Position numbers and translations under genes: made by a program
Origin: Luteitalea sp.
GTDB taxonomy: Bacteria > Acidobacteriota > Vicinamibacteria > Vicinamibacterales > Vicinamibacteraceae
Direction: 5' to 3'
Assembly: GCA_009377605.1 (NCBI GenBank)
Contig: WHTT01000011.1
Location: 1 to 62,999, forward strand
DNA length: 62,999 nt
Part shown: positions 1 to 62,999 of the stretch, one piece after another
Layout of the letters: each line of letters starts with the position of its first letter
How positions within the stretch are numbered: the stretch's first letter is position 1
The notes under the pieces: generated by a model
Database searches by the model: none
Told to the model about the DNA's origin: nothing
The model's input: only the letters and a program-made list of their open reading frames with translations

Positions 1-38
1 GTTGCGGCCGAGACGGTAAGTGTCAACCGGACAGCAGT

Positions 39-83
39 GGGACAGCCCCCGTTTTTCGTATCGTGGAAAACGGGGGCTGTCCC
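39..83. repeat. 17-bp perfect inverted repeat (REP-like / possible terminator)
   Basis: GGGACAGCCCCCGTTTT at 39-55 is the exact reverse complement of 67-83, with an 11-nt loop. It lies just downstream of the stop of the minus-strand glucarate dehydratase gene. Read on the minus strand the stem ends in a short T run, so it could end that operon's transcript. The sequence also resembles dispersed REP-type palindromes of high-GC genomes. No transposase is nearby. Confidence 0.7.
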
Positions 84-89
84 CGTTTC

Positions 90-1397
90 TCACCACCGCG
101 GCAAGACGCGCGACCATGCCGGATCCACGTGCTTCCGCATCTCCGCTTCATCGTCGCGCTTGCGATACGCGCATCTGCGATAGCGCTCCTTACCGCGCGC
201 CAGTTGATCCTGATCCAGCTCGATGCCGAGGCCGGGCTTGTCGCCCACCGCCACACATCCGTTGCGGATGGGAATGCGACCGCCCTGCACGACCTCGTCC
301 GCTTCGTGCTGCCATGGGTAATGCGTGTCGCACGCATACGTCAGGCGCGGCGCGACGGCGGCGGCATGCGCCATGGCCATCAACGATACGCCGAGATGGC
401 TGTTGGAGTGCATTGACAGGCCGAGACCAAACGTCTGGCACACCTGCGCCAGATGTTGGATCTGGCGGAGGCCGCCCCAGTAATGCGGATCGCAGAGCAC
501 GATTTGAACAGCGTCTCGCTCGATCGTGCCCGGCAGGTCGGCCAGCGATGTCACCGCGACATTGCTGGCGAGCGGGATCTGCACGCCGCGGGCGATGAGC
601 CCACCGCGCACCGCCGCCATCCCGTCGAGGCCGCTCGTGGGATCCTCGAGATAGCCCTCGCCGCTCAGCTCGGCGGCGAGCGCGGCACCGATCTCGATAG
701 AACGCCCCACCGACCAGGCGCAATTCGGGTCGATGCGCAGCGGCGCGGCGGAGCCGAGCGCACGGCGCAGCTCCCGTATGCTGTCGATCTCGGCCTCCGG
801 CTCGAGGACGCCACCCTTGAGCTTCACAGATGTGAAGCCGTAACCGTGCATCATCTGTCGCGCCTGCCGGACGATGGCGTCGGGATCCAGGGCTTCCCCG
901 TACTCATCCTCACGCACATCGTCGGCCTCGCCGCCGCCGCCGGCATGCTTGTAGAACAGATACGCCGAGAAGGGCACCTCACTCCGTACGCGCCCACCGA
1001 GCAGGTCACACACTGGACGGCCGATCGACTTGCCGATGAGATCGAGGCATGCGATTTCCACGGCCGAGTAGAGGCGAGTTGCCGCGTCCATGGGATTTTC
1101 GCCGGGGACGAGAAGGGTCTGCGAGCGATCTCCCTTGGCAGAAGAGGTGGGGTCGACGAGCGGCATCAGTGCGGCGGTCAGCCGGAACGGATCGGCACCC
1201 ACGATGCGCGGCCGAAGGTCCGCGAACTGACGGGCGATGGTCTCGCCGCCGTGCGTCTCACTGATGCCGACGCCGCCTTCGTCACTCTCGATCTCGAGGA
1301 TCGTCCGCAAGGCATACGGCGCATGCAAGCCGTACGAGCTGCGAAGCGGTGGATCGGCGATGGCAATCGAATGGATCCGGAAATCGACAATGCGCAT
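90..1397 (-). CDS. gudD: glucarate dehydratase-like enolase-superfamily protein
   Basis: This 435-residue protein is of the enolase superfamily and probably dehydrates D-glucarate (or a close aldarate) to 5-keto-4-deoxyglucarate in the cytosol. Visible catalytic elements, in order: the KxK base motif in SVKLKGGV, metal ligands in RIDPNCAW, LEDPTSG and the ASN segment, then SMHSNSHLGVS carrying the catalytic His. These match the glucarate dehydratase subgroup better than mandelate racemase. Its ATG lies one base after the TGA of the GntP permease, so it is the third gene of a tightly coupled operon. The C-terminus (last ~25 residues, Arg/Lys-rich) is not distinctive. The exact substrate (glucarate versus galactarate or idarate) cannot be fixed from sequence. 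Confidence 0.85.
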   Translation of the reverse strand: MRIVDFRIHSIAIADPPLRSSYGLHAPYALRTILEIESDEGGVGISETHGGETIARQFADLRPRIVGADPFRLTAALMPLVDPTSSAKGDRSQTLLVPGENPMDAATRLYSAVEIACLDLIGKSIGRPVCDLLGGRVRSEVPFSAYLFYKHAGGGGEADDVREDEYGEALDPDAIVRQARQMMHGYGFTSVKLKGGVLEPEAEIDSIRELRRALGSAAPLRIDPNCAWSVGRSIEIGAALAAELSGEGYLEDPTSGLDGMAAVRGGLIARGVQIPLASNVAVTSLADLPGTIERDAVQIVLCDPHYWGGLRQIQHLAQVCQTFGLGLSMHSNSHLGVSLMAMAHAAAVAPRLTYACDTHYPWQHEADEVVQGGRIPIRNGCVAVGDKPGLGIELDQDQLARGKERYRRCAYRKRDDEAEMRKHVDPAWSRVLPRW

Positions 1398-1398
1398 A

Positions 1399-2826
1399 TC
1401 ACGAAAGAGCGGGAAAGAGCGCGGCCGCGATCATCGTCGCGATGAGCCCCGCGACGCCCATGACCGCCAGCTGACCGGAGAAGTTACGCAGTGTCTCGGT
1501 TGTCGTCATCCCGCTCATGCGAGAGACCACCCAGAACCCGCTGTCGTTCATCCACGAGAACGGCTTGGACCCAAAGCCAATGGCTGCCGCGAGATAGACG
1601 GGATGGAATCCGAGCGCCCCAGGCGAGGCCAGTGCCCCAACGATTCCCACAGCGGAAATCTGTGCAACCGTCGCCGAGCCCTGCGCCGTTCTGAGCAGCG
1701 CCGTGAGCAGGAACGCGAACGGCAGGATGCCGATCTCTGCCGTCGCTGTCAGCGAGCGGAGCGCCTCGCCGACGCCGGTCTGCTGCAAGATCCCGCCAAA
1801 CGCACCGCCCGCCGACGTCACGAGGACGATCGAGCCGGCGCCCGCCAGGGCGGTCTGCAGCGTCCGCGCAGACTCTGCTCTGCCCTTGCCATGGCGCGCC
1901 AGCAGAATCAGGGCGATCACGGTGGCGAGCGCGAGCGCGACGTGCTTGTCTCCCACTTCGCGGAGAACGCGTTCGAGCAGGCCGCCGAGCGGCCCGCCGG
2001 TCTCGCCATCCACCAGGGTGGTGCCGCCGATGAGGACGATCGGCAGCGCGATAGGCAGAAGCGACGCCCAAAGGGAGGGCAGCTCGGCAATGTCGCGATT
2101 GGCTAACGTCTTCAGACTGTCCAGCGGCATCTCTGAGCTGTCCCGCAACGGTACCGGCCAGTGCCGATCCACCAGGTAGGCGTAGCTCCCGCCGGCCACG
2201 GTGGCCACCAGGCCCAACGCCATGCCGACGACCATCATCTGTCCCACGTCGACATCGAGCGCGCTGGCCACGAACAGGGGGCCCGGCGTCGGGGGAACGA
2301 GGGAGTGCGCAATGGTCGCGCCGCCCGCGATCGTCATGACGTAGAGCCCGTATCGCTCGCGAGTCCGTAAGGCCAGCGCCTTGCCGATCGGAATCATCAG
2401 GTAGAACACCGTATCGAAGAAGACCGGAATCGCAAGGAGAAATCCGGACGCCGAGAACGCCAGCGGGGCCCGTGCGTGGCCGACGAGCGCCATCAGCGAG
2501 CGCACGATGCGGTCGGCGCCGCCGCTGTCGAGCAATGCGCGGCCGATGACGGCGGCCAGGCCGATGAGGATGCCCGTACTGGCCGCCGTCGATCCGAACG
2601 CGCGGGCGACGCGCTCACCTGCCGGTTGCCGCGCCAGACTCGACGCCTCGTCTGCGGGCACGTTACGCGCCAGCGCCGCGCGCTCGATGGCTTCGGGTGG
2701 CGTCAGCAGGCCGACACATAGCGCAGCGGCGATGAGAGCGAGGAACGCTTCGAGCCGCAGCCACAGAATCGCGGTGACGACGATGAGCACGCCGACCAGC
2801 GCGAGCAGGAGCGGGTCGATCGTCAC
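1399..2826 (-). CDS. GntP-family gluconate/sugar-acid:H+ symporter
   Basis: This inner-membrane permease of about 475 residues is hydrophobic throughout, with roughly 12-14 transmembrane segments. Recognisable GntP-family stretches include the SLVPPTPGPL segment and the C-terminal GFGSKPFSWMNDSGFW block. A GTG start at 2826 is preferred because its GTGA overlaps the TGA of the upstream dehydratase (2823-2825); a longer start at 2856 would add nine residues inside that gene. Lying between two sugar-acid dehydratases, it most likely imports the aldarate or aldonate they consume. Confidence 0.9.
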   Translation of the reverse strand: MTIDPLLLALVGVLIVVTAILWLRLEAFLALIAAALCVGLLTPPEAIERAALARNVPADEASSLARQPAGERVARAFGSTAASTGILIGLAAVIGRALLDSGGADRIVRSLMALVGHARAPLAFSASGFLLAIPVFFDTVFYLMIPIGKALALRTRERYGLYVMTIAGGATIAHSLVPPTPGPLFVASALDVDVGQMMVVGMALGLVATVAGGSYAYLVDRHWPVPLRDSSEMPLDSLKTLANRDIAELPSLWASLLPIALPIVLIGGTTLVDGETGGPLGGLLERVLREVGDKHVALALATVIALILLARHGKGRAESARTLQTALAGAGSIVLVTSAGGAFGGILQQTGVGEALRSLTATAEIGILPFAFLLTALLRTAQGSATVAQISAVGIVGALASPGALGFHPVYLAAAIGFGSKPFSWMNDSGFWVVSRMSGMTTTETLRNFSGQLAVMGVAGLIATMIAAALFPALS

Positions 2827-4061
2827 GCCGAGGCTCCCGGCTTCGCTTCCACCCACTTCACGCTGTGATCACCGACCACCGCGACAGTCGAGGGTGGTGA
2901 GTCGATCCGGAAGATCGACCATGGCCCCGGAATGAACGGATAGCGGTCGACGACCGTCTCGTCGACGTCGATGCCGAGCCCCGGCCGGTCCGGCACGCGC
3001 AAATAGCCAGCCTCTATGGCGAGCGGCTCCGAGAGGATCTCGTCAGCGGCGGGGAAGGGATACATGCCGGCTCGCAGGGCGCTCGTATAGCACGGATGCT
3101 CGAGCCACTCGACGACCTGCTCGGGCCAGCAGACGCCGAGATGCGCCGCCACCAGGACTTCGAGCATCGTTCCCCAACTGTGGAACGCGACGCGCCGTCC
3201 ATGCGCGTTCGCTGCGCGCGACACCGCCTGGAAGGCGGGAAGGCCGCCCTGACAGCACACGTCCATCTGAATGATATCGGCGGCGCCGGTCTCGATGACG
3301 TCGAGCAGGCCTTCCGTGGCTTGCTCGTGCTCACCGGTGGCGATTGGAAGACCCGTGTGGTGCCTGAGCCATCGATAGGTGTCATGATCGTCCGGCGGCA
3401 ATGGCTCTTCGAGCCAGGCGGGTCCGTGCGGCTCCATCTCGCGTGCGAGGCTGGCGACCATGTCGCGCGTGTAGCTGCGATCACCCATCCGCCACCATGA
3501 ATGCGCGTCAATCATGAGGCCGAAGCTCGGACCAGTCGCCGCCCGCATTCGAGCCAGGGCTTCCAGGTCGCCATCGGGACCGAGTGCGGGGCGCATCTTG
3601 TAGGCGAGGAAACCTTGCGCCTGAATGGCGACTGCCTCCTCGGCGTACGCTTCTGGCGGCATGTACATCCCGGCGCTGCCATACAGCTTGATGGCGTGAC
3701 GCTGGCGGCCGCCCGCGATCTCGGACAACGGGCATCCCTCGAAGCGGGCCGCGAGATCGAGGAGCGCAATCTCGACGGCGTGATACGTCTTTTGGATCTC
3801 TGGGCTGGCGGTGAACCGGAGCTCGCGCCATCTCCGCGGGTCGCGGCCGTCGAGAAACGGCGCGATGTGCTCACGGATGTGCGTGGCGGCTTCTTCGTGC
3901 GCTGGTCCGGGTGCGTATCCGTGAAGGCCGACCTCCGTGGCGATGCGGATGAGCATCGCGTCACGTTTTAGAATCGTCCGCTCACCGCCATGGAAGGGGA
4001 GCCGGAGGGGCTCCGGCAGCGGGCAGGACATGAGGAGCGCGTCAACCCGGGTGATTTTCAT
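2823..4061 (-). CDS. mandelate racemase/muconate lactonizing enzyme-family dehydratase
   Basis: This 412-residue enolase-superfamily enzyme is the first gene of the operon. The N-terminal capping domain is followed by the barrel with a KMR (KxR) base at YKMRP, metal ligands in LMIDAHSWW, WLEEPLPP and GEHE, an IIQMD strand and a late FHSWG His-containing loop. The KxR/HSWG pattern resembles acid-sugar dehydratases of the L-rhamnonate/galactonate-type groups, but the substrate is not assignable. It is translationally coupled to the GntP permease by a GTGA overlap. Its leader contains a degenerate palindrome (4074-4154). Confidence 0.85.
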   Translation of the reverse strand: MKITRVDALLMSCPLPEPLRLPFHGGERTILKRDAMLIRIATEVGLHGYAPGPAHEEAATHIREHIAPFLDGRDPRRWRELRFTASPEIQKTYHAVEIALLDLAARFEGCPLSEIAGGRQRHAIKLYGSAGMYMPPEAYAEEAVAIQAQGFLAYKMRPALGPDGDLEALARMRAATGPSFGLMIDAHSWWRMGDRSYTRDMVASLAREMEPHGPAWLEEPLPPDDHDTYRWLRHHTGLPIATGEHEQATEGLLDVIETGAADIIQMDVCCQGGLPAFQAVSRAANAHGRRVAFHSWGTMLEVLVAAHLGVCWPEQVVEWLEHPCYTSALRAGMYPFPAADEILSEPLAIEAGYLRVPDRPGLGIDVDETVVDRYPFIPGPWSIFRIDSPPSTVAVVGDHSVKWVEAKPGASA

Positions 4062-4073
4062 CGCGACGTCCGC

Positions 4074-4154
4074 AAAGGGTCACTGGTTCCTCTTCTCTGT
4101 CCTCGGCAGAAAGGGATCGGCCTAGAACGAAGAGAAGGGGACCGGGTAACTTTT
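4074..4154. repeat. degenerate palindrome upstream of the sugar-acid operon
   Basis: The left arm starting AAAGGGTCACTGG and the right arm ending GGGTAACTTTT are imperfect inverted repeats, about 70% complementary over ~24 nt by eye. They sit immediately upstream of the first gene of the operon. It could be an eroded REP-type element or an operator/attenuator; nothing decides between these. Confidence 0.35.
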
Positions 4155-4465
4155 ACGGACGCCACGATACAGGGATAGCGTCTTCCTGACAATGCCTGGC
4201 AGGCTTAGCGGGAGAATGTCAAAGACATCTCCACGCGCCTCTCAGACCAGTCACCTTCCGCCGCCTCGGCGTTGGCGCCGGGGCACGGTATCATCAACCA
4301 AAGACAGCGGTTGGCCAGTCTTCCGTCCTTGCTGCCCCCAGTTTTTCTCCACCCTCCGTGAAGCGTCGAGTTCCGCCCATGCGGAGTAAAACAGAGGCGG
4401 CGCCGAAATGAAAGCACACGCGTACGACGGCGCTCGCCAGCCAGCGTCGCGCGTGCGCCGGTGCC

Positions 4466-4661
4466 GCCGGCAAGCGTGATCGCGGGGGCCGTGCCGCCCC
4501 GGTCGGCCGCGTGGAAACACCACGTGCGGCGCTCACGTGTGGGCGACCCGCCGAGCTCCGTGAGCTCGGCGGCCGCCTGGCCCCGCCCGTGGTGTTACCC
4601 CCTTCGCGGATCACGCGGCCTCCAACGGGGCGGCACGGCCCCCGCGATCACGCCTGCCGGC
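4466..4661 (-). repeat. long-hairpin repeat, copy A
   Basis: This is one of three related elements in the window and is read on the minus strand. The outer stem pairs 4466-4501 with 4626-4661: 36 bp with a single mismatch. Inside are a 9-bp stem (4505-4513 with 4612-4620), a stem using AACACCACG/CGTGGTGTT, and a central 11-bp stem CCGCCGAGCTC (4548-4558 with 4562-4572) with a 3-nt loop. About 115 nt beyond the outer stem, on the minus strand, lies a conserved tail AAAAACTGGGGG (near 4338-4350). No convincing protein is encoded. It faces copy B in inverted orientation. Mobile element, structured RNA or both are possible. Confidence 0.85.
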
Positions 4662-4852
4662 GCTGCCCCCCAGCGCGGCGCACGTGTCTTGCCGCCCCTC
4701 CAATTTGTCTCCATCCCTCCGGAAACACTGAGCGCCACTGCGCGGTGAGGTCGCCGAAGACCACCCGGAGGCGCCCGGTGTGATGTGGACACGTGAGGTG
4801 AGATTGCTCGGCGTGCGAGCGACGTGATGGGGCAGGCCACGCGTTGGTCGCG

Positions 4853-5029
4853 AAAGCGGCGTCGGATGTGGCGGTTGCAGTCGCGTCCCTTCGACGCGGC
4901 GGCGACCAAGCCTTCGACGATCGTGGGGGAAACGCGGAAATATCGGTACCTCGCGCCGCTGCGGAACGCGAGGTCGCGCGTGGTGTCGTTCGCATACTGC
5001 CGTGATGCGACCAGCCGGGTTTCCCGCAT
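4853..5029 (-). pseudogene. KTSC-domain protein remnant
   Basis: From an ATG at 5029 the minus strand encodes about 59 residues that fit the small KTSC domain: a RSGARYRYFRVSP segment followed by GLVAAASKGRDCNRHIRRRF. KTSC proteins are about 60-75 residues; the function is unknown, and a link to nucleic acid or lysyl-tRNA synthetase-associated domains has been suggested. The frame stays open to 4595, running into hairpin copy A without further family similarity, so the natural C-terminus appears lost or extended. No clear ribosome-binding site precedes 5029. It lies exactly between repeat copies A and B. Confidence 0.5.
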
Positions 5030-5207
5030 TGGGTGAAGCGCTCGATCAGCGACGCGCGCAGGACCGGCCCCAGTCTCGCGAGTTGCGCAAGGAGCTTCCG
5101 TCAACGACCGGCGAGTCGTCGAGGCGTGGGATGTGGCATGTCGCACCACGTCCACAACTGCGACGACATGTCACGCGCACGATGCGTGCGATGGTGCATC
5201 GAGGCAG

Positions 5208-5410
5208 CGGCGGCGGGGCGTGCTGCCGCGTGCCCGCGCCGCCCCGTTGGAGGCCGCGTGATCCGCATGAGGGGGTAAAACTACGCGCGGCGCCAGACCG
5301 CCGCCGAGCTCACGGAGCTCGGCAGGTCGTGACACAGGAGCGCCGCGCGTGGTTTTTCCACGCGGCCGACCGGGGCGCGCGGCACCCGTCAGCACGACAC
5401 GCCGGCGGCT
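5208..5410 (+). repeat. long-hairpin repeat, copy B
   Basis: This is the plus-strand copy of the element seen at 4466-4661 and 41147-41332. A 17-bp stem pairs 5277-5293 with 5340-5356 (one G.U), a 9-bp stem pairs 5252-5260 with 5359-5367, and the central CCGAGCTC/GAGCTCGG hairpin is kept. The outer stem (about 5210-5246 with 5370-5404) is bulged but still pairs, using different bases from copies A and C. The tail motif AAAAACTGGGGG lies near 5485-5497. Shared flanking sequence GATGCGTGCGATGGTG occurs near 5181-5196 and upstream of copy C. Confidence 0.85.
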
Positions 5411-5514
5411 CCGCCCACCCGCGCGTAGCCGGTCCTGTTCACCGACTCCACACAGGCCCGCACTCAAATGTTTGGGAGGGCCGACAAAAACTGGGGGACG
5501 GCAAGCTGGCAGGC

Positions 5515-5724
5515 TCAGAGGCGACGGATGCGCGTCGCTCCGTGAACCAGTTGAGCCATCCGTCGCTCGATCTCGGCCTGGGAAAGGATCTTGCCCACTG
5601 CTTCGGCATCCAGGCCCCTTTGAACCTTCTGACGGACGTAGATGTGGTACTGAATATCTTCCAGTGACGCACTCTCGGGAAGGTGCTCGAGCAGGCTTCC
5701 TACTTCTTCCTTAGCGGTCTTCAT
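5515..5724 (-). CDS. orphan antitoxin-like small protein
   Basis: A 69-residue acidic, helical protein (MKTAKEEVGSLLEHLP, then SLEDIQYHIYVRQKV and ILSQAEIERRMAQ) resembles the small antitoxins often paired with ParE/RelE-type toxins; this assignment is from pattern memory only. In intact modules the toxin gene follows immediately. Here the downstream side is instead the tail of hairpin repeat B, so the toxin is missing. The last residues (HGATRIRRL) diverge from the usual ending. No convincing toxin is seen on either side. Confidence 0.6.
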   Translation of the reverse strand: MKTAKEEVGSLLEHLPESASLEDIQYHIYVRQKVQRGLDAEAVGKILSQAEIERRMAQLVHGATRIRRL

Positions 5725-5792
5725 GGAACGCTCCAGCGCTTCAATTCTATCTCATCTCGACTCCCCCTCTTCGCCAGGGAAAACGCCCATGT

Positions 5793-7478
5793 CTACCGAC
5801 TCACGGCCTCGTTTCCGGGTGACGTCGAGTCGGTCCGGACCGTCGGATACGTAATCCCCAGCTGCTCGAGATACGTCTTGTACTTGGTGGGATCGAAGTA
5901 ATGCTTGCGCATCTCCGGGCGATAGCGGTCCATGATCGCCTTGTTGAGGTGGACGGCCGGCTGATCTTCGGCACGAATCAGCGGCTCGTACTTTCGTGTC
6001 TTCGTCTGTACGTCCTCGAAGTACTCCCACGCCTGCTCCACCAGCTCGGGACGCAGCAACAGATCCAGCACAGTCATGGCTTGGACCTGCGCTCCCGTAT
6101 TGACGCCCTTGTGGGCGATCGGCGTCGCCATCGCGATGGCATTCGCCCAGTTGTGGCCCGGGCCGGCCTTGAAGTTTGCGGGGAAGCGGAGCGACACGGT
6201 CGGCAACGTCCAGGAGATATCGCCGATATCATCGGATCCGCCGCCGCGCTTGTCGTCGTCTGGAATCTCTTCCTCGCCCTCGAGCTCCGACAGCTCGGTC
6301 TCGAGCCCATCCTCCGGCACACCGAGCTCACGCTGGCTCGCCTTGGCCAGCGTGACGTCCGCGTCGCTCCATTTCGGTAAGCCGACTGCCTTGATGTTGG
6401 CATACGTGGCCTCGGCCACAGGGCGGTTCATGTGCCGTGGCCACGCCGAGCCCAGAACCCGCGACGACCACGTCGTCCCGGTCATGAGCGCCGCACCTTC
6501 CGCCATCTTGTCGCCGACCTCCCACAGGTTCTTGATGCCGTCGAAACTCGTCTCGCGGAAGAAGTACCAGACCGAGGCCGTGCGCGGGACGACGTTGGGC
6601 TGGTCGCCGCCGTCGGTGATGACGTAGTGCGACCGCTGTTGCAGCCGGAGGTGCTCGCGGCGATAGTTCCATCCCGTGTTCATCAGCTCTACGGCGTCGA
6701 GCGCCGATCGGCCTCGCCACGGCGCGCCGGCACCGTGCGCCGTCTCCCCTTCGAAGGCGTACTCCACGGAGACGAGACCGTTGCCGCTGCTGTCGCCCCA
6801 ATCCGTGGTCAAGTTGGTGCCCACGTGGTTGTAGAGCACGACGTCGACATCCTTGAACAGGCCAGCGCGGACGTAATACGCCTTCGTGCCGAGCTGCTCC
6901 TCGGCGATGCCGGGCCAGATCATCAGCGTGCCCGGGATGTTCTCGCGCTCCATGATCCGCTTCACGGCAATCGCGGCCACGATGTTGACCGGCGTGCCGG
7001 AATTGTGCCCTTCGCCATGGCCGGGCGCGCCGTCGATGAGGGGATCGCGATAGGCGACACCAGGCTTCTGTGACGCTTGCGGGATGCCGTCGACATCCGA
7101 TCCCATGGCAAGCACGGGCTTTCCAGAGCCCCAACGTGCCACCCACGCCGAAGGAATCCCGGCAACCCCGGTCTCGATGGTAAAGCCATGCTCTTCGAGG
7201 ATGCCCGTGAGGTACTTCTGGGTCTCGAACTCCTGGAAGCCGAGCTCCCCGAAGCTGAAGACCATGTCGACCATCTGTTGCCCGAGGTCGTACATGGCCT
7301 GCGAGCGGATATCGTCTGCCACAGCCTCCTTGAGCGTGGCCACGCGTGGATCGACGCTTGTCTTTGCTGAAGTCTCAGAGGGCGCCTGCTGTCCTGCCTG
7401 TGGGACGGCGCCTCCCACGCTCAGCGTGATTAGCCCAGCAAGCCACACGGTCCGGTGGCTCATCCTTACTCGACGCAT
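5793..7478 (-). CDS. secreted M20-family amidohydrolase (AbgB-like)
   Basis: This zinc-dependent amidohydrolase/peptidase of 561 residues is of the M20 family. The start at 7478 is chosen because GGAGG lies a few bases upstream; it is followed by a hydrophobic signal peptide (TVWLAGLITLSVGGAVPQAG), so the enzyme is exported. Metal and catalytic motifs are visible: GSDVDGIPQ, the HGEGHNSGT loop and GIAEEQLGTKAY with paired Glu, plus the dimerisation domain (GETAHGAGAPWRGRSALD). Length and motif spacing fit the p-aminobenzoyl-glutamate hydrolase subunit B-like group, though many relatives cleave other acylamino acids. An acidic insertion (LSELEGEEEIPDDDKR) lies near residue 400. It is followed upstream by a TonB receptor on the same strand. 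Confidence 0.85.
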   Translation of the reverse strand: MRRVRMSHRTVWLAGLITLSVGGAVPQAGQQAPSETSAKTSVDPRVATLKEAVADDIRSQAMYDLGQQMVDMVFSFGELGFQEFETQKYLTGILEEHGFTIETGVAGIPSAWVARWGSGKPVLAMGSDVDGIPQASQKPGVAYRDPLIDGAPGHGEGHNSGTPVNIVAAIAVKRIMERENIPGTLMIWPGIAEEQLGTKAYYVRAGLFKDVDVVLYNHVGTNLTTDWGDSSGNGLVSVEYAFEGETAHGAGAPWRGRSALDAVELMNTGWNYRREHLRLQQRSHYVITDGGDQPNVVPRTASVWYFFRETSFDGIKNLWEVGDKMAEGAALMTGTTWSSRVLGSAWPRHMNRPVAEATYANIKAVGLPKWSDADVTLAKASQRELGVPEDGLETELSELEGEEEIPDDDKRGGGSDDIGDISWTLPTVSLRFPANFKAGPGHNWANAIAMATPIAHKGVNTGAQVQAMTVLDLLLRPELVEQAWEYFEDVQTKTRKYEPLIRAEDQPAVHLNKAIMDRYRPEMRKHYFDPTKYKTYLEQLGITYPTVRTDSTSPGNEAVSR

Positions 7479-7558
7479 CGAAGGTCCTCCCTCGTGACGT
7501 TTGCCGACATTCTTCTCGTACGGCGCGACATACATTGATGTATACCTTGGGCGCGCCG

Positions 7559-10432
7559 TTACCAGTCGAACTTGACCCCGAACCGTACGATACGCGGTCC
7601 GACGATGTTCGACGGGAACAAGTAACGCGTGCCGGAATTCCAGTTGATGTTCTGCTCCGTGTTGGTGTTGGTGATGTTGTACAAATCGATCAGTGCCGTC
7701 AAGCGTGCGCCCACCAGCGTGATTGCCTTTTCGACTCGCAGGTCGATCAAGTTGATCGAGTCCTGACGCTGGGTGTCGATGGGCTCGGCCAGAATGCGCT
7801 GGTTTCCGTAGTTCAGCGCCACCTCAAACGTACGACCGAAGGGCTGGCCGGATTGATAGCGGTAGCTGGGCGAAAAGCGCAGATCCCAGGGACCATCGTA
7901 CGTGCCATTGAGCTTGAAGGCCCACGTCTGGAAATTGAACCGCCCCTCGTCCGTGTTGATCAAGTCGGTCGGCGTCGTCGGCAGGGTCTCCGACCGCAGT
8001 GTGTTCCCGAAGTAGCCATCGTCGAAGTCGTAGTTCCAGCGGTACGAGAAGGCGGCAATCATCGACCAACGGCCCGAGAGGCGGCGCGTCGCGCTCAGCT
8101 CCCACGTCCAGAACTCACTGATGCCGTCGACGTTCTCCGTGCGATCCACGGTTGGCAGCTCCAGGGCCGCCGCGCTGAGATCGAACGCCTGGAACGTACC
8201 CTCGTCGTCCGGCGTGCGGCTATCACCGTCGGGACCAGGGTCCTGAACGGTGACCGGCACATTGTAGGCCGAGAGCGGTCTGTTCACGTTGTTCTGCTGA
8301 TATTGATTGCCAATGCGGCGGTACACCACACCGGTGCGCAGGCCGAAGTTGGCGGCAATCTCGCGCTCGAGCCAGGCGGCGACCTCACGTGTGTAGGTGT
8401 CGTCGAGATTCGGATCGAGGCTGGTCGATGCCTCACCGCCCGAGGACTGCAGAAGCGTGCCCTCTTCGCCTGGTTCCCAGAGGCCGCTGCCGTTCGGGTC
8501 GGCCCAGGCGTATCGACGGAACCAGTCGGGCGAGTTCGTGTTGACATCGCTCGCTAAACCAGTGCCCGGGTTCCACCAATACTGCCCGTAGTTCACCTTG
8601 ACGAGCGTTTTCCCATCGCCGAAGAGGTCGAAATTGACGCCGACGCGCGGTGACCACAGGTTCCACGTGAGGACATCCTCGACGGCGGAGAAGTCCAGCG
8701 TCTCGGTGAAGAAGCGTCCCGGGAGCCGCTGCTGGGCAGGCAGGAAGCTGCGATAGCGTTCGTATCGCAGGCCGAGATTGAGCGTCATGCGATTGGTGGG
8801 CTGCCACGTGTCGTTCAGGTACGACGCATACGTCCAGAGCCCGTTGATCGACTCCGTCGGCGCGCCGAACAAATACACTTCCGTCGGCTCACCGTTGTTC
8901 AGCCGCTGCAGGACATCGCCGGGGAAGCCAGATGGGTCGGAGGCGCCTGGCTGGCCGCGGATGGCCTCCGAGGTCTCTCGGAATACTTCACCGCCCATCT
9001 TGAAGTTGTGCGACCCGACCCAGCCGTTCTTGAACAGGCTGAGCGCCCCGTGCACTTGGGGGCGCCGTCGGTTCAGCGCCCATTCTCGGTTGGCGCCATA
9101 TATCAGGTTGTTGCCGGTGTCCTGGATCGAAGGGGCGTCGCTGTTCCGGTGGTTCGGCCAGTCGTAGGCGAACTGCCCGGCACGCAGCTCGAGGAAGCCG
9201 AGATCGTTCAGCACGGAGTTCCAGTCGACCTTCCACACGCCTCCCCAATACTTCTGATTCCACGTGGAGTCAGCGGTCGTATGGATCGCGGCGCTGGAGC
9301 CAATGAGATAGGTGTCGAGCCGGTTCGGTTGCTGTTTGCGGCCCCACTGCGTGTAGGCGACGATCTTATTGTTCGGGCTCAGCGTGTAGGTGGCCTTGCC
9401 CGTGACGTTGTGGAGCTTGGTGGTGAAGATGTCTGCGGGAAAGTTCGGGTACCGCACGTCGATCTGCTGATTGCGCACCGACGAGTACCACCACAGCTTG
9501 TCTTTCTGGATGTACCCACCTACGTCGGCATTCACATCGTAGTACCGATTCAAGCGGTTCGTGTCTTGGGCGTCGAGGCCGCCGCCGCCCTGGATACCCC
9601 GGGCAATCTGGCTGTCGTCGATGTTGGTGGCCTGCACACCCTCGGTCTGGTAGTCGACATAGACGCGTCCGTGATACGCGTTGCCGCCCGACTTCGAGAC
9701 GAAGGCGCTGGCGACGCCGGGCCATCCCATCTCCGCGCTGTGCGAGCCGGTTCCTACCGAGACCTCCTCGAAGGAGCCGTAGTCGTAGTAGAAGCCGGCT
9801 GCACCGGTTCCTTCCGTCATGACCATGCCTTCGACCATGGGCCGATGCTGATCAGTCTTGGTGTCGTACGCCGCGTACGGTGTTTGCGTGCCTGCGGCGC
9901 TGCCGCCGACATCGACGCGCTGGAGCTGGACGGCAGGTGAGGCTCCCAGGATTGACCACAGGTCACGCGCGTTCGGCAGGGAGCTGAGCTTCTCGGCGTC
10001 GAAGTTGGTCACGATTCGCGACGCCCGCTGGTCGACGACCGGCGCCTCGCCGGTCACGGTCAGCGTCTCCTCGAGCGTCGAGATCTGCATCTGCACATCA
10101 ATGGTGGCGTTGAACCCGACGCCCAGGCGCTGCCGCTCACGCACAAGCGTCGCGAAGCCTTGCAGCTGGTAGGTCAACGTATAGTCACCAGGCGGCAATT
10201 GAGGCAGTCGATACGCGCCGCCCTCGTTCGTCACCACGGTTCGCTCACCCTGCAGAACCGGGCTGGTAGCCGTGACCAGGGCACCGGGTAGCGCAGCGCT
10301 GCTTTCGTCGGTCACCCTTCCATCGATTGCCGCCGTGGTGGCGCCGGCCGACTGCGCCTCCACCTTTTCCGCCAGCACCGTGCACAGAACAACGAGACAC
10401 ACCCCTACTCGGACGTGAGTCAAGCAGATCAT
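7559..10432 (-). CDS. TonB-dependent receptor with carboxypeptidase-regulatory-like domain
   Basis: This outer-membrane receptor of 957 residues has a signal peptide (CLVVLCTVLAEKVEAQ), a carboxypeptidase D regulatory-like beta-sandwich (about 30-115), a plug domain (about 120-260; the AYDTKTDQHRPMVEGMVMTEG region) and a long beta-barrel ending in a typical aromatic C-terminus (VGPRIVRFGVKFDW). A GAGGAGG ribosome-binding site precedes the ATG. It lies upstream of the secreted M20 amidohydrolase on the same strand (80-bp gap), which suggests uptake of the substrate or product of that enzyme. No SusD partner is present, as is usual for these Acidobacteriota receptors. The ligand is unknown. Confidence 0.9.
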   Translation of the reverse strand: MICLTHVRVGVCLVVLCTVLAEKVEAQSAGATTAAIDGRVTDESSAALPGALVTATSPVLQGERTVVTNEGGAYRLPQLPPGDYTLTYQLQGFATLVRERQRLGVGFNATIDVQMQISTLEETLTVTGEAPVVDQRASRIVTNFDAEKLSSLPNARDLWSILGASPAVQLQRVDVGGSAAGTQTPYAAYDTKTDQHRPMVEGMVMTEGTGAAGFYYDYGSFEEVSVGTGSHSAEMGWPGVASAFVSKSGGNAYHGRVYVDYQTEGVQATNIDDSQIARGIQGGGGLDAQDTNRLNRYYDVNADVGGYIQKDKLWWYSSVRNQQIDVRYPNFPADIFTTKLHNVTGKATYTLSPNNKIVAYTQWGRKQQPNRLDTYLIGSSAAIHTTADSTWNQKYWGGVWKVDWNSVLNDLGFLELRAGQFAYDWPNHRNSDAPSIQDTGNNLIYGANREWALNRRRPQVHGALSLFKNGWVGSHNFKMGGEVFRETSEAIRGQPGASDPSGFPGDVLQRLNNGEPTEVYLFGAPTESINGLWTYASYLNDTWQPTNRMTLNLGLRYERYRSFLPAQQRLPGRFFTETLDFSAVEDVLTWNLWSPRVGVNFDLFGDGKTLVKVNYGQYWWNPGTGLASDVNTNSPDWFRRYAWADPNGSGLWEPGEEGTLLQSSGGEASTSLDPNLDDTYTREVAAWLEREIAANFGLRTGVVYRRIGNQYQQNNVNRPLSAYNVPVTVQDPGPDGDSRTPDDEGTFQAFDLSAAALELPTVDRTENVDGISEFWTWELSATRRLSGRWSMIAAFSYRWNYDFDDGYFGNTLRSETLPTTPTDLINTDEGRFNFQTWAFKLNGTYDGPWDLRFSPSYRYQSGQPFGRTFEVALNYGNQRILAEPIDTQRQDSINLIDLRVEKAITLVGARLTALIDLYNITNTNTEQNINWNSGTRYLFPSNIVGPRIVRFGVKFDW

Positions 10433-10708
10433 CCCTCCTCCTCAATCGGCGACGCCTTGCTGGGCGCGCCGCCGGCAAATTACGTGTGGAGGAGCAAGAT
10501 CGGCTCCAGGTGTCACTCGACGGTGTGCACGAGAACTAAGGCTGTGACGCGATGCGAGTTACGCGCGAGAGAGACCATGAAGGGCTAACGTTGCGAGGAT
10601 ACATTTCTGTCTGAGCGGGATCCAGACGCGTGAATAACGTCGGTCCCGAGGCACGACATGACCGGGCAGTTGCGTCGATGCGCGTCAACTCGTTCCGGAA
10701 CGGGCGGC
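10433..10708. other. intergenic region, no gene seen
   Basis: These 276 bases separate two minus-strand genes. I see the leader and ribosome-binding site of the receptor at its left edge and no convincing coding sequence or strong palindrome elsewhere. Confidence 0.5.
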
Positions 10709-11965
10709 TCATGACGGGCAGGGTCCAACTGTCTCAGCTTTGGCCAGGAAGTCAGCGTCTATCTCTACTCCCAACCCCGGACCGGTTGGGACCTTGACCG
10801 TCCCGTTGTGGATCTCGAAATGCGGTGAGTACCAGGACTCGGGTTTCCGTGGCGCTCGCCAGGGAAACTCCATGTAGGCGCCGATATTGGGAATCGCCGA
10901 GGCGAACTGGAGAATGTTGACGGCGGTTGCGCCCGTCTGCGTGTTGTGCGGCACGATCCGCATCTCGAACCGACGGGCCATCCGCGCCACGCGCGCCGCC
11001 CGAATGAAGCCGCCGTTGTAATTGAGATCGGGCTGGACAATGTCCATCACGCCATTTTCCATCATCCACTGAAACCGCCACAGGCTGGCATCCTGCTCGC
11101 CGGCGGCCACCTGCATTGTCAGAGCGTCGGCCACCTGCTTCGTCTCGCTCAGCTCTTCCCACGGGCACGGCTCTTCGAAGAATCCGACGCCGAGATCCTC
11201 CAGCATGTGACCGATCTCGATCGCCTTGGCGGCGTTGTACGAGCCATTCGCGTCGGTGTAGATGTCGATGTCGTCGCCAAGGCGCTTTCGGGCGAGCGCC
11301 ATCATTGTCTCGGTGCGGTCTGGATAGGCATCGAGGTTGCGGCTCATCCGCCCACCGATCTTGAACTTGACTGCCTTTGCGCCCGTGTGCTCGACACCGC
11401 GAACGTATACGTCCACCTCTTCCTCTGCCGTGGTGTCCCGCCCCGAGCCGGAGAGATACACGGGAATCTCCTTGCGGATGACTCCGCCCATCAGCTCGCC
11501 GATCGGCTTGCTGGCCGTCTTTCCAAGGAGGTCGAACAGGCTCTGCTCCACATACGCCACCGGGCACCACAAGGCTTGGCCGGCCAGCTTGTAGTTTTGG
11601 ATATAGACGCCATCGATCAGCGTCTCGAGATCGCGTGCATCCTTGCCGAGGAAGAACGGTGCCACCAGATTGAGCAGGATCGGCACGTAGTCCGCGACCT
11701 GCTTGGTCTTGCACACTCCCACCGCGCCATCGGTTGAGCGCGTCCGGACGAAGTAGTGGCTCCCGTTCTTGAGGAGCTCGATGGACTCGATCTTGACCGG
11801 TGCATCGACACGCCGGCGAAGATCGAAGAGTGGCGTTTCGTAATCTGGAACGACTCGCTCCTCGGCCTGAGGCAGCAACCACGCCGAGGAGGAACGGACG
11901 CCGAGAGCCGTTGCGGACACGCCCGCCGAGAGACCCGCCAGGAGGCTGCGCCGATTGATTCTCAT
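10709..11965 (-). CDS. exported mandelate racemase/enolase-superfamily enzyme (Tat signal)
   Basis: This enolase-superfamily protein of about 418 residues starts with a twin-arginine-type signal (MRINRRSLLAGLSAG, ending near SSAW), unusual for a family that is mostly cytosolic. Motifs: KFKIGG (KxK base), TDANGSY, FFEEPCPWEE, AAGEQDA, DIVQPDLNYNGGF and a late His in VPHNTQTG, giving the usual metal-ligand order. An ATG at 11965 is preferred over a GTG two codons upstream. It is a third enolase-superfamily gene in the window and presumably acts on an acid sugar or related alpha-hydroxy acid in the periplasm. The short region to 12118 separates it from a divergent sensing operon. Confidence 0.85.
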   Translation of the reverse strand: MRINRRSLLAGLSAGVSATALGVRSSSAWLLPQAEERVVPDYETPLFDLRRRVDAPVKIESIELLKNGSHYFVRTRSTDGAVGVCKTKQVADYVPILLNLVAPFFLGKDARDLETLIDGVYIQNYKLAGQALWCPVAYVEQSLFDLLGKTASKPIGELMGGVIRKEIPVYLSGSGRDTTAEEEVDVYVRGVEHTGAKAVKFKIGGRMSRNLDAYPDRTETMMALARKRLGDDIDIYTDANGSYNAAKAIEIGHMLEDLGVGFFEEPCPWEELSETKQVADALTMQVAAGEQDASLWRFQWMMENGVMDIVQPDLNYNGGFIRAARVARMARRFEMRIVPHNTQTGATAVNILQFASAIPNIGAYMEFPWRAPRKPESWYSPHFEIHNGTVKVPTGPGLGVEIDADFLAKAETVGPCPS

Positions 11966-12117
11966 CGGCACAGTTTACCGCCACAGACCGTCCCCGAGGA
12001 TGTCGCAAGTTGTCTCAGCGTCGGCGCACCAGATCGATCCGCACGGATTTCGTGTCACGGCGAGCATAGTGCCGTGATAGCATGCACGCCGTTTCCCTAC
12101 TTGGTCCAAAGGATTGC

Positions 12118-12846
12118 ATGCCGCAGGCGTGGTGCGTCTCGGCCGAGCGTGTGAGATTGGTGCTGCGCAAGCGTTGGGGCTCTGGCGTCGCAGCGTCACT
12201 GGTCCTTCTGTCTTGGGCGGTCGGTAGTGGGTGTAGCGGCGCGGCGAAGGAAGGTCCTGAGCGGCGCACCATCCGCTTGACGACCGGCTGGCCCGGCGGG
12301 TTCTTCAATCCACTCGGCGCTGCGCTGGTGACCACGTACTCGAAGGCGATACCGGATCTGTCGTTCGCGGTGGTGCCGAGCGGCGGCGCGGACGTTCATG
12401 GCAAGCACCTCCCATTCCTCGACGCGGCCCACCAGGTGAGCCGGGGCGCGGTGGATGCCGCATTCGTCAGCGCGGCTTACCCGGTCGAGTCGGTGCGCCT
12501 GGCGACCCACGCCGGCGCCGACCTGTTGGAGGTCAGCGGTCCCGTGGTCGAGCGGCTCCGGGCGACCTACCCGTTCTTGCGCGCCGTTCTCATCCCGTCG
12601 GAGACATACCCCAGTCTTCGCCGCGCCGTGCACACCGTCGGCATCCATACGGTCCTGGCCTGCAACGTCGAGCTCGACGAAACGCTCGTCTATCGACTGA
12701 CCAAGACCTTCTTCGCCGCCCTGCCAGAGCTCGCGACCCGTGTCCGGGCGTTGCGGCGGTTGGATCTCGCACGGGCGCCCGCCACGCCGATTCCTCTGCA
12801 CGACGGCGCTGCACGCTACTACCGAGAGCGCGAGCTGTTCCGATGA
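12118..12846 (+). CDS. TAXI-family TRAP-type binding protein lacking one lobe
   Basis: A 242-residue exported (possibly lipoprotein; Cys in GSGCSG near residue 38) relative of TAXI solute-binding proteins. The N-terminal strand-loop (TIRLTTGWPGGFFNPLGAAL, VVPSGGADV) is joined almost directly to the C-terminal lobe (AAHQVSRGAVDAAFV, VLIPSETYPSLRRAVHTV, LVYRLTKTFF, PIPLHDGAARYYRE). Typical family members have about 95 more residues between SGG and the AAHQV-like segment, which form much of the first lobe. The reading frame is intact, so this is an internal deletion or a derived short form. AAAGGA precedes the ATG at 12118; an earlier ATG at 12082 is possible. It overlaps the histidine kinase by ATGA, so it probably feeds a signal to it rather than to a transporter (no TRAP permease is present). 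Confidence 0.75.
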   Translation: MPQAWCVSAERVRLVLRKRWGSGVAASLVLLSWAVGSGCSGAAKEGPERRTIRLTTGWPGGFFNPLGAALVTTYSKAIPDLSFAVVPSGGADVHGKHLPFLDAAHQVSRGAVDAAFVSAAYPVESVRLATHAGADLLEVSGPVVERLRATYPFLRAVLIPSETYPSLRRAVHTVGIHTVLACNVELDETLVYRLTKTFFAALPELATRVRALRRLDLARAPATPIPLHDGAARYYRERELFR

Positions 12847-14513
12847 AGCGCGACTGGCTGACCGCGTGGCGACAGCGGCTCATGGTGGGTGTGGCGATCG
12901 CCGTCGCGATCGCGCTCGTCACACTGGCCGTCGTCGGCTATCGCGCCACGCGCGAGTGGCAGCGTAGCTCAGCACGATTGGTCGAGCGGCGCGCGGAGGA
13001 GAGTGCCGAGCTGCTGGTCACCGCGCTGACGCGCGACATGCGGGGCGCACAGGCGCTCGTGCTCGCGAGCCGTGACTGGAACCCGCTGTCTGTCACTTCC
13101 CTGACTGACATCAGCGACCATGTCGCGGCTGCCTTTGCGCGGTACCCGTACCCGGAATCGTTCTTCGAATGGCACGAGGGGTCGGACCAGTCGATGGTCT
13201 TCTTCAATCGAGCCGATCGTCCTCCAGCGTGGATGCCCAAGGAGCTTCGCGCGGACCGGTACCCCGTGGTCCTCGTGACCGAGCCTGCCGTGGCGACGAC
13301 GCTCGCCGACCGCATCCGGCAGGATGCAAAGGTCGGCCGCCGGTACTCTGTCTTCGACGTCACCCTCGCGCGGGAACGGTACCAGGTCGTCGCTCGACTG
13401 CAGTACGACGAGCCGTTTCGGGAGCGGCTCGAGAGCATCTTCGGCTATACGGTCAACCTTCGTTGGGTGCGGCGCTCGTATTTCTCCGAGATTACCGCCG
13501 AGGTCGCCCGCATCGGCAATCGTGGGGTCGACCTCGACCTGGCGGTGCTCGACGAGCACGGCAGCCTCATCGCCGGCTCGGCGAACGCCGTGCCCGCCAC
13601 ACGACGCTCTTTCCCCCTGCTGTTCTTCGATCCGACGACCTCGGCCGTGGATCCGCCTGCCGACCTCGCGGTGCGTACGTGGCAGGTGCGCGTGAGTTCC
13701 GCAAACGACCCCACGCTGGTATGGGCCACACGCAGCGCCAACTGGACGCTCGGGGTGATGACGGCTGCGGCGACGGGCCTCGGTGTCAGTCTAATCTTTG
13801 GATTCTACGCCGCGCGCGCGAGCGTGATGCTGGCTGAGGTCCGCTCCGATTTCGTCTCCAGTGTCACCCACGAGCTGAAGACACCGCTGGCGACGATTCG
13901 GGCCGTTGGCCACACGCTCATCCGTGGACGGGTCACGGGGCCGGACGCCCTCCGCGAGTACGCGCAGCTCCTCGTCCAGGAGGCAAAGCGTCTGACGCGT
14001 CTGGTGGACAACATCTTGGCGTACGCGAGGGTCACCGACGTGACCGACGTGTACTCGTTCGAGCATCAGGCGCCGGCCGAGCTGGTCGACGATGTGTTGC
14101 AGGAGTTTCGCCACCAACTGGTCGACGGCGACTTCGAGCTCGACGTCGACGTGCCGACCGACCTCCCATTGGTGCATGCGGATCGGACGGCCATGCGCTT
14201 GGTTCTGGACAACCTTGTCGACAACGCCATCCGCTACTCGAGCGAGCAGCGCTGGATTCGCCTGGCCGTCTGGTGCGATGGCTCGCACGTGATCATCGAG
14301 GTACGCGACCGTGGCATCGGCATCCCTCGCGACGAGCTGTCGAGCGTCCATCGAAAATTCGTCAGAGGCCAATTGTCCCGCTCTGGCGGCAGTGGGCTCG
14401 GCCTCGCCATCGTCAATCGCGTGGTTGCCGACCATGGTGGGCGGTTCGTCCTCGAGAGCGAAGCCGGCACCGGGACGGCGGCTCGCTTCAGTCTTCCTGC
14501 TGTTCGGGGGTGA
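12843..14513 (+). CDS. membrane sensor histidine kinase
   Basis: This kinase has 556 residues. TM1 (about 14-35) and TM2 (about 300-322) flank a periplasmic sensor domain of about 265 residues. The HisKA H-box is SSVTHELKTP with His343, followed by an N box (LDNLVDNAIRYS), a G1 box (RDRGIGIP) and a G2 box (SGLGLAIV). It overlaps the TAXI-like gene by 4 bp and is followed 16 bp later by an OmpR-type regulator. The layout suggests that the truncated TAXI protein presents a ligand, probably a small carboxylate, to the kinase sensor domain. The sensor domain itself is not recognised. Confidence 0.9.
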   Translation: MKRDWLTAWRQRLMVGVAIAVAIALVTLAVVGYRATREWQRSSARLVERRAEESAELLVTALTRDMRGAQALVLASRDWNPLSVTSLTDISDHVAAAFARYPYPESFFEWHEGSDQSMVFFNRADRPPAWMPKELRADRYPVVLVTEPAVATTLADRIRQDAKVGRRYSVFDVTLARERYQVVARLQYDEPFRERLESIFGYTVNLRWVRRSYFSEITAEVARIGNRGVDLDLAVLDEHGSLIAGSANAVPATRRSFPLLFFDPTTSAVDPPADLAVRTWQVRVSSANDPTLVWATRSANWTLGVMTAAATGLGVSLIFGFYAARASVMLAEVRSDFVSSVTHELKTPLATIRAVGHTLIRGRVTGPDALREYAQLLVQEAKRLTRLVDNILAYARVTDVTDVYSFEHQAPAELVDDVLQEFRHQLVDGDFELDVDVPTDLPLVHADRTAMRLVLDNLVDNAIRYSSEQRWIRLAVWCDGSHVIIEVRDRGIGIPRDELSSVHRKFVRGQLSRSGGSGLGLAIVNRVVADHGGRFVLESEAGTGTAARFSLPAVRG

Positions 14514-14529
14514 AGACAGGACACGGGGC

Positions 14530-15237
14530 ATGCAGAAACGCATTCTCATCGTGGAAGACGACCGAGCGCTGGCGAGGGTGATGAAAGACAACCTCGCCTT
14601 CGAGGGGTTCCAGGTGGAGGCTGTGGCCGACGGTCATGCGGCCGTTGGCAGCGTGCGATCGTTTGCTCCGGATCTCGTCTTGCTGGATCTCATGTTGCCA
14701 GGCTGCAGCGGCTTCGACCTGTGCGGCGTGCTGCGAGAAGGGGGGAGGGTCCCGATTATCATCGTGACGGCGCGCGGGCAACGCGTCGACAAGCTGAAGG
14801 GGCTCAATCTCGGCGCCGATGACTACGTGACGAAGCCCTTCGACGTGGACGAGCTACTGGCGCGGATCCGCGCGGTCTTGCGCCGGACGCGCACCGTCGT
14901 TGGTCGGCTGGCATTGGGGGACGTTCACGTCGATTTCAAAGCGCTCAGAGCCACCAATGCAGGCGCCGAAATCCACCTCACGCACCGAGAGTTCGAGGTG
15001 CTCCGCTACCTCGCTGAGCGCGAAGAGCGCGTGGTGTACCGGGACGAGCTGCTCCGTGAAATCTGGGGCTACCTCGACCCGCCCACGACGACACGCTCGG
15101 TCGATCATGCGATCGCCAGACTCCGCAAGAAGATCGAGATCGATCCAGCGCATCCCCGGTTCGTGAGGACGGTCCACGGCGGAGGCTACTGCCTGACGGT
15201 GACGGGCGAGGCGTCTGGTCCAAGCTTGATGGGCTGA
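14530..15237 (+). CDS. OmpR/PhoB-family response regulator
   Basis: This protein has 235 residues. The receiver domain (about 1-118) begins MQKRILIVEDD, with the phospho-acceptor Asp in LVLLDLMLPG, a switch Thr in IIIVTARG and Lys in DDYVTKPFD. The winged-helix DNA-binding domain (about 135-228) includes LTHREFEVLRYLAE and the FVRTVHGGGYCL wing. The start at 14530 directly matches the family N-terminus. Its 3' end overlaps the convergent PHP-like gene by 52 bp. It is the partner of the preceding kinase. Confidence 0.92.
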   Translation: MQKRILIVEDDRALARVMKDNLAFEGFQVEAVADGHAAVGSVRSFAPDLVLLDLMLPGCSGFDLCGVLREGGRVPIIIVTARGQRVDKLKGLNLGADDYVTKPFDVDELLARIRAVLRRTRTVVGRLALGDVHVDFKALRATNAGAEIHLTHREFEVLRYLAEREERVVYRDELLREIWGYLDPPTTTRSVDHAIARLRKKIEIDPAHPRFVRTVHGGGYCLTVTGEASGPSLMG

Positions 15238-17552
15238 ACCAGCGCCCCGTTGGTGGCAACGTCCCAGGCCGCGAACCGCACCCACTTCTTCCCGGACGCG
15301 TCGAAGGGGACCTCGAAGCGGTGCTTGCCGAACGGCGGTAGATGCGTCGTGGAGATGATCTGCCGATCGACGGTCTGCCCGTCCCCCCAGACCACTTCGA
15401 CGAAATCGAGCGGGAACGTCCACTCGACCTCCGCCGTAATAGTGCGCCGGTCACCGCTTCCCTCGACGGCGTAGAACGGGATCAGCACTTCACCCGACGT
15501 CACGAAATACTCGCGGCGCTTCAAGGCGTCGATGATCGGACTCATGTCGTCGACCGTTGGTAGCTGATCGAGCTTCACGTAGTTGACCGGCGACATGCCA
15601 TACGTATCGTCGTAGGGAGGTTTGCCACGCTCACCGATATCGGAGCGCGCCTCGGAAATGGCCAGCTGATACTTCGGCGGCGTGGGTAGATCGGCCACCC
15701 AGTTGTTCAGCTCGTCCCACAGACCCAAGCAGCGATACTCGCACAGCCGCTTCTCGGAGGCATCGACGCCCATACCCCAGCGATAACCCATGCCGCGGTA
15801 GTTCTCATGCGTGAAATGGGCATCCCGCTTGATGGCGTCTGGAAAGCCGGTCGACCCTTTCGAGCGCGGATGAGGCATGAAGATCAGCGCGTTCTCGCGC
15901 TCGGTCATCTCCATCATGTCCGCGGCATTCCCGAGGTTGTACACCTGGCCGTAGACGGGATGCTCTTCGACCAACGGCTGGTCTGCGGCTCGCTTCGGGA
16001 GCCAGAACACCGGCTTGGACAACAGCAGGTCGTGATGTCCACGCAGGTCGACGCCGGTATTCTCGCGGTGCGGCATGATCAGGAAGTTCTTGTCGGAGTG
16101 TCGCCGGGCGGCATCGTAGTAGGCGGCCAGGCCCTTCAGGGACTCCTCGCCTCGCCCACCGGGGCCGTCGATGATCCCATAGATGTCGATGCCGGCGGCC
16201 TTGGCGGCCTCGATGTCGTTGAGCCGGTTGTCCAGACCGCCCAACTCTCGCAACCGCCGCACCATCCCAACGTGATAATGCGTGCCCATCACCTTGTAGC
16301 CGGGGAGCGGCTTGAAGCGGTCCCCGTGCGTGAAGGCCAGCGCCGACTCCGTCGCCGCTGGAGCTGCCTCAGGGCTGACGTAGAAGAACACGGGCATCTG
16401 CTGCCACGTGCCCGGGCGTGCGCTGTACAGCGCGAAGTTGTGGTAGAACTCCGGGTCCTCTTCCTTCTCCGCCTGTCTCATCCCAAAGGAGAAGCTCGAA
16501 TCGCTGTCTTTCCGGTACCAGCTATAGCCCAGGTTCTGCTCCGATTCGCGTGCCCAGTAGAAGCTGTGCGGCGGTGGGAACGCGGCAATGGAACCGCCCT
16601 CGAGCTCCGCGGCGATTAGACGATTGCTGCTCCACACCGTCGCCGGCGCCTCGTTGACGGTGCCGCCAAACCGATAATCCTGCTCTCGATTGGTGAGATC
16701 GCGCCACACCACGCGCGACGTCGGTTGAATCGGAAGACCCTTGAGCCCGCCGTCGTACTTGAACGCGGCGGAAGGATGATCGGTCTTGGCGATTACCACT
16801 TGGCGAATCAGGTTCGACCCCTTGAACACGTCATACTGCAACCGGCCGGCAAAGATCCCGAGCTCGACGCCAGGAAAGCTGATCTCGAGCCGCGCGCCGT
16901 TGGTCTTGACCTCGCAGCCATCCGCTCGATAGGCGGCCGCGGCGCGGGTGACCTCGTCGGGCTGGCGTGGCAGCCCGGGCTGGCCGTGAAGGCCTTCGTA
17001 CGGGGGAACCGACGTCGAGTGGCCCGGGGGCCGTTCTCCACTTCCCTCGACGTAGAGTGGTGCGTCCCAGAAAGCCTCCCACTTGACACCATCGATCATC
17101 TCTTTGGTGAGCCCGCCACCGCGCGCGGCCAGGTTGACCCACTCGGTCCCCCGCTTGTCTTGATCGTCCCAGGCGTCGAGGATCTCCGGTGTGACCTCGA
17201 CACCGAGCGCATCGAGCGAGTCCGGTCGCAGCTGTTGCGCTGTCACGCGCCGCACACCGGAGACCACGCGAAACTCCGGCGTCACATCGCGCGCCAAAGT
17301 CCTCCACTGGCCCCCTTCGGGACGAATCGCCAATTCGCGTATCGTCGGTGTGCCGCGCTCGATCGCGAAGCGTAGCCTCAGCTCGGCACCATTGTCCCCG
17401 TCCCACGTGACCACGAGCGCGTCTGCGGTGGCGCTCGCCGTGAGGCCAGGCGCGGCCGTGTACTCCGTCAGGCCGCACATCGAGGGCTCCGCGGATGCGG
17501 TCGACGCGGCGACCGCGAGCGCGACCGTGACGAGTTGAGTGCGTATCGGCAT
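15186..17552 (-). CDS. secreted PHP/CehA-like protein (paralogue 1)
   Basis: This secreted protein has 788 residues from the ATG at 17552 (GGAGAG just upstream), with signal peptide VALAVAASTASA. The C-terminal half (about 430-790) has a PHP/CehA-like metallohydrolase pattern: HYH in MGTHYHVGM, IIDGPGG, an HREN segment, RGHHDLLL and MPHPRSKGST, then a beta-rich tail. It is a clear paralogue of 48765..51095. The motif that reads SDFH in the paralogue reads IDGP here, so one probable metal-binding His is absent. It follows a broken TonB receptor on the same strand, as the paralogue does. The reaction is unknown; CehA-type proteins are phosphoester or ester hydrolases. Confidence 0.7.
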   Translation of the reverse strand: MPIRTQLVTVALAVAASTASAEPSMCGLTEYTAAPGLTASATADALVVTWDGDNGAELRLRFAIERGTPTIRELAIRPEGGQWRTLARDVTPEFRVVSGVRRVTAQQLRPDSLDALGVEVTPEILDAWDDQDKRGTEWVNLAARGGGLTKEMIDGVKWEAFWDAPLYVEGSGERPPGHSTSVPPYEGLHGQPGLPRQPDEVTRAAAAYRADGCEVKTNGARLEISFPGVELGIFAGRLQYDVFKGSNLIRQVVIAKTDHPSAAFKYDGGLKGLPIQPTSRVVWRDLTNREQDYRFGGTVNEAPATVWSSNRLIAAELEGGSIAAFPPPHSFYWARESEQNLGYSWYRKDSDSSFSFGMRQAEKEEDPEFYHNFALYSARPGTWQQMPVFFYVSPEAAPAATESALAFTHGDRFKPLPGYKVMGTHYHVGMVRRLRELGGLDNRLNDIEAAKAAGIDIYGIIDGPGGRGEESLKGLAAYYDAARRHSDKNFLIMPHRENTGVDLRGHHDLLLSKPVFWLPKRAADQPLVEEHPVYGQVYNLGNAADMMEMTERENALIFMPHPRSKGSTGFPDAIKRDAHFTHENYRGMGYRWGMGVDASEKRLCEYRCLGLWDELNNWVADLPTPPKYQLAISEARSDIGERGKPPYDDTYGMSPVNYVKLDQLPTVDDMSPIIDALKRREYFVTSGEVLIPFYAVEGSGDRRTITAEVEWTFPLDFVEVVWGDGQTVDRQIISTTHLPPFGKHRFEVPFDASGKKWVRFAAWDVATNGALVQPIKLGPDASPVTVRQ

Positions 17553-17595
17553 GTTCTCTCCAGCCACTGAGTGTCACTTCAAGTGAGCTTTGGGC

Positions 17596-20541
17596 TCAGA
17601 AGCTATAGCTCCCACCGATCCGTACGATGCGTGGCGCTATCATACCGGACACGTTCGATCCGCTGACGAAGCCAAAAGTGGGGCCGGACGCCCATGTCAG
17701 ATCGACGGCAGCGCTCGAATTGAACACGTTGAACAGGTCGACGTTCAGGGTCAATCGCTGCCCGCGCGGAAGGCGGAGCTCCTTACTCCCGCGCAGATTG
17801 GTCAACGCAATCGTCGCACCGTTGCTCGATCCCCACGGCTCCAGTTGGACCGTCACGGTACTGAGCTGACTGAGACTGGGGCCGCCATCGGGATCCTCCT
17901 CGCGGAACTGGTAGGTGCGCGCCCCTCTCGTGCCATTCCTGGCCTGCATGAAGCCAGCAATCTGAATGCCGGCTGGCAACTGATAAGCGCCACTGAGATT
18001 CATCCCCCACTCCCACGTCTCATCCCGCGGGAAGTGGTCATCGTTGGGCGTTTGAAAGTGGCGCTCGATCCACCGGTGGTTCTTGAGGCCCCAGCCCGCC
18101 GCTTGGACCATCCATCCGCTCGACAGGCGTTTCGTGATCGACGCCTCGATGGTGTGGAACCGGTCGACCTCGCCGCTGTTGACCTGCATGTTTCGGACGA
18201 ACTCCGCGCCCTGGAACGCGGGATCATAGTCGTAGATCGTCACCAGCCCACCATCATCTGCCGTCTCCACGATGCCGTCCGGCCCTGGATCACGACGGGT
18301 GAGCGAAATGTTGTAGGCCTCCCGCGGGCGCAGCATGTTGATGCCGCCGAAGTCGTACAGATTGACACGACGCCGGAAGACATAGCCGACGCGCACACCC
18401 AGATCACGTGCCACCTCCTTCTCGAGGCTCGCCGTTGCTTCTGTGGTGGTCGGTTGCTCGAGGTCGGGGTTGAGGATCCGATTGCTCGCACCCGCGATGG
18501 AGAGGAAATCCGGACCGTTCGGATCGAGGTTCACCTCACCCGGCGTGTAGTTGTCGTTGCCGTCCAGATCCCGCCACCGGTACCGCATTTGAACCAACGC
18601 ATTCTGGTTGAAGTTCCCCACATCCGAGTCCCGGTACAAGTCGTTGTAGAGGCCGTACGTGCCCTTGACCACCGTGTTGTCCGCGATCTCCCACGACAAT
18701 CCCACCCGCGGCAGCGCCCGCTGCCAGGTCACCACGTCGACCGTCGGGAAATCTCCCGCGGGGAAGAGCTCTGGAAACTGCGGGCTGGCCGGCTTCGACT
18801 GCGCCGGCACGAATGCGCTCTGTCGCTCGAAACGGAAGCCCAGGTTCGCGGTCAGCCGATCGGAGACACGCCACGTGTCCGTCAGATACCACGCGTACAC
18901 GTTGACCCGGTTGCGCGGCTCGATCGGGTAGTTCCGAAACTCGATCTCAACGGGTCGATCGGGCACGTTCCAGACACGGTCATAAATGAGGTAGTAGTTG
19001 CCATGCGGGTGATTCAGGGATCCACTGCCGTGGGTATACCGGTACATTGTCCCGCCGGTCTTCAGCTCATGGCGCCCGCCAAAGGATCCCTCCGGGAAGA
19101 AGCTAAAGCTCCCATCGAGCTGCCAGTTGTCGCGCGGGCGCTGGTCAGAGGACTCGTGGCCGCCAGTGCGCACGCCGGTCTCGCGATCCAGGCGGCTCGG
19201 AAACTCGGCACCCCGGTAGATCGAGGGGCGCATTGCCGAGTAGTCCACGAAGTAGCCGCCGTAGCCGCCAACGACGTTCACCAGCATCTTGCGATTGAGC
19301 GTACTCTGGAGCTCGAGCTTCCTTACCGATAGCGAGTGGCTTTGGTCACGCGTGGCTTCGAGCGGCCGGAGGCGGCTTCCGTCCCTTTGGGGCTGCGCCT
19401 TCAGGCCCCGCTGGTACACGCCGATGAGACGGTTGTTCTGCGAGAGCTGCCAGGATACTTTGGCATTACCCTGCGTCAGCAGGTTGTTGTAGTCGGCGAG
19501 TGGCTCGTCGCCCGTGAGATAGGTGCCGTCCGGCCCCGGATCCGACACGAAGCCCGCGAGGCCGCTCTTCCGATGCTGCCGGCTGAACCCGCCATAGAAC
19601 CACAGCTTGTCTCGGATGATGCGGCCACCCAGATCGCCGGCGACGTCGTAGTGGAACCTGAGCGGCTCCGTATCGCTCAGGCCCTGCGCCTGCAGCTCCG
19701 GGGTGAGGTTCTTGCTTTGCAGCCGCGGCCCTTGATACGACCCTTCGTATCGACCGTGGAACTCGTTGCCGCCGGACCGGAGCACCGCGACCATGTGAAG
19801 CCCCGGCGTGCCAACCTCTGCGCTCGTGCCGGATGTCGTGACCTGCACGTCTTCCAGGCCAAAGTAGTTGAGGTAGACTGCCGTGTTCGGGTCGGCGCCG
19901 GTGGTGATATTGATGCCCTCGACCTGAATCTTAGGCGTGGCAGCGACGCCCTAGGTGGACATATCCGGGCGCTCGGCCATTTGACTGCCGCCGACGTCGG
20001 GGGACTCCGCTCGAGACACGCCGGGCGCCATCTCGACCACTGCTTGCAGATCGCGGCCGCGCGGGATCGTTTCGAGCGCCTCCTCCGTGAAGTTCGCGCT
20101 CGACCCGGTGGACGACAGGTCCACGACCGGGCTCTGGCCGCTGACCATCACAGACTCCTGCAGCTGGCCCACGCCCATCGTGGCGTCGACGCGCGCCGTG
20201 AAGCCAATGGTGATGCGCAGCTCATCGCGGATGATGGTGTTGAAGCCCGTGAGCTCGAACGTGAGCCGGTAGATGCCGGCCGGGAGGTCCCCGAAGCGAT
20301 AGCTACCGCTCTCGTCTGTGACCCCCACCGTCTGGCCCACCTGCAGCGCCGGGCTCGACAACGTCACCGTAACGCCGGGAAGGGTGGCGTCCGTGTCATC
20401 CTTGACGATGCCGTGGATCGTGCTTGATGCAACGCTCTGCGCAGACGAGGCCCGTGCGCCCCCGACGAGGCTCGCGACGAGCACCATGGTCAGCACGACC
20501 TTCCGAGTCGACCTGTCGCGCCTTCGACGCTGTGCACCCAT
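17596..20541 (-). pseudogene. TonB-dependent receptor interrupted by one in-frame TAG
   Basis: The start at 20541 has AGGAG upstream. The N-terminal part encodes a signal peptide (ending ASSAQS), a carboxypeptidase-regulatory-like domain and the start of the plug (SGQSPVVDLSSTGSS). It ends with ...DMST and TAG at 19951-19953. The same frame then continues without a break as GVAATPKIQVEGINITTG... through a complete barrel to APRIVRIGGSYSF. The stop falls in the plug segment where relatives usually have an aromatic residue before Gly, so a single-base nonsense change explains it. Without suppression only a periplasmic fragment is made. It is the paralogue of 46907..48757 and belongs with the PHP-like gene downstream. 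Confidence 0.85.
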
Positions 20542-20784
20542 GCGTGTTCTCCTGGCTGGCACGTCCTACCCGCCGTCGCTCGCGGGAATCGAGAACGACG
20601 TCGGTAGCCCGTGAACGGTCCGTTCGACTGGACAGTGGTGGACACAGTTATAGCGTCCGTCGTCGCTTCGGTTTGTCGCAATTTGTCTCGGGCGTGGAAG
20701 TGCCGACACAACATACTGCGACAAATGAATGGTGACGAGTCGTATATACATGCGTCGCGAGAGCACATCGACCGAGACGACATC

Positions 20785-22338
20785 ATGCAAAAGGCAACCA
20801 AGCCGCTCGACGACGTGGCCCCGCCCACGCGTATCGACGAGGCCATCGGCACACTGTCACCCGGCGAGGCACGTTTCGAGTGGTGGCGGCAGTCAGTCGG
20901 GCTGTTTTGCGGGCCGATCGCCTTCCTGATCGTCTGGTTCCTGCCGCTCCATGCGCTGTCGGAGCCCGCGCATCGCCTCGCCGCAATCGTGGCGCTGGTC
21001 GTGGTCTGGTGGGTCACCGAGGCCATCCCGATTCCCGCGACGGCCCTCATCGGCGCCGCGCTGACCGTCGTGTTTGGGGTAACGACCGCGCGGGAAGCGT
21101 TCGCGCCCTTCGCCGATCCGATCATCTTCCTCTTCATTGGGAGCTTCATGATCGGCCGGGCGATCGCCGACCACGGCCTCGACCGGCGCCTGGCGTACTC
21201 GCTGCTGTCGATCAAAGCGGCGCAGGGCAGCCTCGCGCGGATCGCCGTGGCGGTGAGTGGTCTCGCGCTGCTGATGTCCGCCTGGATGAGCAACACGGCC
21301 ACGACGGCGATGATGCTCCCGGTGGCGATGGGAGTCTTGCACGCCACCGGCCGTGCGCGGGGCCCCTCCGCGAAGAAGTCCTCCTACAGCTTTCTTCTCG
21401 CGATTGCCTATGCTGCGTCGGTCGGCGGCATCATGACGCCCGTCGGCACGCCACCGAACCTGATGACCATCGGGATGCTCGATCGGCTCGGTGGTGTCAC
21501 CATCACGTTCTTCGGGTGGATGGTCCTCGCGGTGCCGATAGGCCTCGGCGTGGCGGGTGCGCTCTTCTTGATTACTGGGTACCGTCTCGCTGGCGGAGGG
21601 GAATTGAGGCCCGCCGCCACCTCCTTTCTCGACGAGCAGCGGCCGGCGGGCCCCTGGACGACAGGACAACGCAACGCCGCCATTGCCTTCGGCGTCGCCG
21701 TGATTCTGTGGGTGACGCCGGGGCTCATTGCCCTGGTGGGATCGCCGGACTCACCAACGTATGTGCTGCTTGGGGCCCGCCTCCAGGAATCGGTGGTGGC
21801 AATCGGCGCGGCAAGCCTTCTCTTCCTCTTGCCGACCGACTGGCGGAAGCGCCAGTTCACCCTGTCGTGGGAGTCTGCCTCGCGCATCGACTGGGGAACG
21901 ATTCTCCTGTTCGGCGGAGGGCTGTCGCTCGGCCACCTGATGTTCACGACAGGCCTCGCGAAGCACATCGGAGCGTCGCTCGTTCAGGCGAGCGGAGCCG
22001 AGTCGCTCTGGGCGGTCACGGCGATGGCCATCGTGCTCGGCATGGTGATGACCGAAGTGGCCTCGAACACGGCCGCCACCAACATGGTGGTGCCGGTCGT
22101 CATCTCCATCTGTCAGGCGAGTGGGTTGAGCCCCGTACCGCCCGCCGTTGGGGCCTGCCTCGCGGCCAGCATGGCCTTCATGCTCCCGATCTCCACGCCG
22201 CCCAATGCCATCATGTACGGCTCCGGTCTGGTGCCCATTACCGCGATGATTCGCAATGGAATCCTCTTGGATGTCGTGGCAGCGATCGTCATCTTCATTG
22301 GCTTGCGTGTGCTCTGCCCCTTGCTCGGATTTGCGTGA
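20785..22338 (+). CDS. DASS/SLC13-family sodium:carboxylate symporter
   Basis: This inner-membrane transporter of 517 residues from the ATG at 20785 could start earlier at 20725. It has the two family hallmark loops: SNTATTAMMLPVAMG with TPVGTPPNLM in the first half, and EVASNTAATNMVVPV with LPISTPPNAIMYGSG in the second. These SNT motifs bind Na+ and the carboxylate substrate. There are about 11-13 hydrophobic segments. The likely role is import of C4-dicarboxylates, citrate-like acids or sulfate; sequence alone does not choose. A NarL-type two-component pair lies downstream. Confidence 0.9.
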   Translation: MQKATKPLDDVAPPTRIDEAIGTLSPGEARFEWWRQSVGLFCGPIAFLIVWFLPLHALSEPAHRLAAIVALVVVWWVTEAIPIPATALIGAALTVVFGVTTAREAFAPFADPIIFLFIGSFMIGRAIADHGLDRRLAYSLLSIKAAQGSLARIAVAVSGLALLMSAWMSNTATTAMMLPVAMGVLHATGRARGPSAKKSSYSFLLAIAYAASVGGIMTPVGTPPNLMTIGMLDRLGGVTITFFGWMVLAVPIGLGVAGALFLITGYRLAGGGELRPAATSFLDEQRPAGPWTTGQRNAAIAFGVAVILWVTPGLIALVGSPDSPTYVLLGARLQESVVAIGAASLLFLLPTDWRKRQFTLSWESASRIDWGTILLFGGGLSLGHLMFTTGLAKHIGASLVQASGAESLWAVTAMAIVLGMVMTEVASNTAATNMVVPVVISICQASGLSPVPPAVGACLAASMAFMLPISTPPNAIMYGSGLVPITAMIRNGILLDVVAAIVIFIGLRVLCPLLGFA

Positions 22339-22460
22339 AGGCGAGCTCGCCCAGTTCGCGCATGGGTCAGAGCGACCGGCAACGCATACAACGTGCAGAT
22401 GTCAGGGACCGAACGACTGCCGTGTCACGTCGCGCCCACTATCACGTAAAGGGTTTATGG

Positions 22461-22492
22461 AGGGCGCGGCGCCCTATCCCCCAAAAGGGGGA
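22461..22492. terminator. two small adjacent hairpins after the transporter gene
   Basis: AGGGCGCGGCGCCCT (22461-22475) and TCCCCC-AAAA-GGGGGA (22477-22492) are adjacent palindromes in the 211-bp gap between the transporter and the kinase gene. No T run follows, so termination is uncertain; mRNA processing or an operator is also possible. Confidence 0.35.
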
Positions 22493-22549
22493 ACGCTGCT
22501 CCACCAGATCAGGGATGCGCATCGATGAGCACGGGCCTAGACTTCTTCC

Positions 22550-23902
22550 ATGAGACCCGGACGGCGGCCTGAAGCAATCGATACGCGCTTCGTCCTTCGC
22601 ATGTACGCCTGGATAACCATAGTGGGCGGACTGCTGGTCTACTCGTGGCCGGCAGCCCTGCTCCCATACGCCCAGTTTCCAGACGCGACGCCGGCCGCCC
22701 CGTGGGCGTTCACGCGGGTGGCGGCAGCGCTTGTCGTGGCAGCTGGGTCATGCGCAGTCGGGTTGGCTGGACTCGCCGAGCCCCTCGGACGCCACCGATG
22801 GCTGTACGCGTTCGCGCTCGCGCATCTGGTGTTTGGGGGGCTATTCATCGTGCAGTGGGTCGCGATCTTCGACGTCATTCTGCCACCACTTGTGGGATGG
22901 GCCGCCTTACTGGTTGGCGCCGTCCTACTGTACGTGGCAATCACTGGCCCCTCGACGGCTCCGATACGTCGATCGTTTGCCTTGATCGGCCACGGCGATG
23001 CGGATGCGCCCAGAAGCATGATGGTGGACGTCAAATCCGGGGCAATGGATGCGCTCCGCTCGCAGTATGAGGAGCACATTCAGCAGGCTGCGCGCCAGGA
23101 GGAACGGACGCGACTTGCACGCGATCTCCACGACGCAGTGAAGCAGCAACTGTTTGTCATCCAGACAGCTGCCGCCACAATCGAGGCCCGCTTTGATACC
23201 GACGCGTCTGGTGCAAAAGGGGCGCTGGGGCAGGTGCGCAGGGCGGCACGCGAAGCTCTGACCGAAATGGACGCGATGATCGAGCAACTCCAAGCAGCAC
23301 CTGTGGAGACCACTGGGCTCGTTGAAGCGTTGAAGCGGCAATGTGAAGCGCTCAAGTTTCGAACCGGAGCCGACGTGAACCTCGTGATTGGCGAGTTGCC
23401 GCCCAACAACGTGCTGCCTCCAGGCACCCAGCAGAGCCTGTTCCGCGGCACGCAGGAAGCACTGGCGAATGTCGGTCGCCACGCGCGCGCCAAACACGTT
23501 ACCGTATCGCTCGGGACGAAACATCGTCACCTCGAGCTCACAATCAACGATGATGGCGTCGGCTTCGATCCGATGAGGGCACCAAAGGGCATGGGGTTGG
23601 ACAACATGACCGCCCGCGCGGGAGTGCTGAATGGTTCGCTCATGCTGAACAGCGCTCCGGGCCGAGGAACCAATGTACGGTTCTCGATACCGTTCCTCTT
23701 GGGCTCCCCGCGGGAATACGGCATGAAGGCGTTCGCCTGGGCTGCTGTCGTGTCTGTCGGAATCTGGTACTTCACCCCGCGGGGCTTGAGCGAACAACCG
23801 TGGGCGCTCGGTGTCGTCGTGATTGCGATTATCGCCACGGCGCGATATCTCATCGCGTACGCCAGGGCGCGCAGGAGCGCCGGGGCAATTGCGTCATGGT
23901 GA
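22550..23902 (+). CDS. NarL-type sensor histidine kinase
   Basis: This kinase has 450 residues. The N-terminal membrane domain has about four or five TM segments (about 18-145), and a linker leads to a HisKA_3 dimerisation domain with RLARDLHDAVKQQ (His near 193). The HATPase domain reads ALANVGRHARAKHV, INDDGVGFD and GMGLDNMTARAG. Unusually, two further hydrophobic segments (about 385-435) follow the kinase domain. Its stop overlaps the next gene (ATGGTGA). The membrane-embedded sensor suggests sensing within the bilayer or of transport state. Confidence 0.9.
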   Translation: MRPGRRPEAIDTRFVLRMYAWITIVGGLLVYSWPAALLPYAQFPDATPAAPWAFTRVAAALVVAAGSCAVGLAGLAEPLGRHRWLYAFALAHLVFGGLFIVQWVAIFDVILPPLVGWAALLVGAVLLYVAITGPSTAPIRRSFALIGHGDADAPRSMMVDVKSGAMDALRSQYEEHIQQAARQEERTRLARDLHDAVKQQLFVIQTAAATIEARFDTDASGAKGALGQVRRAAREALTEMDAMIEQLQAAPVETTGLVEALKRQCEALKFRTGADVNLVIGELPPNNVLPPGTQQSLFRGTQEALANVGRHARAKHVTVSLGTKHRHLELTINDDGVGFDPMRAPKGMGLDNMTARAGVLNGSLMLNSAPGRGTNVRFSIPFLLGSPREYGMKAFAWAAVVSVGIWYFTPRGLSEQPWALGVVVIAIIATARYLIAYARARRSAGAIASW

Positions 23903-24528
23903 CGACGATCGCCCTCGTCGACGATCATCGTGTCGTGACGCGAAGCCTGAAAGCGTACCTGGAGTCCTTTCCCGACCTGCGGGTCGTCGGCATCGCTTCG
24001 AGCGGCGAGGAATTACTTGAGAACCTGGAACGCTGGAGCCCTCAGATTGTGTTGCAGGACTTGCTGATGCCGGGCGGTCTTGATGGTATAGAAACCACGC
24101 GGCGAATCGTGCAGCGCGCGCCCGGCGTTCGGATCATTGCACTGACGGCGTCGTTCGACGAAGCACGAATGATGGGCGTGCTGCGCGCCGGCGCCGCGGG
24201 ATACATACGAAAGGATGCCGAGCCGGAAATGCTGCTCGCTGCGGTACGCACAGTAGCGCAGGGAAGGACGTTCATAGATCCGTCGGCCGGACGTCGCCTC
24301 GCAAGAGTCGACGCTGCGGATGATTTGACAGCGCGCGAGAGCGAGGTCCTGCGGCAGATCGCGCTCGGCCACTCGAACAAGGACATCGCCGCAGTCCTCG
24401 GGATTAGCGAAGAGACCGTCAAGACACATGTAGGTCACGTGCTTTCAAAGCTTCAAGTTGAGAACCGGGGACAGGCCACCGTCCAGGCACTCAAGCGCGG
24501 GCTGGTTGCCCTGGAGGACCTTACGTAG
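23896..24528 (+). CDS. NarL/LuxR-family response regulator
   Basis: This protein has 210 residues. The receiver domain starts VTTIALVDDHR; the phospho-acceptor Asp is in IVLQDLLMPG; a Thr lies in IALTASFD and a Lys in GYIRKDAE. The LuxR helix-turn-helix is LTARESEVLRQIALGHSNKDIAAVLG with ISEETVKTHVGHVLSKLQV following. Its start overlaps the kinase stop by 7 bp, so the two are translated together. Confidence 0.93.
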   Translation: MVTTIALVDDHRVVTRSLKAYLESFPDLRVVGIASSGEELLENLERWSPQIVLQDLLMPGGLDGIETTRRIVQRAPGVRIIALTASFDEARMMGVLRAGAAGYIRKDAEPEMLLAAVRTVAQGRTFIDPSAGRRLARVDAADDLTARESEVLRQIALGHSNKDIAAVLGISEETVKTHVGHVLSKLQVENRGQATVQALKRGLVALEDLT

Positions 24529-24863
24529 CCTCCGACGACTGGACAACTCACAGGCCGAACAACGCCCGCTCACACATCGTCGCGACCCGCCGTCGCGCTT
24601 GACCAAGCTCGGTCGTCTCCAACCCGACCGCAACGCAACCCAACTCTTCTGTCCGCAAAATCCGGATCACGGCCCAGATGATCGCTGCTACGAATATGGC
24701 GACCTCGCGTAGCCCCGCCATTTCGTGTCTCGAGGTATAGATCGCCGCCGAATCCAGTACCGCTGGGCGACGGCCCCGTGACACATCGTCGCAAAGCGCC
24801 GCTCCCTGCGATCGAACTACACTTGGCGACTTGAACGAATGATCGAGGGCGATGGTCAGACAA
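24529..24863. other. intergenic region, no gene seen
   Basis: These 335 bases lie between convergent genes. A short minus-strand frame near 24560-24720 contains one hydrophobic stretch (EVAIFVAAIIWAVIRIL) but has no ribosome-binding site or known family, so I do not call it. Confidence 0.4.
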
Positions 24864-25440
24864 TCAACGCTTGGCCGTGAAGTAGTAGTGGTTATCGCCC
24901 TCGTCCACGTCGTTGCCGACCAATCCGAGACCGTGTGCCACGATCTCCCGTTCGTACGCTTCGTGTCCAAGTGAATAGGACGGAAGACCGGTCATGCCGT
25001 CGGCCCATGTACCGGCTTCCCTCGGCGCGGTGAAGAGAAAGCGCCCATGGGGATTCAGCGCACGGGCCACCTTACCGATCAGGCTACGTTGAGTATCAAC
25101 AGGTAGCAGAAACATCAGCCCCCAGGCGACTGCCGCGTCGAAGCTGCGGCTGAAGAAGAGTGAGTCCTCTACAGGGCTGCATTCCAGGGGAAACGCGCGG
25201 AAATCGCTCGCGGAACTTCGCGATCAGCGTTGCCGACGCGTCGACTCCGTAAATCGTAAATCCTTCCTGGAGCAGCGCCTCCGAAATAGGAACCCCACTC
25301 CCACATCCGAGGTCGAGGATGGAGGCACCGGCCCGCAGCGCTTTGGCCCATTTCCGCACAACCGTCGGCCCGATAGAGTGCCTCCGGGCCCGGATATAGG
25401 CTTCGGCAATGCTCTCGTAGCCGTTCGACCCGTCCGTCAT
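24864..25440 (-). pseudogene. class I SAM-dependent methyltransferase with a frameshift
   Basis: From ATG 25440, 5' MTDGSNGYESIAEAY..., the SAM-binding motif ILDLGCGSGVPISEALL is clear. After KFRERFPR the frame fails. Dropping one base near 25191-25193 (an AAA/TTT triplet) restores a continuous protein through PLECSPVEDSLFF, AVAWGLMFLLP, GRFLFTAPREAGTW and NDVDEGDNHYYFTAKR to the stop at 24864. It is therefore one gene of about 192 residues with a one-base insertion, or a homopolymer sequencing error. Relatives methylate small molecules; the substrate is unknown. Confidence 0.75.
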
Positions 25441-25576
25441 CGTTCTCCTCCGAGGAACTCGCTCGCCGGTCTCTTGTGAGTTCAACAGCGCGTCGTTGCT
25501 TCCCACGACGACCTGCACGGGTATCGACAAACCCGCTAGTCTAGCGGCCCGTGGCGAAAGCGTTGCCTGTGAACTT

Positions 25577-26242
25577 TCAATTGGGCCGCATCACGAGCCG
25601 GGCGATGTACTCCACGACGCTCGAGACGAGCAGCCCGCTGCCCACGAGACCAACGATCCAGAGCATCGTCTCGCGGGCACCAGCCTGCAATCGCTCTCTG
25701 AGGTCGGCGTACCGCGCATCCAGCTGCCTCCCGAAAACGATGTGGCCCACGAGGAGCAGTACGGGCGGGAGGACGAAGATTGCGTTGTAGAGGACCAGCA
25801 GCGGCAGCCACCGCGCGATCGGCAGGTCGGCAGTCGTGAGAAGCGCGATCGCGCCGAAATACGGCACCGCCGTAGGCAGCTCCATTGTCGTCACCGTAAC
25901 GCCGAGGAGGGCCAACGCGGGATATGTACTCGCGCTCGGCTCGACTCGCGGCGCTGACTTGGCTGTCGTTGGCGCCCGGATCGCGTAGAGCAGCATGGCG
26001 AGCCCGATGAGGCCCTGCACGATGAGCCCGAGTCTGCCGCCGCCCGTGCTCAATGACGGCAGCAGAGCGTCGATTCCCGACATCATCATCGCGCCCAGCG
26101 TCAGATAGGTCAGGAAGATCGCGGCGAGGTACACGACGACCTGCGCCGGCACGCGCTCGCGAGACAACAAGTAGAGGGTAACGACGATGGCAGACGGATT
26201 GATGCTGTCCACCAGGGCCAACGCGAGGAGGCTGAGCAGCAC
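25577..26242 (-). CDS. GAP/Sap-like six-TM membrane protein
   Basis: This 221-residue hydrophobic protein has about six TM segments in two sets of three. It begins LLSLLALALVDSINPSAI, the DS(I/L)NPSA pattern of the GAP (peptidoglycolipid-addressing) / LysE-like group, which exports small molecules or lipids. The second half has an LGVTVTTMELPTAVPYF pattern. The start is a GTG at 26242, right next to the truncated recombinase, so the native start and promoter may have been replaced at that junction. Confidence 0.7.
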   Translation of the reverse strand: MLLSLLALALVDSINPSAIVVTLYLLSRERVPAQVVVYLAAIFLTYLTLGAMMMSGIDALLPSLSTGGGRLGLIVQGLIGLAMLLYAIRAPTTAKSAPRVEPSASTYPALALLGVTVTTMELPTAVPYFGAIALLTTADLPIARWLPLLVLYNAIFVLPPVLLLVGHIVFGRQLDARYADLRERLQAGARETMLWIVGLVGSGLLVSSVVEYIARLVMRPN

Positions 26243-26244
26243 GT

Positions 26245-26800
26245 GCTGGACAGTTTAGCAGGCGATCCAGCTTCTGCTGGATCGCCTTGACCCGCCGCTT
26301 CTGCTCCGCGGTTCGGTCCTTCGCCTCGGCGCGCCGCTGCTCCCAGACGTAGAGAAGCCGGTCCTTGACGAGGCGCATGTACCCGGGCGTCGGCTGCAGG
26401 AGCGCGAGTTCGTCGGCGAACGCGCCTTCGAGCACGGCCCTGCTGACGTTCACGGCGCGGCACGGCGCTGGCAGTGGTAGTACGCGTAGTGCCCGTTCCG
26501 GCCCTTCGACCAGCTGCCGGTGAGCGGTCGGCCGCACGCCTCGCAGCGGACGAAGCCACGTAGCGGAAAGTCCGGGTGATTCCGCTGGCGCGGACCGACC
26601 ACCACGACACGGCCGTCGAGCACCGCCTGCGCGCGGTAGAGCGCGGCCTCATCGACGAGTGGCTCGAAGTTGCCCTGCGTCGACACGCCGTAGTCCGGGC
26701 GCTCGACCTTCCCAAGGTAGATCGGGTTCCGCACCATTTGGCCGAAGCTCTGCGGCGAGAGCGCGAGCCCCTTCCGGGTGGATTGAAGGGCCGATCAAGA
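26245..26800 (-). pseudogene. remnant of a large serine recombinase (C-terminal half)
   Basis: In order along the minus strand: LALSPQSFGQ, MVRNPIYLGKVERPDYG and LVDEALYRAQAVLDG-like residues of the recombinase domain, then a zinc ribbon (FVRCEACGRPLTG...HYAYYHC). One frameshift near 26460 follows, and then CRAVNVSRAVLEGAFADELA and a coiled coil (KRRVKAIQQKLDRLL). The N-terminal catalytic domain is absent, and the coiled coil is cut at about 26255 where the GAP-like gene begins. It cannot be active. It marks a past integrase-type element. Confidence 0.75.
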
Positions 26801-26895
26801 CACCCAGCGGCAGGACCGTCCGGTTCTGTTCGGTCTGGCAAGTGGACACTGGCACCGACGTGCCGCGATTCATTACCATGTATCCGAGGTAGGAC

Positions 26896-27138
26896 ATGCC
26901 CTTCGATATGTACGCCGACGTGATCCTGACCCGCGACGTCTCCGAGCGGGGGCTCCGTGCTGGCGATGTCGGCACCGTCGTGGAGCGCCACGTCGTCCCC
27001 GGTGTGCCTGAGGAAGGCTACTCGGTTGAGTTCTTCGACATGACCGGCAACACAGTGGCAGTGGTCACCCTGCCGGCGAGCGCCTTTCGCCTGCCTACTC
27101 CAGCCGATCGTCCGGCCGTCAGGGCGCTTAGCGCTTGA
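26896..27138 (+). CDS. DUF4926 small protein
   Basis: This 80-residue protein has the DUF4926 pattern: ILTRDVSERGLRAGDVGTVVE, then EGYSVEFFDMTGNTVAVVTLP. A GAGGTAGGAC sequence precedes the ATG. The fold is SH3-like. DUF4926 genes occur near toxin/immunity and mobile regions, which fits the recombinase remnant next door; the role is unknown. Confidence 0.75.
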   Translation: MPFDMYADVILTRDVSERGLRAGDVGTVVERHVVPGVPEEGYSVEFFDMTGNTVAVVTLPASAFRLPTPADRPAVRALSA

Positions 27139-27278
27139 GCTGTCGGAGTCCTCAGACGGTACGTCCGCGGCCAGACAGCCGTTTCGTTCCAAGTCCCTGA
27201 GTACTCAATCGCGGCCGTCGAGGGCCTGCGCGGGAGCGGTTGATCTGTCGGGACGATTTGTTTTAGCATGTAGAACAA

Positions 27279-27611
27279 ATGCCACGTGGAGATCTCCTTG
27301 GCTCGCTGGAGCACATCGTGCTCCTCGCGCTGGTGCGGCTCGAGGCAAACGCATATGGAATGACCATTCGCCGCGAAATCGAGGCGCGCACGGGCCGAAA
27401 CCCCTCCATTGGAGCGGTGTACGCGACTCTCGACCGCCTCGAATCCAAGGGTTATGTCAGTTCGTCTCTTGGCCAGCCGACTGCTGAGCGTGGCGGACGA
27501 GCTAAGCGACTCTTCCGGATCGAAGCCGAGGGCAACCGGGCGCTCCGTGCCTCGCAGGACGCGATTCGGAAGATGACGCTCGGCCTCCCGAAAGGTTGGC
27601 GCACGGTATGA
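27279..27611 (+). CDS. PadR-family transcriptional regulator
   Basis: This 110-residue winged-helix repressor reads LGSLEHIVLLALVRLEANAYGMTIRREI, then PSIGAVYATLDRLESKGYV and a wing with GRAKRLFRIEAEG. It overlaps the next membrane gene by ATGA, an arrangement common in Acidobacteriota, where the following gene is usually a permease or its prefix domain. It probably autoregulates the pair. Confidence 0.9.
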   Translation: MPRGDLLGSLEHIVLLALVRLEANAYGMTIRREIEARTGRNPSIGAVYATLDRLESKGYVSSSLGQPTAERGGRAKRLFRIEAEGNRALRASQDAIRKMTLGLPKGWRTV

Positions 27612-28183
27612 ACCGTCGGACGCCGCCACCGATTGCGATTCGGCTGCTCGAGTCCGTCCTGCCGGAGAAAGACCGAGACGCCGTCGTCGGCGATCTCATC
27701 GAAGAGTCCGCGCTTCGCGCTGGCGCGTCGAATCGTGCAACCGCCATCTGGTGGTGTTGGTGGCAGGTCGCCCGTTCCATTCCACCGATGCTTTGGTCCG
27801 AGCTTCGACGCCGACGCAGCCTGGGTACTCTCGGCGTGGCAATGGCGGCATACGTCCTGGTCAGCGTGATCGAATTCCTGAGCACAGCCGCGATCTCGAA
27901 CCTGTTTCATCCGGACGCTGGGCTGGCTCACGCCCTCGGCGCCATCGTGGGTCTGGCGACGATGGTGCTTGGCGGATACGTTGCCGCTGCGATTCGCCAA
28001 GGAGCTGCACTGACGCTGGCCGGAATCATCCTCATCGTTGTCATAGTGCTGTTCGTGACGATGCCGAACAGCGCTCCATTGTGGTACGGCGTCACATTCC
28101 TGATCGCCGGACCGGTGGCGGCGCTGGCGGGCGGCTGGTTGAACGTCACTCGGCGAAGCGGGCGGACTCATCGCGCCGCATAG
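27608..28183 (+). CDS. small membrane protein coupled to PadR
   Basis: This 191-residue protein has an N-terminal soluble segment (RLLESVLPEKDRDAVVGDLIEE), typical of the prefix domain found before FtsX-type permeases and in stand-alone PadR partners, and about four TM helices (about 80-185). The FtsX permease body is absent. It overlaps the PadR stop by 4 bp. The function is unknown. Confidence 0.7.
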   Translation: MNRRTPPPIAIRLLESVLPEKDRDAVVGDLIEESALRAGASNRATAIWWCWWQVARSIPPMLWSELRRRRSLGTLGVAMAAYVLVSVIEFLSTAAISNLFHPDAGLAHALGAIVGLATMVLGGYVAAAIRQGAALTLAGIILIVVIVLFVTMPNSAPLWYGVTFLIAGPVAALAGGWLNVTRRSGRTHRAA

Positions 28184-28206
28184 ACAAAGAAACACAGGAG
28201 GAGCGT

Positions 28207-28719
28207 ATGACCAGACAGCAATTGCTGGACAAACGGGACTTCTTCAACCTGGTACACGGAATCACACTTCGCGCCATCGAGACGTTTGCCGACAACGAGC
28301 TCGACTTCCGTCCCAAGCCCGGGATGCGAACGCCACGAGAACTGATTTTTCACGTCTATGGTCAGGAGCAGGCCCTGGCGGAGGGTGCGCGAGACGGCTC
28401 GTTCACAATGGAGCTGGCAAACCGATCGAATCCGGAGGACCCATCCAGGACCGCTGCCGTCGTCGCACTAGCGACGGTGGCTGACGCTGTCGGATACGCT
28501 CGCACGTGTCACGACACCGCCGAACGTATCTTCAGAGCGATGTCAGAGGACGATGTCGTGCGCCCCGTGAACTCGCCGTTCGGAACCTATCCGGCTTGGC
28601 AATATCTGGTGTTCGCGTACGACGAGCATTGGCATCATCGAGGGCAGTTGTACACGTATTTGCGATTGCTCGACAAAGAGCCACCGATGCTCTACGACTA
28701 CCAGGTCTCCGTCGGATAA
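28207..28719 (+). CDS. DinB-family protein
   Basis: This 170-residue four-helix-bundle protein is of the DinB/YfiT superfamily. Metal-binding-type histidines are visible in LIFHVYGQEQ and in the C-terminal YDEHWHHRGQLYTYLR motif. AGGAGGAG lies just upstream of ATG 28207, 23 bp after the preceding membrane gene, so it may share its transcript. Family members are thiol or other transferases, often stress-linked. Confidence 0.88.
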   Translation: MTRQQLLDKRDFFNLVHGITLRAIETFADNELDFRPKPGMRTPRELIFHVYGQEQALAEGARDGSFTMELANRSNPEDPSRTAAVVALATVADAVGYARTCHDTAERIFRAMSEDDVVRPVNSPFGTYPAWQYLVFAYDEHWHHRGQLYTYLRLLDKEPPMLYDYQVSVG

Positions 28720-28806
28720 GACCGTCCGCAAGTGGTCTCACGTGTAGGCGCAGCCGAAGCCGCCAACTTTGTAGACCAATTCCAGCGGAGATCGGATACC
28801 GAGCCC

Positions 28807-29367
28807 ATGACGGCAGCCCTCATCACAATTGATGTTCGAACACGGCAACAATGGCGTGCCTGGTTGGTGAAGAACCACGCGTCGAGTCCGGGCATCTGGC
28901 TCGTCCGGCACAAGCAACACACCAGCGTCAGATCGATGCCCTATGAAGACCTCGTGCGCGAGGCGCTCTGCTTCGGGTGGATCGACAGTCTAGTCAAACG
29001 CCTGGACGACGATCGCTACGCGATCAAAGTCACGCCGCGCAAGCCGACGAGCAAGTGGTCAGACATCAACCGGAGACGCTGGAACGAACTGAAGGCCGCT
29101 GGCCTGCTTGCAGCCGCCGGGCACGTAGCGGCGCCCACGGAAAACAGCTATGCGCCAAAGCCGTCGATCCCGGAACTGCCCGCGTACGTTGCCAAAGCAT
29201 TCAAGACGAACCTCAGGGCTTGGCAATACTTTCAGGCGCTTGCCCCGACGCACCGGCGTAATTTCGTCGTGTGGATTCACCTTGCGAAGCGCCCCGAGAC
29301 TCGGGAGAGGCGTATTCGCGAGTCGATTGAACTGCTCTCGGCCGGCAAGAAGCTCGGTTTGAAGTAA
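28807..29367 (+). CDS. YdeI/OmpD-associated family protein
   Basis: This 186-residue protein begins near MTAALITIDVRTRQQWRAWL. Diagnostic segments are YEDLVREALCFGWIDSLVKRLD, TPRKPTSKWSDINRRR and a C-terminal RRIRESIELLSAGKKLGL. The family includes YdeI, linked to bacteriocin or peptide resistance. The ATG at 28807 is chosen over 28732 because similarity begins there. Confidence 0.85.
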   Translation: MTAALITIDVRTRQQWRAWLVKNHASSPGIWLVRHKQHTSVRSMPYEDLVREALCFGWIDSLVKRLDDDRYAIKVTPRKPTSKWSDINRRRWNELKAAGLLAAAGHVAAPTENSYAPKPSIPELPAYVAKAFKTNLRAWQYFQALAPTHRRNFVVWIHLAKRPETRERRIRESIELLSAGKKLGLK

Positions 29368-29539
29368 ACGGTGCTTTCGTGTGGGCCCAGTCAGCTCACG
29401 CCGCCAGCCTGATGCCGTCCACACGCCTCAGCCATGCATGAATCTGGTTCCACTGGTGAAGAGGGGTCGGACGTTGCCTGGCCAAGACCCGGGGTAGCCG
29501 ATGCATCTTGGCTCACGATGTGAATAAGATGAGGATCCC

Positions 29540-29860
29540 ATGAAACGATTTCTTCTCGCGGTGGCTGGGATCTCCCTGATGGGTGCGGCGCACGTCAATG
29601 GCGCCGAACCGCCGGTTCAGAGTGCGCAGGAGGCTCCTCAGCTAACTGCAACGAATCCGGAGTTGGAGTCACGCGACCAGCCCGTTGCAGAAGAGGATTT
29701 GCGGATTCTCGTGAAAGCAGCAGAGCTCCTCAGAAACGAGTCGGTCTGGAACCGGAACGACGACCGTGTCTGCGACGACGACGAGGCAACCGGAAAGCGA
29801 ATGCCGATCGTTAAGATCAGGCCGGCGATGCCCGGCAGCGTCAGCGCCGCGCCGAAGTAG
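29540..29860 (+). pseudogene. secreted small protein, truncated at a junction with secD
   Basis: GAGGATCCC precedes the ATG. There is a signal peptide (FLLAVAGISLMGAAHVNGAE), then VAEEDLRILVKAAELL and ESVWNRNDDRVCDDDEATGKR, which resembles a family of about 130-150-residue secreted proteins known to me only as hypotheticals. After GKR (about 29800) the sequence is the complement of the truncated secD gene, so the last ~20 residues (MPIVKIRPAMPG...) are accidental. The native C-terminal half is lost. Confidence 0.65.
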
Positions 29861-30771
29861 GCCAGGGCGCCGATCAGGATCGCCAGGTTGGCGACAACGA
29901 CGATGACGGCGTTGATGCCTGCGCGGCGGTAGTAGACGAGCATGAACGCTGCGACGAGCATGAGTCCGCCCACCGAGGCGATGAGGCCAGCCTTGGCGGC
30001 GCTGGCGCCAAGCGTTGGACCGACATACTCCCCGCCGAGGGGCGTCATCGACACGGGCAGCGCGCCGGCCTGCAGCAGCAAGGCGAGGTCGGTGGCCTCC
30101 TGCATCGAGAATCCGCCACGGATGATGCCCTCGCCGCCGGAGATCGCGCTTTCGATGAAGGGCGCGGACTGCACCAGATCGTCGAGGACGATGGCGAGCT
30201 GACGTCCGATGTTCTCGGACGTCAGCTCGGCGAAGCGGCGTCCGCCGTCGGGCGTGAGCGAGAAGCCCACCGCGGGACGGCCGAAGTCGTCGCGCGTCAC
30301 CCACGCGCGCCGGATGTCGCGGCCGCTGACCGCCGCCGCCGTCGACGGATCGTCGTCGACCAGTTTCCATTCGAGCTTCGCGGTCGCGCCCAGGATCGAT
30401 CGGGCGCGCTCAACGTCGGTGAAGCCCGGCAACTGGATGAGGATCTCGTCCCGGAGGTCGCCCTGCACGGCGATCACCGGCTCGACGACGCCGAGGGCGT
30501 TGACGCGGCGGTCGATGGCCTCTTTCGCCTGCGCGACGACCTCGTCGCGCGTGAGGGTCGGGTCAACCGCGAGTGCCTCGCCGGCGTTGACCCGGAGCAC
30601 GAACTGCACGCCGCCCTTCAGATCGAGTCCGAGCAGCAGCCGCTTCTGAGTGAGGAACCGTGGGCCAGACCACCCGAGCTCGTCCGCCAACGGCGGGAAC
30701 CATGCGAAGGCGGACATCCCGATGACGACGGCGAGAATGACGATGAGCTTCCAGCGCAAACTGCGAGGCAT
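29800..30771 (-). pseudogene. secD: SecD, truncated at the C-terminus
   Basis: The ATG at 30771 has AGGAGG upstream. TM1 (LIVILAVVIGMSAFAWF), LLLGLDLKGGVQFVL, the P1-type periplasmic domain (IDRRVNALGVVEPVI, ILIQLPGFTDVERA) and TM2-TM4 are present up to AGLILTIG near 29805. Normal SecD continues with MAVDANVL-type residues and two more TM helices. Here the frame instead enters the complement of a secreted-protein gene, reading nonsense to a stop at 29638. As a translocase subunit it should be non-functional, so an intact secDF must lie elsewhere. Family members are inner-membrane partners of SecYEG. Confidence 0.8.
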
Positions 30772-30834
30772 GAACCCCTCCTGTGCTGACACGAAGACAC
30801 ACGACGACTGGCAACGGCGTGCGCAAAGGAGGGA

Positions 30835-31155
30835 TCAGATGAGGAGGGGGAAGGAGCGGGGCTTCGTGGTGACGTCCGGGAGGACGGGTGCCGGGACAGT
30901 AAGCGTGAAGACAGCCTGGGCAGGGCGCACGTGGCGGCTCAGCCCGGAGTGAGGCAGCGTCTGCACTGTGCTCGACGCGGTCGCCGCCGCGCTCCCGATC
31001 GCAGGTAACGCCGGGTCGGGGGCGGGTTGACCGGCGAGCTGGCCGGACGAACCGGCGCTTCCGTGCGGCTCGGTCGAACGGCTAACTTCAGGGCGGAGCC
31101 CGGCGAGGGCCAGGATCGCCAGAGCGGCCACGATCAGGGTGAGACGTATCCGCAC
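30835..31155 (-). CDS. hypothetical small protein with N-terminal hydrophobic segment
   Basis: From a GTG at 31155 this would be a 106-residue protein starting VRIRLTLIVAALAILALAG, a signal peptide or anchor, followed by a Ser/Ala/Pro-rich segment. It lies upstream of the truncated secD on the same strand, 63 bp away. There is no clear ribosome-binding site and no recognised family. Confidence 0.35.
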   Translation of the reverse strand: MRIRLTLIVAALAILALAGLRPEVSRSTEPHGSAGSSGQLAGQPAPDPALPAIGSAAATASSTVQTLPHSGLSRHVRPAQAVFTLTVPAPVLPDVTTKPRSFPLLI

Positions 31156-31276
31156 AGGAACATCTTGATCGTAGTGTGGAGGCTGAGCGTGGTCAAGCAA
31201 GCACCTCAGGCGGTCATCGACGCTCATCTGCCCGAATCCCGAGCGATGGGCGCTGCGAGCCCTGCTGAATGCCCTT

Positions 31277-31435
31277 AGGGTCCGGTAAGAAATAAGGTTG
31301 ACATTCTGGCCGCCGATGCATCCCGACTGGCTGCGTTGCTCGTCGGTCACATACGGCCTGTAGGCTCCCTCCTCGCGCCTTGCCAGCCGGGCGCCTCGAC
31401 GCCCAGAATGTCAACCTTATTTCTTACCGGACCCT
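31277..31435. mobile_element. MITE-like element with 33-bp perfect terminal inverted repeats
   Basis: The 33 bases at 31277-31309 (starting AGGGTCCGGTAAGAAATAAG) are exactly complementary to 31403-31435. The 93-bp interior is not coding and contains partial internal symmetry (CCCGACTGG ... CCAGCCGGG). Size, perfect termini and lack of genes fit a non-autonomous transposable element or a REP-type doublet. No transposase is in the window, and target-site duplication is not obvious. Confidence 0.75.
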
Positions 31436-31558
31436 TAGAGCTTGTAATAAAACCCTGACCGGCACGAACCGCGAAAGTTCGTCACCCGACGAGTGCGACT
31501 CGCACTTGTCCTCGGCGCAACCCTAAACATTGGGCGACTCTGCGCGATGTGTCGTTCT

Positions 31559-31660
31559 TTACATGTCGCCCCGGAAATCATAGAAGACACGAATGAGGTT
31601 GCCGTCAAGATCGGCGGCCATAAACTCGCGCAGCTTCCACGGTTTGTCCTCGGGCTCGGA
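31559..31660 (-). pseudogene. C-terminal fragment of a VOC/glyoxalase-like gene
   Basis: About 33 residues ending in a proper stop read EPEDKPWKLREFMAADLDGN LIRVFYDFR, the last strand of a vicinal-oxygen-chelate domain with its usual W..REF..D.DGN signature. Upstream of this the strand is the complement of a DUF1697 gene, so the N-terminal three-quarters is missing. Confidence 0.6.
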
Positions 31661-31678
31661 AGCGATGTTCGCACGTGC

Positions 31679-31969
31679 GGGGTCAACGTCGGAGGTCATA
31701 GGACCTTCCGACCTACCACGCTCGCCGAACAACTGAAGCACCTCGATGCCGTCAACATCGGCGCGGCGGGCACCTTCGTGATCCGGCGGCCAGTCACCCG
31801 GCCGCAACTCCGCGCCGAATTGGCACGCAGGCTTCCCTTTGATGCCGAGATCATGATCTGCCCGGGACGCGAGATTGTCAGGCTGATGTCTCAGAATCAT
31901 TTCGCGGACCAGCCCGTGCGACCCGACATCGTCCGCTTCGTGAGCGTCCTGTCCAAACGCCCCCGCTAG
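31679..31969 (+). pseudogene. DUF1697 protein fragment
   Basis: The plus strand from GVNVGGHRTFRP through LKHLDAVNIGAAGTFVIR and FDAEIMICPGREIVRL to RPDIVRFVSVLSKRP matches the DUF1697 family. Full members have about 180 residues, start a few residues before this point and continue further, so both ends look cut. The 5' side abuts the inverted VOC fragment. Confidence 0.6.
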
Positions 31970-32114
31970 AAAACCACGCAATTGTTCAACACACCGCTCT
32001 CGGAAGTCCTCTCTTGGTGACGGTTGGCTTGCAATGATTCAGACTGGGCCGTTATTGGCTGCGATGCGGTACCTGCGGTCTATTTCAACAGAGGCGGGAC
32101 AGGGTTTTGAGTCG

Positions 32115-32741
32115 TCACTCCCTGACACACCGTACGGAAACTGCCATCTGCTTCTCGCCACCGCTTTGACGATGGAGAGCTTGCCCGCCTCGACCAAAGT
32201 TGTAGAACCATCCACTGGCCGGATCACTCTCTGATGCCGTCCAGTAGAATCCGTGGGCTTCCAATCGTGCATACTGGCCATCATCGGAGCGGCCACCGCC
32301 GAGCAAGGCATTGAATCCCGAGCTGCCTCCGGCCAAGAGCGCCTTGTACGCCGCTTTACCCCTGTCATCCGAGTCCTCGCTGACGCCACCGTAGTGCTTC
32401 GCGATCTCCCGCCATTCGTCGTCAGTCGGCAATCGCCATCCATCTCCCAATGATTGACATCCTCGCCGCGCCGACTCCCACGTGTACAAACGGCCATACC
32501 GACGGCAATTCAGTTCCGCATCTTCGTAGCAATAGGACGGCATAGTGTTGACGTCCAGATTATCTGTCGTCCACTGTTTGCCGTCCGCCGTCCGCTTGGA
32601 GGAATACGTCGTGCCAGACGCTTTCTGGTCTTGCGCTGAACGGCGCTCCAAGGAGACGCTCACAGACCCGAACGCAGTGCTCAGTGCGATTGACACGACA
32701 CAAACGTGAATCGGCCTGGTCTTGTCCTGAACGCTAGTCAT
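32115..32741 (-). CDS. FISUMP-domain secreted protein
   Basis: This 208-residue protein has an N-terminal hydrophobic segment (VCVVSIALSTAFGSVSVSL) and a complete FISUMP/major-paralogous domain: KQWTTDNLDVNT, RYGRLYTWESA, GDGWRLPTDDEWREI, SGFNALLGGGR, HGFYWTASESD and VSVRCVRE. GAAAGG precedes the ATG. Such proteins are exported and surface-associated; the biochemical role is unknown. The intact gene is isolated within a region of remnants. Confidence 0.85.
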   Translation of the reverse strand: MTSVQDKTRPIHVCVVSIALSTAFGSVSVSLERRSAQDQKASGTTYSSKRTADGKQWTTDNLDVNTMPSYCYEDAELNCRRYGRLYTWESARRGCQSLGDGWRLPTDDEWREIAKHYGGVSEDSDDRGKAAYKALLAGGSSGFNALLGGGRSDDGQYARLEAHGFYWTASESDPASGWFYNFGRGGQALHRQSGGEKQMAVSVRCVRE

Positions 32742-32771
32742 GAACGACCTTTCACCGCGTGCTGAGCCATT

Positions 32772-33500
32772 CTACATGCGACGCCTGCGCTTCTCACCAA
32801 CCTGCGGGCCAGCAAACGGATCGGGCACCGAGAAGGTCCCGCCTAACGCCGTAGGCTCTACGTTTGCGCTTGGCGAACCGCGGAACTCGCAGGCTCGAGC
32901 GCGCTTTTGGAACCCCTCGAGCCTTCTCAGCCAGGTGGCTTCTTCTGTCCTTCTCGATGCCGATGGGCAGCTTGTCGGGAAAGCAGCGAACGTCCGCTGC
33001 CGGCCGGCCCCGAAGGCGAGGTTCGGGTAGTCCTCCGGCTGCAGGTAGTTGTCGCGGATCAGGCAGAAGAACCGCCACTTGTCATCGGCCGGGCTCAACC
33101 ACCAGTAGCGCCGGTCGCCCAGGATCGCGTCGAGGATCATCACGCGCTCGACCATGCGACCGATGATGCGAAGCCGCCGGTTCCGGTTGTCCGCCTGGCC
33201 GATCGCTTCGTAGAGCGGCTTGTGGTGGACGTGGTACAGCCTTCCGCGCCGAACCGGTCCTGGCTCGATGGCCCGGACGAGTCCCTGGCCCACGAGACGG
33301 GCCATGAGCTCGCGGCTGTTCTGGCCACGCACGGTCCCGGTGAAGGCGCAGTACTGCCGCTCCAGAAAGCAGCCAGAGTGGACCATCACGGTCACGAGGA
33401 ACTCGCGCTGCCGCTGCGTGAACCCGAAGCCGGCCAGCGCGTTGACGCGAGTCTCGGTGACGCTGTCGTCGATATCGTGGGGTGGGTATTCGTGCGTCAC
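32772..33500 (-). pseudogene. replication-relaxation-like (mobile-element) protein, frameshifted and truncated
   Basis: A GTG at 33500 overlaps the stop of the upstream gene (GTGA). The N-terminal winged-helix part (FGFTQRQREFLVTVMVHSG, LMARLVGQGLVRAIEPG) and the middle (YEAIGQADNRNRRLR, YLQPEDYPNLAFGAGRQRTF) fit the winged-helix proteins of conjugative elements. Near 32990 the frame shifts: the expected FPDKLPIGIEKDRRSH continues in another frame and then similarity stops. The remaining residues to 32772 are not family-like. Confidence 0.6.
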
Positions 33501-34369
33501 AGGAACTCCTCCATCCCCCGCGGGCGCGGGCCAGACCGTCCACCACCACCTCCGCGCGAGCCGACGGCGTAGATGCGAAAGCCCGTCTGGGCGTGGCTGG
33601 CGGCATGGGCGCCGCGGTAGTGTTCCGTGAACAACTCGACGTCCTGGTGGTGCTCGCGCCCGTCGACCTCGTATTCGATGCGGTAGTCCGGGAAGTGGAC
33701 CTGCCCGTCGAAGTACGGCAGGTCGTGTTCGCGCGCCCACGCGCGAATCTCGTGCTCGTCGCGGTCCGGACGGCCGTCGCTGTCGGCGCGTCCGCGGTTG
33801 TGCGCTTGAAGGAACTCCTGGTATTCGCGCTTCAGGTCCTGTTCGAGGACGACGCGCCGAATCTCGGGCCCGTCGTGTTCGTCGCGGAGACGGGCCTCCT
33901 CCTGGCGATACGTCGCGTAGAGGTTCGAGTCGTGCTCGACTTCGCGCTCACGGCTCACCCCGGCATAGAACGTCTGTGAGGGCTCGTCGTCGCGGTCCAT
34001 CGAATGCGAATCGAGCAGGTCGCGCCCCTCGCGCGTGAGCGTCAGACCGCGCTCGTCGTCGCCCAGATCCACCGTCTCGACAAGGCCCTCGTCACGCAGG
34101 TGTTCGAGCGTCCCGTGGTCGATGTCGAGATCGTGCTCGGGCACGACCCGGAAGGCGCCGACGGCGGCCAGCGTGCGGCTGTCCTCGCCGTCCAGCTCGT
34201 AGACGTGCTCGCGAACCACGACCAGCTCGCGCTCGTCGCCGCGCGGCAGGTCGAGGTCACGCATCAGGCCCTCGCGCGGGTCATCGTCGCGGTCCCGTTC
34301 GTCGTAAACGCGCGCGCGGCCGTCCTCCCACCCGTCAAGGTCGCGCGCGGCATCTCGCGGATCGAACAT
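33497..34369 (-). CDS. conjugative-element winged-helix protein with C-terminal nuclease-like domain
   Basis: This 290-residue, very Asp/Arg-rich protein has GGGAGG upstream of its ATG. A central winged helix (LEHLRDEGLVETVDLGDD, LTLTREGRDLL) is followed by coiled/charged sequence and a C-terminal domain (FPDYRIEYEVDGREHHQDVE, HYRGAHAASHAQTGFRIY) like the end of relaxation/mobilisation accessory proteins. It is coupled by GTGA overlap to the frameshifted partner. It probably belonged to an integrative or conjugative element; no relaxase or coupling protein remains nearby. Confidence 0.55.
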   Translation of the reverse strand: MFDPRDAARDLDGWEDGRARVYDERDRDDDPREGLMRDLDLPRGDERELVVVREHVYELDGEDSRTLAAVGAFRVVPEHDLDIDHGTLEHLRDEGLVETVDLGDDERGLTLTREGRDLLDSHSMDRDDEPSQTFYAGVSREREVEHDSNLYATYRQEEARLRDEHDGPEIRRVVLEQDLKREYQEFLQAHNRGRADSDGRPDRDEHEIRAWAREHDLPYFDGQVHFPDYRIEYEVDGREHHQDVELFTEHYRGAHAASHAQTGFRIYAVGSRGGGGGRSGPRPRGMEEFL

Positions 34370-34952
34370 GGCTGCCTCCCGACATAGCGGTTCCGTTGGG
34401 TTGTCCGTGAAGGCGCCTAGGCAGTGGCTGCGAGGGGCGATTCAGGAAGGCGCTGAACGTTCGGGGCGGTGCGCCGCGCGGCGTTCAGGGCGTGGTCTGT
34501 GGGAACCCGGGCTCGGGGCCGCCGGGGCAACCGAGCGATGGGTTCGGCCCGCGTGCGTCAGATCAGCACGGAAACGGGACGGCAGCCGACCGTCGCTGCT
34601 TGGAACGTTTATACTGCGCGGGCTCCGGCAGCGCAAGCCGCCATCCAAGAGCCTGAAAAGCCGTGCATAATGTTCAGGTTACGTGGTCCGAAGAGGGCAT
34701 CGCCCTTGACGCGCCAAGTCCCCCTGTGCGATGCTCTTGACAATGCCGGTGGAGCAATCTACGCGGCACGCTCGATGAAGGCCGTAAATTCAGGCCTTCA
34801 ACGGGACTGACTCCTCGCCAATGAGCCTTCTCCGGCCACAGGGTTGCCGTGAGAAGGACGACGGGGAATCGGCTTGAAGCACCCAACAGGATCGGGAAGG
34901 TGATTTCGGATATGAAACCGAAACCCTTTCCCGAAACATTAGGGAGTGCGAC
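34370..34952. other. intergenic region, no gene seen
   Basis: This 583-bp gap separates divergent genes. I find no protein family in any frame. It must contain promoters for both sides: a possible ribosome-binding site (GGGAG) lies before 34953, and the right third is less GC-rich. Confidence 0.5.
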
Positions 34953-35882
34953 ATGTCGATTCCAGCCGACGAGCGGGTGCAGACCGCCCGCCAAGTCCTC
35001 GTAGACATCCTCAAAGAGAACGGGCCACAGCTCGGTGCGAAGCTGAAGGTTAGGCTGACGAGCGCGTTGGGCCAGCGCTTGGGCCTCCCGGCGGACGCTT
35101 GGCACGGCCTAGTGCCGAAGCTTTCGCACTTTCTCGCCGCCAACTCAGATCTCGTCGACGTGCTTCGACCGGCAGGCCCAGGCGATATTCGCGTCTCTCT
35201 CCGCGACGCAGCGGCGGGCCGACCGCATATCGAGGTGGAGTCCACCAAGGTGTGGTACCGCCCCGACGCTTGGACGGCATTCGTCAACCCCGACCCGAAC
35301 CGACGCCGGTTCTTTCACCGGCAGCGGCACGAGATCGTACACTTCTCGACCCAATCGACGGCGCCCCAGAATCCGCAATTGGCCGACCGCGTCGCAAGGG
35401 ACCCGCAGTTCGTCGAGATCCAGTTCGCTGGCGCAGAGGAGCAGCAAGCCTGGCTCCGCGAGTTCCTCGACACGACGCCTCTCATCTCGGAAGCCCACAA
35501 GCGAGTCGCACGACACTTCGTCGACGTGCCCTTCGATAGCTCGATCAACGCTGCGTTCGCCGCATCTCTGGGCCCACACGGCGACGCTTGGAGGCGGTTC
35601 CGGGCGAAGAAGGTGGACGACTTCGTGATCGCGTGGGCAGAGCGCAACGCGGTCGACCTAGACACGCTGAAGCGATTTCCCGAACCCGGCCCGTTGGCCG
35701 CACACCCAACGGTGGACACAATGCTGGCGAGTCCGTCCGAGCCTCAGGCCGCCCATGCGACGGCCGGCGGTGATCCGCGTTCAGCGCTCCTGAAATTCAT
35801 CGCGTCCCTGGAGGACTCCGAACTGCGACAGGTCCTGATACCGCTTTCGGCCGTCGAGCGGATTCTTCGGCCGCGTTCCTAG
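34953..35882 (+). CDS. unknown protein with N-terminal LOTUS/OST-HTH-like domain
   Basis: This protein has 309 residues. Positions about 8-82 (VLVDILKENGPQLGAKLKVRL, PADAWHGLVPKLSHFLAAN, VDVLRPAGPGDIRVSL) fit the helical-wing pattern of LOTUS/OST-HTH domains, which bind RNA or partner proteins. The middle (about 105-215) contains WYRPDAWTAFV and FHRQRHEIVHF and is not recognised. GGGAG precedes the ATG. An 18-bp gap to the next gene suggests one transcript. The LOTUS call is by pattern only. Confidence 0.6.
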   Translation: MSIPADERVQTARQVLVDILKENGPQLGAKLKVRLTSALGQRLGLPADAWHGLVPKLSHFLAANSDLVDVLRPAGPGDIRVSLRDAAAGRPHIEVESTKVWYRPDAWTAFVNPDPNRRRFFHRQRHEIVHFSTQSTAPQNPQLADRVARDPQFVEIQFAGAEEQQAWLREFLDTTPLISEAHKRVARHFVDVPFDSSINAAFAASLGPHGDAWRRFRAKKVDDFVIAWAERNAVDLDTLKRFPEPGPLAAHPTVDTMLASPSEPQAAHATAGGDPRSALLKFIASLEDSELRQVLIPLSAVERILRPRS

Positions 35883-35900
35883 CCTTGCCGGCGACCACGC

Positions 35901-36719
35901 ATGCCGTCCGCGGTGATCGTCGTCGGTGCCGTCGAGGGAGTTCGGCGCGACCTTGAGAGACATCTTGGCGACAGAGCTTACTTGCTCGTTCTCCGTCTCG
36001 CCCGACAAGGTGGGTTCCGCCTCGAAGCGCACCCGCAGGCAGCAGTGCAAATGCTTGAAGCCGCAGCGGACCGCGCCGACGGCCTCGCAGACGTCTTGAT
36101 TGTAGTGCTGCCGTACGCCGCATGCCCGACGGAGCTCAACGATACGATCGTGGCGCTTGAGGAACTCGGCGCGAGCGTGATGCGCCCGCAGCCAGGCGCA
36201 GGGCGCTGGCCATCGAGGCCGCGCGCACTTGATGCCCGATTCCAAGCGGCGCTGCGGGATGCGCTACGGGCCGCAATTGACAGCTGGCTCCCCGGCGAAC
36301 CGCCGCCGGAGACCGTGACGGAGGCCGTGGCACGCGCCCGCGTGGACTTTGCTGAGACGCTTCACATTCCTGAGAACGTCACGATCGAGACAAGGCTCGA
36401 CGGCGCGTTCTGGTACGGTGTGCTCAGCGCCTTACACGACCTGTGCGAGATCGAGCGACGCGGCGAAGCCACCAGTAAGCGGGATGTCTTGCGGAGCTGC
36501 CTGGGCGTTCGCATCGGCATTCCAAAGCGAACCTACAAGATCGCGGACACTGGCGTCTTCGCGGTCCATCCTGGAACCGGGGAACGGATTGAACTGCGAG
36601 AGCGGGTTCACCTCGTAGAAGGGCGTCCTGCGGAGACGGAGAGCCTGTACTGGATAACGTTCGGTGAAGCTCAGGCTTCGTTCCGATACCTCATCGGCCG
36701 CATCGGCCGACACGCGTGA
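35901..36719 (+). CDS. unknown protein co-transcribed with the LOTUS-like gene
   Basis: This protein has 272 residues. The N-terminal part is alpha/beta (AVIVVGAVEGV, ADVLIVVLPYAACP), possibly a small nucleotide-binding or recognition domain. The C-terminal part (about 165-272) has a helical segment (FWYGVLSALHDLCEIERRG) and a beta-rich tail (RTYKIADTGVFAVHPGTG, ELRERVHLVEGRPAETESLY, FRYLIGRIGRH). The tail pattern recalls C-terminal domains of uncharacterised proteins in defence islands, but I cannot name it. No ribosome-binding site is obvious, so coupling to the upstream gene is likely. Confidence 0.55.
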   Translation: MPSAVIVVGAVEGVRRDLERHLGDRAYLLVLRLARQGGFRLEAHPQAAVQMLEAAADRADGLADVLIVVLPYAACPTELNDTIVALEELGASVMRPQPGAGRWPSRPRALDARFQAALRDALRAAIDSWLPGEPPPETVTEAVARARVDFAETLHIPENVTIETRLDGAFWYGVLSALHDLCEIERRGEATSKRDVLRSCLGVRIGIPKRTYKIADTGVFAVHPGTGERIELRERVHLVEGRPAETESLYWITFGEAQASFRYLIGRIGRHA

Positions 36720-36776
36720 TATCTGAACTTCGACAGCCCCGCTGCCACCAATCGCAGTGCCGAGCGGGAGGGGACG

Positions 36777-37952
36777 TCACTTCGGAATCGTGACCTTCAG
36801 TCCTGGCAAGAACAGGTCGATGGGGTTGTCGTCCTGCTTGTCGGTTCCCTTTGTGATCGCGGCAACATGTTCACGCAACTCGCTCCGACCGGCCTCGAAG
36901 CGGTCCATGATGGTGTACGGGTCTGATGTGTCCACGATGATCGTCCGCCCTTGGGAAACGTCGAATGGTATCTTGTCGCCCTTGCGGATCACCTGAATTG
37001 TTGGCAGCTTGAATGCATGCCTGACACCGAGTTCGTAGAAGGCGTTCGGGTTGTTGAAGGACAGGTCGGCGATGCACAGTTTCGAGAAGGCGATGTACTC
37101 GATCACCTGCTTGGTGATGATTCCCGGCTTCGTGATCTTGTCGGCGCGAACGGCACGCAGACCGGCCTGCTCCAACACGGGAGCCAGCAAGTGCTTCAAG
37201 ACTGCGTCAGAGTGCTTGCGTTCCACCGAATCGTCATTGCCGATCGGCGTGATCACAAAGCACACGGTGTCCCAGTCCTCTTGGTCACCCACCGACGAAG
37301 TGGAGACGCCTGTGGTGTCATCAACCTCTGACGCCACCGATAAGGGTGCCTTAGGTGAGCTTGAAGGCAATGGGAACGCGGCATCCGAGAAAGCAAGACT
37401 CTCCTTGCCGTCCTTCGTGACGAGTGCTCCTGCGTACTTGGCGTTCTCCCTCAGGATGCCGATGGCTTCCTTCGTCCTTTCCCGCGGCACTTCGTAGCGA
37501 GTCTCAAGGACATTCTGGAAGAGTTCATCGCTCGGGATCGTTGAACCGTTGTAGTCGGTGTAAAATCGGCTCAGGACCGACGGCGTGAAGAGCGCCTTCT
37601 TGACGCCCTCTTCGCGTTCGCCGTCGTACGTTGGTGCCAGGATCTTGCGACCTGTTTCGCCCAACGAGTACGTGTTGCCCTCGTGCTTCAGGACAAGCCC
37701 GTAGGCAACCGCAGACCACAACGGGTACCGATTCATCGGGTTCTTCTCGGACACACCCAGCGCACTCGCGATTTCGGGCCAAGAAGTCGGCTTGCCAGCG
37801 TACGTGTCCCGAATGACCGTGGCCACGCGCAGAGCGTCTTCGAGCGTCCTTCGGGGGAGGGCTTCCGACGAGACGACCGTGTGAGCCTTCTCTCCAGCGC
37901 GCGTTCCGCCGGTTTGCCTTGGTCGCTTGGGCGCGACGGCCTTCTTGGCCAT
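36777..37952 (-). CDS. winged-helix plus TIR-like effector protein
   Basis: This protein has 391 residues from the ATG at 37952 (GGAGG upstream). The N-terminal domain (about 30-190: LEDALRVATVIRDTYAGKP, EIASALGVSEKNPMNRY, NTYSLGETGRKIL) is winged-helix, DUF5343-like. The C-terminal domain (about 235-370) reads CFVITPIGNDDS, GLRAVRADKITKPGIITKQV, LCIADLSFNNPNAFYELGVR and FKLPTIQVI. This is the TIR-like / nucleoside-2-deoxyribosyltransferase-like fold used by NAD- or nucleotide-cleaving antiphage effectors. The conserved Glu in NPNAFYELG would be catalytic. It is convergent with the two unknown genes. A role as an abortive-infection effector is inferred. Confidence 0.7.
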   Translation of the reverse strand: MAKKAVAPKRPRQTGGTRAGEKAHTVVSSEALPRRTLEDALRVATVIRDTYAGKPTSWPEIASALGVSEKNPMNRYPLWSAVAYGLVLKHEGNTYSLGETGRKILAPTYDGEREEGVKKALFTPSVLSRFYTDYNGSTIPSDELFQNVLETRYEVPRERTKEAIGILRENAKYAGALVTKDGKESLAFSDAAFPLPSSSPKAPLSVASEVDDTTGVSTSSVGDQEDWDTVCFVITPIGNDDSVERKHSDAVLKHLLAPVLEQAGLRAVRADKITKPGIITKQVIEYIAFSKLCIADLSFNNPNAFYELGVRHAFKLPTIQVIRKGDKIPFDVSQGRTIIVDTSDPYTIMDRFEAGRSELREHVAAITKGTDKQDDNPIDLFLPGLKVTIPK

Positions 37953-38302
37953 TTGAGATCCTCCGGCTTCTGAGAACGGCTGAGATGATAGCTCAGCGCG
38001 ACGGACTCCGTGCCGAAAAAGGACCCGGTGAGGGCTCGACACTGGGCGGTGTGGATATCGGGACACAAGCCGGGATCGACGTGCCGGTGGCCTTGGATTA
38101 CGCCACCCGCCGCAACCCCTCAACCTGCCGCAACCACTCGTCGAGCTGGTTCCAACTCGCGAAGATGCGGCTCACTAGATAGGTCCTGACGCCGAAGTGA
38201 CGATCGATTGGCGGGCACCTACATCGCTCGACCCTGGGCGACTCTGTGGGAGCCAAGCCAAGTGTCGGCAACCAGGAATCTACGGCAGTGGCCCACAATG
38301 GC

Positions 38303-38686
38303 ATGTTGAGCACCATGATCCGCCAGATCGCACCCCAGTTCTTCACCACGGACATCCAGGCGACGCTCGACTACTACAGGGAGAAGCTCGGCTTCCAGTG
38401 TCTTGGCACTTGGCACAATCCGCCGGTCTACGCCATTGTCGCGCGCGACCAGCACGCCATTCACGTTCGCCACGCCCAGCCGCCTACGCCGAATCCTGAC
38501 AAATACGCGGACGAGCTCCTCGACGCTTACCTATTCATTGAGGACGCGGACGCGCTCTACGCCGAGTATGCCGCCCGCGGCGTCGAATTCACGCGAGGCC
38601 TTGCGAACATGCCCTGGCACTCCCGCGAATTCGTCGTGAAAGACTGTGACGGCCGCCTACTCGCCTTCGGTGCGAATCCTGAGTAG
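38303..38686 (+). CDS. VOC/glyoxalase-family protein
   Basis: This protein of about 127 residues has two paired beta-alpha-beta-beta-beta units: QFFTTDIQATLDYYREKLGF, YAIVARDQHAIHVRH, then LFIEDADALYAEYAARGVEF and SREFVVKDCDGRLLAFG. It could start at 38303 or 38315. Metal-dependent lyase, dioxygenase or resistance functions occur in the family; substrate unknown. Confidence 0.85.
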   Translation: MLSTMIRQIAPQFFTTDIQATLDYYREKLGFQCLGTWHNPPVYAIVARDQHAIHVRHAQPPTPNPDKYADELLDAYLFIEDADALYAEYAARGVEFTRGLANMPWHSREFVVKDCDGRLLAFGANPE

Positions 38687-38713
38687 CGATCTGACGAAGG
38701 AATCAAGAGCGTC

Positions 38714-38839
38714 ATGATTCGACTCGTGAGCCCAGGAGGTGCGGGCAAAACCACCGTAGGACTCCCATTGGCCAACCGACTGGGCATCCCGTTCATCGAC
38801 CTCGACGAGCACCCTTGGCGACTTGTTAGCGGGGGTTAA
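38714..38839 (+). pseudogene. P-loop kinase fragment (shikimate kinase-like N-terminus)
   Basis: A 41-residue frame reads MIRLVSPGGAGKTTVGLPLA then NRLGIPFIDLDEHPW before a TAA. It carries a complete Walker A motif (GGAGKTT) and the LDLD-type strand of shikimate/gluconate-kinase-like proteins. The rest of the kinase (about 120 or more residues) is missing. It lies 27 bp after the VOC gene. Confidence 0.55.
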
Positions 38840-39116
38840 CCCGCCGCTACCTCGCTCCGGACTTGTCCGAGATGCCGACTTCTCGCCCACTGACGGAAGC
38901 ATCCATAAAACACTCCCACGTCAGCGAGGACCTATCTGTGAGCAGGCAGCATCTCGAGATCGGCCGCTCTAGAGACAACTGCCGTCCACGGCTACAGGTC
39001 AACGCTGAGCGATAACGAACAGCGTTCGGTTATCGGGGCGGTCGAGTGTCTGCATGTGGTTGAGCGATTGTCTGCAGCGTTTGTGCCGTGAGACTCGACT
39101 AGTCTGTGAGGAGCAG
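38840..39116. other. intergenic region, no gene seen
   Basis: These 277 bases contain no family-like coding sequence. The right end holds the probable promoter and a GAGGAGCAG ribosome-binding site for the sigma-factor gene. Confidence 0.4.
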
Positions 39117-40706
39117 ATGGACTCGAAGAACGATGTAGAACTCGTCCACTTGGCAAGGGCAGGAAATCGGGATGCATATGGCGAACTGATCCGGCGTTAT
39201 CAACACTCGATCTGGGGTTAGGCGTGCCTTCTGGTCAATGATCGGTTCGAGGCCGAGGATATGGCACAGGAAGCTTTCCTCCGCGCGTGGCTGAATCTCG
39301 ACCTTCTGAGTGACCCCGCGAAGTTCGCGGCGTGGCTTCGCCGCATTGTTTTCGGCGTTTCCATTGACTGGCTGCGCGTGTTTCGGCCGGACCTTTACCG
39401 GTTAACGGATGTCAAAACCGAATTGGAGCTTTCCGGACAATCGGATCACACCGAATCCGCCATCGAGCGGCTCGAGGCAATCGAGCTGCGGCAGCGGATT
39501 TGGGACGCAGTCGGGTGCCTGCCTCCGCGATACCGGCTGCCGCTGACGCTGTTTCACCTCGACGGTCTCAGCCACAGCAAGGTGGCCGAAGCGCTCGGTG
39601 TATCCGTGAGCACGGCCCGGTCGCTGATGACGCGCGCCCGGCAGAAACTGCAACCGATGCTTGCTTCCTATGCTGCAGAAGTCCTTCCGGCGTTGGAAGA
39701 CGTATTCAGGGAACAGACGATTGTGGAATCCGCCATGCTGCATGTCACTGATGGTGAGTCCGTAGCAGGGACGCTGAGGGAATCTGCGATACCTGGCGAC
39801 GTTTCCGTATATGGCGACTTGATGTACGAAGGACCGGCGCCTGCTGGTCTTGACGATGAAGCGTGGTTCGACATCCGCGCCCACTTCATCGTCGAGGCCG
39901 GTTACACCACTCTCGAGGAGGCTCGGCAATACCTGAAAGCTTATGAGAATACACTCGCTGCTTTCTCCCAAAACGACGAAGTCGTCATGTGGCTCGACAA
40001 TAAGCTGTCGAACCAGTTGATCCTCATCAAGGTGCTCGACTGGTTCAGTCGCCGGCATTTAGGCGGCGTAAAGCTGAGCCTCATTTGCATCGGGCGCTAC
40101 CCCGGCCTGGATCATTTCGTCGGGCTTGGAGCACTGACTGCGGACCAACTGGCGTCGCTGGCCGACACGCGCCTACCGGTCGGTGAAGCGCAGTATGGAA
40201 CCGCGCAGGCGGCGTGGAATGCATTCACATCGCCGGATCCCAGGGAGATCGAGCGTTTCATCGCGATCGACACGTCCGCCTTACCGTTTATTGCCGCGGC
40301 GCTGCGCCGTCATCTGGAACAGTTTCCCTCTGTCGACAACGGATTGTCCCGCACGGAGCGGCAGGCTCTTTCGGTCCTTCGTGAGCGTGGTCCGCTCTCC
40401 GGAGGACAGCTCTTCGTCGCGGTGCAGCGTCAGGAGGAGCAGGTCTTCATGGGGGACGACTCGTTTTATCGAATGATGTCCGATCTGTCTGAAGCTCGGC
40501 ATCCGCTCCTTCAGATATCGGACACGCCGCAACACGGCCTGGGTAACGTCACGATCACAGAAGCAGGACGAAACGTCATTGAAGGTCGAGCAGACCAGGT
40601 CGGCTTAAACGGCATCGATCGATGGCTCGGCGGTGTCCATCTGAAGGGCAACAAGGCCGCTTGGCGGTGGGATCGCGCGTCCGAACGGCTTGTCAGCCAT
40701 CGATAG
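39117..40706 (+). pseudogene. ECF sigma factor fused to a DUF1835-like domain, interrupted by TAG
   Basis: From ATG 39117 (GAGGAG upstream) the protein reads DSKNDVELVHLARAGNRDAY and GELIRRYQHSIWG, then TAG at 39219-39221, then continues in frame with ACLLVNDRFEAEDMAQEAF. Sigma region 2 is therefore cut. Region 4 follows (LPPRYRLPLTLFHLDG, LGVSVSTARSLMTRARQKL). After about residue 205 comes a domain of about 320 residues with the DUF1835 pattern: MLHVTDGESVAGTLRES, EVVMWLDNKLSNQL, FPSVDNGLSRTERQAL and LNGIDRWLGGVHL. A Leu-to-TAG change is the simplest explanation. A GTG/ATG restart (e.g. 39261) would lose region 2.1. Confidence 0.75.
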
Positions 40707-41100
40707 CTCAAGCACCTTGCCGTATTCACTGGACGATTGTCGCCATCTGGCGACTTTCCCAGGCATGATCTGGGAACTGACGTTTACGAGGACAGACCTA
40801 CCCTTGTCGCCCAGACTTTGCTGATTCGACGCACGCGTGAACGCCAATGGTCGTATTACCGGCAAACCGTAGATGTGCCGGTCCGCGGTATTACCCGCGA
40901 CAAAGCCGCAGTGTTTACTAATCCGGGCCTGGTTTCGCCGGTGAACGGTCGAGAAACTTGCGAAACTCACGCGAGGGATGCGGCGCGTGACAATGGCCAA
41001 TCACCGTGCCCCTCTACACATCGAGGGCGGCGAACAACGATGTTGTGCGTGTCTGACGTAATCGTGGGTGCGCCGTTCACACGGATTCGAATGCTACGAC
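40707..41100. other. intergenic region, no gene seen
   Basis: These 394 bases lie between the sigma-factor gene and hairpin repeat C. No frame shows family similarity or a ribosome-binding site. Composition is less GC-rich than the flanks. Confidence 0.4.
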
Positions 41101-41146
41101 ATATCAAGCACACATGCGTGCGATGGTGAATTCGGGCAGCGGCGGC

Positions 41147-41332
41147 GGGGCGTGACCACGGGTGCCAACGCCGTCCCGTTGGAGGCCGCGTGATCGGTGC
41201 CAGGGAGTAAAACCACGGGCGGCGCCCGACCGCCGCCGAGCTCACGGAGCTCGGCGGGTCGCCGCGCGTGAGCGCCGCTCGTGGTTTTTCCACGCGGCCG
41301 ACCGGGACGCGTGGCACCCGTGGTCATGCCCC
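41147..41332 (+). repeat. long-hairpin repeat, copy C
   Basis: The third copy of the element. The outer stem pairs 41147-41167 with 41312-41332 (21 bp, one G.U). CGTCCCG/CGGGACG (41172-41178 with 41303-41309) and GGCCGCGTG/CACGCGGCC (41184-41192 with 41291-41299) follow. AAAACCACG/CGTGGTTTT pairs 41209-41217 with 41280-41288, and the central 11-bp CCGCCGAGCTC hairpin is at 41233-41257. The tail AGAACTGGGGCGG lies about 83 nt downstream. It sits directly upstream of a broken TumE/TumA module. Confidence 0.85.
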
Positions 41333-41482
41333 GTCGGCGGCACCGCCGCGCGTGCGAGCATCCTCCATGTCTCCTCTTCAGGGTGCCGACAGTCAGCGTC
41401 TCAGCGAGAGCCGAGAAGAACTGGGGCGGCACGGCTGTTGGAGCGATTGACAACAGCACGCCGCGTTGGTATAAACTCCAAC

Positions 41483-41557
41483 ATGAAGGCCGAGTTGCTG
41501 CTCCATGAACGTCATCAACTCGACATCGACGCCTTCGCGGAGCTGAGGTCCAAATGA
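41483..41557 (+). pseudogene. TumE-family toxin remnant
   Basis: A 24-residue frame, MKAELLLHERHQLDIDAFAE then LRSK and TGA, matches only the start of TumE/DUF6516 toxins, which are about 100 residues. Its stop overlaps the antitoxin ATG (ATGA), as in intact modules, so an internal deletion that kept both ends of the gene is likely. Confidence 0.6.
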
Positions 41558-41897
41558 AGACCGTGACTCTCTCTGTCGCCTCGCGCGAGGACGTAACGCG
41601 CCGCGCGCTGACGGCCTTCAAGGGCAAACGACAGGGGGCGCATATCTCTTTCGCGTCGGTCGAGTTGCTTTGGCAGACCCTGACCAGGAAGCGTTGGGAG
41701 TTACTGAAGGCAATGACTGCGCAGGGGCCATGACCATCCGTGAGGCTGCTCGCCGCGTCGACCGTGATGTGAAGGCGGTGCATGGCGATGTGCGTATCCT
41801 GCTCAACGCGGGTGTGCTCAATCGGACCGACGACGGCCGCGTCGTGTTCCCCTACGATGCTGTGCACGTCGATTTCATGTTGACCAAATCTGCCTGA
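41554..41897 (+). pseudogene. TumA-like antitoxin with a frameshift
   Basis: The first part, MKTVTLSVASREDVTRRALT through ISFASVELLWQTLTRKRWEL to TAQGP, ends at TGA 41731. The family continuation, MTIREAARRVDRDVKAVHGD then LLNAGVLNRTDDGRVVFPYD, lies in the next frame and ends at 41897. One missing base near 41725-41730 joins them into a typical antitoxin of about 114 residues with a winged helix (HVO_A0114-type). The toxin partner is also broken, so the module is dead. Confidence 0.7.
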
Positions 41898-41906
41898 GTT
41901 CAGACG

Positions 41907-44900
41907 TCAACGCGCTGGCATCGCCTCGGCGAGCCCTTGCCTGGCGATCTCGGATGCTGGATCGACGGTCAAGGCCTCGGCGAAATATCGGGCGGCGCCT
42001 GGGCGATCGCCTGCCTCCAATTCCAGTGTGCCGAGGTTGGCGTACGTCGCCGGGTCGCGCGGATTGGCCGCGAGCGATGCCTGAAACGCCGCCTGTGCCT
42101 CGTCATGTCGTCCGAGCTGTGCCAGGCTGGCCCCAAGGAGATTCTGAGCCTTGGCGTGGCTCGCATTCTGGGCGACGACTGCCTGCGCTTCCTGCACCGC
42201 GAGGTCCAGCCGGCCCTGCATGAACAGTAGCGTGCCCGCATAGTAGCGTGCGGCTTCGCTCTGTGGGGCTTCGGCCTGCAGCTGCGCAACCACCGGCGCA
42301 AGCCGGTTCACGTCTCCGAGATCGGCGAGGACCGACGCCAGTTGCTCCTGCGCCTCGACGTTCCGCGGGTCCGCCTGGAGGACGGAGAGCGGAAGACGCA
42401 TGGCCTCGTCGTATTCCCCCCTGCCAGCGAGCAGCCGTGAAAGTGCGAGCTTGGCGGGCACCCGCTTCGGCTCGGTCGCCAGCTCGCGCAAGCGTGCTTC
42501 GACGCCAGCTCTGAGACGACCCTCTCCCGCTGCGCGTACCACGCCCTCGAGTGCTCGCGCGTCGTCCGGATCGACGTCGAGCGCGCGCATGAAGTCCTCT
42601 GTGGCGGACGCGTAGGCTTCCGCGTGGATGAGCATCCAGCCACGGTCCCGCCAGTCGGCGGCGGAGGCGGTCGCCAGCGCTCGTTCCACCACGTCGGGGC
42701 GATCTGTCGCCCGGGCCAGCGCCCGGAGCCGAGCGGCGTTGTCCGGCGCTCCCCCCGCGTAGATGGTCCGTGGCCCGGAGAACTCGAGCGCTGCTCGATC
42801 ATCGGTCTGCACCGGCGCACCTGCCGTCCACGCCCTCAACGCCGATCCTTCGGCGATGAAGAGTGAGAGCAGACTGAAGGGGTGGAGCGCGCCGACACCC
42901 GCGAGGTCCTCCGCGACGCCCGGGCGGTGCCAGGCATTGCTGATCCGGCTCAGGTGAGCGGTCAGTGGTCCGCGGGATCCGACCAGCAGCACATCTCCCT
43001 CGCCCACCAACCACAGCGTGCCATCCGGAAAGACCGAGAGAAACGTGGCGACGATGGACTTCAGATCTGCCGTGCTGATGTCGTACGTGTGGGCCCACTG
43101 ACACAGCACGCCACCCGGTGCGAGCCGCGCGCGCGCAGCCTCGAAGAACTCCCGTGTGAAGAGCGACGCGATGCCCGCCATCCACGGATTGGACGGCTCC
43201 GACACGATCACGTCGTAACGTGTCGTCCCGAGGAGCAGGTGCGTCCGGCCGTCTCCGAGGATCAACCGAGTACGCGGGTCGGAAAGCGCGCCATGATTCT
43301 GGCGCTCGAAGAACCGTGAGGCCTCGACGACACCCGGCGAGAGCTCGAGCATCGTGGCGCGATCGATCGGATGCCGCAGCGCCGATCCCAACGTGACGCC
43401 ACTGCCGAGTCCGATGATGGCGACGTTCCTCGGAGTGGGATGGAGCAAGAGTGGCAGGTGCGCCAGCACTCGCTGGGTCAGCATGTCGCCGGCGTCGGAG
43501 GCGTCGACCTTGCCGTCGATCGCGAGGGACCTCGTTCCAGCAAGGTCGCGTACGGTGACGGTCGCAGCCGCGCCTTCGCGGTAGTAGCGCAGCTGGCCCG
43601 CAGTGAGCGTGCTCTCGAGGTTCGGCCCCCGAAAGAGCGGCGCATACTTGTACGCCCCGCTCGAAAGCAAGAGCGGATCGCCTGACGGCATCCACCATGC
43701 CCACACGAGCACCGCAACCGCCGCCATCGCGGTGACGGTTCGCCCGCGTCGTTTCACGCCTCCCGCCAGGGTGACCGCGACAGCCCCGCCTACCGAGACG
43801 AGCGCCACGAGACGAACGGTGCCGTGCAGGCCGAGCCAAGGGATCAGCATGAAGCCCGCGAGCAGCGATCCGGCGATGGCGCCGGACGTGTTGACCGCAT
43901 AGATCATGCCGAGGTCGGTCACCAGTGATTCGTCGCGCGACGTCGCCGCGGCAACTGCGAACGGAAACGCAATGCCAAACGCAACCGTCATGGGCACCAG
44001 GATTGCCGCGACGATGAGCACCTGCCACACCAGCACGTTGCCAAAGGCAGCATCCGGGCGCGCGACGACGTCGGCGATCAGCAGGAGTCCACGGTTCAGC
44101 GTGCCTGCGGCGGCCATGGCGAGCGCAACCGACACGACGAGGCACACGGCGAGCCCGCTGAGCGGGTCGCGCGTCCGAGCGGCGAGGCGGGAGCCGATCG
44201 CCGCACCGAGCGCGATACCGGCGATGAAGCAGGTGACGATCACGCTGAACGCGTAGGTGGTCGGGCCAAGAACGAGCGCCAGCAGCCGCGTCCAGACCAC
44301 CTGCAGCGTGAGCGACGAGAAGCCTGAGACGGCCAGCGCGAGCGCGGCCAGCCGCGGCCGAGCAGTCGTCACACGAGTCGCGCGGGGGGACACGCCGCGC
44401 CGACGCGGCCCGACGCCCGGCCGCCGCGGGGCTGCTGATCGCGCCGCGCCCGTCCACGTCGCGGCGCCGCGTCGTCCAATCGCCAGCGCACCTGCAGCCG
44501 CGCTTACGTTCAGCGCGACACCCACCCACGTCGTGCCGCTGAGGCCAAGGCTCGGCAACAGCAAGAAGCCGGCCAGCACCGCACCACTCGCGGCACCGAC
44601 GGTGTTCGCGGTATAGAGCCAGCCCGCATCGGTCGCCGCGCTGGACGTCCCGCGGACCATCCATCGCGAGGCCAAAGGAAACGTCGCCCCCATGACCGCG
44701 GCCGGCGCCGACAGGACCACCAGGCTGGAGACGACGCGAAACAACCCAAAGATCGCGCCGTCGCCGTTCGCGTATGTGATGACGAGCAGCGGATGCAGCG
44801 CCGCCAGCTCGAAGGGCACGAGGAGCGCGAGACCGGCGATCGCCGCCTCGCAGCCGACGTAGGAGGTCAGCGCTTGCTTGGGGCTCAAGCGGTTGCCGAG

Positions 44901-45077
44901 GCGTCCGCCGAGCGCTGCACCCACCGCGAGGCCGCCCATGAATGCCGCGAGCACGGTGCTGGCCGCGGCGACCCCCTGTCCTAATTGGAGCGCGAGCAGT
45001 CGTGTCCAGGTGACTTCGTAGACGAGCGCAGCCGCCCCCGACGCGGCAAAGACGAGGAGGAACGAACCCCGAAGCAT
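41907..45077 (-). CDS. membrane-fused spermidine synthase-like protein with TPR repeats
   Basis: This protein has 1056 residues. Two sets of TM helices each start with a related motif (GAAALVYEVTWTRLLAL near 15; GFSSLTLQVVWTRLLALVLG near 250), giving about 14 helices. Next comes a polyamine-synthase-like Rossmann domain (about 530-740) with VAIIGLGSGVTLGSAL, MLELSPGVVEA, LILGDGRTHLLL and YDVIVSEPSNPWMAGIASL. The C-terminus (about 800-1050) contains TPR-like repeats (LDVDPDDARALEG, AYANLGTLELEAGDRPGAARYF-type). Such fused proteins are common in Acidobacteriota and Planctomycetes; whether they make polyamines is unproven. It is divergent from the lyase gene. Confidence 0.85.
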   Translation of the reverse strand: MLRGSFLLVFAASGAAALVYEVTWTRLLALQLGQGVAAASTVLAAFMGGLAVGAALGGRLGNRLSPKQALTSYVGCEAAIAGLALLVPFELAALHPLLVITYANGDGAIFGLFRVVSSLVVLSAPAAVMGATFPLASRWMVRGTSSAATDAGWLYTANTVGAASGAVLAGFLLLPSLGLSGTTWVGVALNVSAAAGALAIGRRGAATWTGAARSAAPRRPGVGPRRRGVSPRATRVTTARPRLAALALAVSGFSSLTLQVVWTRLLALVLGPTTYAFSVIVTCFIAGIALGAAIGSRLAARTRDPLSGLAVCLVVSVALAMAAAGTLNRGLLLIADVVARPDAAFGNVLVWQVLIVAAILVPMTVAFGIAFPFAVAAATSRDESLVTDLGMIYAVNTSGAIAGSLLAGFMLIPWLGLHGTVRLVALVSVGGAVAVTLAGGVKRRGRTVTAMAAVAVLVWAWWMPSGDPLLLSSGAYKYAPLFRGPNLESTLTAGQLRYYREGAAATVTVRDLAGTRSLAIDGKVDASDAGDMLTQRVLAHLPLLLHPTPRNVAIIGLGSGVTLGSALRHPIDRATMLELSPGVVEASRFFERQNHGALSDPRTRLILGDGRTHLLLGTTRYDVIVSEPSNPWMAGIASLFTREFFEAARARLAPGGVLCQWAHTYDISTADLKSIVATFLSVFPDGTLWLVGEGDVLLVGSRGPLTAHLSRISNAWHRPGVAEDLAGVGALHPFSLLSLFIAEGSALRAWTAGAPVQTDDRAALEFSGPRTIYAGGAPDNAARLRALARATDRPDVVERALATASAADWRDRGWMLIHAEAYASATEDFMRALDVDPDDARALEGVVRAAGEGRLRAGVEARLRELATEPKRVPAKLALSRLLAGRGEYDEAMRLPLSVLQADPRNVEAQEQLASVLADLGDVNRLAPVVAQLQAEAPQSEAARYYAGTLLFMQGRLDLAVQEAQAVVAQNASHAKAQNLLGASLAQLGRHDEAQAAFQASLAANPRDPATYANLGTLELEAGDRPGAARYFAEALTVDPASEIARQGLAEAMPAR

Positions 45078-45368
45078 TCACAGCCAGCCTAGCAGAGAAG
45101 GAGGCATCTTGGCTGCTGCGACAGCTTGCGACATCGGTTGACCGAGGGCGGTCCTATGATGGGCGGACTTCGAAGTCCAATGGCACACTTATTCCTAGAC
45201 GAGTCCTTAACTCGCCGATCGCGCCGTCGAGCGGGCATTGGTGTCGTGCGCGAGAGTCTTGCCGAGCGAGGACCCCACCGGCAGACAGCAGCGAAAAGCG
45301 GAGCCAATGTGCACGGGGCCGGCGATCTCGTCGGCACGCACACGACAGAACCTTGCAGGAGAACCATC

Positions 45369-46859
45369 GTGAACACCTCGAGAGTGATAGCCGTTACCGG
45401 GGCGCTGGTGTTGATGGCATCCCAACTGTTCGCTCAATCTGACGAGCCTCGGGACGCCTTCCATTTCATGACGCTCGCCAACAAGGCGCAGATCGTCATG
45501 CTGGCCGAACAGCAATTGATTCCGCGAGCCGAGGCGCAGCGCATTGCGATGGGCATCGGCGAGATTGCCCGAGCGGAGGCTCGCCCGGGAGCCGCTCGGC
45601 CATCGGACTACCTCAGGTTCGAGAAGCAGCTGATCGAGAAGGCCGGCCCGGAGGCGTCGAAGCTTCATATGGGCCGAAGCCGGAACGACCTCGGCGCGGC
45701 CATGAATCGCTTGTTGATGCGGGACAAGGCGCTCGAGGTTCTGGACTCGCTCTTCGATGCACGACAGGCGCTGCTGAGTCTGGCGGGCAAGCACGAGAAC
45801 ACGATCATTGCCGCCTACACTCACGCGGTCCAGGCCCAACCCATCTCACTCGCTCACTATCTGCTGGCCCTGTCGTCCGCGCTCGAGCGCGACTCGCAGC
45901 GTGCCCGAGAGGTCTACCACCGTCTCAACCACAGCCCGCTGGGGGCCGGTGCACTCGGCACCTCCGGATTTGCTCTCGATCGCGAGCGCCTGATGGAGCT
46001 CGTGGGGTTCGAAGCGATGCTCGAGAACTCGTACGACGCGATCAGCATTTCGCCCGCGGATAGCAAGGCCGAACTGGCTGCGGTGTACGCCATCTCCTCC
46101 CTCGCGCTGGGCAGATTCGCTCAGGACCTGGTCGTCGCCTACGCGGATCCCACGCCCGGCCTCTACCTCTCTGACGAGATGACGGGAAGAAGCAGCATCA
46201 TGCCGCAGAAGCGGAATCCCGGGCCAATCGAATCGCTGCGGCGCACGGCCAGCAGCGTGCTGGCCCGGTCCCAGAAGATCTTCCTGATGGCCCACAACAC
46301 CACCATGGGCGAGGTCAGCGATGTCCGTTATTACCTCAAGGACGAGATTCTGGAAGCCAGCGACGAGGCTACGGAGATGTATCGCATTCTCCAGCGCATT
46401 CTCGACGGTCTGGTCGTCAATCCGGAACGGACGCTCGAAACGGTGAATGCGGACTATTCCACGATGACCGAGCTAGCCGACGCGCTGCTCAGAGGCGCCG
46501 GCGTGCCTTTCCGGATTGGATACAACTTTGCGTCGGCGATCACGACCTACGGACGCTCGAATGGGAAGACGCCCAGTCAGATCTCGTATGCCGAGTACAG
46601 CCAGGTCTATCAGGAGCTGAACCAGGGAGCCCGCTTCCCCCTGAGCGAAGCACAGCTTCGAGAGGCCATCGATCCCAGGACGATGGTCGCCAACCGTCGG
46701 GGCCGCGGGGGGCCACAGTCTGCCGAGGTGCAGAGGATGCTCTCCGAGCACCAAAGCCGTCTGGCTTCTGACCGAGGCTGGGTAGCTGGCGAGCGGCAGA
46801 AGATGGCCCGTCACGAAGCGAACCTAGACGCCGTGTTCCTTCGACTGGTAGGGCCGTAG
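45369..46859 (+). CDS. exported argininosuccinate lyase-like (aspartase/fumarase superfamily) enzyme
   Basis: This protein has 496 residues from a GTG at 45369 (AGGAG 8 bp upstream), followed by a clear signal peptide (VIAVTGALVLMASQLFAQ). Superfamily signatures are intact: KLHMGRSRNDLGAAMNRLL, AYTHAVQAQPISLAHYLL, SPLGAGALGTSGFALDRERL and the fumarate-lyase loop GRSSIMPQKRNPGPIE (about 273-288). Cytosolic ArgH would not carry a signal peptide, so a biosynthetic role is unlikely. Relatives that act on C-N bonded aminopolycarboxylates (EDDS lyase type) are an alternative. It is followed 48 bp later by a truncated TonB receptor and a PHP-like gene, suggesting periplasmic processing of an imported compound. 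Confidence 0.75.
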   Translation: MNTSRVIAVTGALVLMASQLFAQSDEPRDAFHFMTLANKAQIVMLAEQQLIPRAEAQRIAMGIGEIARAEARPGAARPSDYLRFEKQLIEKAGPEASKLHMGRSRNDLGAAMNRLLMRDKALEVLDSLFDARQALLSLAGKHENTIIAAYTHAVQAQPISLAHYLLALSSALERDSQRAREVYHRLNHSPLGAGALGTSGFALDRERLMELVGFEAMLENSYDAISISPADSKAELAAVYAISSLALGRFAQDLVVAYADPTPGLYLSDEMTGRSSIMPQKRNPGPIESLRRTASSVLARSQKIFLMAHNTTMGEVSDVRYYLKDEILEASDEATEMYRILQRILDGLVVNPERTLETVNADYSTMTELADALLRGAGVPFRIGYNFASAITTYGRSNGKTPSQISYAEYSQVYQELNQGARFPLSEAQLREAIDPRTMVANRRGRGGPQSAEVQRMLSEHQSRLASDRGWVAGERQKMARHEANLDAVFLRLVGP

Positions 46860-46906
46860 CTGCAAGGCCTCGCCAAACGTGCAGGAACGACGCCCGACGC
46901 CTGAGG

Positions 46907-48757
46907 GTGTCGACCCTGAAGCTGTCGTATCAGTTGAGCCAGAACAACAAGCTGATTGCCGTCTGGCAGCCCAGCGTCAAGCTGCAGCCGCAAAACGGCG
47001 CTGGCCGCTTCCGTCCGCTCGAGGCGACACGCCACTATTACAACCCGACATCTATCTACAAGGGCGAGATTCAGAGCATGGTCACGCCGCGCCTGCTGGT
47101 CAACGTGGTTGGCGGCTACGCCGGGTACGTCGCCGACTACTCCGCACCGCGTGCCGGCTTCATGAGCCCGGACAATCCGAGCCGGCTCGACCGCGAGACC
47201 GGCTTACGGACCGGCCCGCACGAGGCCTCAGAGCAGCGCCCGCGCGACCGCTGGCAGGCGGACGGCAGCGTCAGCTTCTTCCCGGAGCGGTTCCTCGGCG
47301 GACGACACGAGATGAAGGCCGGCACCTCGCTCTATTGGGAGCACGCCGGCAGCGGCCGGCTCAATCACAGCAACGGTAACTACATGCTCGTTTACGACCG
47401 CGTGGGCGAGCGGTCTAGACAGGCGAGCGAGATCGAGATCATCAACTCGCCGATCGAGCCCTCGAGCTGGGCGACGGTGTACGCGGCGTATCTCAAGGAC
47501 ACGTGGCGAATCAGCGAGCGACTCACAGCGAACCTTGGTCTCCGCTTCGAGCGGCAGCACTCGTACTTGCCCGCGCAGTCGAAGGAGGCCAGCCCGTTCT
47601 TCCCGGAGCTCTATCCGGCTGGGAGCTTTCCGAAGCTGGACGTCTTGACCTGGAACGCCGTGATGCCGCGCGCCGGTCTGGCCTGGAATCTCAACCCGAA
47701 GACGGTCGTGAAGGGGACGTTCGGAGTCTTCGTGGACGCGATTGGAGACGAGTTCGCGACCGATTACAACCGAAATGCGCTGTCCACCGCGGTGTTCCGA
47801 TGGCGCGACACGGACGGCAACGACAACTACACGCCGGGTGAGGTGAGCCTCGACCTCAACGGGCCCGACTTCCTCAGCATCACGGCGGCGAGCAACAATA
47901 TCCTCACGCCCAACCTGAAGCAGCCGACCACGACCGAGGCCACGGCGAGCTTCGAGCGGGAGCTGCTGGAGAACCTGGGCTTCCGCGCGCTCTACGTCTT
48001 CAAGCAGCGGCGTCGCCAGTACGACGAGGTGAACGTCTTGCGGCCGCACAGCGCCTACGACATTCCGCTCACACGCCGTGATCCCGGGCCGGACGGCGTG
48101 CTCGACACGGGCGATGACGGCGGAGCGGTCACGATCTACGACTATGACGCGGCGCTCCGCGGCGCCGAGTTCGTCGGCAGCCAGCGCGTCAACAGTGACG
48201 ACCCGGATTCCTGGCAGTCGATCGAGCTCACGCTGACGAAGCGATCGACGGGCCGCTGGAGCGCGGTGGCATCCTTCTGGGCGATCAAGAACGACGTCTG
48301 GCTCGATCCGCTGCGCGAGACGCCCAACACCGAGTACTTCCCGAAGAATCAAACATGGGAGTGGGCGTCGACCGTCAGTGGCACGTACCGGTTACCGGGC
48401 GACGTGATGCTCAGCGGGTTTCTTCAGGCGAAGCAGGGCAGCGTGGGAGCGCGCACCAACATCTTCCGCGCGGTCGACCCTGATGGCGGACCGCCGCTCG
48501 CGCAGCTCAGCACGGTCACGCTGCGTCTCGAACCGTATGGCACGACACACGGGCCCGCCCTCAAGCTCGTGAATCTTCGGGCCAGCAAGCGGTTCCCCTT
48601 CGGCGGCAAGCGGATCGACGTCGACTTCGATGTCTTCAACGTCTTCAACTCCGGGACGCCTACGGCCCTCACGTATGCCTCCGGTCCAACGTTCGGCTAT
48701 GCCACCAACGTCGTGCCGGCACGTGTCGCGCGGGTCGGTGCGCGCTTCTCCTTCTGA
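46907..48757 (+). pseudogene. TonB-dependent receptor lacking its N-terminal third
   Basis: About 616 residues of barrel align throughout with the receptor at 17596..20541 (for example SYQLSQNNKLIAVWQ, SRLDRETGLRTGPHE, LTANLGLRFERQ, QPTTTEATASFERE, RRDPGPDGVLDTGDDGG) and end in VARVGARFSF. The signal peptide, regulatory-like domain, plug and first strands (about 330 residues) are absent; the break is at about 46905, close behind the lyase stop. It cannot form a gated receptor. It is immediately upstream (7 bp) of the second PHP-like gene. Confidence 0.8.
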
Positions 48758-48764
48758 GGTTCCC

Positions 48765-51095
48765 ATGCGACTGTTCTTAACCGCGATCACCTTGTTCGTT
48801 GCGGCCACCGCATTCGCGGATCCGCTCAAATGCGACCTCTCCGGCTACACTGCGCTCACCGGCCTGACGGCGGCGGTCGACCAGGACACGCTGGTCGTGA
48901 CGTGGGCCGGCGACGAGGAGAGTGAGCTGCGCGCGCAGTACGGCATCCAGGGTGGGCAGCCCGTCATTCGAGAGCTGGCTATCCGCAAGCAAGGCGGCCA
49001 ATGGGCGCCGCTTGGTCGAGATCTCGTGCCGGAGTACTACGTGGTCAGTGGCGTACGGCGTATGACCACACAACAGGCGCAACCCCTGCGGCAGCTCGGT
49101 GTCGAAATCACCCCAGAAGTGATCGAGCGCGAGAAGTGGTATGCGTTCTGGGATGCACCGCTCCTCGTACCGGGAACACCAGAGTCCCTGCCGCCCCGGC
49201 AGGGTCAGAAGCCAACCCGTGGTGGCCAGGCCTCGGGCCGGCAGGCGCAGGGCCGGGGGCAGGGTGGCACCAGCGCGGCGCTCGGTCTCCCCGAGGGCCG
49301 TGTCTTCGGACTGCCGCGGACGCCGGAGGAGGTTCGACGCGCCGACGCCTCGTTTGCGGTGACGTCGTGCACGGTGAAGACGGATGGCGCGCGGATCGAG
49401 GTGACCTTCCCCGGCTTGTCGATGGGGATCTTCGCGGGCGACTTACGCTTCACGGCCTACCGCGGCACGCGCATGTTCCGGATGGACGCCATCGTCAAGA
49501 CCGACGAGCCCTCGGTGGCCTACAAGTACGAAGGCGGCCTGCGGGGCTTCTCGACGAGCGTGCTGCCGCGCGTGACGTGGCGCGATACTGGCGGCGACCC
49601 GCAGCAGTACGAGTTCGGCGGCATCGAGAACGACGCGCGGGTCAACGTCAAGGCCAAGAACCGTGTCCTGGTGGCGGAAGGGAAGGGTGGGTCGGTGGCG
49701 ACCTTCCCCTCGCCACACCGTTTCTTCTTCACCCGCGAAGTGGACACCAACCTCGGGTACGTCTGGTACCGAAAGGACAGCGACAGCCAGTTCGGAATAG
49801 GCGTCAGGCAGGCTGAGGGTGAGGAAGTGGTGCGGTATCTCGAGAACTTCGCGTTGCACAACGCGCCGCCCGGAACCTGGCAGCACATGTCGGTGTACTT
49901 CCTCGCGAGTGCCGACGCGGCCGAGCCGACGCGAGATGCGGCGATGGCTTTCACGCGGGGCGACCGCTTCAAAGCAGTGCCCGGGTACAAGACGATGGTG
50001 AATCACTTCCACCTGCGGTTCACCGAGCGTTTACGGGCCGCCGGATCGCTCGAGCACACGTTTCAGGATCTGATGGCCATGCGCGCAATCGGCATCAACA
50101 TTGTCGGCCTCAGCGACTTTCACGGTGATCTACGGGGCAACGACACGGGGCCGGGGAGGTTCGAAGACCAGCGGGACTATGCGCTGGCATCCCAGAAGGC
50201 CTCCGACACGGACTTCCTGGTCACACCGTGGGAAGAGCCGAGCGCCTACTTCGGCGGCCATTACAACGTGATGTTCCCGAAGAACGTGTATTGGACGAAG
50301 CGACGGGACGAAGGGCAGCCGTTCACTGAGAGCCTGCCAGGCTTCGACAAGGTCTACCACACGGGCTCGACCGACGACGTGCAGCGGATGCTCGACGCGG
50401 AGGGCGGTTACTGGTTCCACGCGCACCCGCGAACGAAGGGAACCACGGGCTACCCGGAGGCGATCTTCGACAAGCCTTGGGTCAAGAACGATCGGTATCT
50501 CGGCATTGCCTTCAAGCCGGGCATGGGCGAAGACCTGTCCCAGCAGCGCATCTGCGAGTATCGCTGCTTCGATGCGATCGACACGATGAACAATCTCTAC
50601 GCCAACGCCGGCTTGCGACCCAAGTATCTGATCGGCGACGTGGACACCTATCAGAAGGGCCCCGAGGACGACCTCTATCCGGGCCATCCCGTCAACTACG
50701 TAAAGCTGGACCGGCTTCCGGGCCCCGCGGACGATTGGAGCCCGATCCTGAAGGCGGTACGGAGTGGCGATTTCTGGGTCACGACTGGCGAGATTCTCAT
50801 CAAGAGCTACGCGGTCGAAGGGAGTGGAGCGCAGCGGACCATCAACGCGGAGCTGGAATGGACGTTTCCGCTCGAGTTCGTGGAGGTGGTCTGGGGAGAT
50901 GGAAAGAAAGTCGACCGGCAGGTGATCCGCGCGACCGACTTGCCACCGTTCTCCACGAAGCGGTTCAACCTGCCGTTCGACGCGACTGGGAAGGCCTGGG
51001 TGCGATTTGCGGCGTGGGATTCGGCGGGGAACGGCGCATTCGTCCAGCCGGTCTGGTTGACCGCGCAGGGCCAACAGACGTCCTCGTCGCGCTGA
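48765..51095 (+). CDS. secreted PHP/CehA-like protein (paralogue 2)
   Basis: This protein has 776 residues with signal peptide FLTAITLFVAATAFA. It is a paralogue of 15186..17552 along its whole length, apart from a Gly/Gln/Arg-rich linker near 145-185 (PPRQGQKPTRGGQASGRQAQ) that is specific to this copy. PHP-type positions are complete here: HFH in MVNHFHLRF, GLSDFHGD, TPWEEPSAY, GGHYNVMF and FHAHPRTKGTT. A C-terminal beta domain (VVWGDGKKVDRQVI) follows. It lies 7 bp after a truncated receptor. Metal-dependent hydrolysis of an ester or phosphoester in the periplasm is inferred. Confidence 0.7.
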   Translation: MRLFLTAITLFVAATAFADPLKCDLSGYTALTGLTAAVDQDTLVVTWAGDEESELRAQYGIQGGQPVIRELAIRKQGGQWAPLGRDLVPEYYVVSGVRRMTTQQAQPLRQLGVEITPEVIEREKWYAFWDAPLLVPGTPESLPPRQGQKPTRGGQASGRQAQGRGQGGTSAALGLPEGRVFGLPRTPEEVRRADASFAVTSCTVKTDGARIEVTFPGLSMGIFAGDLRFTAYRGTRMFRMDAIVKTDEPSVAYKYEGGLRGFSTSVLPRVTWRDTGGDPQQYEFGGIENDARVNVKAKNRVLVAEGKGGSVATFPSPHRFFFTREVDTNLGYVWYRKDSDSQFGIGVRQAEGEEVVRYLENFALHNAPPGTWQHMSVYFLASADAAEPTRDAAMAFTRGDRFKAVPGYKTMVNHFHLRFTERLRAAGSLEHTFQDLMAMRAIGINIVGLSDFHGDLRGNDTGPGRFEDQRDYALASQKASDTDFLVTPWEEPSAYFGGHYNVMFPKNVYWTKRRDEGQPFTESLPGFDKVYHTGSTDDVQRMLDAEGGYWFHAHPRTKGTTGYPEAIFDKPWVKNDRYLGIAFKPGMGEDLSQQRICEYRCFDAIDTMNNLYANAGLRPKYLIGDVDTYQKGPEDDLYPGHPVNYVKLDRLPGPADDWSPILKAVRSGDFWVTTGEILIKSYAVEGSGAQRTINAELEWTFPLEFVEVVWGDGKKVDRQVIRATDLPPFSTKRFNLPFDATGKAWVRFAAWDSAGNGAFVQPVWLTAQGQQTSSSR

Positions 51096-51159
51096 CGCAG
51101 GCGGAGCTCGTTCGCGCGCTGCAGTTCCGGGTAGCGACCTGAACGCCGGCTACACTAGG

Positions 51160-51212
51160 TAGGGCCGCCTCGCCGAGGCGGCCGTGACGGCGCGCTCTCC
51201 GAGCGCGCCCTA
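51160..51212. repeat. REP/BIME-like double hairpin
   Basis: TAGGG at 51160 and CCCTA at 51212 enclose two hairpins: CCGCCTC-GCC-GAGGCGG and GGCGCGCTC-TCC-GAGCGCGCC. A related arrangement is at 61827-61885. This is typical of REP pairs dispersed by a tyrosine-type (RAYT) transposase; none is visible here. Confidence 0.75.
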
Positions 51213-51330
51213 CCTGTGTCGTGATATCGATCCGTTTGACACTGTGCGGTCAGGGGCGTAGACTCCTCCTTTCCTCCCCGGGTCCTCCCCGTTGTTTGAC
51301 CACCGTCTCCGTTACATACAGGAGGTGGAC

Positions 51331-52221
51331 ATGCGTGAGCTCTCTGATATGGAGGTATCGCCCTTCACTCGACGGACGCTGTTCCGGAGCGCAGCGGGCA
51401 CGCTAGCCGCTGCGGGCGCGGCCACCGCGCTCGCCTGGCCTCGTGCCGCCAGCGGCAACGGTAACCATCACCATCACGGCCCGGCCCCGCTGCCGTCACC
51501 GATCCCTGGTGGGCTCCCTGTCGGGCCAACAGGGATCATCCACGTCTTCCTGCCTGGTCCACCGACGATCACGCTACCCTTCACTGGACTCGCCCTTCAG
51601 GGGCTCGACGTCGAGCCGAGCACAATCACCAACTTCCGCGGTGCCACGGCGCTGGCGTTTCTCGCAGGCGCAGCGACCGGCAGCGACGGGAAGCAGTACA
51701 ACCTCGAGGTTGACCTTCGCGCCTTCGAGGGCACCTACATTGCCGACGACGGTTCGACGAACCGAGCCGCCTTCGCGCTGATATGAATCGATCTCTTCGA
51801 GCCCGGTTCGGGCTCGCAGATTCACGACTTCAACGGCGGCGTTCCCCTCAACGAGCTCTTCTGGATAGTTGAGCTCCCAAAGCGTGCAGTGACCTTCAGT
51901 CGCAGGGGGAGGTTTGCCTTCCTCCATGCGCGGGACGTTCCAGTCATCGACAGCTTCCAGATCTTCGGCCCGAACGTCATTCCAGCCTTGGTGAGCTTCG
52001 ACGTGCGGTGGGAAGCGATCGAGGCACCAATGGATCTCGGCCAAGGTACAGCGGTCTCGCCGACCGACCCAGCGGCCTTCCTTGGCAGCTTCGCCGCTGC
52101 GAGGGCCGTGGGCTCATTCTCGGGCTCCGAAATCGGGTTCAGCTTCGCATCGAACCCTGGCGTGAGCTCTGATCTCGGCTACGCAGAGCTCGGGACCGAG
52201 CGAAACGGCGCATTTCTCTGA
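51331..52221 (+). pseudogene. Tat-signal secreted protein with one in-frame TGA
   Basis: AGGAGG precedes ATG 51331. The twin-arginine signal is FTRRTLFRSAAGTLAAAG, then a His-rich stretch (GNHHHHG) and a beta-rich domain (FTGLALQGLDVEPSTITNF). The frame stops at TGA 51784-51786 after AAFALI, then continues unbroken with IDLFEPGSGSQIHDFNGG, FAFLHARDVPVIDSFQIFGP to NGAFL at 52221. Total about 296 residues. The stop is probably a nonsense change at an aromatic or small residue. The family is unknown to me. A strong terminator follows. Confidence 0.7.
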
Positions 52222-52262
52222 GTGCACGCGCACCACGCGCACAGTACGTAGCACGGTACGTA

Positions 52263-52294
52263 GCGAGGGGTCTTTTAGACCCCTCGCGCCTTTT
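52263..52294 (+). terminator. intrinsic terminator
   Basis: GCGAGGGGTCT-TTT-AGACCCCTCGC forms a perfect 11-bp stem (52263-52273 with 52277-52287), followed by GCCTTTT. It lies 41 bp after the Tat-signal gene and may also serve the convergent PadR gene. Confidence 0.85.
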
Positions 52295-52319
52295 GTCTTA
52301 GACCTCGCTCCGTACCAGA

Positions 52320-52667
52320 TCACGAGGCGTCTCCGTGGGCGGCCCGCAGAATCAAGCCAACGGCCTCGGTCAAGCGGTGCCAGCTCGCCGTCTCGCTCTC
52401 CAGGTGAGCGCGACCCTTGCGCGTGAGCCGGTAGAACTTCGCCTCGCGCCCCGTATCGGAGAGCTTCCAATCCGCAGCCAGGTATCCGCGGTTTTCGAGA
52501 CGATGCAGGGCAGGGTAGAGTGAGCCTTGCTGCACCTGGACCACGTCACGGGAGATCTGCTGGAGCCGCTGCGCGATGGCATAGCCGTGAAGCGGCCCGA
52601 GGGCGACGACCTTGAGGATCAACAGGTCAAGCGTGCCCTGAGGAAGGTCTGCTTTCGATGGGCTCAT
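52320..52667 (-). CDS. PadR-family transcriptional regulator
   Basis: This 115-residue winged-helix repressor reads LPQGTLDLLILKVVALGPLH then GYAIAQRLQQIS, VQVQQGSLYPALHRLENRGY and GREAKFYRLTRKGRAHLE. The ATG at 52667 matches the family start. AT-rich, partly symmetrical sequence (ATATATCCCATAGG; GGATATAG) between 52684 and 52736 is a plausible operator. The usual partner permease is missing; the divergent neighbour is the peroxiredoxin-like gene. Confidence 0.9.
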   Translation of the reverse strand: MSPSKADLPQGTLDLLILKVVALGPLHGYAIAQRLQQISRDVVQVQQGSLYPALHRLENRGYLAADWKLSDTGREAKFYRLTRKGRAHLESETASWHRLTEAVGLILRAAHGDAS

Positions 52668-52776
52668 GATGCCTCCGACTTCGACATATATCCCATAGGC
52701 GGAGAGGAAGTCAACTGCGATGTCGCCTGGATATAGTTCGCAGGAGGCCGAGTAAGTCCGGTAGGAGGTATCGCGC

Positions 52777-53328
52777 GTGGAAAGAGGAGCCAAAGGAAAT
52801 CGTGTTGGTCAGCTAGCGGCGCCGTTCGAGCTTCCGGATGCCATCGGCCAGGTGCATCGGCTCGCGGACTATCAGGGGGCGTGGCTACTGCTCGTCTTTC
52901 ATCGACACCTCGGTTGACTGCCCTGCCGCAGGCACTTGCTGCAGTTGCAGCAACACGAACAGACCTTCAACGACCTGGCGACGCGCATCGCCGTGGTGAC
53001 GTTCGAGACCACACCGTTCGTCCGCGCGTATGCGGAGGATATGAGGATCGCGTGGCCAATCCTCATCGACAGAGAGCGGACGCTGTACCAGGCTTACGGC
53101 ATGCATCACGCACGCCTGTGGGACCTATGGGGGCCAAGCACGTGGTGGGCCTACGCGAAGGAGCTGGCCCGCGGCAAGCTGCCCGGACGCCCGCATGCCG
53201 ATACGGCTCAGCTCGGTGGTGACGTGCTCATCGACCCATCCGGCCTCGTCCGATTCCACTACGTCGGCGTCGGTCCCGCAGACCGTCCATCGATCACGAC
53301 TATCCTCACTGCGCGTCGTGGAAGATGA
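52777..53328 (+). CDS. candidate selenoprotein: peroxiredoxin-like (AhpC/TSA_2-type) protein with UxxC
   Basis: A GTG at 52777 follows AGGAGG by 8 bp. The frame reads VGQLAAPFELPDAIG, then LLLVFHRHLG, then TGA at 52915-52917, LPCRRHLLQLQQHEQTFNDL, IAVVTFETTPFVRAY and PILIDRERTLYQAYG to the stop at 53326-53328 (183 residues including the TGA position). The TGA falls exactly where thioredoxin-fold relatives have the first Cys of CxxC, giving U-L-P-C at residues 47-50. This is the classic signature of a selenocysteine codon rather than random nonsense. Relatives are SelL-like/peroxiredoxin-like redox proteins. It needs selA/B/C/D elsewhere in the genome. The 3' end overlaps the convergent oxygenase by 23 bp. 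The alternative is a Cys-to-stop mutation. Confidence 0.7.
52936..52953 (+). promoter_or_regulatory. candidate bacterial SECIS stem-loop
   Basis: TTGCTGC-AGTT-GCAGCAA forms a 7-bp stem with an apical loop containing GU. The loop G is about 27 nt after the in-frame TGA, inside the 16-37 nt range usually quoted for bacterial SECIS elements recognised by SelB. It is inside the coding sequence, as required. Confidence 0.55.
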
Positions 53329-54049
53329 TGCCGAGCGTGTGCCGCCGGCCGCTCCGCACGCGGCTCACCCCATGGCGCAACGTGACGCGATACCAACCAC
53401 GAGTGCCCTGCACGGGTCGATGGTGCACCGGGAAGATCACCCCATCTCCCTGCGCGAGCGGCACGACCTCGGCGCGCGACTGCATGCGGGGGCGCTGCTC
53501 GGCGAGCACGAACTCTCCCCCGGTGAAGTCACGCGCCGGCGCCGAGAGAAGAAAGGCCACCTGCAGCGGGAAGACATGCTCCCCGTAGAGATCCTGATGG
53601 AGGCAGTTGTAATCGCCCTCGCCGTACTGCAGGAGGAGCGGCGTTGGTCTGTTCTGGCCAGCCCGATGACACCGATCGATGAAGTCCGCGTGGTCGTCCG
53701 GATACCGAACCGCGATCCCCATCGCTTGGTTCCAGCGGTTGGCGATGACCGCCAATGGTGGATAGAGCGTGCGCCGTAGATCGGCCACCACCTCCGGCAA
53801 CGGCGACGCGAAGTATTTGTACGCGCCCCGTCCGAACCCGTGGCGTGCCATCACGATTCGACTGCGGAACCGCGCCTCCTCAGCATAGAGATCGGCCAGT
53901 GCCGCGCATTCCTCGGCCGTGAGTAGCGAGCTCACCATCGCACAGCCGTGCGTGTCGAGCTCCGCGGTGAGGTGCGGCCATTCGAGTGCCGCGACTCGCT
54001 CGGACACAGTAAGGTGGGTGGCGTGCGCATGGAGACTTCCACGCGTCAT
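53306..54049 (-). CDS. 2OG-Fe(II) oxygenase paired with ada
   Basis: This 247-residue protein has an Fe(II)-binding HxD in NCLHQDLYGEHVFPLQVAFL and a distal basic/His region (GWYRVTLRHGVSRV, GRRHTLGIIFH) for iron and 2-oxoglutarate. The N-terminus (HGCAMVSSLLTAEECAALAD) resembles prolyl-hydroxylase-type proteins frequently encoded after ada. The ATG at 54049 overlaps the ada stop (ATGA). It probably takes part in the alkylation-damage response; the substrate (DNA, RNA or protein) is unknown. Confidence 0.8.
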   Translation of the reverse strand: MTRGSLHAHATHLTVSERVAALEWPHLTAELDTHGCAMVSSLLTAEECAALADLYAEEARFRSRIVMARHGFGRGAYKYFASPLPEVVADLRRTLYPPLAVIANRWNQAMGIAVRYPDDHADFIDRCHRAGQNRPTPLLLQYGEGDYNCLHQDLYGEHVFPLQVAFLLSAPARDFTGGEFVLAEQRPRMQSRAEVVPLAQGDGVIFPVHHRPVQGTRGWYRVTLRHGVSRVRSGRRHTLGIIFHDAQ

Positions 54050-55131
54050 GATGACGCCTCTCGCTCGATGAGCTGCTGCTTGCGCGCCAAGCCCCAGCGA
54101 TAACCCGAGAGGGCTCCGTCGTTCCGGACGACGCGATGGCAGGGGATGGCAACAGCGATGGCGTTCGACGCGCACGCGTGCGCGACGGCGCGCGCCGCGT
54201 TCGGCGCGCCGATACGACGTGCGATGTCAGAGTAGCTCACCGTCTGTCCGGCAGGAATCTCGCGCAACGCCTGCCACACGCGGTGCTGGAAGGCGGTGCC
54301 GCGAATGTCCAGCGGAAGGTCGAGGCCGGTCGCCGGCGCTTCCACGAAGCCAATCACCGTCGCCACCAGCTGTTCGAACGCTGGGTCGTCACCGACGAGC
54401 GCGGCACTCAGGAATCGGTCCTGCAGATCCCGCACGAGAACGTCGGGATCGTCGCCCAGCATAATGGCGCAAATACCCTTGTCGGTGGCCGCCACCAGGA
54501 TGGATCCGATTGAGCACTCCGCCACCGCGAAGCGGATTGCTGCGCCATCGCCGCCCGACCGGAACCGTGTGGGCGTCATGCCCAGCACGGCAGACGAGGC
54601 GCTGTAGAAGCGGCTACTCGAATTGAAGCCGGCGTTGTAGATGGCGTCGGTCACCGTCTGGCTTCGCGGGAGCTCCGTCCGGAGCCGCTCGGTCCGCCGA
54701 GCGGCGGCATACGCGCGCGGGGTCACCCCTGTCAGCGCCTTGAACACCCGGTGAAAGTAGAAGCGACTCATCCCTACCGCCGCGGCAAGTGCCTCGAGGC
54801 GAGGCATCTCCACGGCTGTCTCGATCAAGCTGCACGCTTTCGCGACGGCCGCTGCCTGTTGCTCGGCCAGCGAGGGCCCCTTCGGCCGGCATCTCAGGCA
54901 CGGCCGGAAGCCCGCATGCTCTGCCTCGTCGACGGTGGCGTGAAAGCGCACGTGTTGGCGTCCAGGTCGTCGCGCCGCACAAGAGGGCCGGCAATAGATG
55001 CCGGTCGTTTCAACCGAGTAGAAGAAATGGTCGTCTGCCCGGCCGTCGCGGCGTACCACTGCCGCCCAGCGCTCCTCATCGCTCGAATACGCGGCTGGTG
55101 CCTCGTCTGTCGTCCTCGCCATGCCGGTCAT
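54046..55131 (-). CDS. ada: bifunctional alkylation-repair regulator/methyltransferase Ada
   Basis: This protein has 361 residues; the ATG at 55131 has AAGGAG upstream. The N-terminal zinc domain has four Cys (GIYCRPSCAARRPGRQH, FRPCLRCRPKG); the first accepts methyl from phosphotriesters. An AraC-type HTH (about 95-185: AAAVGMSRFYFHRVFKALTG, NAGFNSSSRFY) follows, then the O6-alkylguanine transferase domain (about 200-355) with RGTAFQHRVWQALREIPAGQ and the acceptor Cys in AIPCHRVVRNDG. Methylated Ada activates its own operon, which here includes the 2OG oxygenase. Confidence 0.95.
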   Translation of the reverse strand: MTGMARTTDEAPAAYSSDEERWAAVVRRDGRADDHFFYSVETTGIYCRPSCAARRPGRQHVRFHATVDEAEHAGFRPCLRCRPKGPSLAEQQAAAVAKACSLIETAVEMPRLEALAAAVGMSRFYFHRVFKALTGVTPRAYAAARRTERLRTELPRSQTVTDAIYNAGFNSSSRFYSASSAVLGMTPTRFRSGGDGAAIRFAVAECSIGSILVAATDKGICAIMLGDDPDVLVRDLQDRFLSAALVGDDPAFEQLVATVIGFVEAPATGLDLPLDIRGTAFQHRVWQALREIPAGQTVSYSDIARRIGAPNAARAVAHACASNAIAVAIPCHRVVRNDGALSGYRWGLARKQQLIEREASS

Positions 55132-55262
55132 GATCGTACTCCTTTCGGTCCCCGGCAGGTCGCTGACCTGCCCTTGACCGATACTGAAGGAACACACATC
55201 GGTAGGCACTCCGACTCTTGCTTTTGAATTTCGGGAGGCGAATGTCAGCCGCGCCTGCTCGA

Positions 55263-56030
55263 TCAGTTCCCGGACAGCTGCTGGCGAGCCTTCTCCACGT
55301 CACGGTGGAAGACGAAGAGCGGATCGGCGTTCTCTGCCCGCGTCGTGAAGTTCCAGGTGCGCCCCCCCTCCTGCTCCACTCGTAAGGTCTTGTCGAGATA
55401 GTCCACACGAAAGGTGCCTAGTTGGCCCCAAGGCAGGGACAACGCATGGTCGCCCTTGGAGGGCTTATATCTCAAGCCCTCAAGGGAGGCGGCGAGACGT
55501 CCTTCACAGGAGCCGAAGGCATGTTTGTGCACGACGTCGACCGTCTCGTCCAGCGTGACCTCGTTGAGCTCGATATCGACGCTCGTCGTGTCTTCGCCAA
55601 TCTCGATCGTACGCACGGCCGCGGTGTAGCCTTCCGCGACCAGGTTCAATTGATGGGTTCCCGGCGTGACGTTCCGTGTCACGAGCGGCGTCTTTCCGAG
55701 GAACTTACGGTCGATGAACACCATCGCGCCGGGGACGTCGCTATTCACGCGCAGCTCTGGCGCTGGCGGCTCGACAGCTGGTGGCGGAGACGTAGGCTTC
55801 GGCAACTCCTCACGCGCCGGAGGAGGCTTCTTCACAGGAGGCGGCGCAGCCTTGGGCGCTGCCTCGTCTCGAGCGGAAGCCGGTGGTGTCGCAGGCATCG
55901 TTGGCTCTGTGCCTCGGTCTTCAGCGGCGCGACTCAGATACCAGGCCAGCCCACCGCTGAGCACGGCCGCCACGAGCGCCACCGCCACGAGTGGACCTCG
56001 ACTACGAGGAGTCTGCGATTGCTCGAGCAT
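55263..56030 (-). CDS. PEGA-domain membrane-anchored protein
   Basis: This protein has 255 residues from ATG 56030. A single TM anchor (PLVAVALVAAVLSGGLAWYL) is followed by a Pro/Ala/Lys-rich spacer (about 40-90), a PEGA domain (about 92-160: VNSDVPGAMVFIDRKFLGKT, VTPGTHQLNLVAEGY, IEIGEDTTSVDIEL) and a C-terminal beta domain (CEGRLAASLEGLRY, WNFTTRAENADPLFVF). PEGA domains sit in periplasmic or surface scaffolds. It is divergent from the large receptor. The ligand is unknown. Confidence 0.75.
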   Translation of the reverse strand: MLEQSQTPRSRGPLVAVALVAAVLSGGLAWYLSRAAEDRGTEPTMPATPPASARDEAAPKAAPPPVKKPPPAREELPKPTSPPPAVEPPAPELRVNSDVPGAMVFIDRKFLGKTPLVTRNVTPGTHQLNLVAEGYTAAVRTIEIGEDTTSVDIELNEVTLDETVDVVHKHAFGSCEGRLAASLEGLRYKPSKGDHALSLPWGQLGTFRVDYLDKTLRVEQEGGRTWNFTTRAENADPLFVFHRDVEKARQQLSGN

Positions 56031-56185
56031 GCAAGTACCGTAACGTACTCGGTCATTCTGTCGCGAGCGACTGCCTCCTGCGCATCGCGCCGAGGGGAAT
56101 GCGAAGGCTGGCTCGCGTATGCGGCACGCGACGGTATCGGGGGCTGTTACATTGACATTGCATGCGCGTGGTAGCGTCGCCGCGC

Positions 56186-59100
56186 ATGCACAGACCGATC
56201 CTCTTGACAATCCTCCTCGCCGTATTCTCCGAGCCACTGTTTGCCCAGACAGCTCAAGTGAGCGGGCGTGTCACGGATACGTCGGACAGCGTCGTGCACG
56301 GAGTCACGGTCACCGTGGTGCAGCGCGACACGGGCAGCGCACGCCTAGGCGTCACCAACGAAGACGGCTACTACAGCGTGCCAGCGCTCCCGCCCGGTAC
56401 GTATGTCTTGACGGCTGAGCTCGAGGGCTTTACGCCGGCCGTCCGCGATGGGCTCGTGCTCGTCAACGACCACGTCGCGCGAGCCGATTTCGTCCTGCGC
56501 CCAGGCGGCGTCGAGGAAGAGGTGCAAGTGACCGCAGACGCCTTGCTCGAGTCGCAGAAGGCCGACGTGGGCAGCGTGGTGACGGAGCGGAGCATCCACG
56601 AGCTCCCGCTCAACGTGCGAGATCCCATCAGCCTGGTGACGCTCACGCCGGGTGTGACGACCGGTGCGAACTTCGGCAGCGGCGGCGGTCGCAGTGCAGG
56701 CCGCAACTTCTTCAAGGCGAACTTTCGGGTCGCCGGCGGACGGCATCGTGGCCAGGACGTGCTGCTCGATGGTGCGGCGAATGTCACGGGTGACGCGTAC
56801 GTCGGGTACATTCCGCCGGTCGATGCCACGCAGGAGTTCAAGGTCGAGACCAACGCCTTCTCGGCGGAGTACGGCCACACGACTGGCGGCATCCTGACTG
56901 TTGTGACCAAGTCTGGCACGAACGAGCTGAGGGGAACAGCCTACAACTTCTATCGCAACGACGCCCTCGACGCCACGGACTTCTTTACGAAGCAAGTAGG
57001 GCTCGAGCCGCCGGACTTCACGCGCAATCAGTTCGGTGGCGTGGTGGGGGGGCCGATCCACGCCGATCGGACGTTCTTCTTTGGCAGCTACGAGGGCCTG
57101 CGCCAGGAGTTTCCGCAAGCGTTGATCTCGACCGTACCCACGATGGCGCAGCGCGCGGGAGATTTCTCGGGGACGCGTGACGCGCAAGGGCGACCGATCG
57201 TCATCTACGATCCGTTGACGACACGCAGGCGTCCAAGCGGCGATGTCGTGCGCGACCCGTTCCCGGGCAATCGCATTCCGGAAGACCGCTGGGATCCCGT
57301 AGGCGAAAGTGTCCTCCAGTCCTATCCGGAGCCGAACCAGCCAGGCGATCCGGTGACCGGCGCCAACAACTACGCGTTTACGGGTGACCAGACCACGGAT
57401 ACGAACAACTACAACATTCGCGTGGACCATCAACTCTCCGAGGGCCATCGCCTGTTCGGACGCTACGCCTACCAGCGCTCCGACCAGGAGGCGGCGGCGC
57501 GCTGGCCTGGTGGCAGCTCACCGGACGAGAGCACGGTCGTCGACCGCTACACCAATGCCGTGCTGGGCGACACGATCGTCCTTTCGCCCACAACGACGGC
57601 GGAGCTCCGCGTGGGATTCACGAGGGCACACGCCAACATCGTCGCGCCGACGTTCGACCTGCTGCAATTGGGCTTCCCACAGTACATGAGCCAGCTCGAC
57701 ACGAGCCTGTGGCCGCAATTCGCTGTTGCCGATGTCACGGGCATCGGCAACGGCTTCGGCAACGACCAGCCGCGCAATACGTACTCGGTCGCAGGACAGG
57801 TGCACCGGTTGGCGGGACGGCACGTCCTCAAGGCCGGCGTCGACGTTCGTGCGTTGCAGTTCAACGCGTTCGAGAACAACGACCCTGCCGGCTCGTTCTC
57901 GTTCTCTCGCAGCATGACGCAGGGACCGATCGCGAATCAGGCGACTCCCGACGCGGGTCATGGCGTCGCTTCACTGCTGCTGGGCGCCGGTTCCGGCGGC
58001 AACGTGGACCACATCAGCGGCCTTGCCCTCCAGCGGCGCGCCTATGGGCTGTTCATTCAAGACGACTGGCGAGTCTCGCCGCGCCTGACCGTCAACCTGG
58101 GACTCCGCTACGACGTTGACACCGGGATGACGGAACGGTTCGACCGCCTGACCTGGCTCGATCTCGATGCGCCAAGCCCCCTGGCCGAGGCCACCGGCCT
58201 TCCCTTGCGCGGTGTGCTCCGCTTCGCGGGGGCCGATGGCCCGCGCAACCAGCTCGACACCGATTGGAACAACGTGGCTCCGCGCGTGGGCATCGCGTAC
58301 AGCGCCACACCGACCACCGTGGTGCGCGCCGGCTACGGCATCTTCTATGCTCCGATGCCCGTCAGGCGGATCGGCTCGGTTGGCTTCGACACGACGACCC
58401 CATGGGTCGCAAGTCTCGATGGGCTCGTGCCAACCAACTATCTGCGCGACCCATTCCCGCAAGGCTTCAATCTTCCGACGGGAGATCGCGACCCTCTGAC
58501 GAACGTGGGCTTCAACCTGGCGAGCACGACACGCGACCAGCCGGTGGGCTACACGCAACAGTGGAGCCTGTCGCTACAACGCCAGCTTGGTGAACGCCTG
58601 CTGGTCGACGTCGCCTATCTTGGAAACAAGGGAACCAAGTTGCAGTCCGGCGTCGTCTTCCAAGAAAACTCAATCGACCCAGAGCTCCTCGCCCTGGGCA
58701 ATCAGCTCGACGAGCTCGTTGCGAATCCTTTCTTCGGTCTCATCGAGAGCGGGCCCCTCTCAGCCCCCTCGGTCGCGCGGCGTCAGCTCCTACTGCCGTT
58801 TCCGCAGTACACCGCCGTGTCGCAGCAGTTCGCGGACGCCACGAGCGCCTTCTATCACGCGATGGTCGTCAAGGCGGAGCGGCGTGCGTCGCGCGGCCTC
58901 ACGCTCATGGCGTCGTACGTGTGGTCGAAGCTCATAGACGAGGCGTCGGATCAGGTGGGCGGCACGAGCATCCTCAACTTCTACGACCGGCGCGCAGAGC
59001 GGTCGTTGTCGACCTACGACGTCCCAGACAATGTCGTCGTGAGCACCGTGTACGACCTGCCGTTCGGCCGCAATCGCCGCCTGGCCACCAGCTTGCCCCG

Positions 59101-59527
59101 CCTCGTCAACGCGCTCGTCGGCGACTGGACGGTCGCAGTCATTGCTAGGTGGCAGAGCGGCTTTCCCATCAGAGTGAATCGGCCAGCGGTGCGTGATGCG
59201 CGCAGCGCCCGGCTCGACGATCCGACGATCGAGCGCTGGTTCGATACCGATGTCTTCAGCCCGGCCGAGCCGTTTACCTTTGGCAATGTGAGCCGAGCGC
59301 TCCCGGACGTTCGCGCCGACGGCGTGAAGAATGTCGACATGACCTTCTCGAAGAGCGTCCGGGTTGATCGGTATCGTCTGCAGCTTCGGGCGGACGTGTT
59401 CAATCTCTTCAACCGCACACAGTTTGCCGCCCCAAACGGCAGCGTCACGAGCGCTGCCTTCGGCACGGTCACGAGCCAGGCCAACAGCCCGCGTGAGATC
59501 CAAGTTGGCGTGAAGCTGTACTGGTAG
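56186..59527 (+). CDS. TonB-dependent receptor, Oar-like, complete
   Basis: This protein has 1113 residues from ATG 56186. Signal peptide (LLTILLAVFSEPLFAQ), carboxypeptidase-regulatory-like domain (about 22-105), plug (about 110-240: LLESQKADVGSVVTERSIHE, RVAGGRHRGQDVLLDGA, EYGHTTGGILTVVTKSGTNE) and a barrel ending EIQVGVKLYW. NQFGGVVGGPI and FFFGSYEGLRQ are typical of the Acidobacteriota Oar-like group. It is intact, unlike three other receptors in the window. It is followed tail-to-tail, 12 bp away, by the chimeric gene. Confidence 0.9.
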   Translation: MHRPILLTILLAVFSEPLFAQTAQVSGRVTDTSDSVVHGVTVTVVQRDTGSARLGVTNEDGYYSVPALPPGTYVLTAELEGFTPAVRDGLVLVNDHVARADFVLRPGGVEEEVQVTADALLESQKADVGSVVTERSIHELPLNVRDPISLVTLTPGVTTGANFGSGGGRSAGRNFFKANFRVAGGRHRGQDVLLDGAANVTGDAYVGYIPPVDATQEFKVETNAFSAEYGHTTGGILTVVTKSGTNELRGTAYNFYRNDALDATDFFTKQVGLEPPDFTRNQFGGVVGGPIHADRTFFFGSYEGLRQEFPQALISTVPTMAQRAGDFSGTRDAQGRPIVIYDPLTTRRRPSGDVVRDPFPGNRIPEDRWDPVGESVLQSYPEPNQPGDPVTGANNYAFTGDQTTDTNNYNIRVDHQLSEGHRLFGRYAYQRSDQEAAARWPGGSSPDESTVVDRYTNAVLGDTIVLSPTTTAELRVGFTRAHANIVAPTFDLLQLGFPQYMSQLDTSLWPQFAVADVTGIGNGFGNDQPRNTYSVAGQVHRLAGRHVLKAGVDVRALQFNAFENNDPAGSFSFSRSMTQGPIANQATPDAGHGVASLLLGAGSGGNVDHISGLALQRRAYGLFIQDDWRVSPRLTVNLGLRYDVDTGMTERFDRLTWLDLDAPSPLAEATGLPLRGVLRFAGADGPRNQLDTDWNNVAPRVGIAYSATPTTVVRAGYGIFYAPMPVRRIGSVGFDTTTPWVASLDGLVPTNYLRDPFPQGFNLPTGDRDPLTNVGFNLASTTRDQPVGYTQQWSLSLQRQLGERLLVDVAYLGNKGTKLQSGVVFQENSIDPELLALGNQLDELVANPFFGLIESGPLSAPSVARRQLLLPFPQYTAVSQQFADATSAFYHAMVVKAERRASRGLTLMASYVWSKLIDEASDQVGGTSILNFYDRRAERSLSTYDVPDNVVVSTVYDLPFGRNRRLATSLPRLVNALVGDWTVAVIARWQSGFPIRVNRPAVRDARSARLDDPTIERWFDTDVFSPAEPFTFGNVSRALPDVRADGVKNVDMTFSKSVRVDRYRLQLRADVFNLFNRTQFAAPNGSVTSAAFGTVTSQANSPREIQVGVKLYW

Positions 59528-59539
59528 ACAAGGGACCGC

Positions 59540-61801
59540 CTATTCGTACCGCAGCGCCTCGATCGGATCGACACGGCTGGCGCGGCGCGCCGGCACCCAC
59601 GTGGCGACGAGCGCCACGATGCTCAGGACCAGCGGTACACTGACGAAGACCATCGGGTCCCACGTCTGAACGCCGAACAGGAAGCTGGCAATAAAGCGGG
59701 TCAGGCCGAAAGCGGACGCGATGCCAATCACGACACCGATGATCGCGAGACGCATGCCCTGAACGATCACCATGTTCTTGACCTGGCTCGCTTCGGCGCC
59801 CAGCGCGAGCCGGATGCCAATCTCTTGTGTCCGCTGCTGGACCGAGTACGCCATCAAGCCATAGATCCCGATAGCGGCCAGCAGGAGCGCAGAGGCGCCG
59901 AACACGGTCATGAGCCACATGTTGAAGCGCTGGCGCGACGTCGAGCGGCTGACCACCGTCTCCATCGAGCGGATGTCGGACACCGGCAGGCCAGTGGCTT
60001 GGCGTAGCGCTTCCTGGATCGCGCTGCTCAGCGAGTATGGCTGCACCTGTGTTCGGATGACCCAGGCCATCGGAGTAATGCGGACGTTCAGCGCGTTGGC
60101 CGCATCAGGCACCTGCGGCTGGGGGACGTACATCCGCGGTCCGGGATCGTTGTTGAGCCCGCCGTCGCGCACGTCGCCGACGATGCCGATGATCTGCCGT
60201 TCCGGCTCCTCGGCAAACTCCTGCATGACGCCGCGACCGATCACGAGCCGGTCGGCGAGCGGATCGCCCTTTGGCCAGTACTCGCGAGCCATCGCCTCGT
60301 TGATGACGACCACCGGCGGCGACTCGCGCGTGTCTCGATCCGTGTACACGCGTCCCGCCCGGACGGGAATCTCGAACACCTCGAAGTATCCGGCAGATAC
60401 CGTCACCCAACCGCCGCCGCCGTGGTATGGGTCGTCTTGCAGCGGCCGACCAGCAATGACAAACGGTAGACCATAGCCGCCCTCGAGCGGCACACAGCAG
60501 GTCGCGCTGGCTTCGAGAACACCAGGCAGCGCACGAAGGCGTTCGACGCCGTCGCGCACCAGCCGCTCGACGTTGTCCGCTTGCAGGAACCGCGGATCGT
60601 TCAACGACATGCGCATCGTCAGCACATTGGTCGGGTTGAAGCCGGGCTCGACGGCTCTGAGCGCGATTGCACTTCGGATGAGGAGCGCGGATCCCACGAG
60701 CAGGATGAGCGCGAGCGCCACTTCGGCCACCACCAGCACAGAACGCGTCTTGTTCTGACGTGCGCCCGTGCCCGAGCGTCCGCTGCTCTCCTTGAGCGTT
60801 GCGCTGAGATCCGTGCGGGAGGACTGCAGCGCCGGGATCCCCTCGAGGACCGCATGCTGCTGCCGCGTCTCGATGCCACGATTCAGGACGAACCTCGACC
60901 CATCCGGCTCGAGGAGCGCGTTGTAGGAGAGCCACTCGGCCCAACGCCGTTCCTCTTCGACAAACTGCGCTCCGAGCGCGGTGCCGCGCGTGTAGTGCCA
61001 CGCGCCCTGCAGGTTGCTTTGATGCGTATTGAAGTTGTAGCCCCAGTCCGGACCATCGGCTTCGTAGAAATAGCCGACAGGGCTCTGGAGCTCCGTGTGC
61101 GTCTCCCGAATACGCCGTTCCAGAAGCGACCGCAGCTCCTCGTCCGGGCGCACGCGAAGCAGCGCGAACGCGCCACTCCAGACATTGGTGTACTGGTTGG
61201 AGAAGCGGAGGCCATGCTCGTACAACTGCGGGTCGGTGAGCACGATGTGAACTGCTTGGCGTTGCGCCTCGATCGCACGTTGCCGGAGTGTGGCATCGAT
61301 AGGGGGACCGTCGGCGAGGAGCACCAGCGCCTGCCCGACGAATTTCGTGGCGAACGCCGTTGCAGCCAAGTTCCAGCGCTCTGGCGCATACTCGCTGAAC
61401 TGCCCGTCGTCTGCCTGGATGCGACACCAGAAGTCGAGCGCCGCCTCGAGGCGTTGTCGCACCGCCGGGGAGCCACGATATGGGTTCCACGGCCGGTCTG
61501 TCGTGTAGAAGTACGCGAGCGCCAGGATGTTCTCCATGATGCGGGCGTTGTAGGGCTGGTTGTCCTTGGGCGCCCGCCAGACCGCGACGTCGATGAAGCC
61601 GCGATCTGGTCCCGACTCGCGGACGCTCGTCGCGAGTCGGTGGAAGTGCGCGAGATAGTAGGGGAGATCGAGCTCATCGTCTCTGAAATCGTCCGGGCCC
61701 AGCGCCGACAAGTCCACTGGGGGCACATCGAGCCAGCGCTCCTGCGCGGCCTGGACGAAGGGCAGAAGGGCCAGACACAGTGCGACCACGCGAACGTACA
61801 T
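59540..61801 (-). CDS. in-frame chimera: secreted alpha-barrel-like protein fused to FtsX-type permease C-terminus
   Basis: This protein has 753 residues. Positions 1-320: signal peptide (VALCLALLPFVQA) and a helical, Trp/Tyr-rich secreted domain (RPWNPYRGSPAVRQRLEAAL, FSNQYTNVWSGAFALLRV, WGYNFNTHQSNLQGAWHYT), like uncharacterised lyase/hydrolase-type barrels. From about 320 (coordinate ~60841) the sequence becomes the second half of a MacB/FtsX permease: IPALQSSRTDLSATLKES, TM (VLVVAEVALALILLVGSALL), the periplasmic core domain, three TM helices with EIGIRLALGAEA, and VDPIEALRYE. The first FtsX half and the barrel C-terminus are missing. The in-frame join suggests a deletion fusion. Confidence 0.75.
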   Translation of the reverse strand: MYVRVVALCLALLPFVQAAQERWLDVPPVDLSALGPDDFRDDELDLPYYLAHFHRLATSVRESGPDRGFIDVAVWRAPKDNQPYNARIMENILALAYFYTTDRPWNPYRGSPAVRQRLEAALDFWCRIQADDGQFSEYAPERWNLAATAFATKFVGQALVLLADGPPIDATLRQRAIEAQRQAVHIVLTDPQLYEHGLRFSNQYTNVWSGAFALLRVRPDEELRSLLERRIRETHTELQSPVGYFYEADGPDWGYNFNTHQSNLQGAWHYTRGTALGAQFVEEERRWAEWLSYNALLEPDGSRFVLNRGIETRQQHAVLEGIPALQSSRTDLSATLKESSGRSGTGARQNKTRSVLVVAEVALALILLVGSALLIRSAIALRAVEPGFNPTNVLTMRMSLNDPRFLQADNVERLVRDGVERLRALPGVLEASATCCVPLEGGYGLPFVIAGRPLQDDPYHGGGGWVTVSAGYFEVFEIPVRAGRVYTDRDTRESPPVVVINEAMAREYWPKGDPLADRLVIGRGVMQEFAEEPERQIIGIVGDVRDGGLNNDPGPRMYVPQPQVPDAANALNVRITPMAWVIRTQVQPYSLSSAIQEALRQATGLPVSDIRSMETVVSRSTSRQRFNMWLMTVFGASALLLAAIGIYGLMAYSVQQRTQEIGIRLALGAEASQVKNMVIVQGMRLAIIGVVIGIASAFGLTRFIASFLFGVQTWDPMVFVSVPLVLSIVALVATWVPARRASRVDPIEALRYE

Positions 61802-61826
61802 TGGACCTCTTCGAAGAATTGTCGAC

Positions 61827-61885
61827 GGCGCGTTCGGCGAACGCGCCCTACCACAGACAATGGGAGGACCGCCTCGCCGAGGCGG
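61827..61885. repeat. REP/BIME-like double hairpin
   Basis: GGCGCGTTC-GGC-GAACGCGCC (61827-61847) and CCGCCTC-GCC-GAGGCGG (61869-61885) are the same two hairpin types as at 51160-51212, in the opposite order and with a changed loop. It lies in the gap between the chimeric gene and the receptor fragment. Confidence 0.75.
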
Positions 61886-61918
61886 CCGTTATCCCGTGGA
61901 TGTCACCGTCCGACGACG

Positions 61919-62999
61919 TCAGAAATCAATCCGCGCGACGAGCTGCATGAACCTGGCAGCCTTGGCGCTCGTGATCAAGCCGAAGTTGGGCGAATTGAAG
62001 ACCGCCTCGCCCGTGCTCGGATCGACAATGACGTTCAACGACGTGTTGGGCCCATTGAGGTTGACACGGTTCAGCAGGTTGAACGCCTCCGCCCGCACCG
62101 TCAGACCGAGGCCGCCAGGAAGCGGGAAGCGTCTCGCCAGCGCCAGATCGACGTTGAGCTCACCCGGCTCGCGGGTCGTGTTGCGTCCGAGATTCCCAGG
62201 TGTTTCGAACGGCAGCACGAGCTCACGGTCGTCACCCGAGCCGCTGAACAGCGGGCCGACCGGGCGAAACGGAAAGTTGGGGTCGTCTGTCGGCAGCAGG
62301 TATCGAATGGCCGTTTCCTCTGCGGTCTGGTCAGGTGCGAAGCCTCCGAGATTGTCGCCGACGACATCCGGCCGTTGCTGCACGGCCAACGGATGAAGGC
62401 TGTTCTGTGTGATCGTGTCCGGCAGGCCAGACCTCGCCGTGAGGATCAGGTTCACCTGGATGTCTCGCACGATGGCCGGACCTCCGGTCATGTGCTGCAC
62501 CGCCACAGCGAAGACGTGTGGACGATCGAAGGAGCTGAGCGAGCGGTTCAGTTCAGGGAAGTCGGTAATGAACTGGCCATGGTCGCTGCCATTCGGTTGC
62601 GAGAAATTGAACAGGCCGCTCCCATTGTCGATGGACTTCGACCAGGTGTACGTCGCTTGAAACCCGAGGCGTGACGTGAGCTGCCGGCTGGCGCGTAATT
62701 GCAGGGAGTGATAGATCGAGCTGCCCACGTGCATGAACGAGCCAAATCCATCGACGTTCGGGTTCGGGCGCGCGAGCTGTTCGGCAAGATCGCTGCCCGC
62801 CGCTTCGACGTCAATCGCACGGTCGTAGGGGATCTCGTTGAAGCGGCGACTCAGCGGCAGATGTCGTCCGCGGGAGCCCACGTAGCTCACGTCGACGATC
62901 GTTCCATACCCCACCTCGCGCTGGACGCCGACGTTCCACTGTTGGGAGTAGGGCAACGGGCTCGCTTCGCCGAACTGCGCGCCACCGGTCAGGGGATTC
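61919..62999 (-). CDS. TonB-dependent receptor, C-terminal part (runs off the window)
   Basis: The frame is open to the window edge (NPLTGGAQFGEASPLPYSQQ), so the 5' portion lies beyond 62999. The visible ~360 residues are outer-membrane barrel: VDVSYVGSRGRHLPLSRRFN, ASRQLTSRLGFQATYTWSKS, TRSGLPDTITQN-type turns, LALARRFPLPGGLGLTVRAE, FNLLNRVNLNGPNT and a terminal AARFMQLVARIDF. It is typical of the Oar-like class. It is upstream of the chimeric gene on the same strand. Confidence 0.9.
   Translation of the reverse strand, partial: NPLTGGAQFGEASPLPYSQQWNVGVQREVGYGTIVDVSYVGSRGRHLPLSRRFNEIPYDRAIDVEAAGSDLAEQLARPNPNVDGFGSFMHVGSSIYHSLQLRASRQLTSRLGFQATYTWSKSIDNGSGLFNFSQPNGSDHGQFITDFPELNRSLSSFDRPHVFAVAVQHMTGGPAIVRDIQVNLILTARSGLPDTITQNSLHPLAVQQRPDVVGDNLGGFAPDQTAEETAIRYLLPTDDPNFPFRPVGPLFSGSGDDRELVLPFETPGNLGRNTTREPGELNVDLALARRFPLPGGLGLTVRAEAFNLLNRVNLNGPNTSLNVIVDPSTGEAVFNSPNFGLITSAKAARFMQLVARIDF

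Follow-up and report, generated by a model that had tools for sequence, protein, structure and literature searches.

The window analysed here, the whole 62,999-nucleotide stretch of Luteitalea sp. DNA, carries an element that most probably (roughly four chances in five) arose by deletion from a transposon of the IS4 family, presumably a cut-and-paste one, which is present whole in the same genome. Its identity as a transposon is well supported by homology to that complete copy. Each end encloses a long hairpin, the core of which is predicted to fold in a strand-specific way and recurs, in a different family of the same order, inside a mobile element of a second kind.

A probable deletion derivative of an IS4-family transposon

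Eight hairpin copies were found in the same genome (G000, 6.79 Mb, a fragmented draft of 382 contigs), and six of them form three inverted pairs. One inverted pair is carried by a complete element, L031:1944-4568 (2625 bp), having terminal inverted repeats of about 370 bp (377 bp) with 84% identity, the tips CTTGCCGCCCCCCAGTTTT ... AAAAACTGGGGGGCGGCAAG (tip form CTTGCCGCCCCC(C)AGTTTT) and a perfect 10-bp direct repeat, ATCAAACGCC, flanking it on both sides. Each terminal repeat contains a hairpin of about 200 nt, located about 75-115 nt inward of the tip. Three genes were found in the element: one for a DUF6788 protein (PF20586, E 1e-26), one for a transposase and an ORF with a KTSC domain (PF13619). 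The transposase matched the IS4 model NF033591 with E 3.3e-26, although the match falls short of that model's equivalog cut-off, and Pfam DDE_Tnp_1 with 21.6 bits versus a cut-off of 23. The IS4 family is marked by a Y-(2)-R-(3)-E-(6)-K motif and target duplications of about 10 bp (PMC2266710), and the exact Y-2-R-3-E-6-K spacing (YRERMHIELTFRDGK) was present in a single unshifted transposase frame of 379 amino acids. Family members typically measure 1150-1750 bp, with lengths up to 5400 bp in IS231, and usually hold the transposase gene alone (PMC2266710); at 2625 bp and with two genes beyond the transposase, L031 is above the typical size and inside the range of IS231.

The window element (Table 1) is homologous by blastn to both ends of L031 and to parts of its interior. 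The minus-strand alignment covers the DUF6788 and KTSC parts and the transposase is absent, indicating an internally deleted copy. As in MITEs and other non-autonomous elements, two ends of an autonomous element are kept and the transposase is not intact. The first-pass annotation had described two inverted hairpins facing away from a KTSC remnant and proposed, among other possibilities, a non-autonomous mobile element, which proved correct: both hairpins exist, with CCGCCGAGCTC/GAGCTCGGCGG at the apex, the KTSC remnant between them is genuine and the third copy, C, is present. The true unit, 4328-5505, extends to longer outer tips than were given. The DUF6788 remnant was missed, the KTSC gene was not seen as the transposon's own, which L031 carries, and the AAAAACTGGGGG tails, found exactly at 5486-5497 and as the complement at 4335-4346, were not recognised as transposon tips. 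Hairpin C is the single surviving end of a truncated relative, the decayed tip of which stops near 41432. No target duplication adjoins the left tip of the window element. The sole second copy in the window of the 10-mer at the right tip, CTGGCAGGCT, is at 4196-4205, 122 bp outside the left tip, as though the left duplication had been displaced.

Table 1. Features of the window that belong to the transposon and its relatives
Feature	Position	Strand	Basis or remark
Whole non-autonomous element	4328..5505	-	1178 bp; gene remnants on minus strand
Left transposon tip CTTGCTGCCCCCAGTTTTT	4328..4346	+	sequence, homology to complete element
Hairpin A, KTSC-side (downstream) terminal repeat	4460..4668	-	covariance model, 195 bits
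KTSC gene remnant	4853..4975	-	PF13619, E 2.5e-9 on window:4595-5155:-; aligns to KTSC of L031
Remnant of DUF6788 gene start	about 5012..5138	-	blastn to complete element; coordinates approximate
Hairpin B, DUF6788-side (upstream) terminal repeat	5202..5412	+	covariance model, 176 bits
Right transposon tip, AAAAACTGGGGGACGGCAAG on plus strand	5486..5505	-	sequence, homology to complete element
CTGGCAGGCT, possible target duplication	5506..5515	.	adjoins right tip
Hairpin C	41134..41344	+	covariance model, 191 bits

Deleted copies and target duplications

Similar deleted elements were found at L030 (954 bp), L090, L091 and L053. In L032 (395 bp) one hairpin remains between the two tips, and L056 is a 198-bp copy with the hairpin mostly gone. 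Exact direct repeats of the length known for the IS4 family flank L031 and L091 (10 bp) and L030, L032 and L053 (10-11 bp), with a one-base offset of one flank in three of these cases; the repeat of L056 is imperfect (10/11) and that of L090 weaker (7 bp). On the same scale, none of 3000 random flank pairs scored at least 8. Direct repeats of about 10 bp thus border elements that carry these ends, which shows that they were inserted as units.

The element's own genes together with the target duplications can explain its mobility. The shared tips would let the transposase mobilise deleted copies in trans, and recombination or slippage between the ends may remove the interior to give short copies, down to the single-hairpin L032. 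Each end contains a near-palindrome, so that one end also approximates a direct repeat of the other, which would lead to deletion of the interior. At the position of the upstream hairpin of L053 merely a short CGTGATCACG palindrome is left, which is what slippage across a palindrome would be expected to leave. The search for an empty site gave none, because the tested flanks (window and L030 flanks in G001, L091 flank in G000) have no synteny in the sister genome, and neither the transposase nor a hairpin end was found in the plasmids searched.

Structure of the hairpins within the genus

Hairpin A and the reverse complement of hairpin B are 88-97% identical by segment and 83% over the whole 208 nt. 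The folding reported for both was confirmed, with z-scores of -9.9 (A) and -4.6 (B) and none of 100 dinucleotide shuffles as good, and the imperfect pairing noted in the apical stem of B was traced to one pair (C-A) near its base. In 13 aligned copies 96.6% of the pair cells were standard pairs. Both sides had changed at 15 pairs, a kind of count that relatedness among copies inflates, versus 6.6 in shuffles, and 15 was reached in none of 500 shuffles; when the pairing partners were slid, the count fell to 1-6. Simple inverted duplication lacking covariation, named beforehand as the reading that would speak against a structured element, is at odds with these counts. Paired changes alone could be explained also by templated repair of palindromes. 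The stem sequence is largely invariant across all copies. On the tip-3' strand of the genus hairpins, G-U exceeded A-C by 19 to 9, counted by pair (p 0.09), which is a lean, and no proof, in favour of RNA from the strand that leads outward past the tip.

Rfam 15 gave no match at gathering in the window and nothing on the hairpins of L091, L127, L130 and L134 at E up to 5. An intrinsic terminator at the hairpins was rejected, the signal being no better than chance, and no promoter signal beyond chance was found there.

The same core in other lineages

A covariance model of the hairpin was run on 40 genomes and afterwards on an overlapping set of 90. Copies were found solely in G000, G001, G017 and G007 of the genomes searched, so the earlier concern that no further copies might exist is answered both within the genome and in its relatives. 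About 20 hits came from G017, a genome of a different family in the same order (best E 7e-18), and one from G007, of a third family (E 4.5e-11). The shared core is about 139-140 nt long. Independently, blastn matched nt ~125-263 of the C81 element to G017 copies at about 64-70% identity (best E 3e-9), and the outer arms beyond the core were unrelated between the two. A DNA search of 198 relatives returned short hits at most outside the genus, the full-length G017 and G007 copies coming from the covariance model alone, and viral contigs contained no exact core patterns.

Cores from the three lineages align nearly without gaps, and a three-way junction fits in all of them. The core is ordered as a GGCCGCG stem, a one-sided bulge, stem 3, a junction strand bearing GAC, the apical stem, a small TCGC-N5-GYGA helix and the return strands. 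The apical stem has a swapped sequence yet remains paired, being CCGCCGAGCTC in the genus, CCGCGCAGGTC in G017 and CCGCGCAGCTC in G007. Cross-lineage pairing held in 497 of 518 cells, in a register set by hand because the MAFFT register shifts by one base between lineages, and without a shuffle control of its own. The TCGC-N5-GYGA helix is confined to one arm, with 107 of 116 cells paired. Two separate compensatory changes in it were found, one in L125 (TTGC/GCAA) and one in window copy B, where the outer C-G is converted to T-A at the last pair and another pair is broken. In many copies this helix depends on a G-U pair, which reads A-C on the opposite strand. The small helix being on one arm only, the fold is strand-specific, and the core is, as judged by sequence comparison, a conserved strand-specific fold of long stem, three-way junction, apical stem and TCGC-N5-GYGA helix.

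In G017 the core lies inside stand-alone MITEs of 182-184 bp (L118-L129) with 20-bp ends, GGTAGTGGGTCAGTTTGGTG. Perfect 8-bp direct repeats flank five of the 12, and one more has a 7/8 repeat; 8/8 is expected by chance at about 5e-5 per pair. Such a core-bearing MITE is, going by its sequence, a mobile element of a different kind from the IS4 transposon, and an autonomous partner of L118-L129 was not found. At L119:2044-2396 the contig end folds back on its own flank around the hairpin (82% self-inverted over 363 bp), probably because the palindrome was misassembled. Another G017 copy, L134:1998-2201, has variant ends (GGGAGTG...) and a stem base, GCCAGCGCTGCCCCGTTGGAGGC, closer to the genus hairpins than those of its neighbours are; its apex is different and the small helix is not evident. 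L131:1929, also of G017, starts with GGTAGTGGGTCAG and continues differently (ACCGCTATACGGC), and is perhaps a second element with the same ends.

Relatives without hairpins and two types of ends

L045, an element from an Acidobacteria MAG, has a 70%-identical transposase, the same tips and the order DUF6788-transposase-KTSC; neither hairpins nor a visible target duplication were found in it. The named relatives L045 and L046 point to Acidobacteria as the phylum of the host. L052, from the same genome, has a left end with the same tips and without the hairpin. In the more distant L047, L049 and L058 the transposase is preceded by a DUF6788-like ORF, called by BLAST or by eye and not by a Pfam model. 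Since the tips are unchanged in relatives that lack the hairpin, it is probably an addition in one lineage and probably unnecessary for transposition. In sequence the hairpins are of two types, KTSC-side and DUF6788-side, and each of the two genomes of the genus has both, which suggests that each end retained its own hairpin from before the split of the two genomes. The C81 ends are partly homogenised, at 94.6%.

Possible role and origin of the hairpins

The suggestion in the first-pass annotation of a structured RNA or a DNA hairpin substrate gained support from the covariation, the one-armed helix and the recurrence in a second mobile context. The core may represent an undescribed strand-specific three-way-junction RNA (or single-stranded DNA) domain common to unrelated mobile-element families of Acidobacteria, for which we would give somewhat less than even odds. 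If so, it would be a portable module at the ends of IS4-type transposons and the body of stand-alone MITEs. The likeliest role of the hairpin, itself held tentatively, would be that of a structured RNA modulating transcripts that cross the element, by analogy with the effect on transcripts proposed for NEMIS and covered in a review of bacterial MITEs (PMC2229807). It is ranked above a transposase site because the hairpin-less relatives have the same tips. The hairpins could alternatively act as DNA, extruded or single-stranded, binding the transposase, the Cys-rich DUF6788 protein or a host factor and aiding transposition, and their position near the tips at both ends, the invariance of much of the stem sequence, the weakness of the G-U excess favouring RNA and the DUF6788-like ORF beside the transposase in several distant relatives are consistent with this. 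Such a role is nevertheless rather unlikely, given that the hairpin is absent from relatives with DUF6788, the same tips and, in L045, the same transposase type, and that the core is also found in a mobile element with unrelated ends. The imperfect target duplication of the ~200-bp L056, where the hairpin is mostly gone, points the same way, although the loss may postdate insertion.

Still less credence is given to the absence of any function, with templated repair and conversion between the ends keeping the palindromes matched. Such repair of imperfect palindromes occurs in bacteria and would yield paired changes, and the C81 ends do appear homogenised; however, neither a one-armed helix with compensatory changes of its own nor an asymmetric junction conserved in three lineages is readily explained in this manner. 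The origin of the hairpin could lie in the capture of a MITE, a G017-like palindromic element having been inserted in one IS4 end and copied to the other, and this is compatible with either an RNA or a DNA role. Restriction of the similarity to the ~139-nt core, with unrelated outer arms, the stand-alone G017 MITEs with their 8-bp target duplications and the existence of ends without a hairpin make such a capture a real possibility, short of a likely one, since the hairpin borders in the IS4 elements show neither target duplication nor MITE ends.

Comparison with known mobile elements

IS4 elements and RNA-folding MITEs are already known kinds. The transposon resembles IS4, including IS231 and its mobile insertion cassettes, in its YREK DDE transposase, duplications of about 10 bp, ends starting with CT and deleted passive copies; it differs in the extra DUF6788 and KTSC genes and in terminal repeats of about 370 bp that hold folded domains of about 200 nt. 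We know of no described IS4 member with such domains in its terminal repeats, and no description of hairpin-bearing IS4 ends was found in the literature consulted, mostly titles and abstracts. The MITEs ERIC, Correia (NEMIS) and RUP are similarly short and non-autonomous, with inverted repeats, target duplications and transcripts predicted as long stem-loops, and those reviewed are about 100-200 bp, mostly A+T-rich, with TA termini (PMC2229807), whereas the present elements are G+C-rich, have 8- or 10-bp duplications and a three-way junction, and share the core between two element types. As in REP/REPIN (PMC3733652), palindromes flank a transposase gene, and GGTAG starts the G017 MITEs. The elements fall outside that group, however, as the transposase is of the DDE and not the tyrosine (HUH) type, direct target duplications are present and the hairpins are far longer. 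As far as our searches show, what is new is that the terminal repeats hold folded domains and that one core occurs in two element types. One core with its shape conserved while the stems change sequence, in two element types, makes shared fold modules testable, and opens the question of RNA-level or DNA-fold modules of mobile elements that do more than mark ends.

With its three genes (DUF6788, transposase, KTSC), the IS4-type element also offers a concrete setting for two poorly understood protein families. No paper on DUF6788 was found in the literature search, and no solved structure matched the transposase or DUF6788 by sequence. At L031:4030-4060 an apparent frameshift at a C run splits the KTSC ORF, due to either decay or an assembly error. 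Just before the DUF6788 start there is a palindrome-like motif of the CGTAACACTTGTGCGAATGTTA type (L031:2270-2306, L052:2018-2045, L045:287-313), with an inverted copy at the other end in L031; it is kept even in the hairpin-less elements and may be an operator or binding site.

Follow-up and report, generated by a model that had tools for sequence, protein, structure and literature searches.

An exported branch of the argininosuccinate lyase family in Acidobacteriota and on plasmids of Pseudomonadota, predicted to be periplasmic and distinct from ArgH

What would a lyase of the argininosuccinate lyase family do in a bacterium that sends it out of the cytosol? We have investigated this question for a gene located in a 62,999-nucleotide stretch of Luteitalea sp. 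(contig WHTT01000011.1 of assembly GCA_009377605.1), hereafter called the window, whose source assembly comprises 382 contigs and is 97.5% complete. The initial annotation of this DNA had proposed that the enzyme degrades imported aminopolycarboxylate chelators, EDDS or aspergillomarasmine-like, rather than making arginine. The features considered in the window were the following.

41907 to 45077, minus strand: divergent neighbour, fused membrane/spermidine-synthase-like protein with TPRs (Pfam, NCBIfam).
45357 to 45361, plus strand: Shine-Dalgarno-like AGGAG, 7 nt upstream of the lyase GTG (sequence).
45369 to 46859, plus strand: the window lyase, argininosuccinate-lyase family, exported; 496 aa plus stop, GTG start.
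45369 to 45434, plus strand: predicted Sec-type signal peptide of the lyase, residues 1-22, likely cut between LFA and QSD (read by eye).
45678 to 45689, plus strand: motif 1, SRND, residues 104-107; SRQD or SSQD in other exported members.
45819 to 45824, plus strand: motif 2, TH, residues 151-152; TN in pseudomonadotal members.
46191 to 46217, plus strand: motif 3, catalytic-serine loop SSIMPQKRN, residues 275-283 (alignment).
46311 to 46328, plus strand: substrate-side stretch, residues 315-320; E and R, versus Y and Q in 21/21 ArgH.
46907 to 48757, plus strand: TonB-dependent receptor, C-terminal barrel part (OMP_b-brl_4 from profile position 159).
48765 to 51095, plus strand: secreted CehA/McbA-like metallohydrolase (NCBIfam 35.4 bits, sub-threshold against a cut-off of 80; signal-like N-terminus read).

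The limits of the lyase open reading frame were exact, from the GTG at 45369 to the stop codon ending at 46859. Its product contained the Pfam domains Lyase_1 (E 2e-33) and ASL_C2 (E 3.1e-9), both above their cut-offs, and the superfamily motifs HMGRSRND, YTHAVQAQP and SSIMPQKRN; the aspartase/fumarase signatures claimed for it were thus confirmed, the signature regions as well as the catalytic serine loop. The top-scoring NCBIfam model was argH (TIGR00838), with 276.8 bits (276.6 in the genome search), which is below the equivalog cut-off of 279.5. Two models from coenzyme M synthesis, XcbC and XcbD, gave 195 and 55.5 bits, respectively. A relative found in another MAG (L006, matching genome G513 of the window's family) was 77% identical over the best segment. 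Enzymes of this ArgH-type superfamily are homotetramers in which active sites are shared between subunits. An AlphaFold model of the lyase monomer, obtained from two sequences, was poor (pLDDT 50.5).

We have then examined the export signal. The N-terminus of the window lyase, MNTSRVIAVTGALVLMASQLFA followed by Q, has a short basic start and then a hydrophobic stretch, with the cleavage site placed by eye; a scripted A-x-A cleavage pattern was not matched by this protein, and the cut site is given as a reading. The best 10-residue mean hydrophobicity was 2.72, a value reached in 0/2000 draws from the mature lyase and in 12/2000 shuffles. L006 has a signal peptide of its own, and a signal-peptide-like start was seen in all 26 members of the exported clade defined below, 25 in frame and one (the G507 exported lyase) in a neighbouring frame. 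The in-frame N-termini comprised 22 of the 24 rows that were scored, CabM1242, and L078 and L079 by reading. Two of the 24 rows fell below the hydrophobicity score, CabM1242 and L068, and on re-examination the signal peptide of CabM1242 was located slightly upstream of the annotated start. The hydrophobicity of the exported rows was matched by 2 of 30 controls (L018 and L026), both before the likely start codon. The clean Sec signal noticed in the initial annotation is therefore borne out by the N-terminal reading and by conservation across the clade, and export of the window lyase is well supported by sequence. The predicted signal peptide is at variance with a cytosolic location, a trait of ArgH.

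A phylogeny against ArgH placed the window lyase outside the ArgH clade. In a tree of 74 rows, 26 exported proteins, 18 of them acidobacterial and eight from plasmids of Pseudomonadota, formed one clade outside ArgH (support 98/100), and the pseudomonadotal branch was nested among the acidobacterial exported rows (100/99). The ArgH clade itself received 84/69 in this tree. In a tree of 29 rows, the 12 exported rows were recovered with 100/100, as was ArgH without the window lyase. Several sequences had been dropped from the 74-row tree: L098, an ArgH fragment with an in-frame stop; L100, L101, L102 and L105, which repeat loci already in; L077, which nearly duplicates another P. marcusii row; and, as close relatives of rows kept, L014, L017, L018, L022, L030, L036, L087, L090, L092, L093 and L097. 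L098 (G496:C145:823-2169), the ArgH of G496, is interrupted by a single in-frame TAG, which reflects either faulty assembly or a damaged gene.

The lyase is also not the sole argH candidate of its genome. The window's own genome encodes a true argH on contig C4, which scored 517 bits against 276.6 for the window lyase (cut-off 279.5). Likewise, an ArgH above 500 bits was found in 15 of the 17 genomes having the exported form, one of the 15 being G496, whose gene has the in-frame TAG; the other two are draft MAGs that are 94% and 85% complete.

We have compared active-site residues in an alignment of 26 exported, 21 ArgH, 33 cytosolic ArgH-like and two EDDS-type rows, using the numbering of the window lyase. 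S104, T151, Q157, S275, S276, M278, P279, K281 and N283 were invariant in 26/26 exported rows; the TH motif at 151-152 contains the position that we take to hold the catalytic His in ArgH. All 21 ArgH rows had D at residue 285, Y at 315 and Q at 320, and none of the three was present at its position in any of the 26 exported rows. The window lyase has G285, E315 and R320, and the exported rows as a whole have G/I/V/T at 285, E/M at 315 and R/K at 320 (Arg or Lys in 26/26), the 320 column being the least sure, with an alignment gap at residue 318 in 24/26 exported rows. The corresponding residues were V or S, D, and E in the cytosolic ArgH-like rows and D, Y and R in EDDS lyase. In ArgH, the Y and Q of the YNKDxQ motif presumably bind the arginine part, and the D belongs to the NPD motif. 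The reading of the window lyase as a true ArgH was thus discarded on the basis of the tree, the lost ArgH residues and the second argH, in agreement with the initial annotation. Taken together with the predicted signal peptide, we consider it highly probable that the enzyme is exported and is not ArgH.

As to what the enzyme does, a C-N lyase label is reasonable given its family. We lean slightly towards a C-N lyase acting on an N-substituted aspartate of some kind and, to the same modest degree, towards a periplasmic enzyme that would split some succinyl-substituted compound with release of fumarate. The motifs bear on how far such a reading extends. Three kinds were found in the exported clade: SRND/TH in the window lyase and L006, SRQD/TH in other Acidobacteriota (one row having TY) and SSQD/TN in Pseudomonadota. 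Three positions are hence altered in the pseudomonadotal members, with S in place of R, Q in place of N and N in place of H, so that a single reaction for the whole exported clade is not assured.

This divergence is also what would speak for a periplasmic lyase that eliminates another group, such as a thiol, a sulfonate-bearing group, a phosphate or an enol, from a succinate-like compound. Compatible with such chemistry, SSQD and TN replace SRND and TH in the pseudomonadotal members, and all 12 A1 members matched, besides argH (best E 9.6e-86), the models for XcbC (5.1e-63) and 3-carboxymuconate cycloisomerase (1.5e-23). The XcbC and XcbD relatives presumably act on groups other than the one we assume for the window lyase. 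The window lyase and its 77% identical relative, however, retain the ArgH-type SRND and TH, and argH is the best-scoring model for the former, which makes this alternative rather unlikely for the enzyme studied here.

The chelator proposal deserves separate consideration: the protein would be a periplasmic EDDS-type lyase that degrades EDDS, aspergillomarasmine or toxin A, whether to feed on them or to remove their metal. In its favor, the best solved match of the window lyase was EDDS lyase (PDB 6g3d, E 7e-62, residues 31-485), ahead of the best ArgH structure (E 2.5e-47), and the basic residue at 320 resembles the R of EDDS lyase and not the Q of ArgH. The 6g3d enzyme, from Chelativorans sp. 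BNC1, had been named argininosuccinate lyase by its depositors, and among the same-sequence entries 6g3h is called EDDS lyase (PMC12363623). That paper gives R112, N113, Q159, N288, D290 and Y320 as substrate-proximal residues (PMC12363623). By that list, three of the six are kept in the window lyase (R112, N113 and N288), whereas Q159, D290 and Y320 are replaced by H, G and E, which counts against this substrate. In the 29-row tree, a joint clade of the exported proteins and EDDS lyase, the latter on a long branch, was neither recovered nor rejected (AU p 0.122), the 29 rows having been picked after the first tree, so that AU p-values apply to groups named afterwards.

The proposal also depended on uptake through the neighboring TonB receptor. 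The hydrolase gene described beside the lyase is indeed present; the receptor gene, however, encodes only the barrel part. The product of 46907-48757 lacks approximately the first 340 residues, including the signal peptide, N-terminal domain and plug, and it aligns from residue 339-344 of an intact 957-residue receptor encoded at 7559-10432. No remnant of the receptor 5' part was found when sought in 44900-46906. We have scanned the neighbors of 14 of the 18 exported places, that is, all except the window, G425:C118, G507 and G508, by tblastn with four receptor queries; in 13 of the 14, no TonB receptor was found within 1.5 kb. Upstream of L006, at a distance of 115 bp, there is a receptor that is complete but of another kind. 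With a truncated receptor in the window and a receptor near 1 of 14 scanned loci, the argument from TonB-coupled uptake did not hold.

The other neighbors were conserved only among close relatives, and the annotated ones had no metal-uptake gene in common. Elsewhere the exported lyase genes adjoin an NHL-repeat protein (L060), a rhomboid (L038), an amidohydrolase (L072), a DUF4394 protein (L074) or other plasmid genes; two P. marcusii plasmids share a branched-chain amino-acid ABC transporter and an amidase as neighbors. Inference of the substrate from gene neighbors was set aside, as no conserved operon names one. Considering the replaced residues, the absence of joining in the tree and the neighborhood together, the link to EDDS or aspergillomarasmine was not supported; we regard an EDDS-type lyase as unlikely, and EDDS-like chelators as an improbable natural substrate.

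Some further observations on these neighborhoods may be recorded. The product of the divergent gene at 41907-45077, 1056 residues long, joins membrane segments to a spermidine-synthase-like domain and TPR repeats; only pieces of this neighbor were found in G515, a genome of the same genus. The window holds a second pair of receptor and CehA/McbA-like hydrolase without a lyase (17596-20562 and 15186-17567, minus strand); between the paralogous pairs at 15186-20562 and 46907-51095, the receptors are 55% and the hydrolases 46% identical, and the receptor at 17596-20562 is broken into two open frames (19848/19951). The metallohydrolase of 48765-51095 had no match at E 1e-40 in six related genomes; with this and the fragmentary G515 neighbor, an empty-site comparison yielded nothing. 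A Met-zincin-type protein (DUF4953/DUF5117/DUF5118) adjoins the exported lyase in the same orientation at L055, L056 and L063 (G511, G509 and G510, respectively).

The picture of uptake coupled to a lyase fits the cytosolic paralogues better than the window lyase. All nine scored cytosolic ArgH-like lyases passed the argH cut-off. Among their 33 loci, 25 had a TonB receptor or a transporter no more than 1.5 kb away, with a sodium:solute symporter near 12, an amino-acid permease near 11 and a TonB receptor near 13. These cassettes look like uptake-and-lyase units for N-substituted aspartate. A TonB receptor and an amino-acid permease lay both within 1.5 kb at 11 of the 33 loci. Cytosolic cassette loci were L042:5754-11617, L012-L014, L016, L018, L020-L022, L027, L030 and L033 and, in the window's own genome, L041 (G000:C98).

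We have investigated the distribution of the exported form as well. At E 1e-75, 17 of the 162 genomes from the window's order contained it; it was absent at that level from the same-genus genome G515 and from four other family members, G125, G325, G367 and G514, which indicates a patchy presence. Phylum-wide, matches at 1e-60 occurred in 51 of 396 genomes, with the exported form in G000, G206 and G237. The other phylum-wide matches that were taken up (L011-L037) had no signal peptide at the likely start, and those that entered the tree all fell in the cytosolic clade. The pseudomonadotal branch was represented by 14 plasmid records, 13 of them 64-73% identical to the remaining one, the Comamonadaceae query, and a scan of viral contigs returned three weak matches (27-32%). 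Comparison of the window lyase with its 77% identical relative yielded dN 0.17 and dS 1.95 (NG86; dS near saturation), with a dN/dS of ~0.09. This supported that the window lyase is under purifying selection.

These data bear on the concern that the locus is an artefact, a decayed or chimeric product of metagenome assembly without a working gene. Such an origin could be suspected from the 382-contig assembly, from the abutting receptor that misses its 5' third, and from the G507 sister gene with its signal peptide in another frame. It is nevertheless very improbable in view of the low dN/dS against another MAG and of a clade that recurs in the order and on plasmids. Least probable of all is an ArgH with a chance hydrophobic N-terminus: the score less than 3 bits below the argH cut-off, the passing score of the G513 relative (288.4 bits against 279.5), the modest ArgH support in the 74-row tree and the failure to find an ArgH above 500 bits in the G513 MAG (94% complete, 830 contigs, so that the missing argH may be a gap) are outweighed by the separate 100/100 groups, by the loss of ArgH-specific residues, by the second, true argH and by the AU tests on these later-named groups (exported and ArgH as one clade, p 0.026; ArgH with the window lyase and L006, p 5e-78, a constraint that also splits the exported clade).

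Returning to a periplasmic lyase for a succinyl-substituted compound, we infer the following course of events. The Sec signal peptide would carry the protein through the inner membrane as a soluble periplasmic enzyme, which would fold there, presumably into the tetramer of its superfamily, and use the conserved serine-loop mechanism. A base would take a proton from the carbon beside a carboxylate in a succinyl moiety that resembles an N-substituted aspartate; beta-elimination would then expel the leaving group, most probably an amine, and free fumarate for uptake, in what would be a catabolic role. As the pocket is altered on its non-fumarate side, argininosuccinate would not be the substrate, and on present evidence EDDS would not be either. 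The Arg or Lys that replaces the invariant ArgH Gln would match a leaving group bearing an additional carboxylate. We suggest, tentatively, that an exported branch of the ArgH family in Acidobacteriota and Pseudomonadota may dismantle, within the periplasm, natural aspartate derivatives that bind metals or are otherwise succinylated; if so, only fumarate and the free amine would need to be imported.

With a member in the periplasm, this chemistry would have a new location; such enzymes might supply robust lyases for biocatalysis and would offer a testable entry to the use of N-substituted aspartates by soil bacteria. Automatic annotation labels such exported proteins argininosuccinate lyase, which hides the branch: the 14 plasmid records comprised six with that name, four called "lyase family protein" and four nameless in the gene table. 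A search of open-access titles and abstract openings returned, among the matches listed, no paper describing an exported member of the family as such.

Among the closest known systems are proteins of Achromobacter xylosoxidans. In a proteomics study of that species, three proteins annotated as argininosuccinate lyase had predicted Tat signals, were detected in the periplasmic fraction and, their names being accepted as they stood, were discussed as arginine-biosynthesis enzymes; a tatC mutant also yielded all 20 Tat candidates, and substantial cytosolic contamination of the periplasmic fractions was acknowledged (PMC11533796). They share with the window lyase a predicted signal peptide and an ArgH-type annotation, but they bear predicted Tat signals in place of a predicted Sec signal, and we treat kinship as a lead (PMC11533796).

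The remaining comparisons concern the family itself. EDDS lyase has the same catalytic loop as the window lyase and is not known to carry a signal peptide. The cytosolic acidobacterial ArgH-like lyases (C98 in the window's own genome) are ~30-37% identical to it and have the same SSIMPQKRN loop, and they differ by the lack of a signal peptide at the likely start, by a clade of their own (99/98) and by their own substrate-side residues. With ArgH (TIGR00838), the window lyase shares Lyase_1 and ASL_C2, the catalytic Ser and His positions and the motif residues R, N, K and N, whereas its predicted export, a score below the equivalog cut-off, a separate clade and the replacement of the invariant D, Y and Q set it apart.
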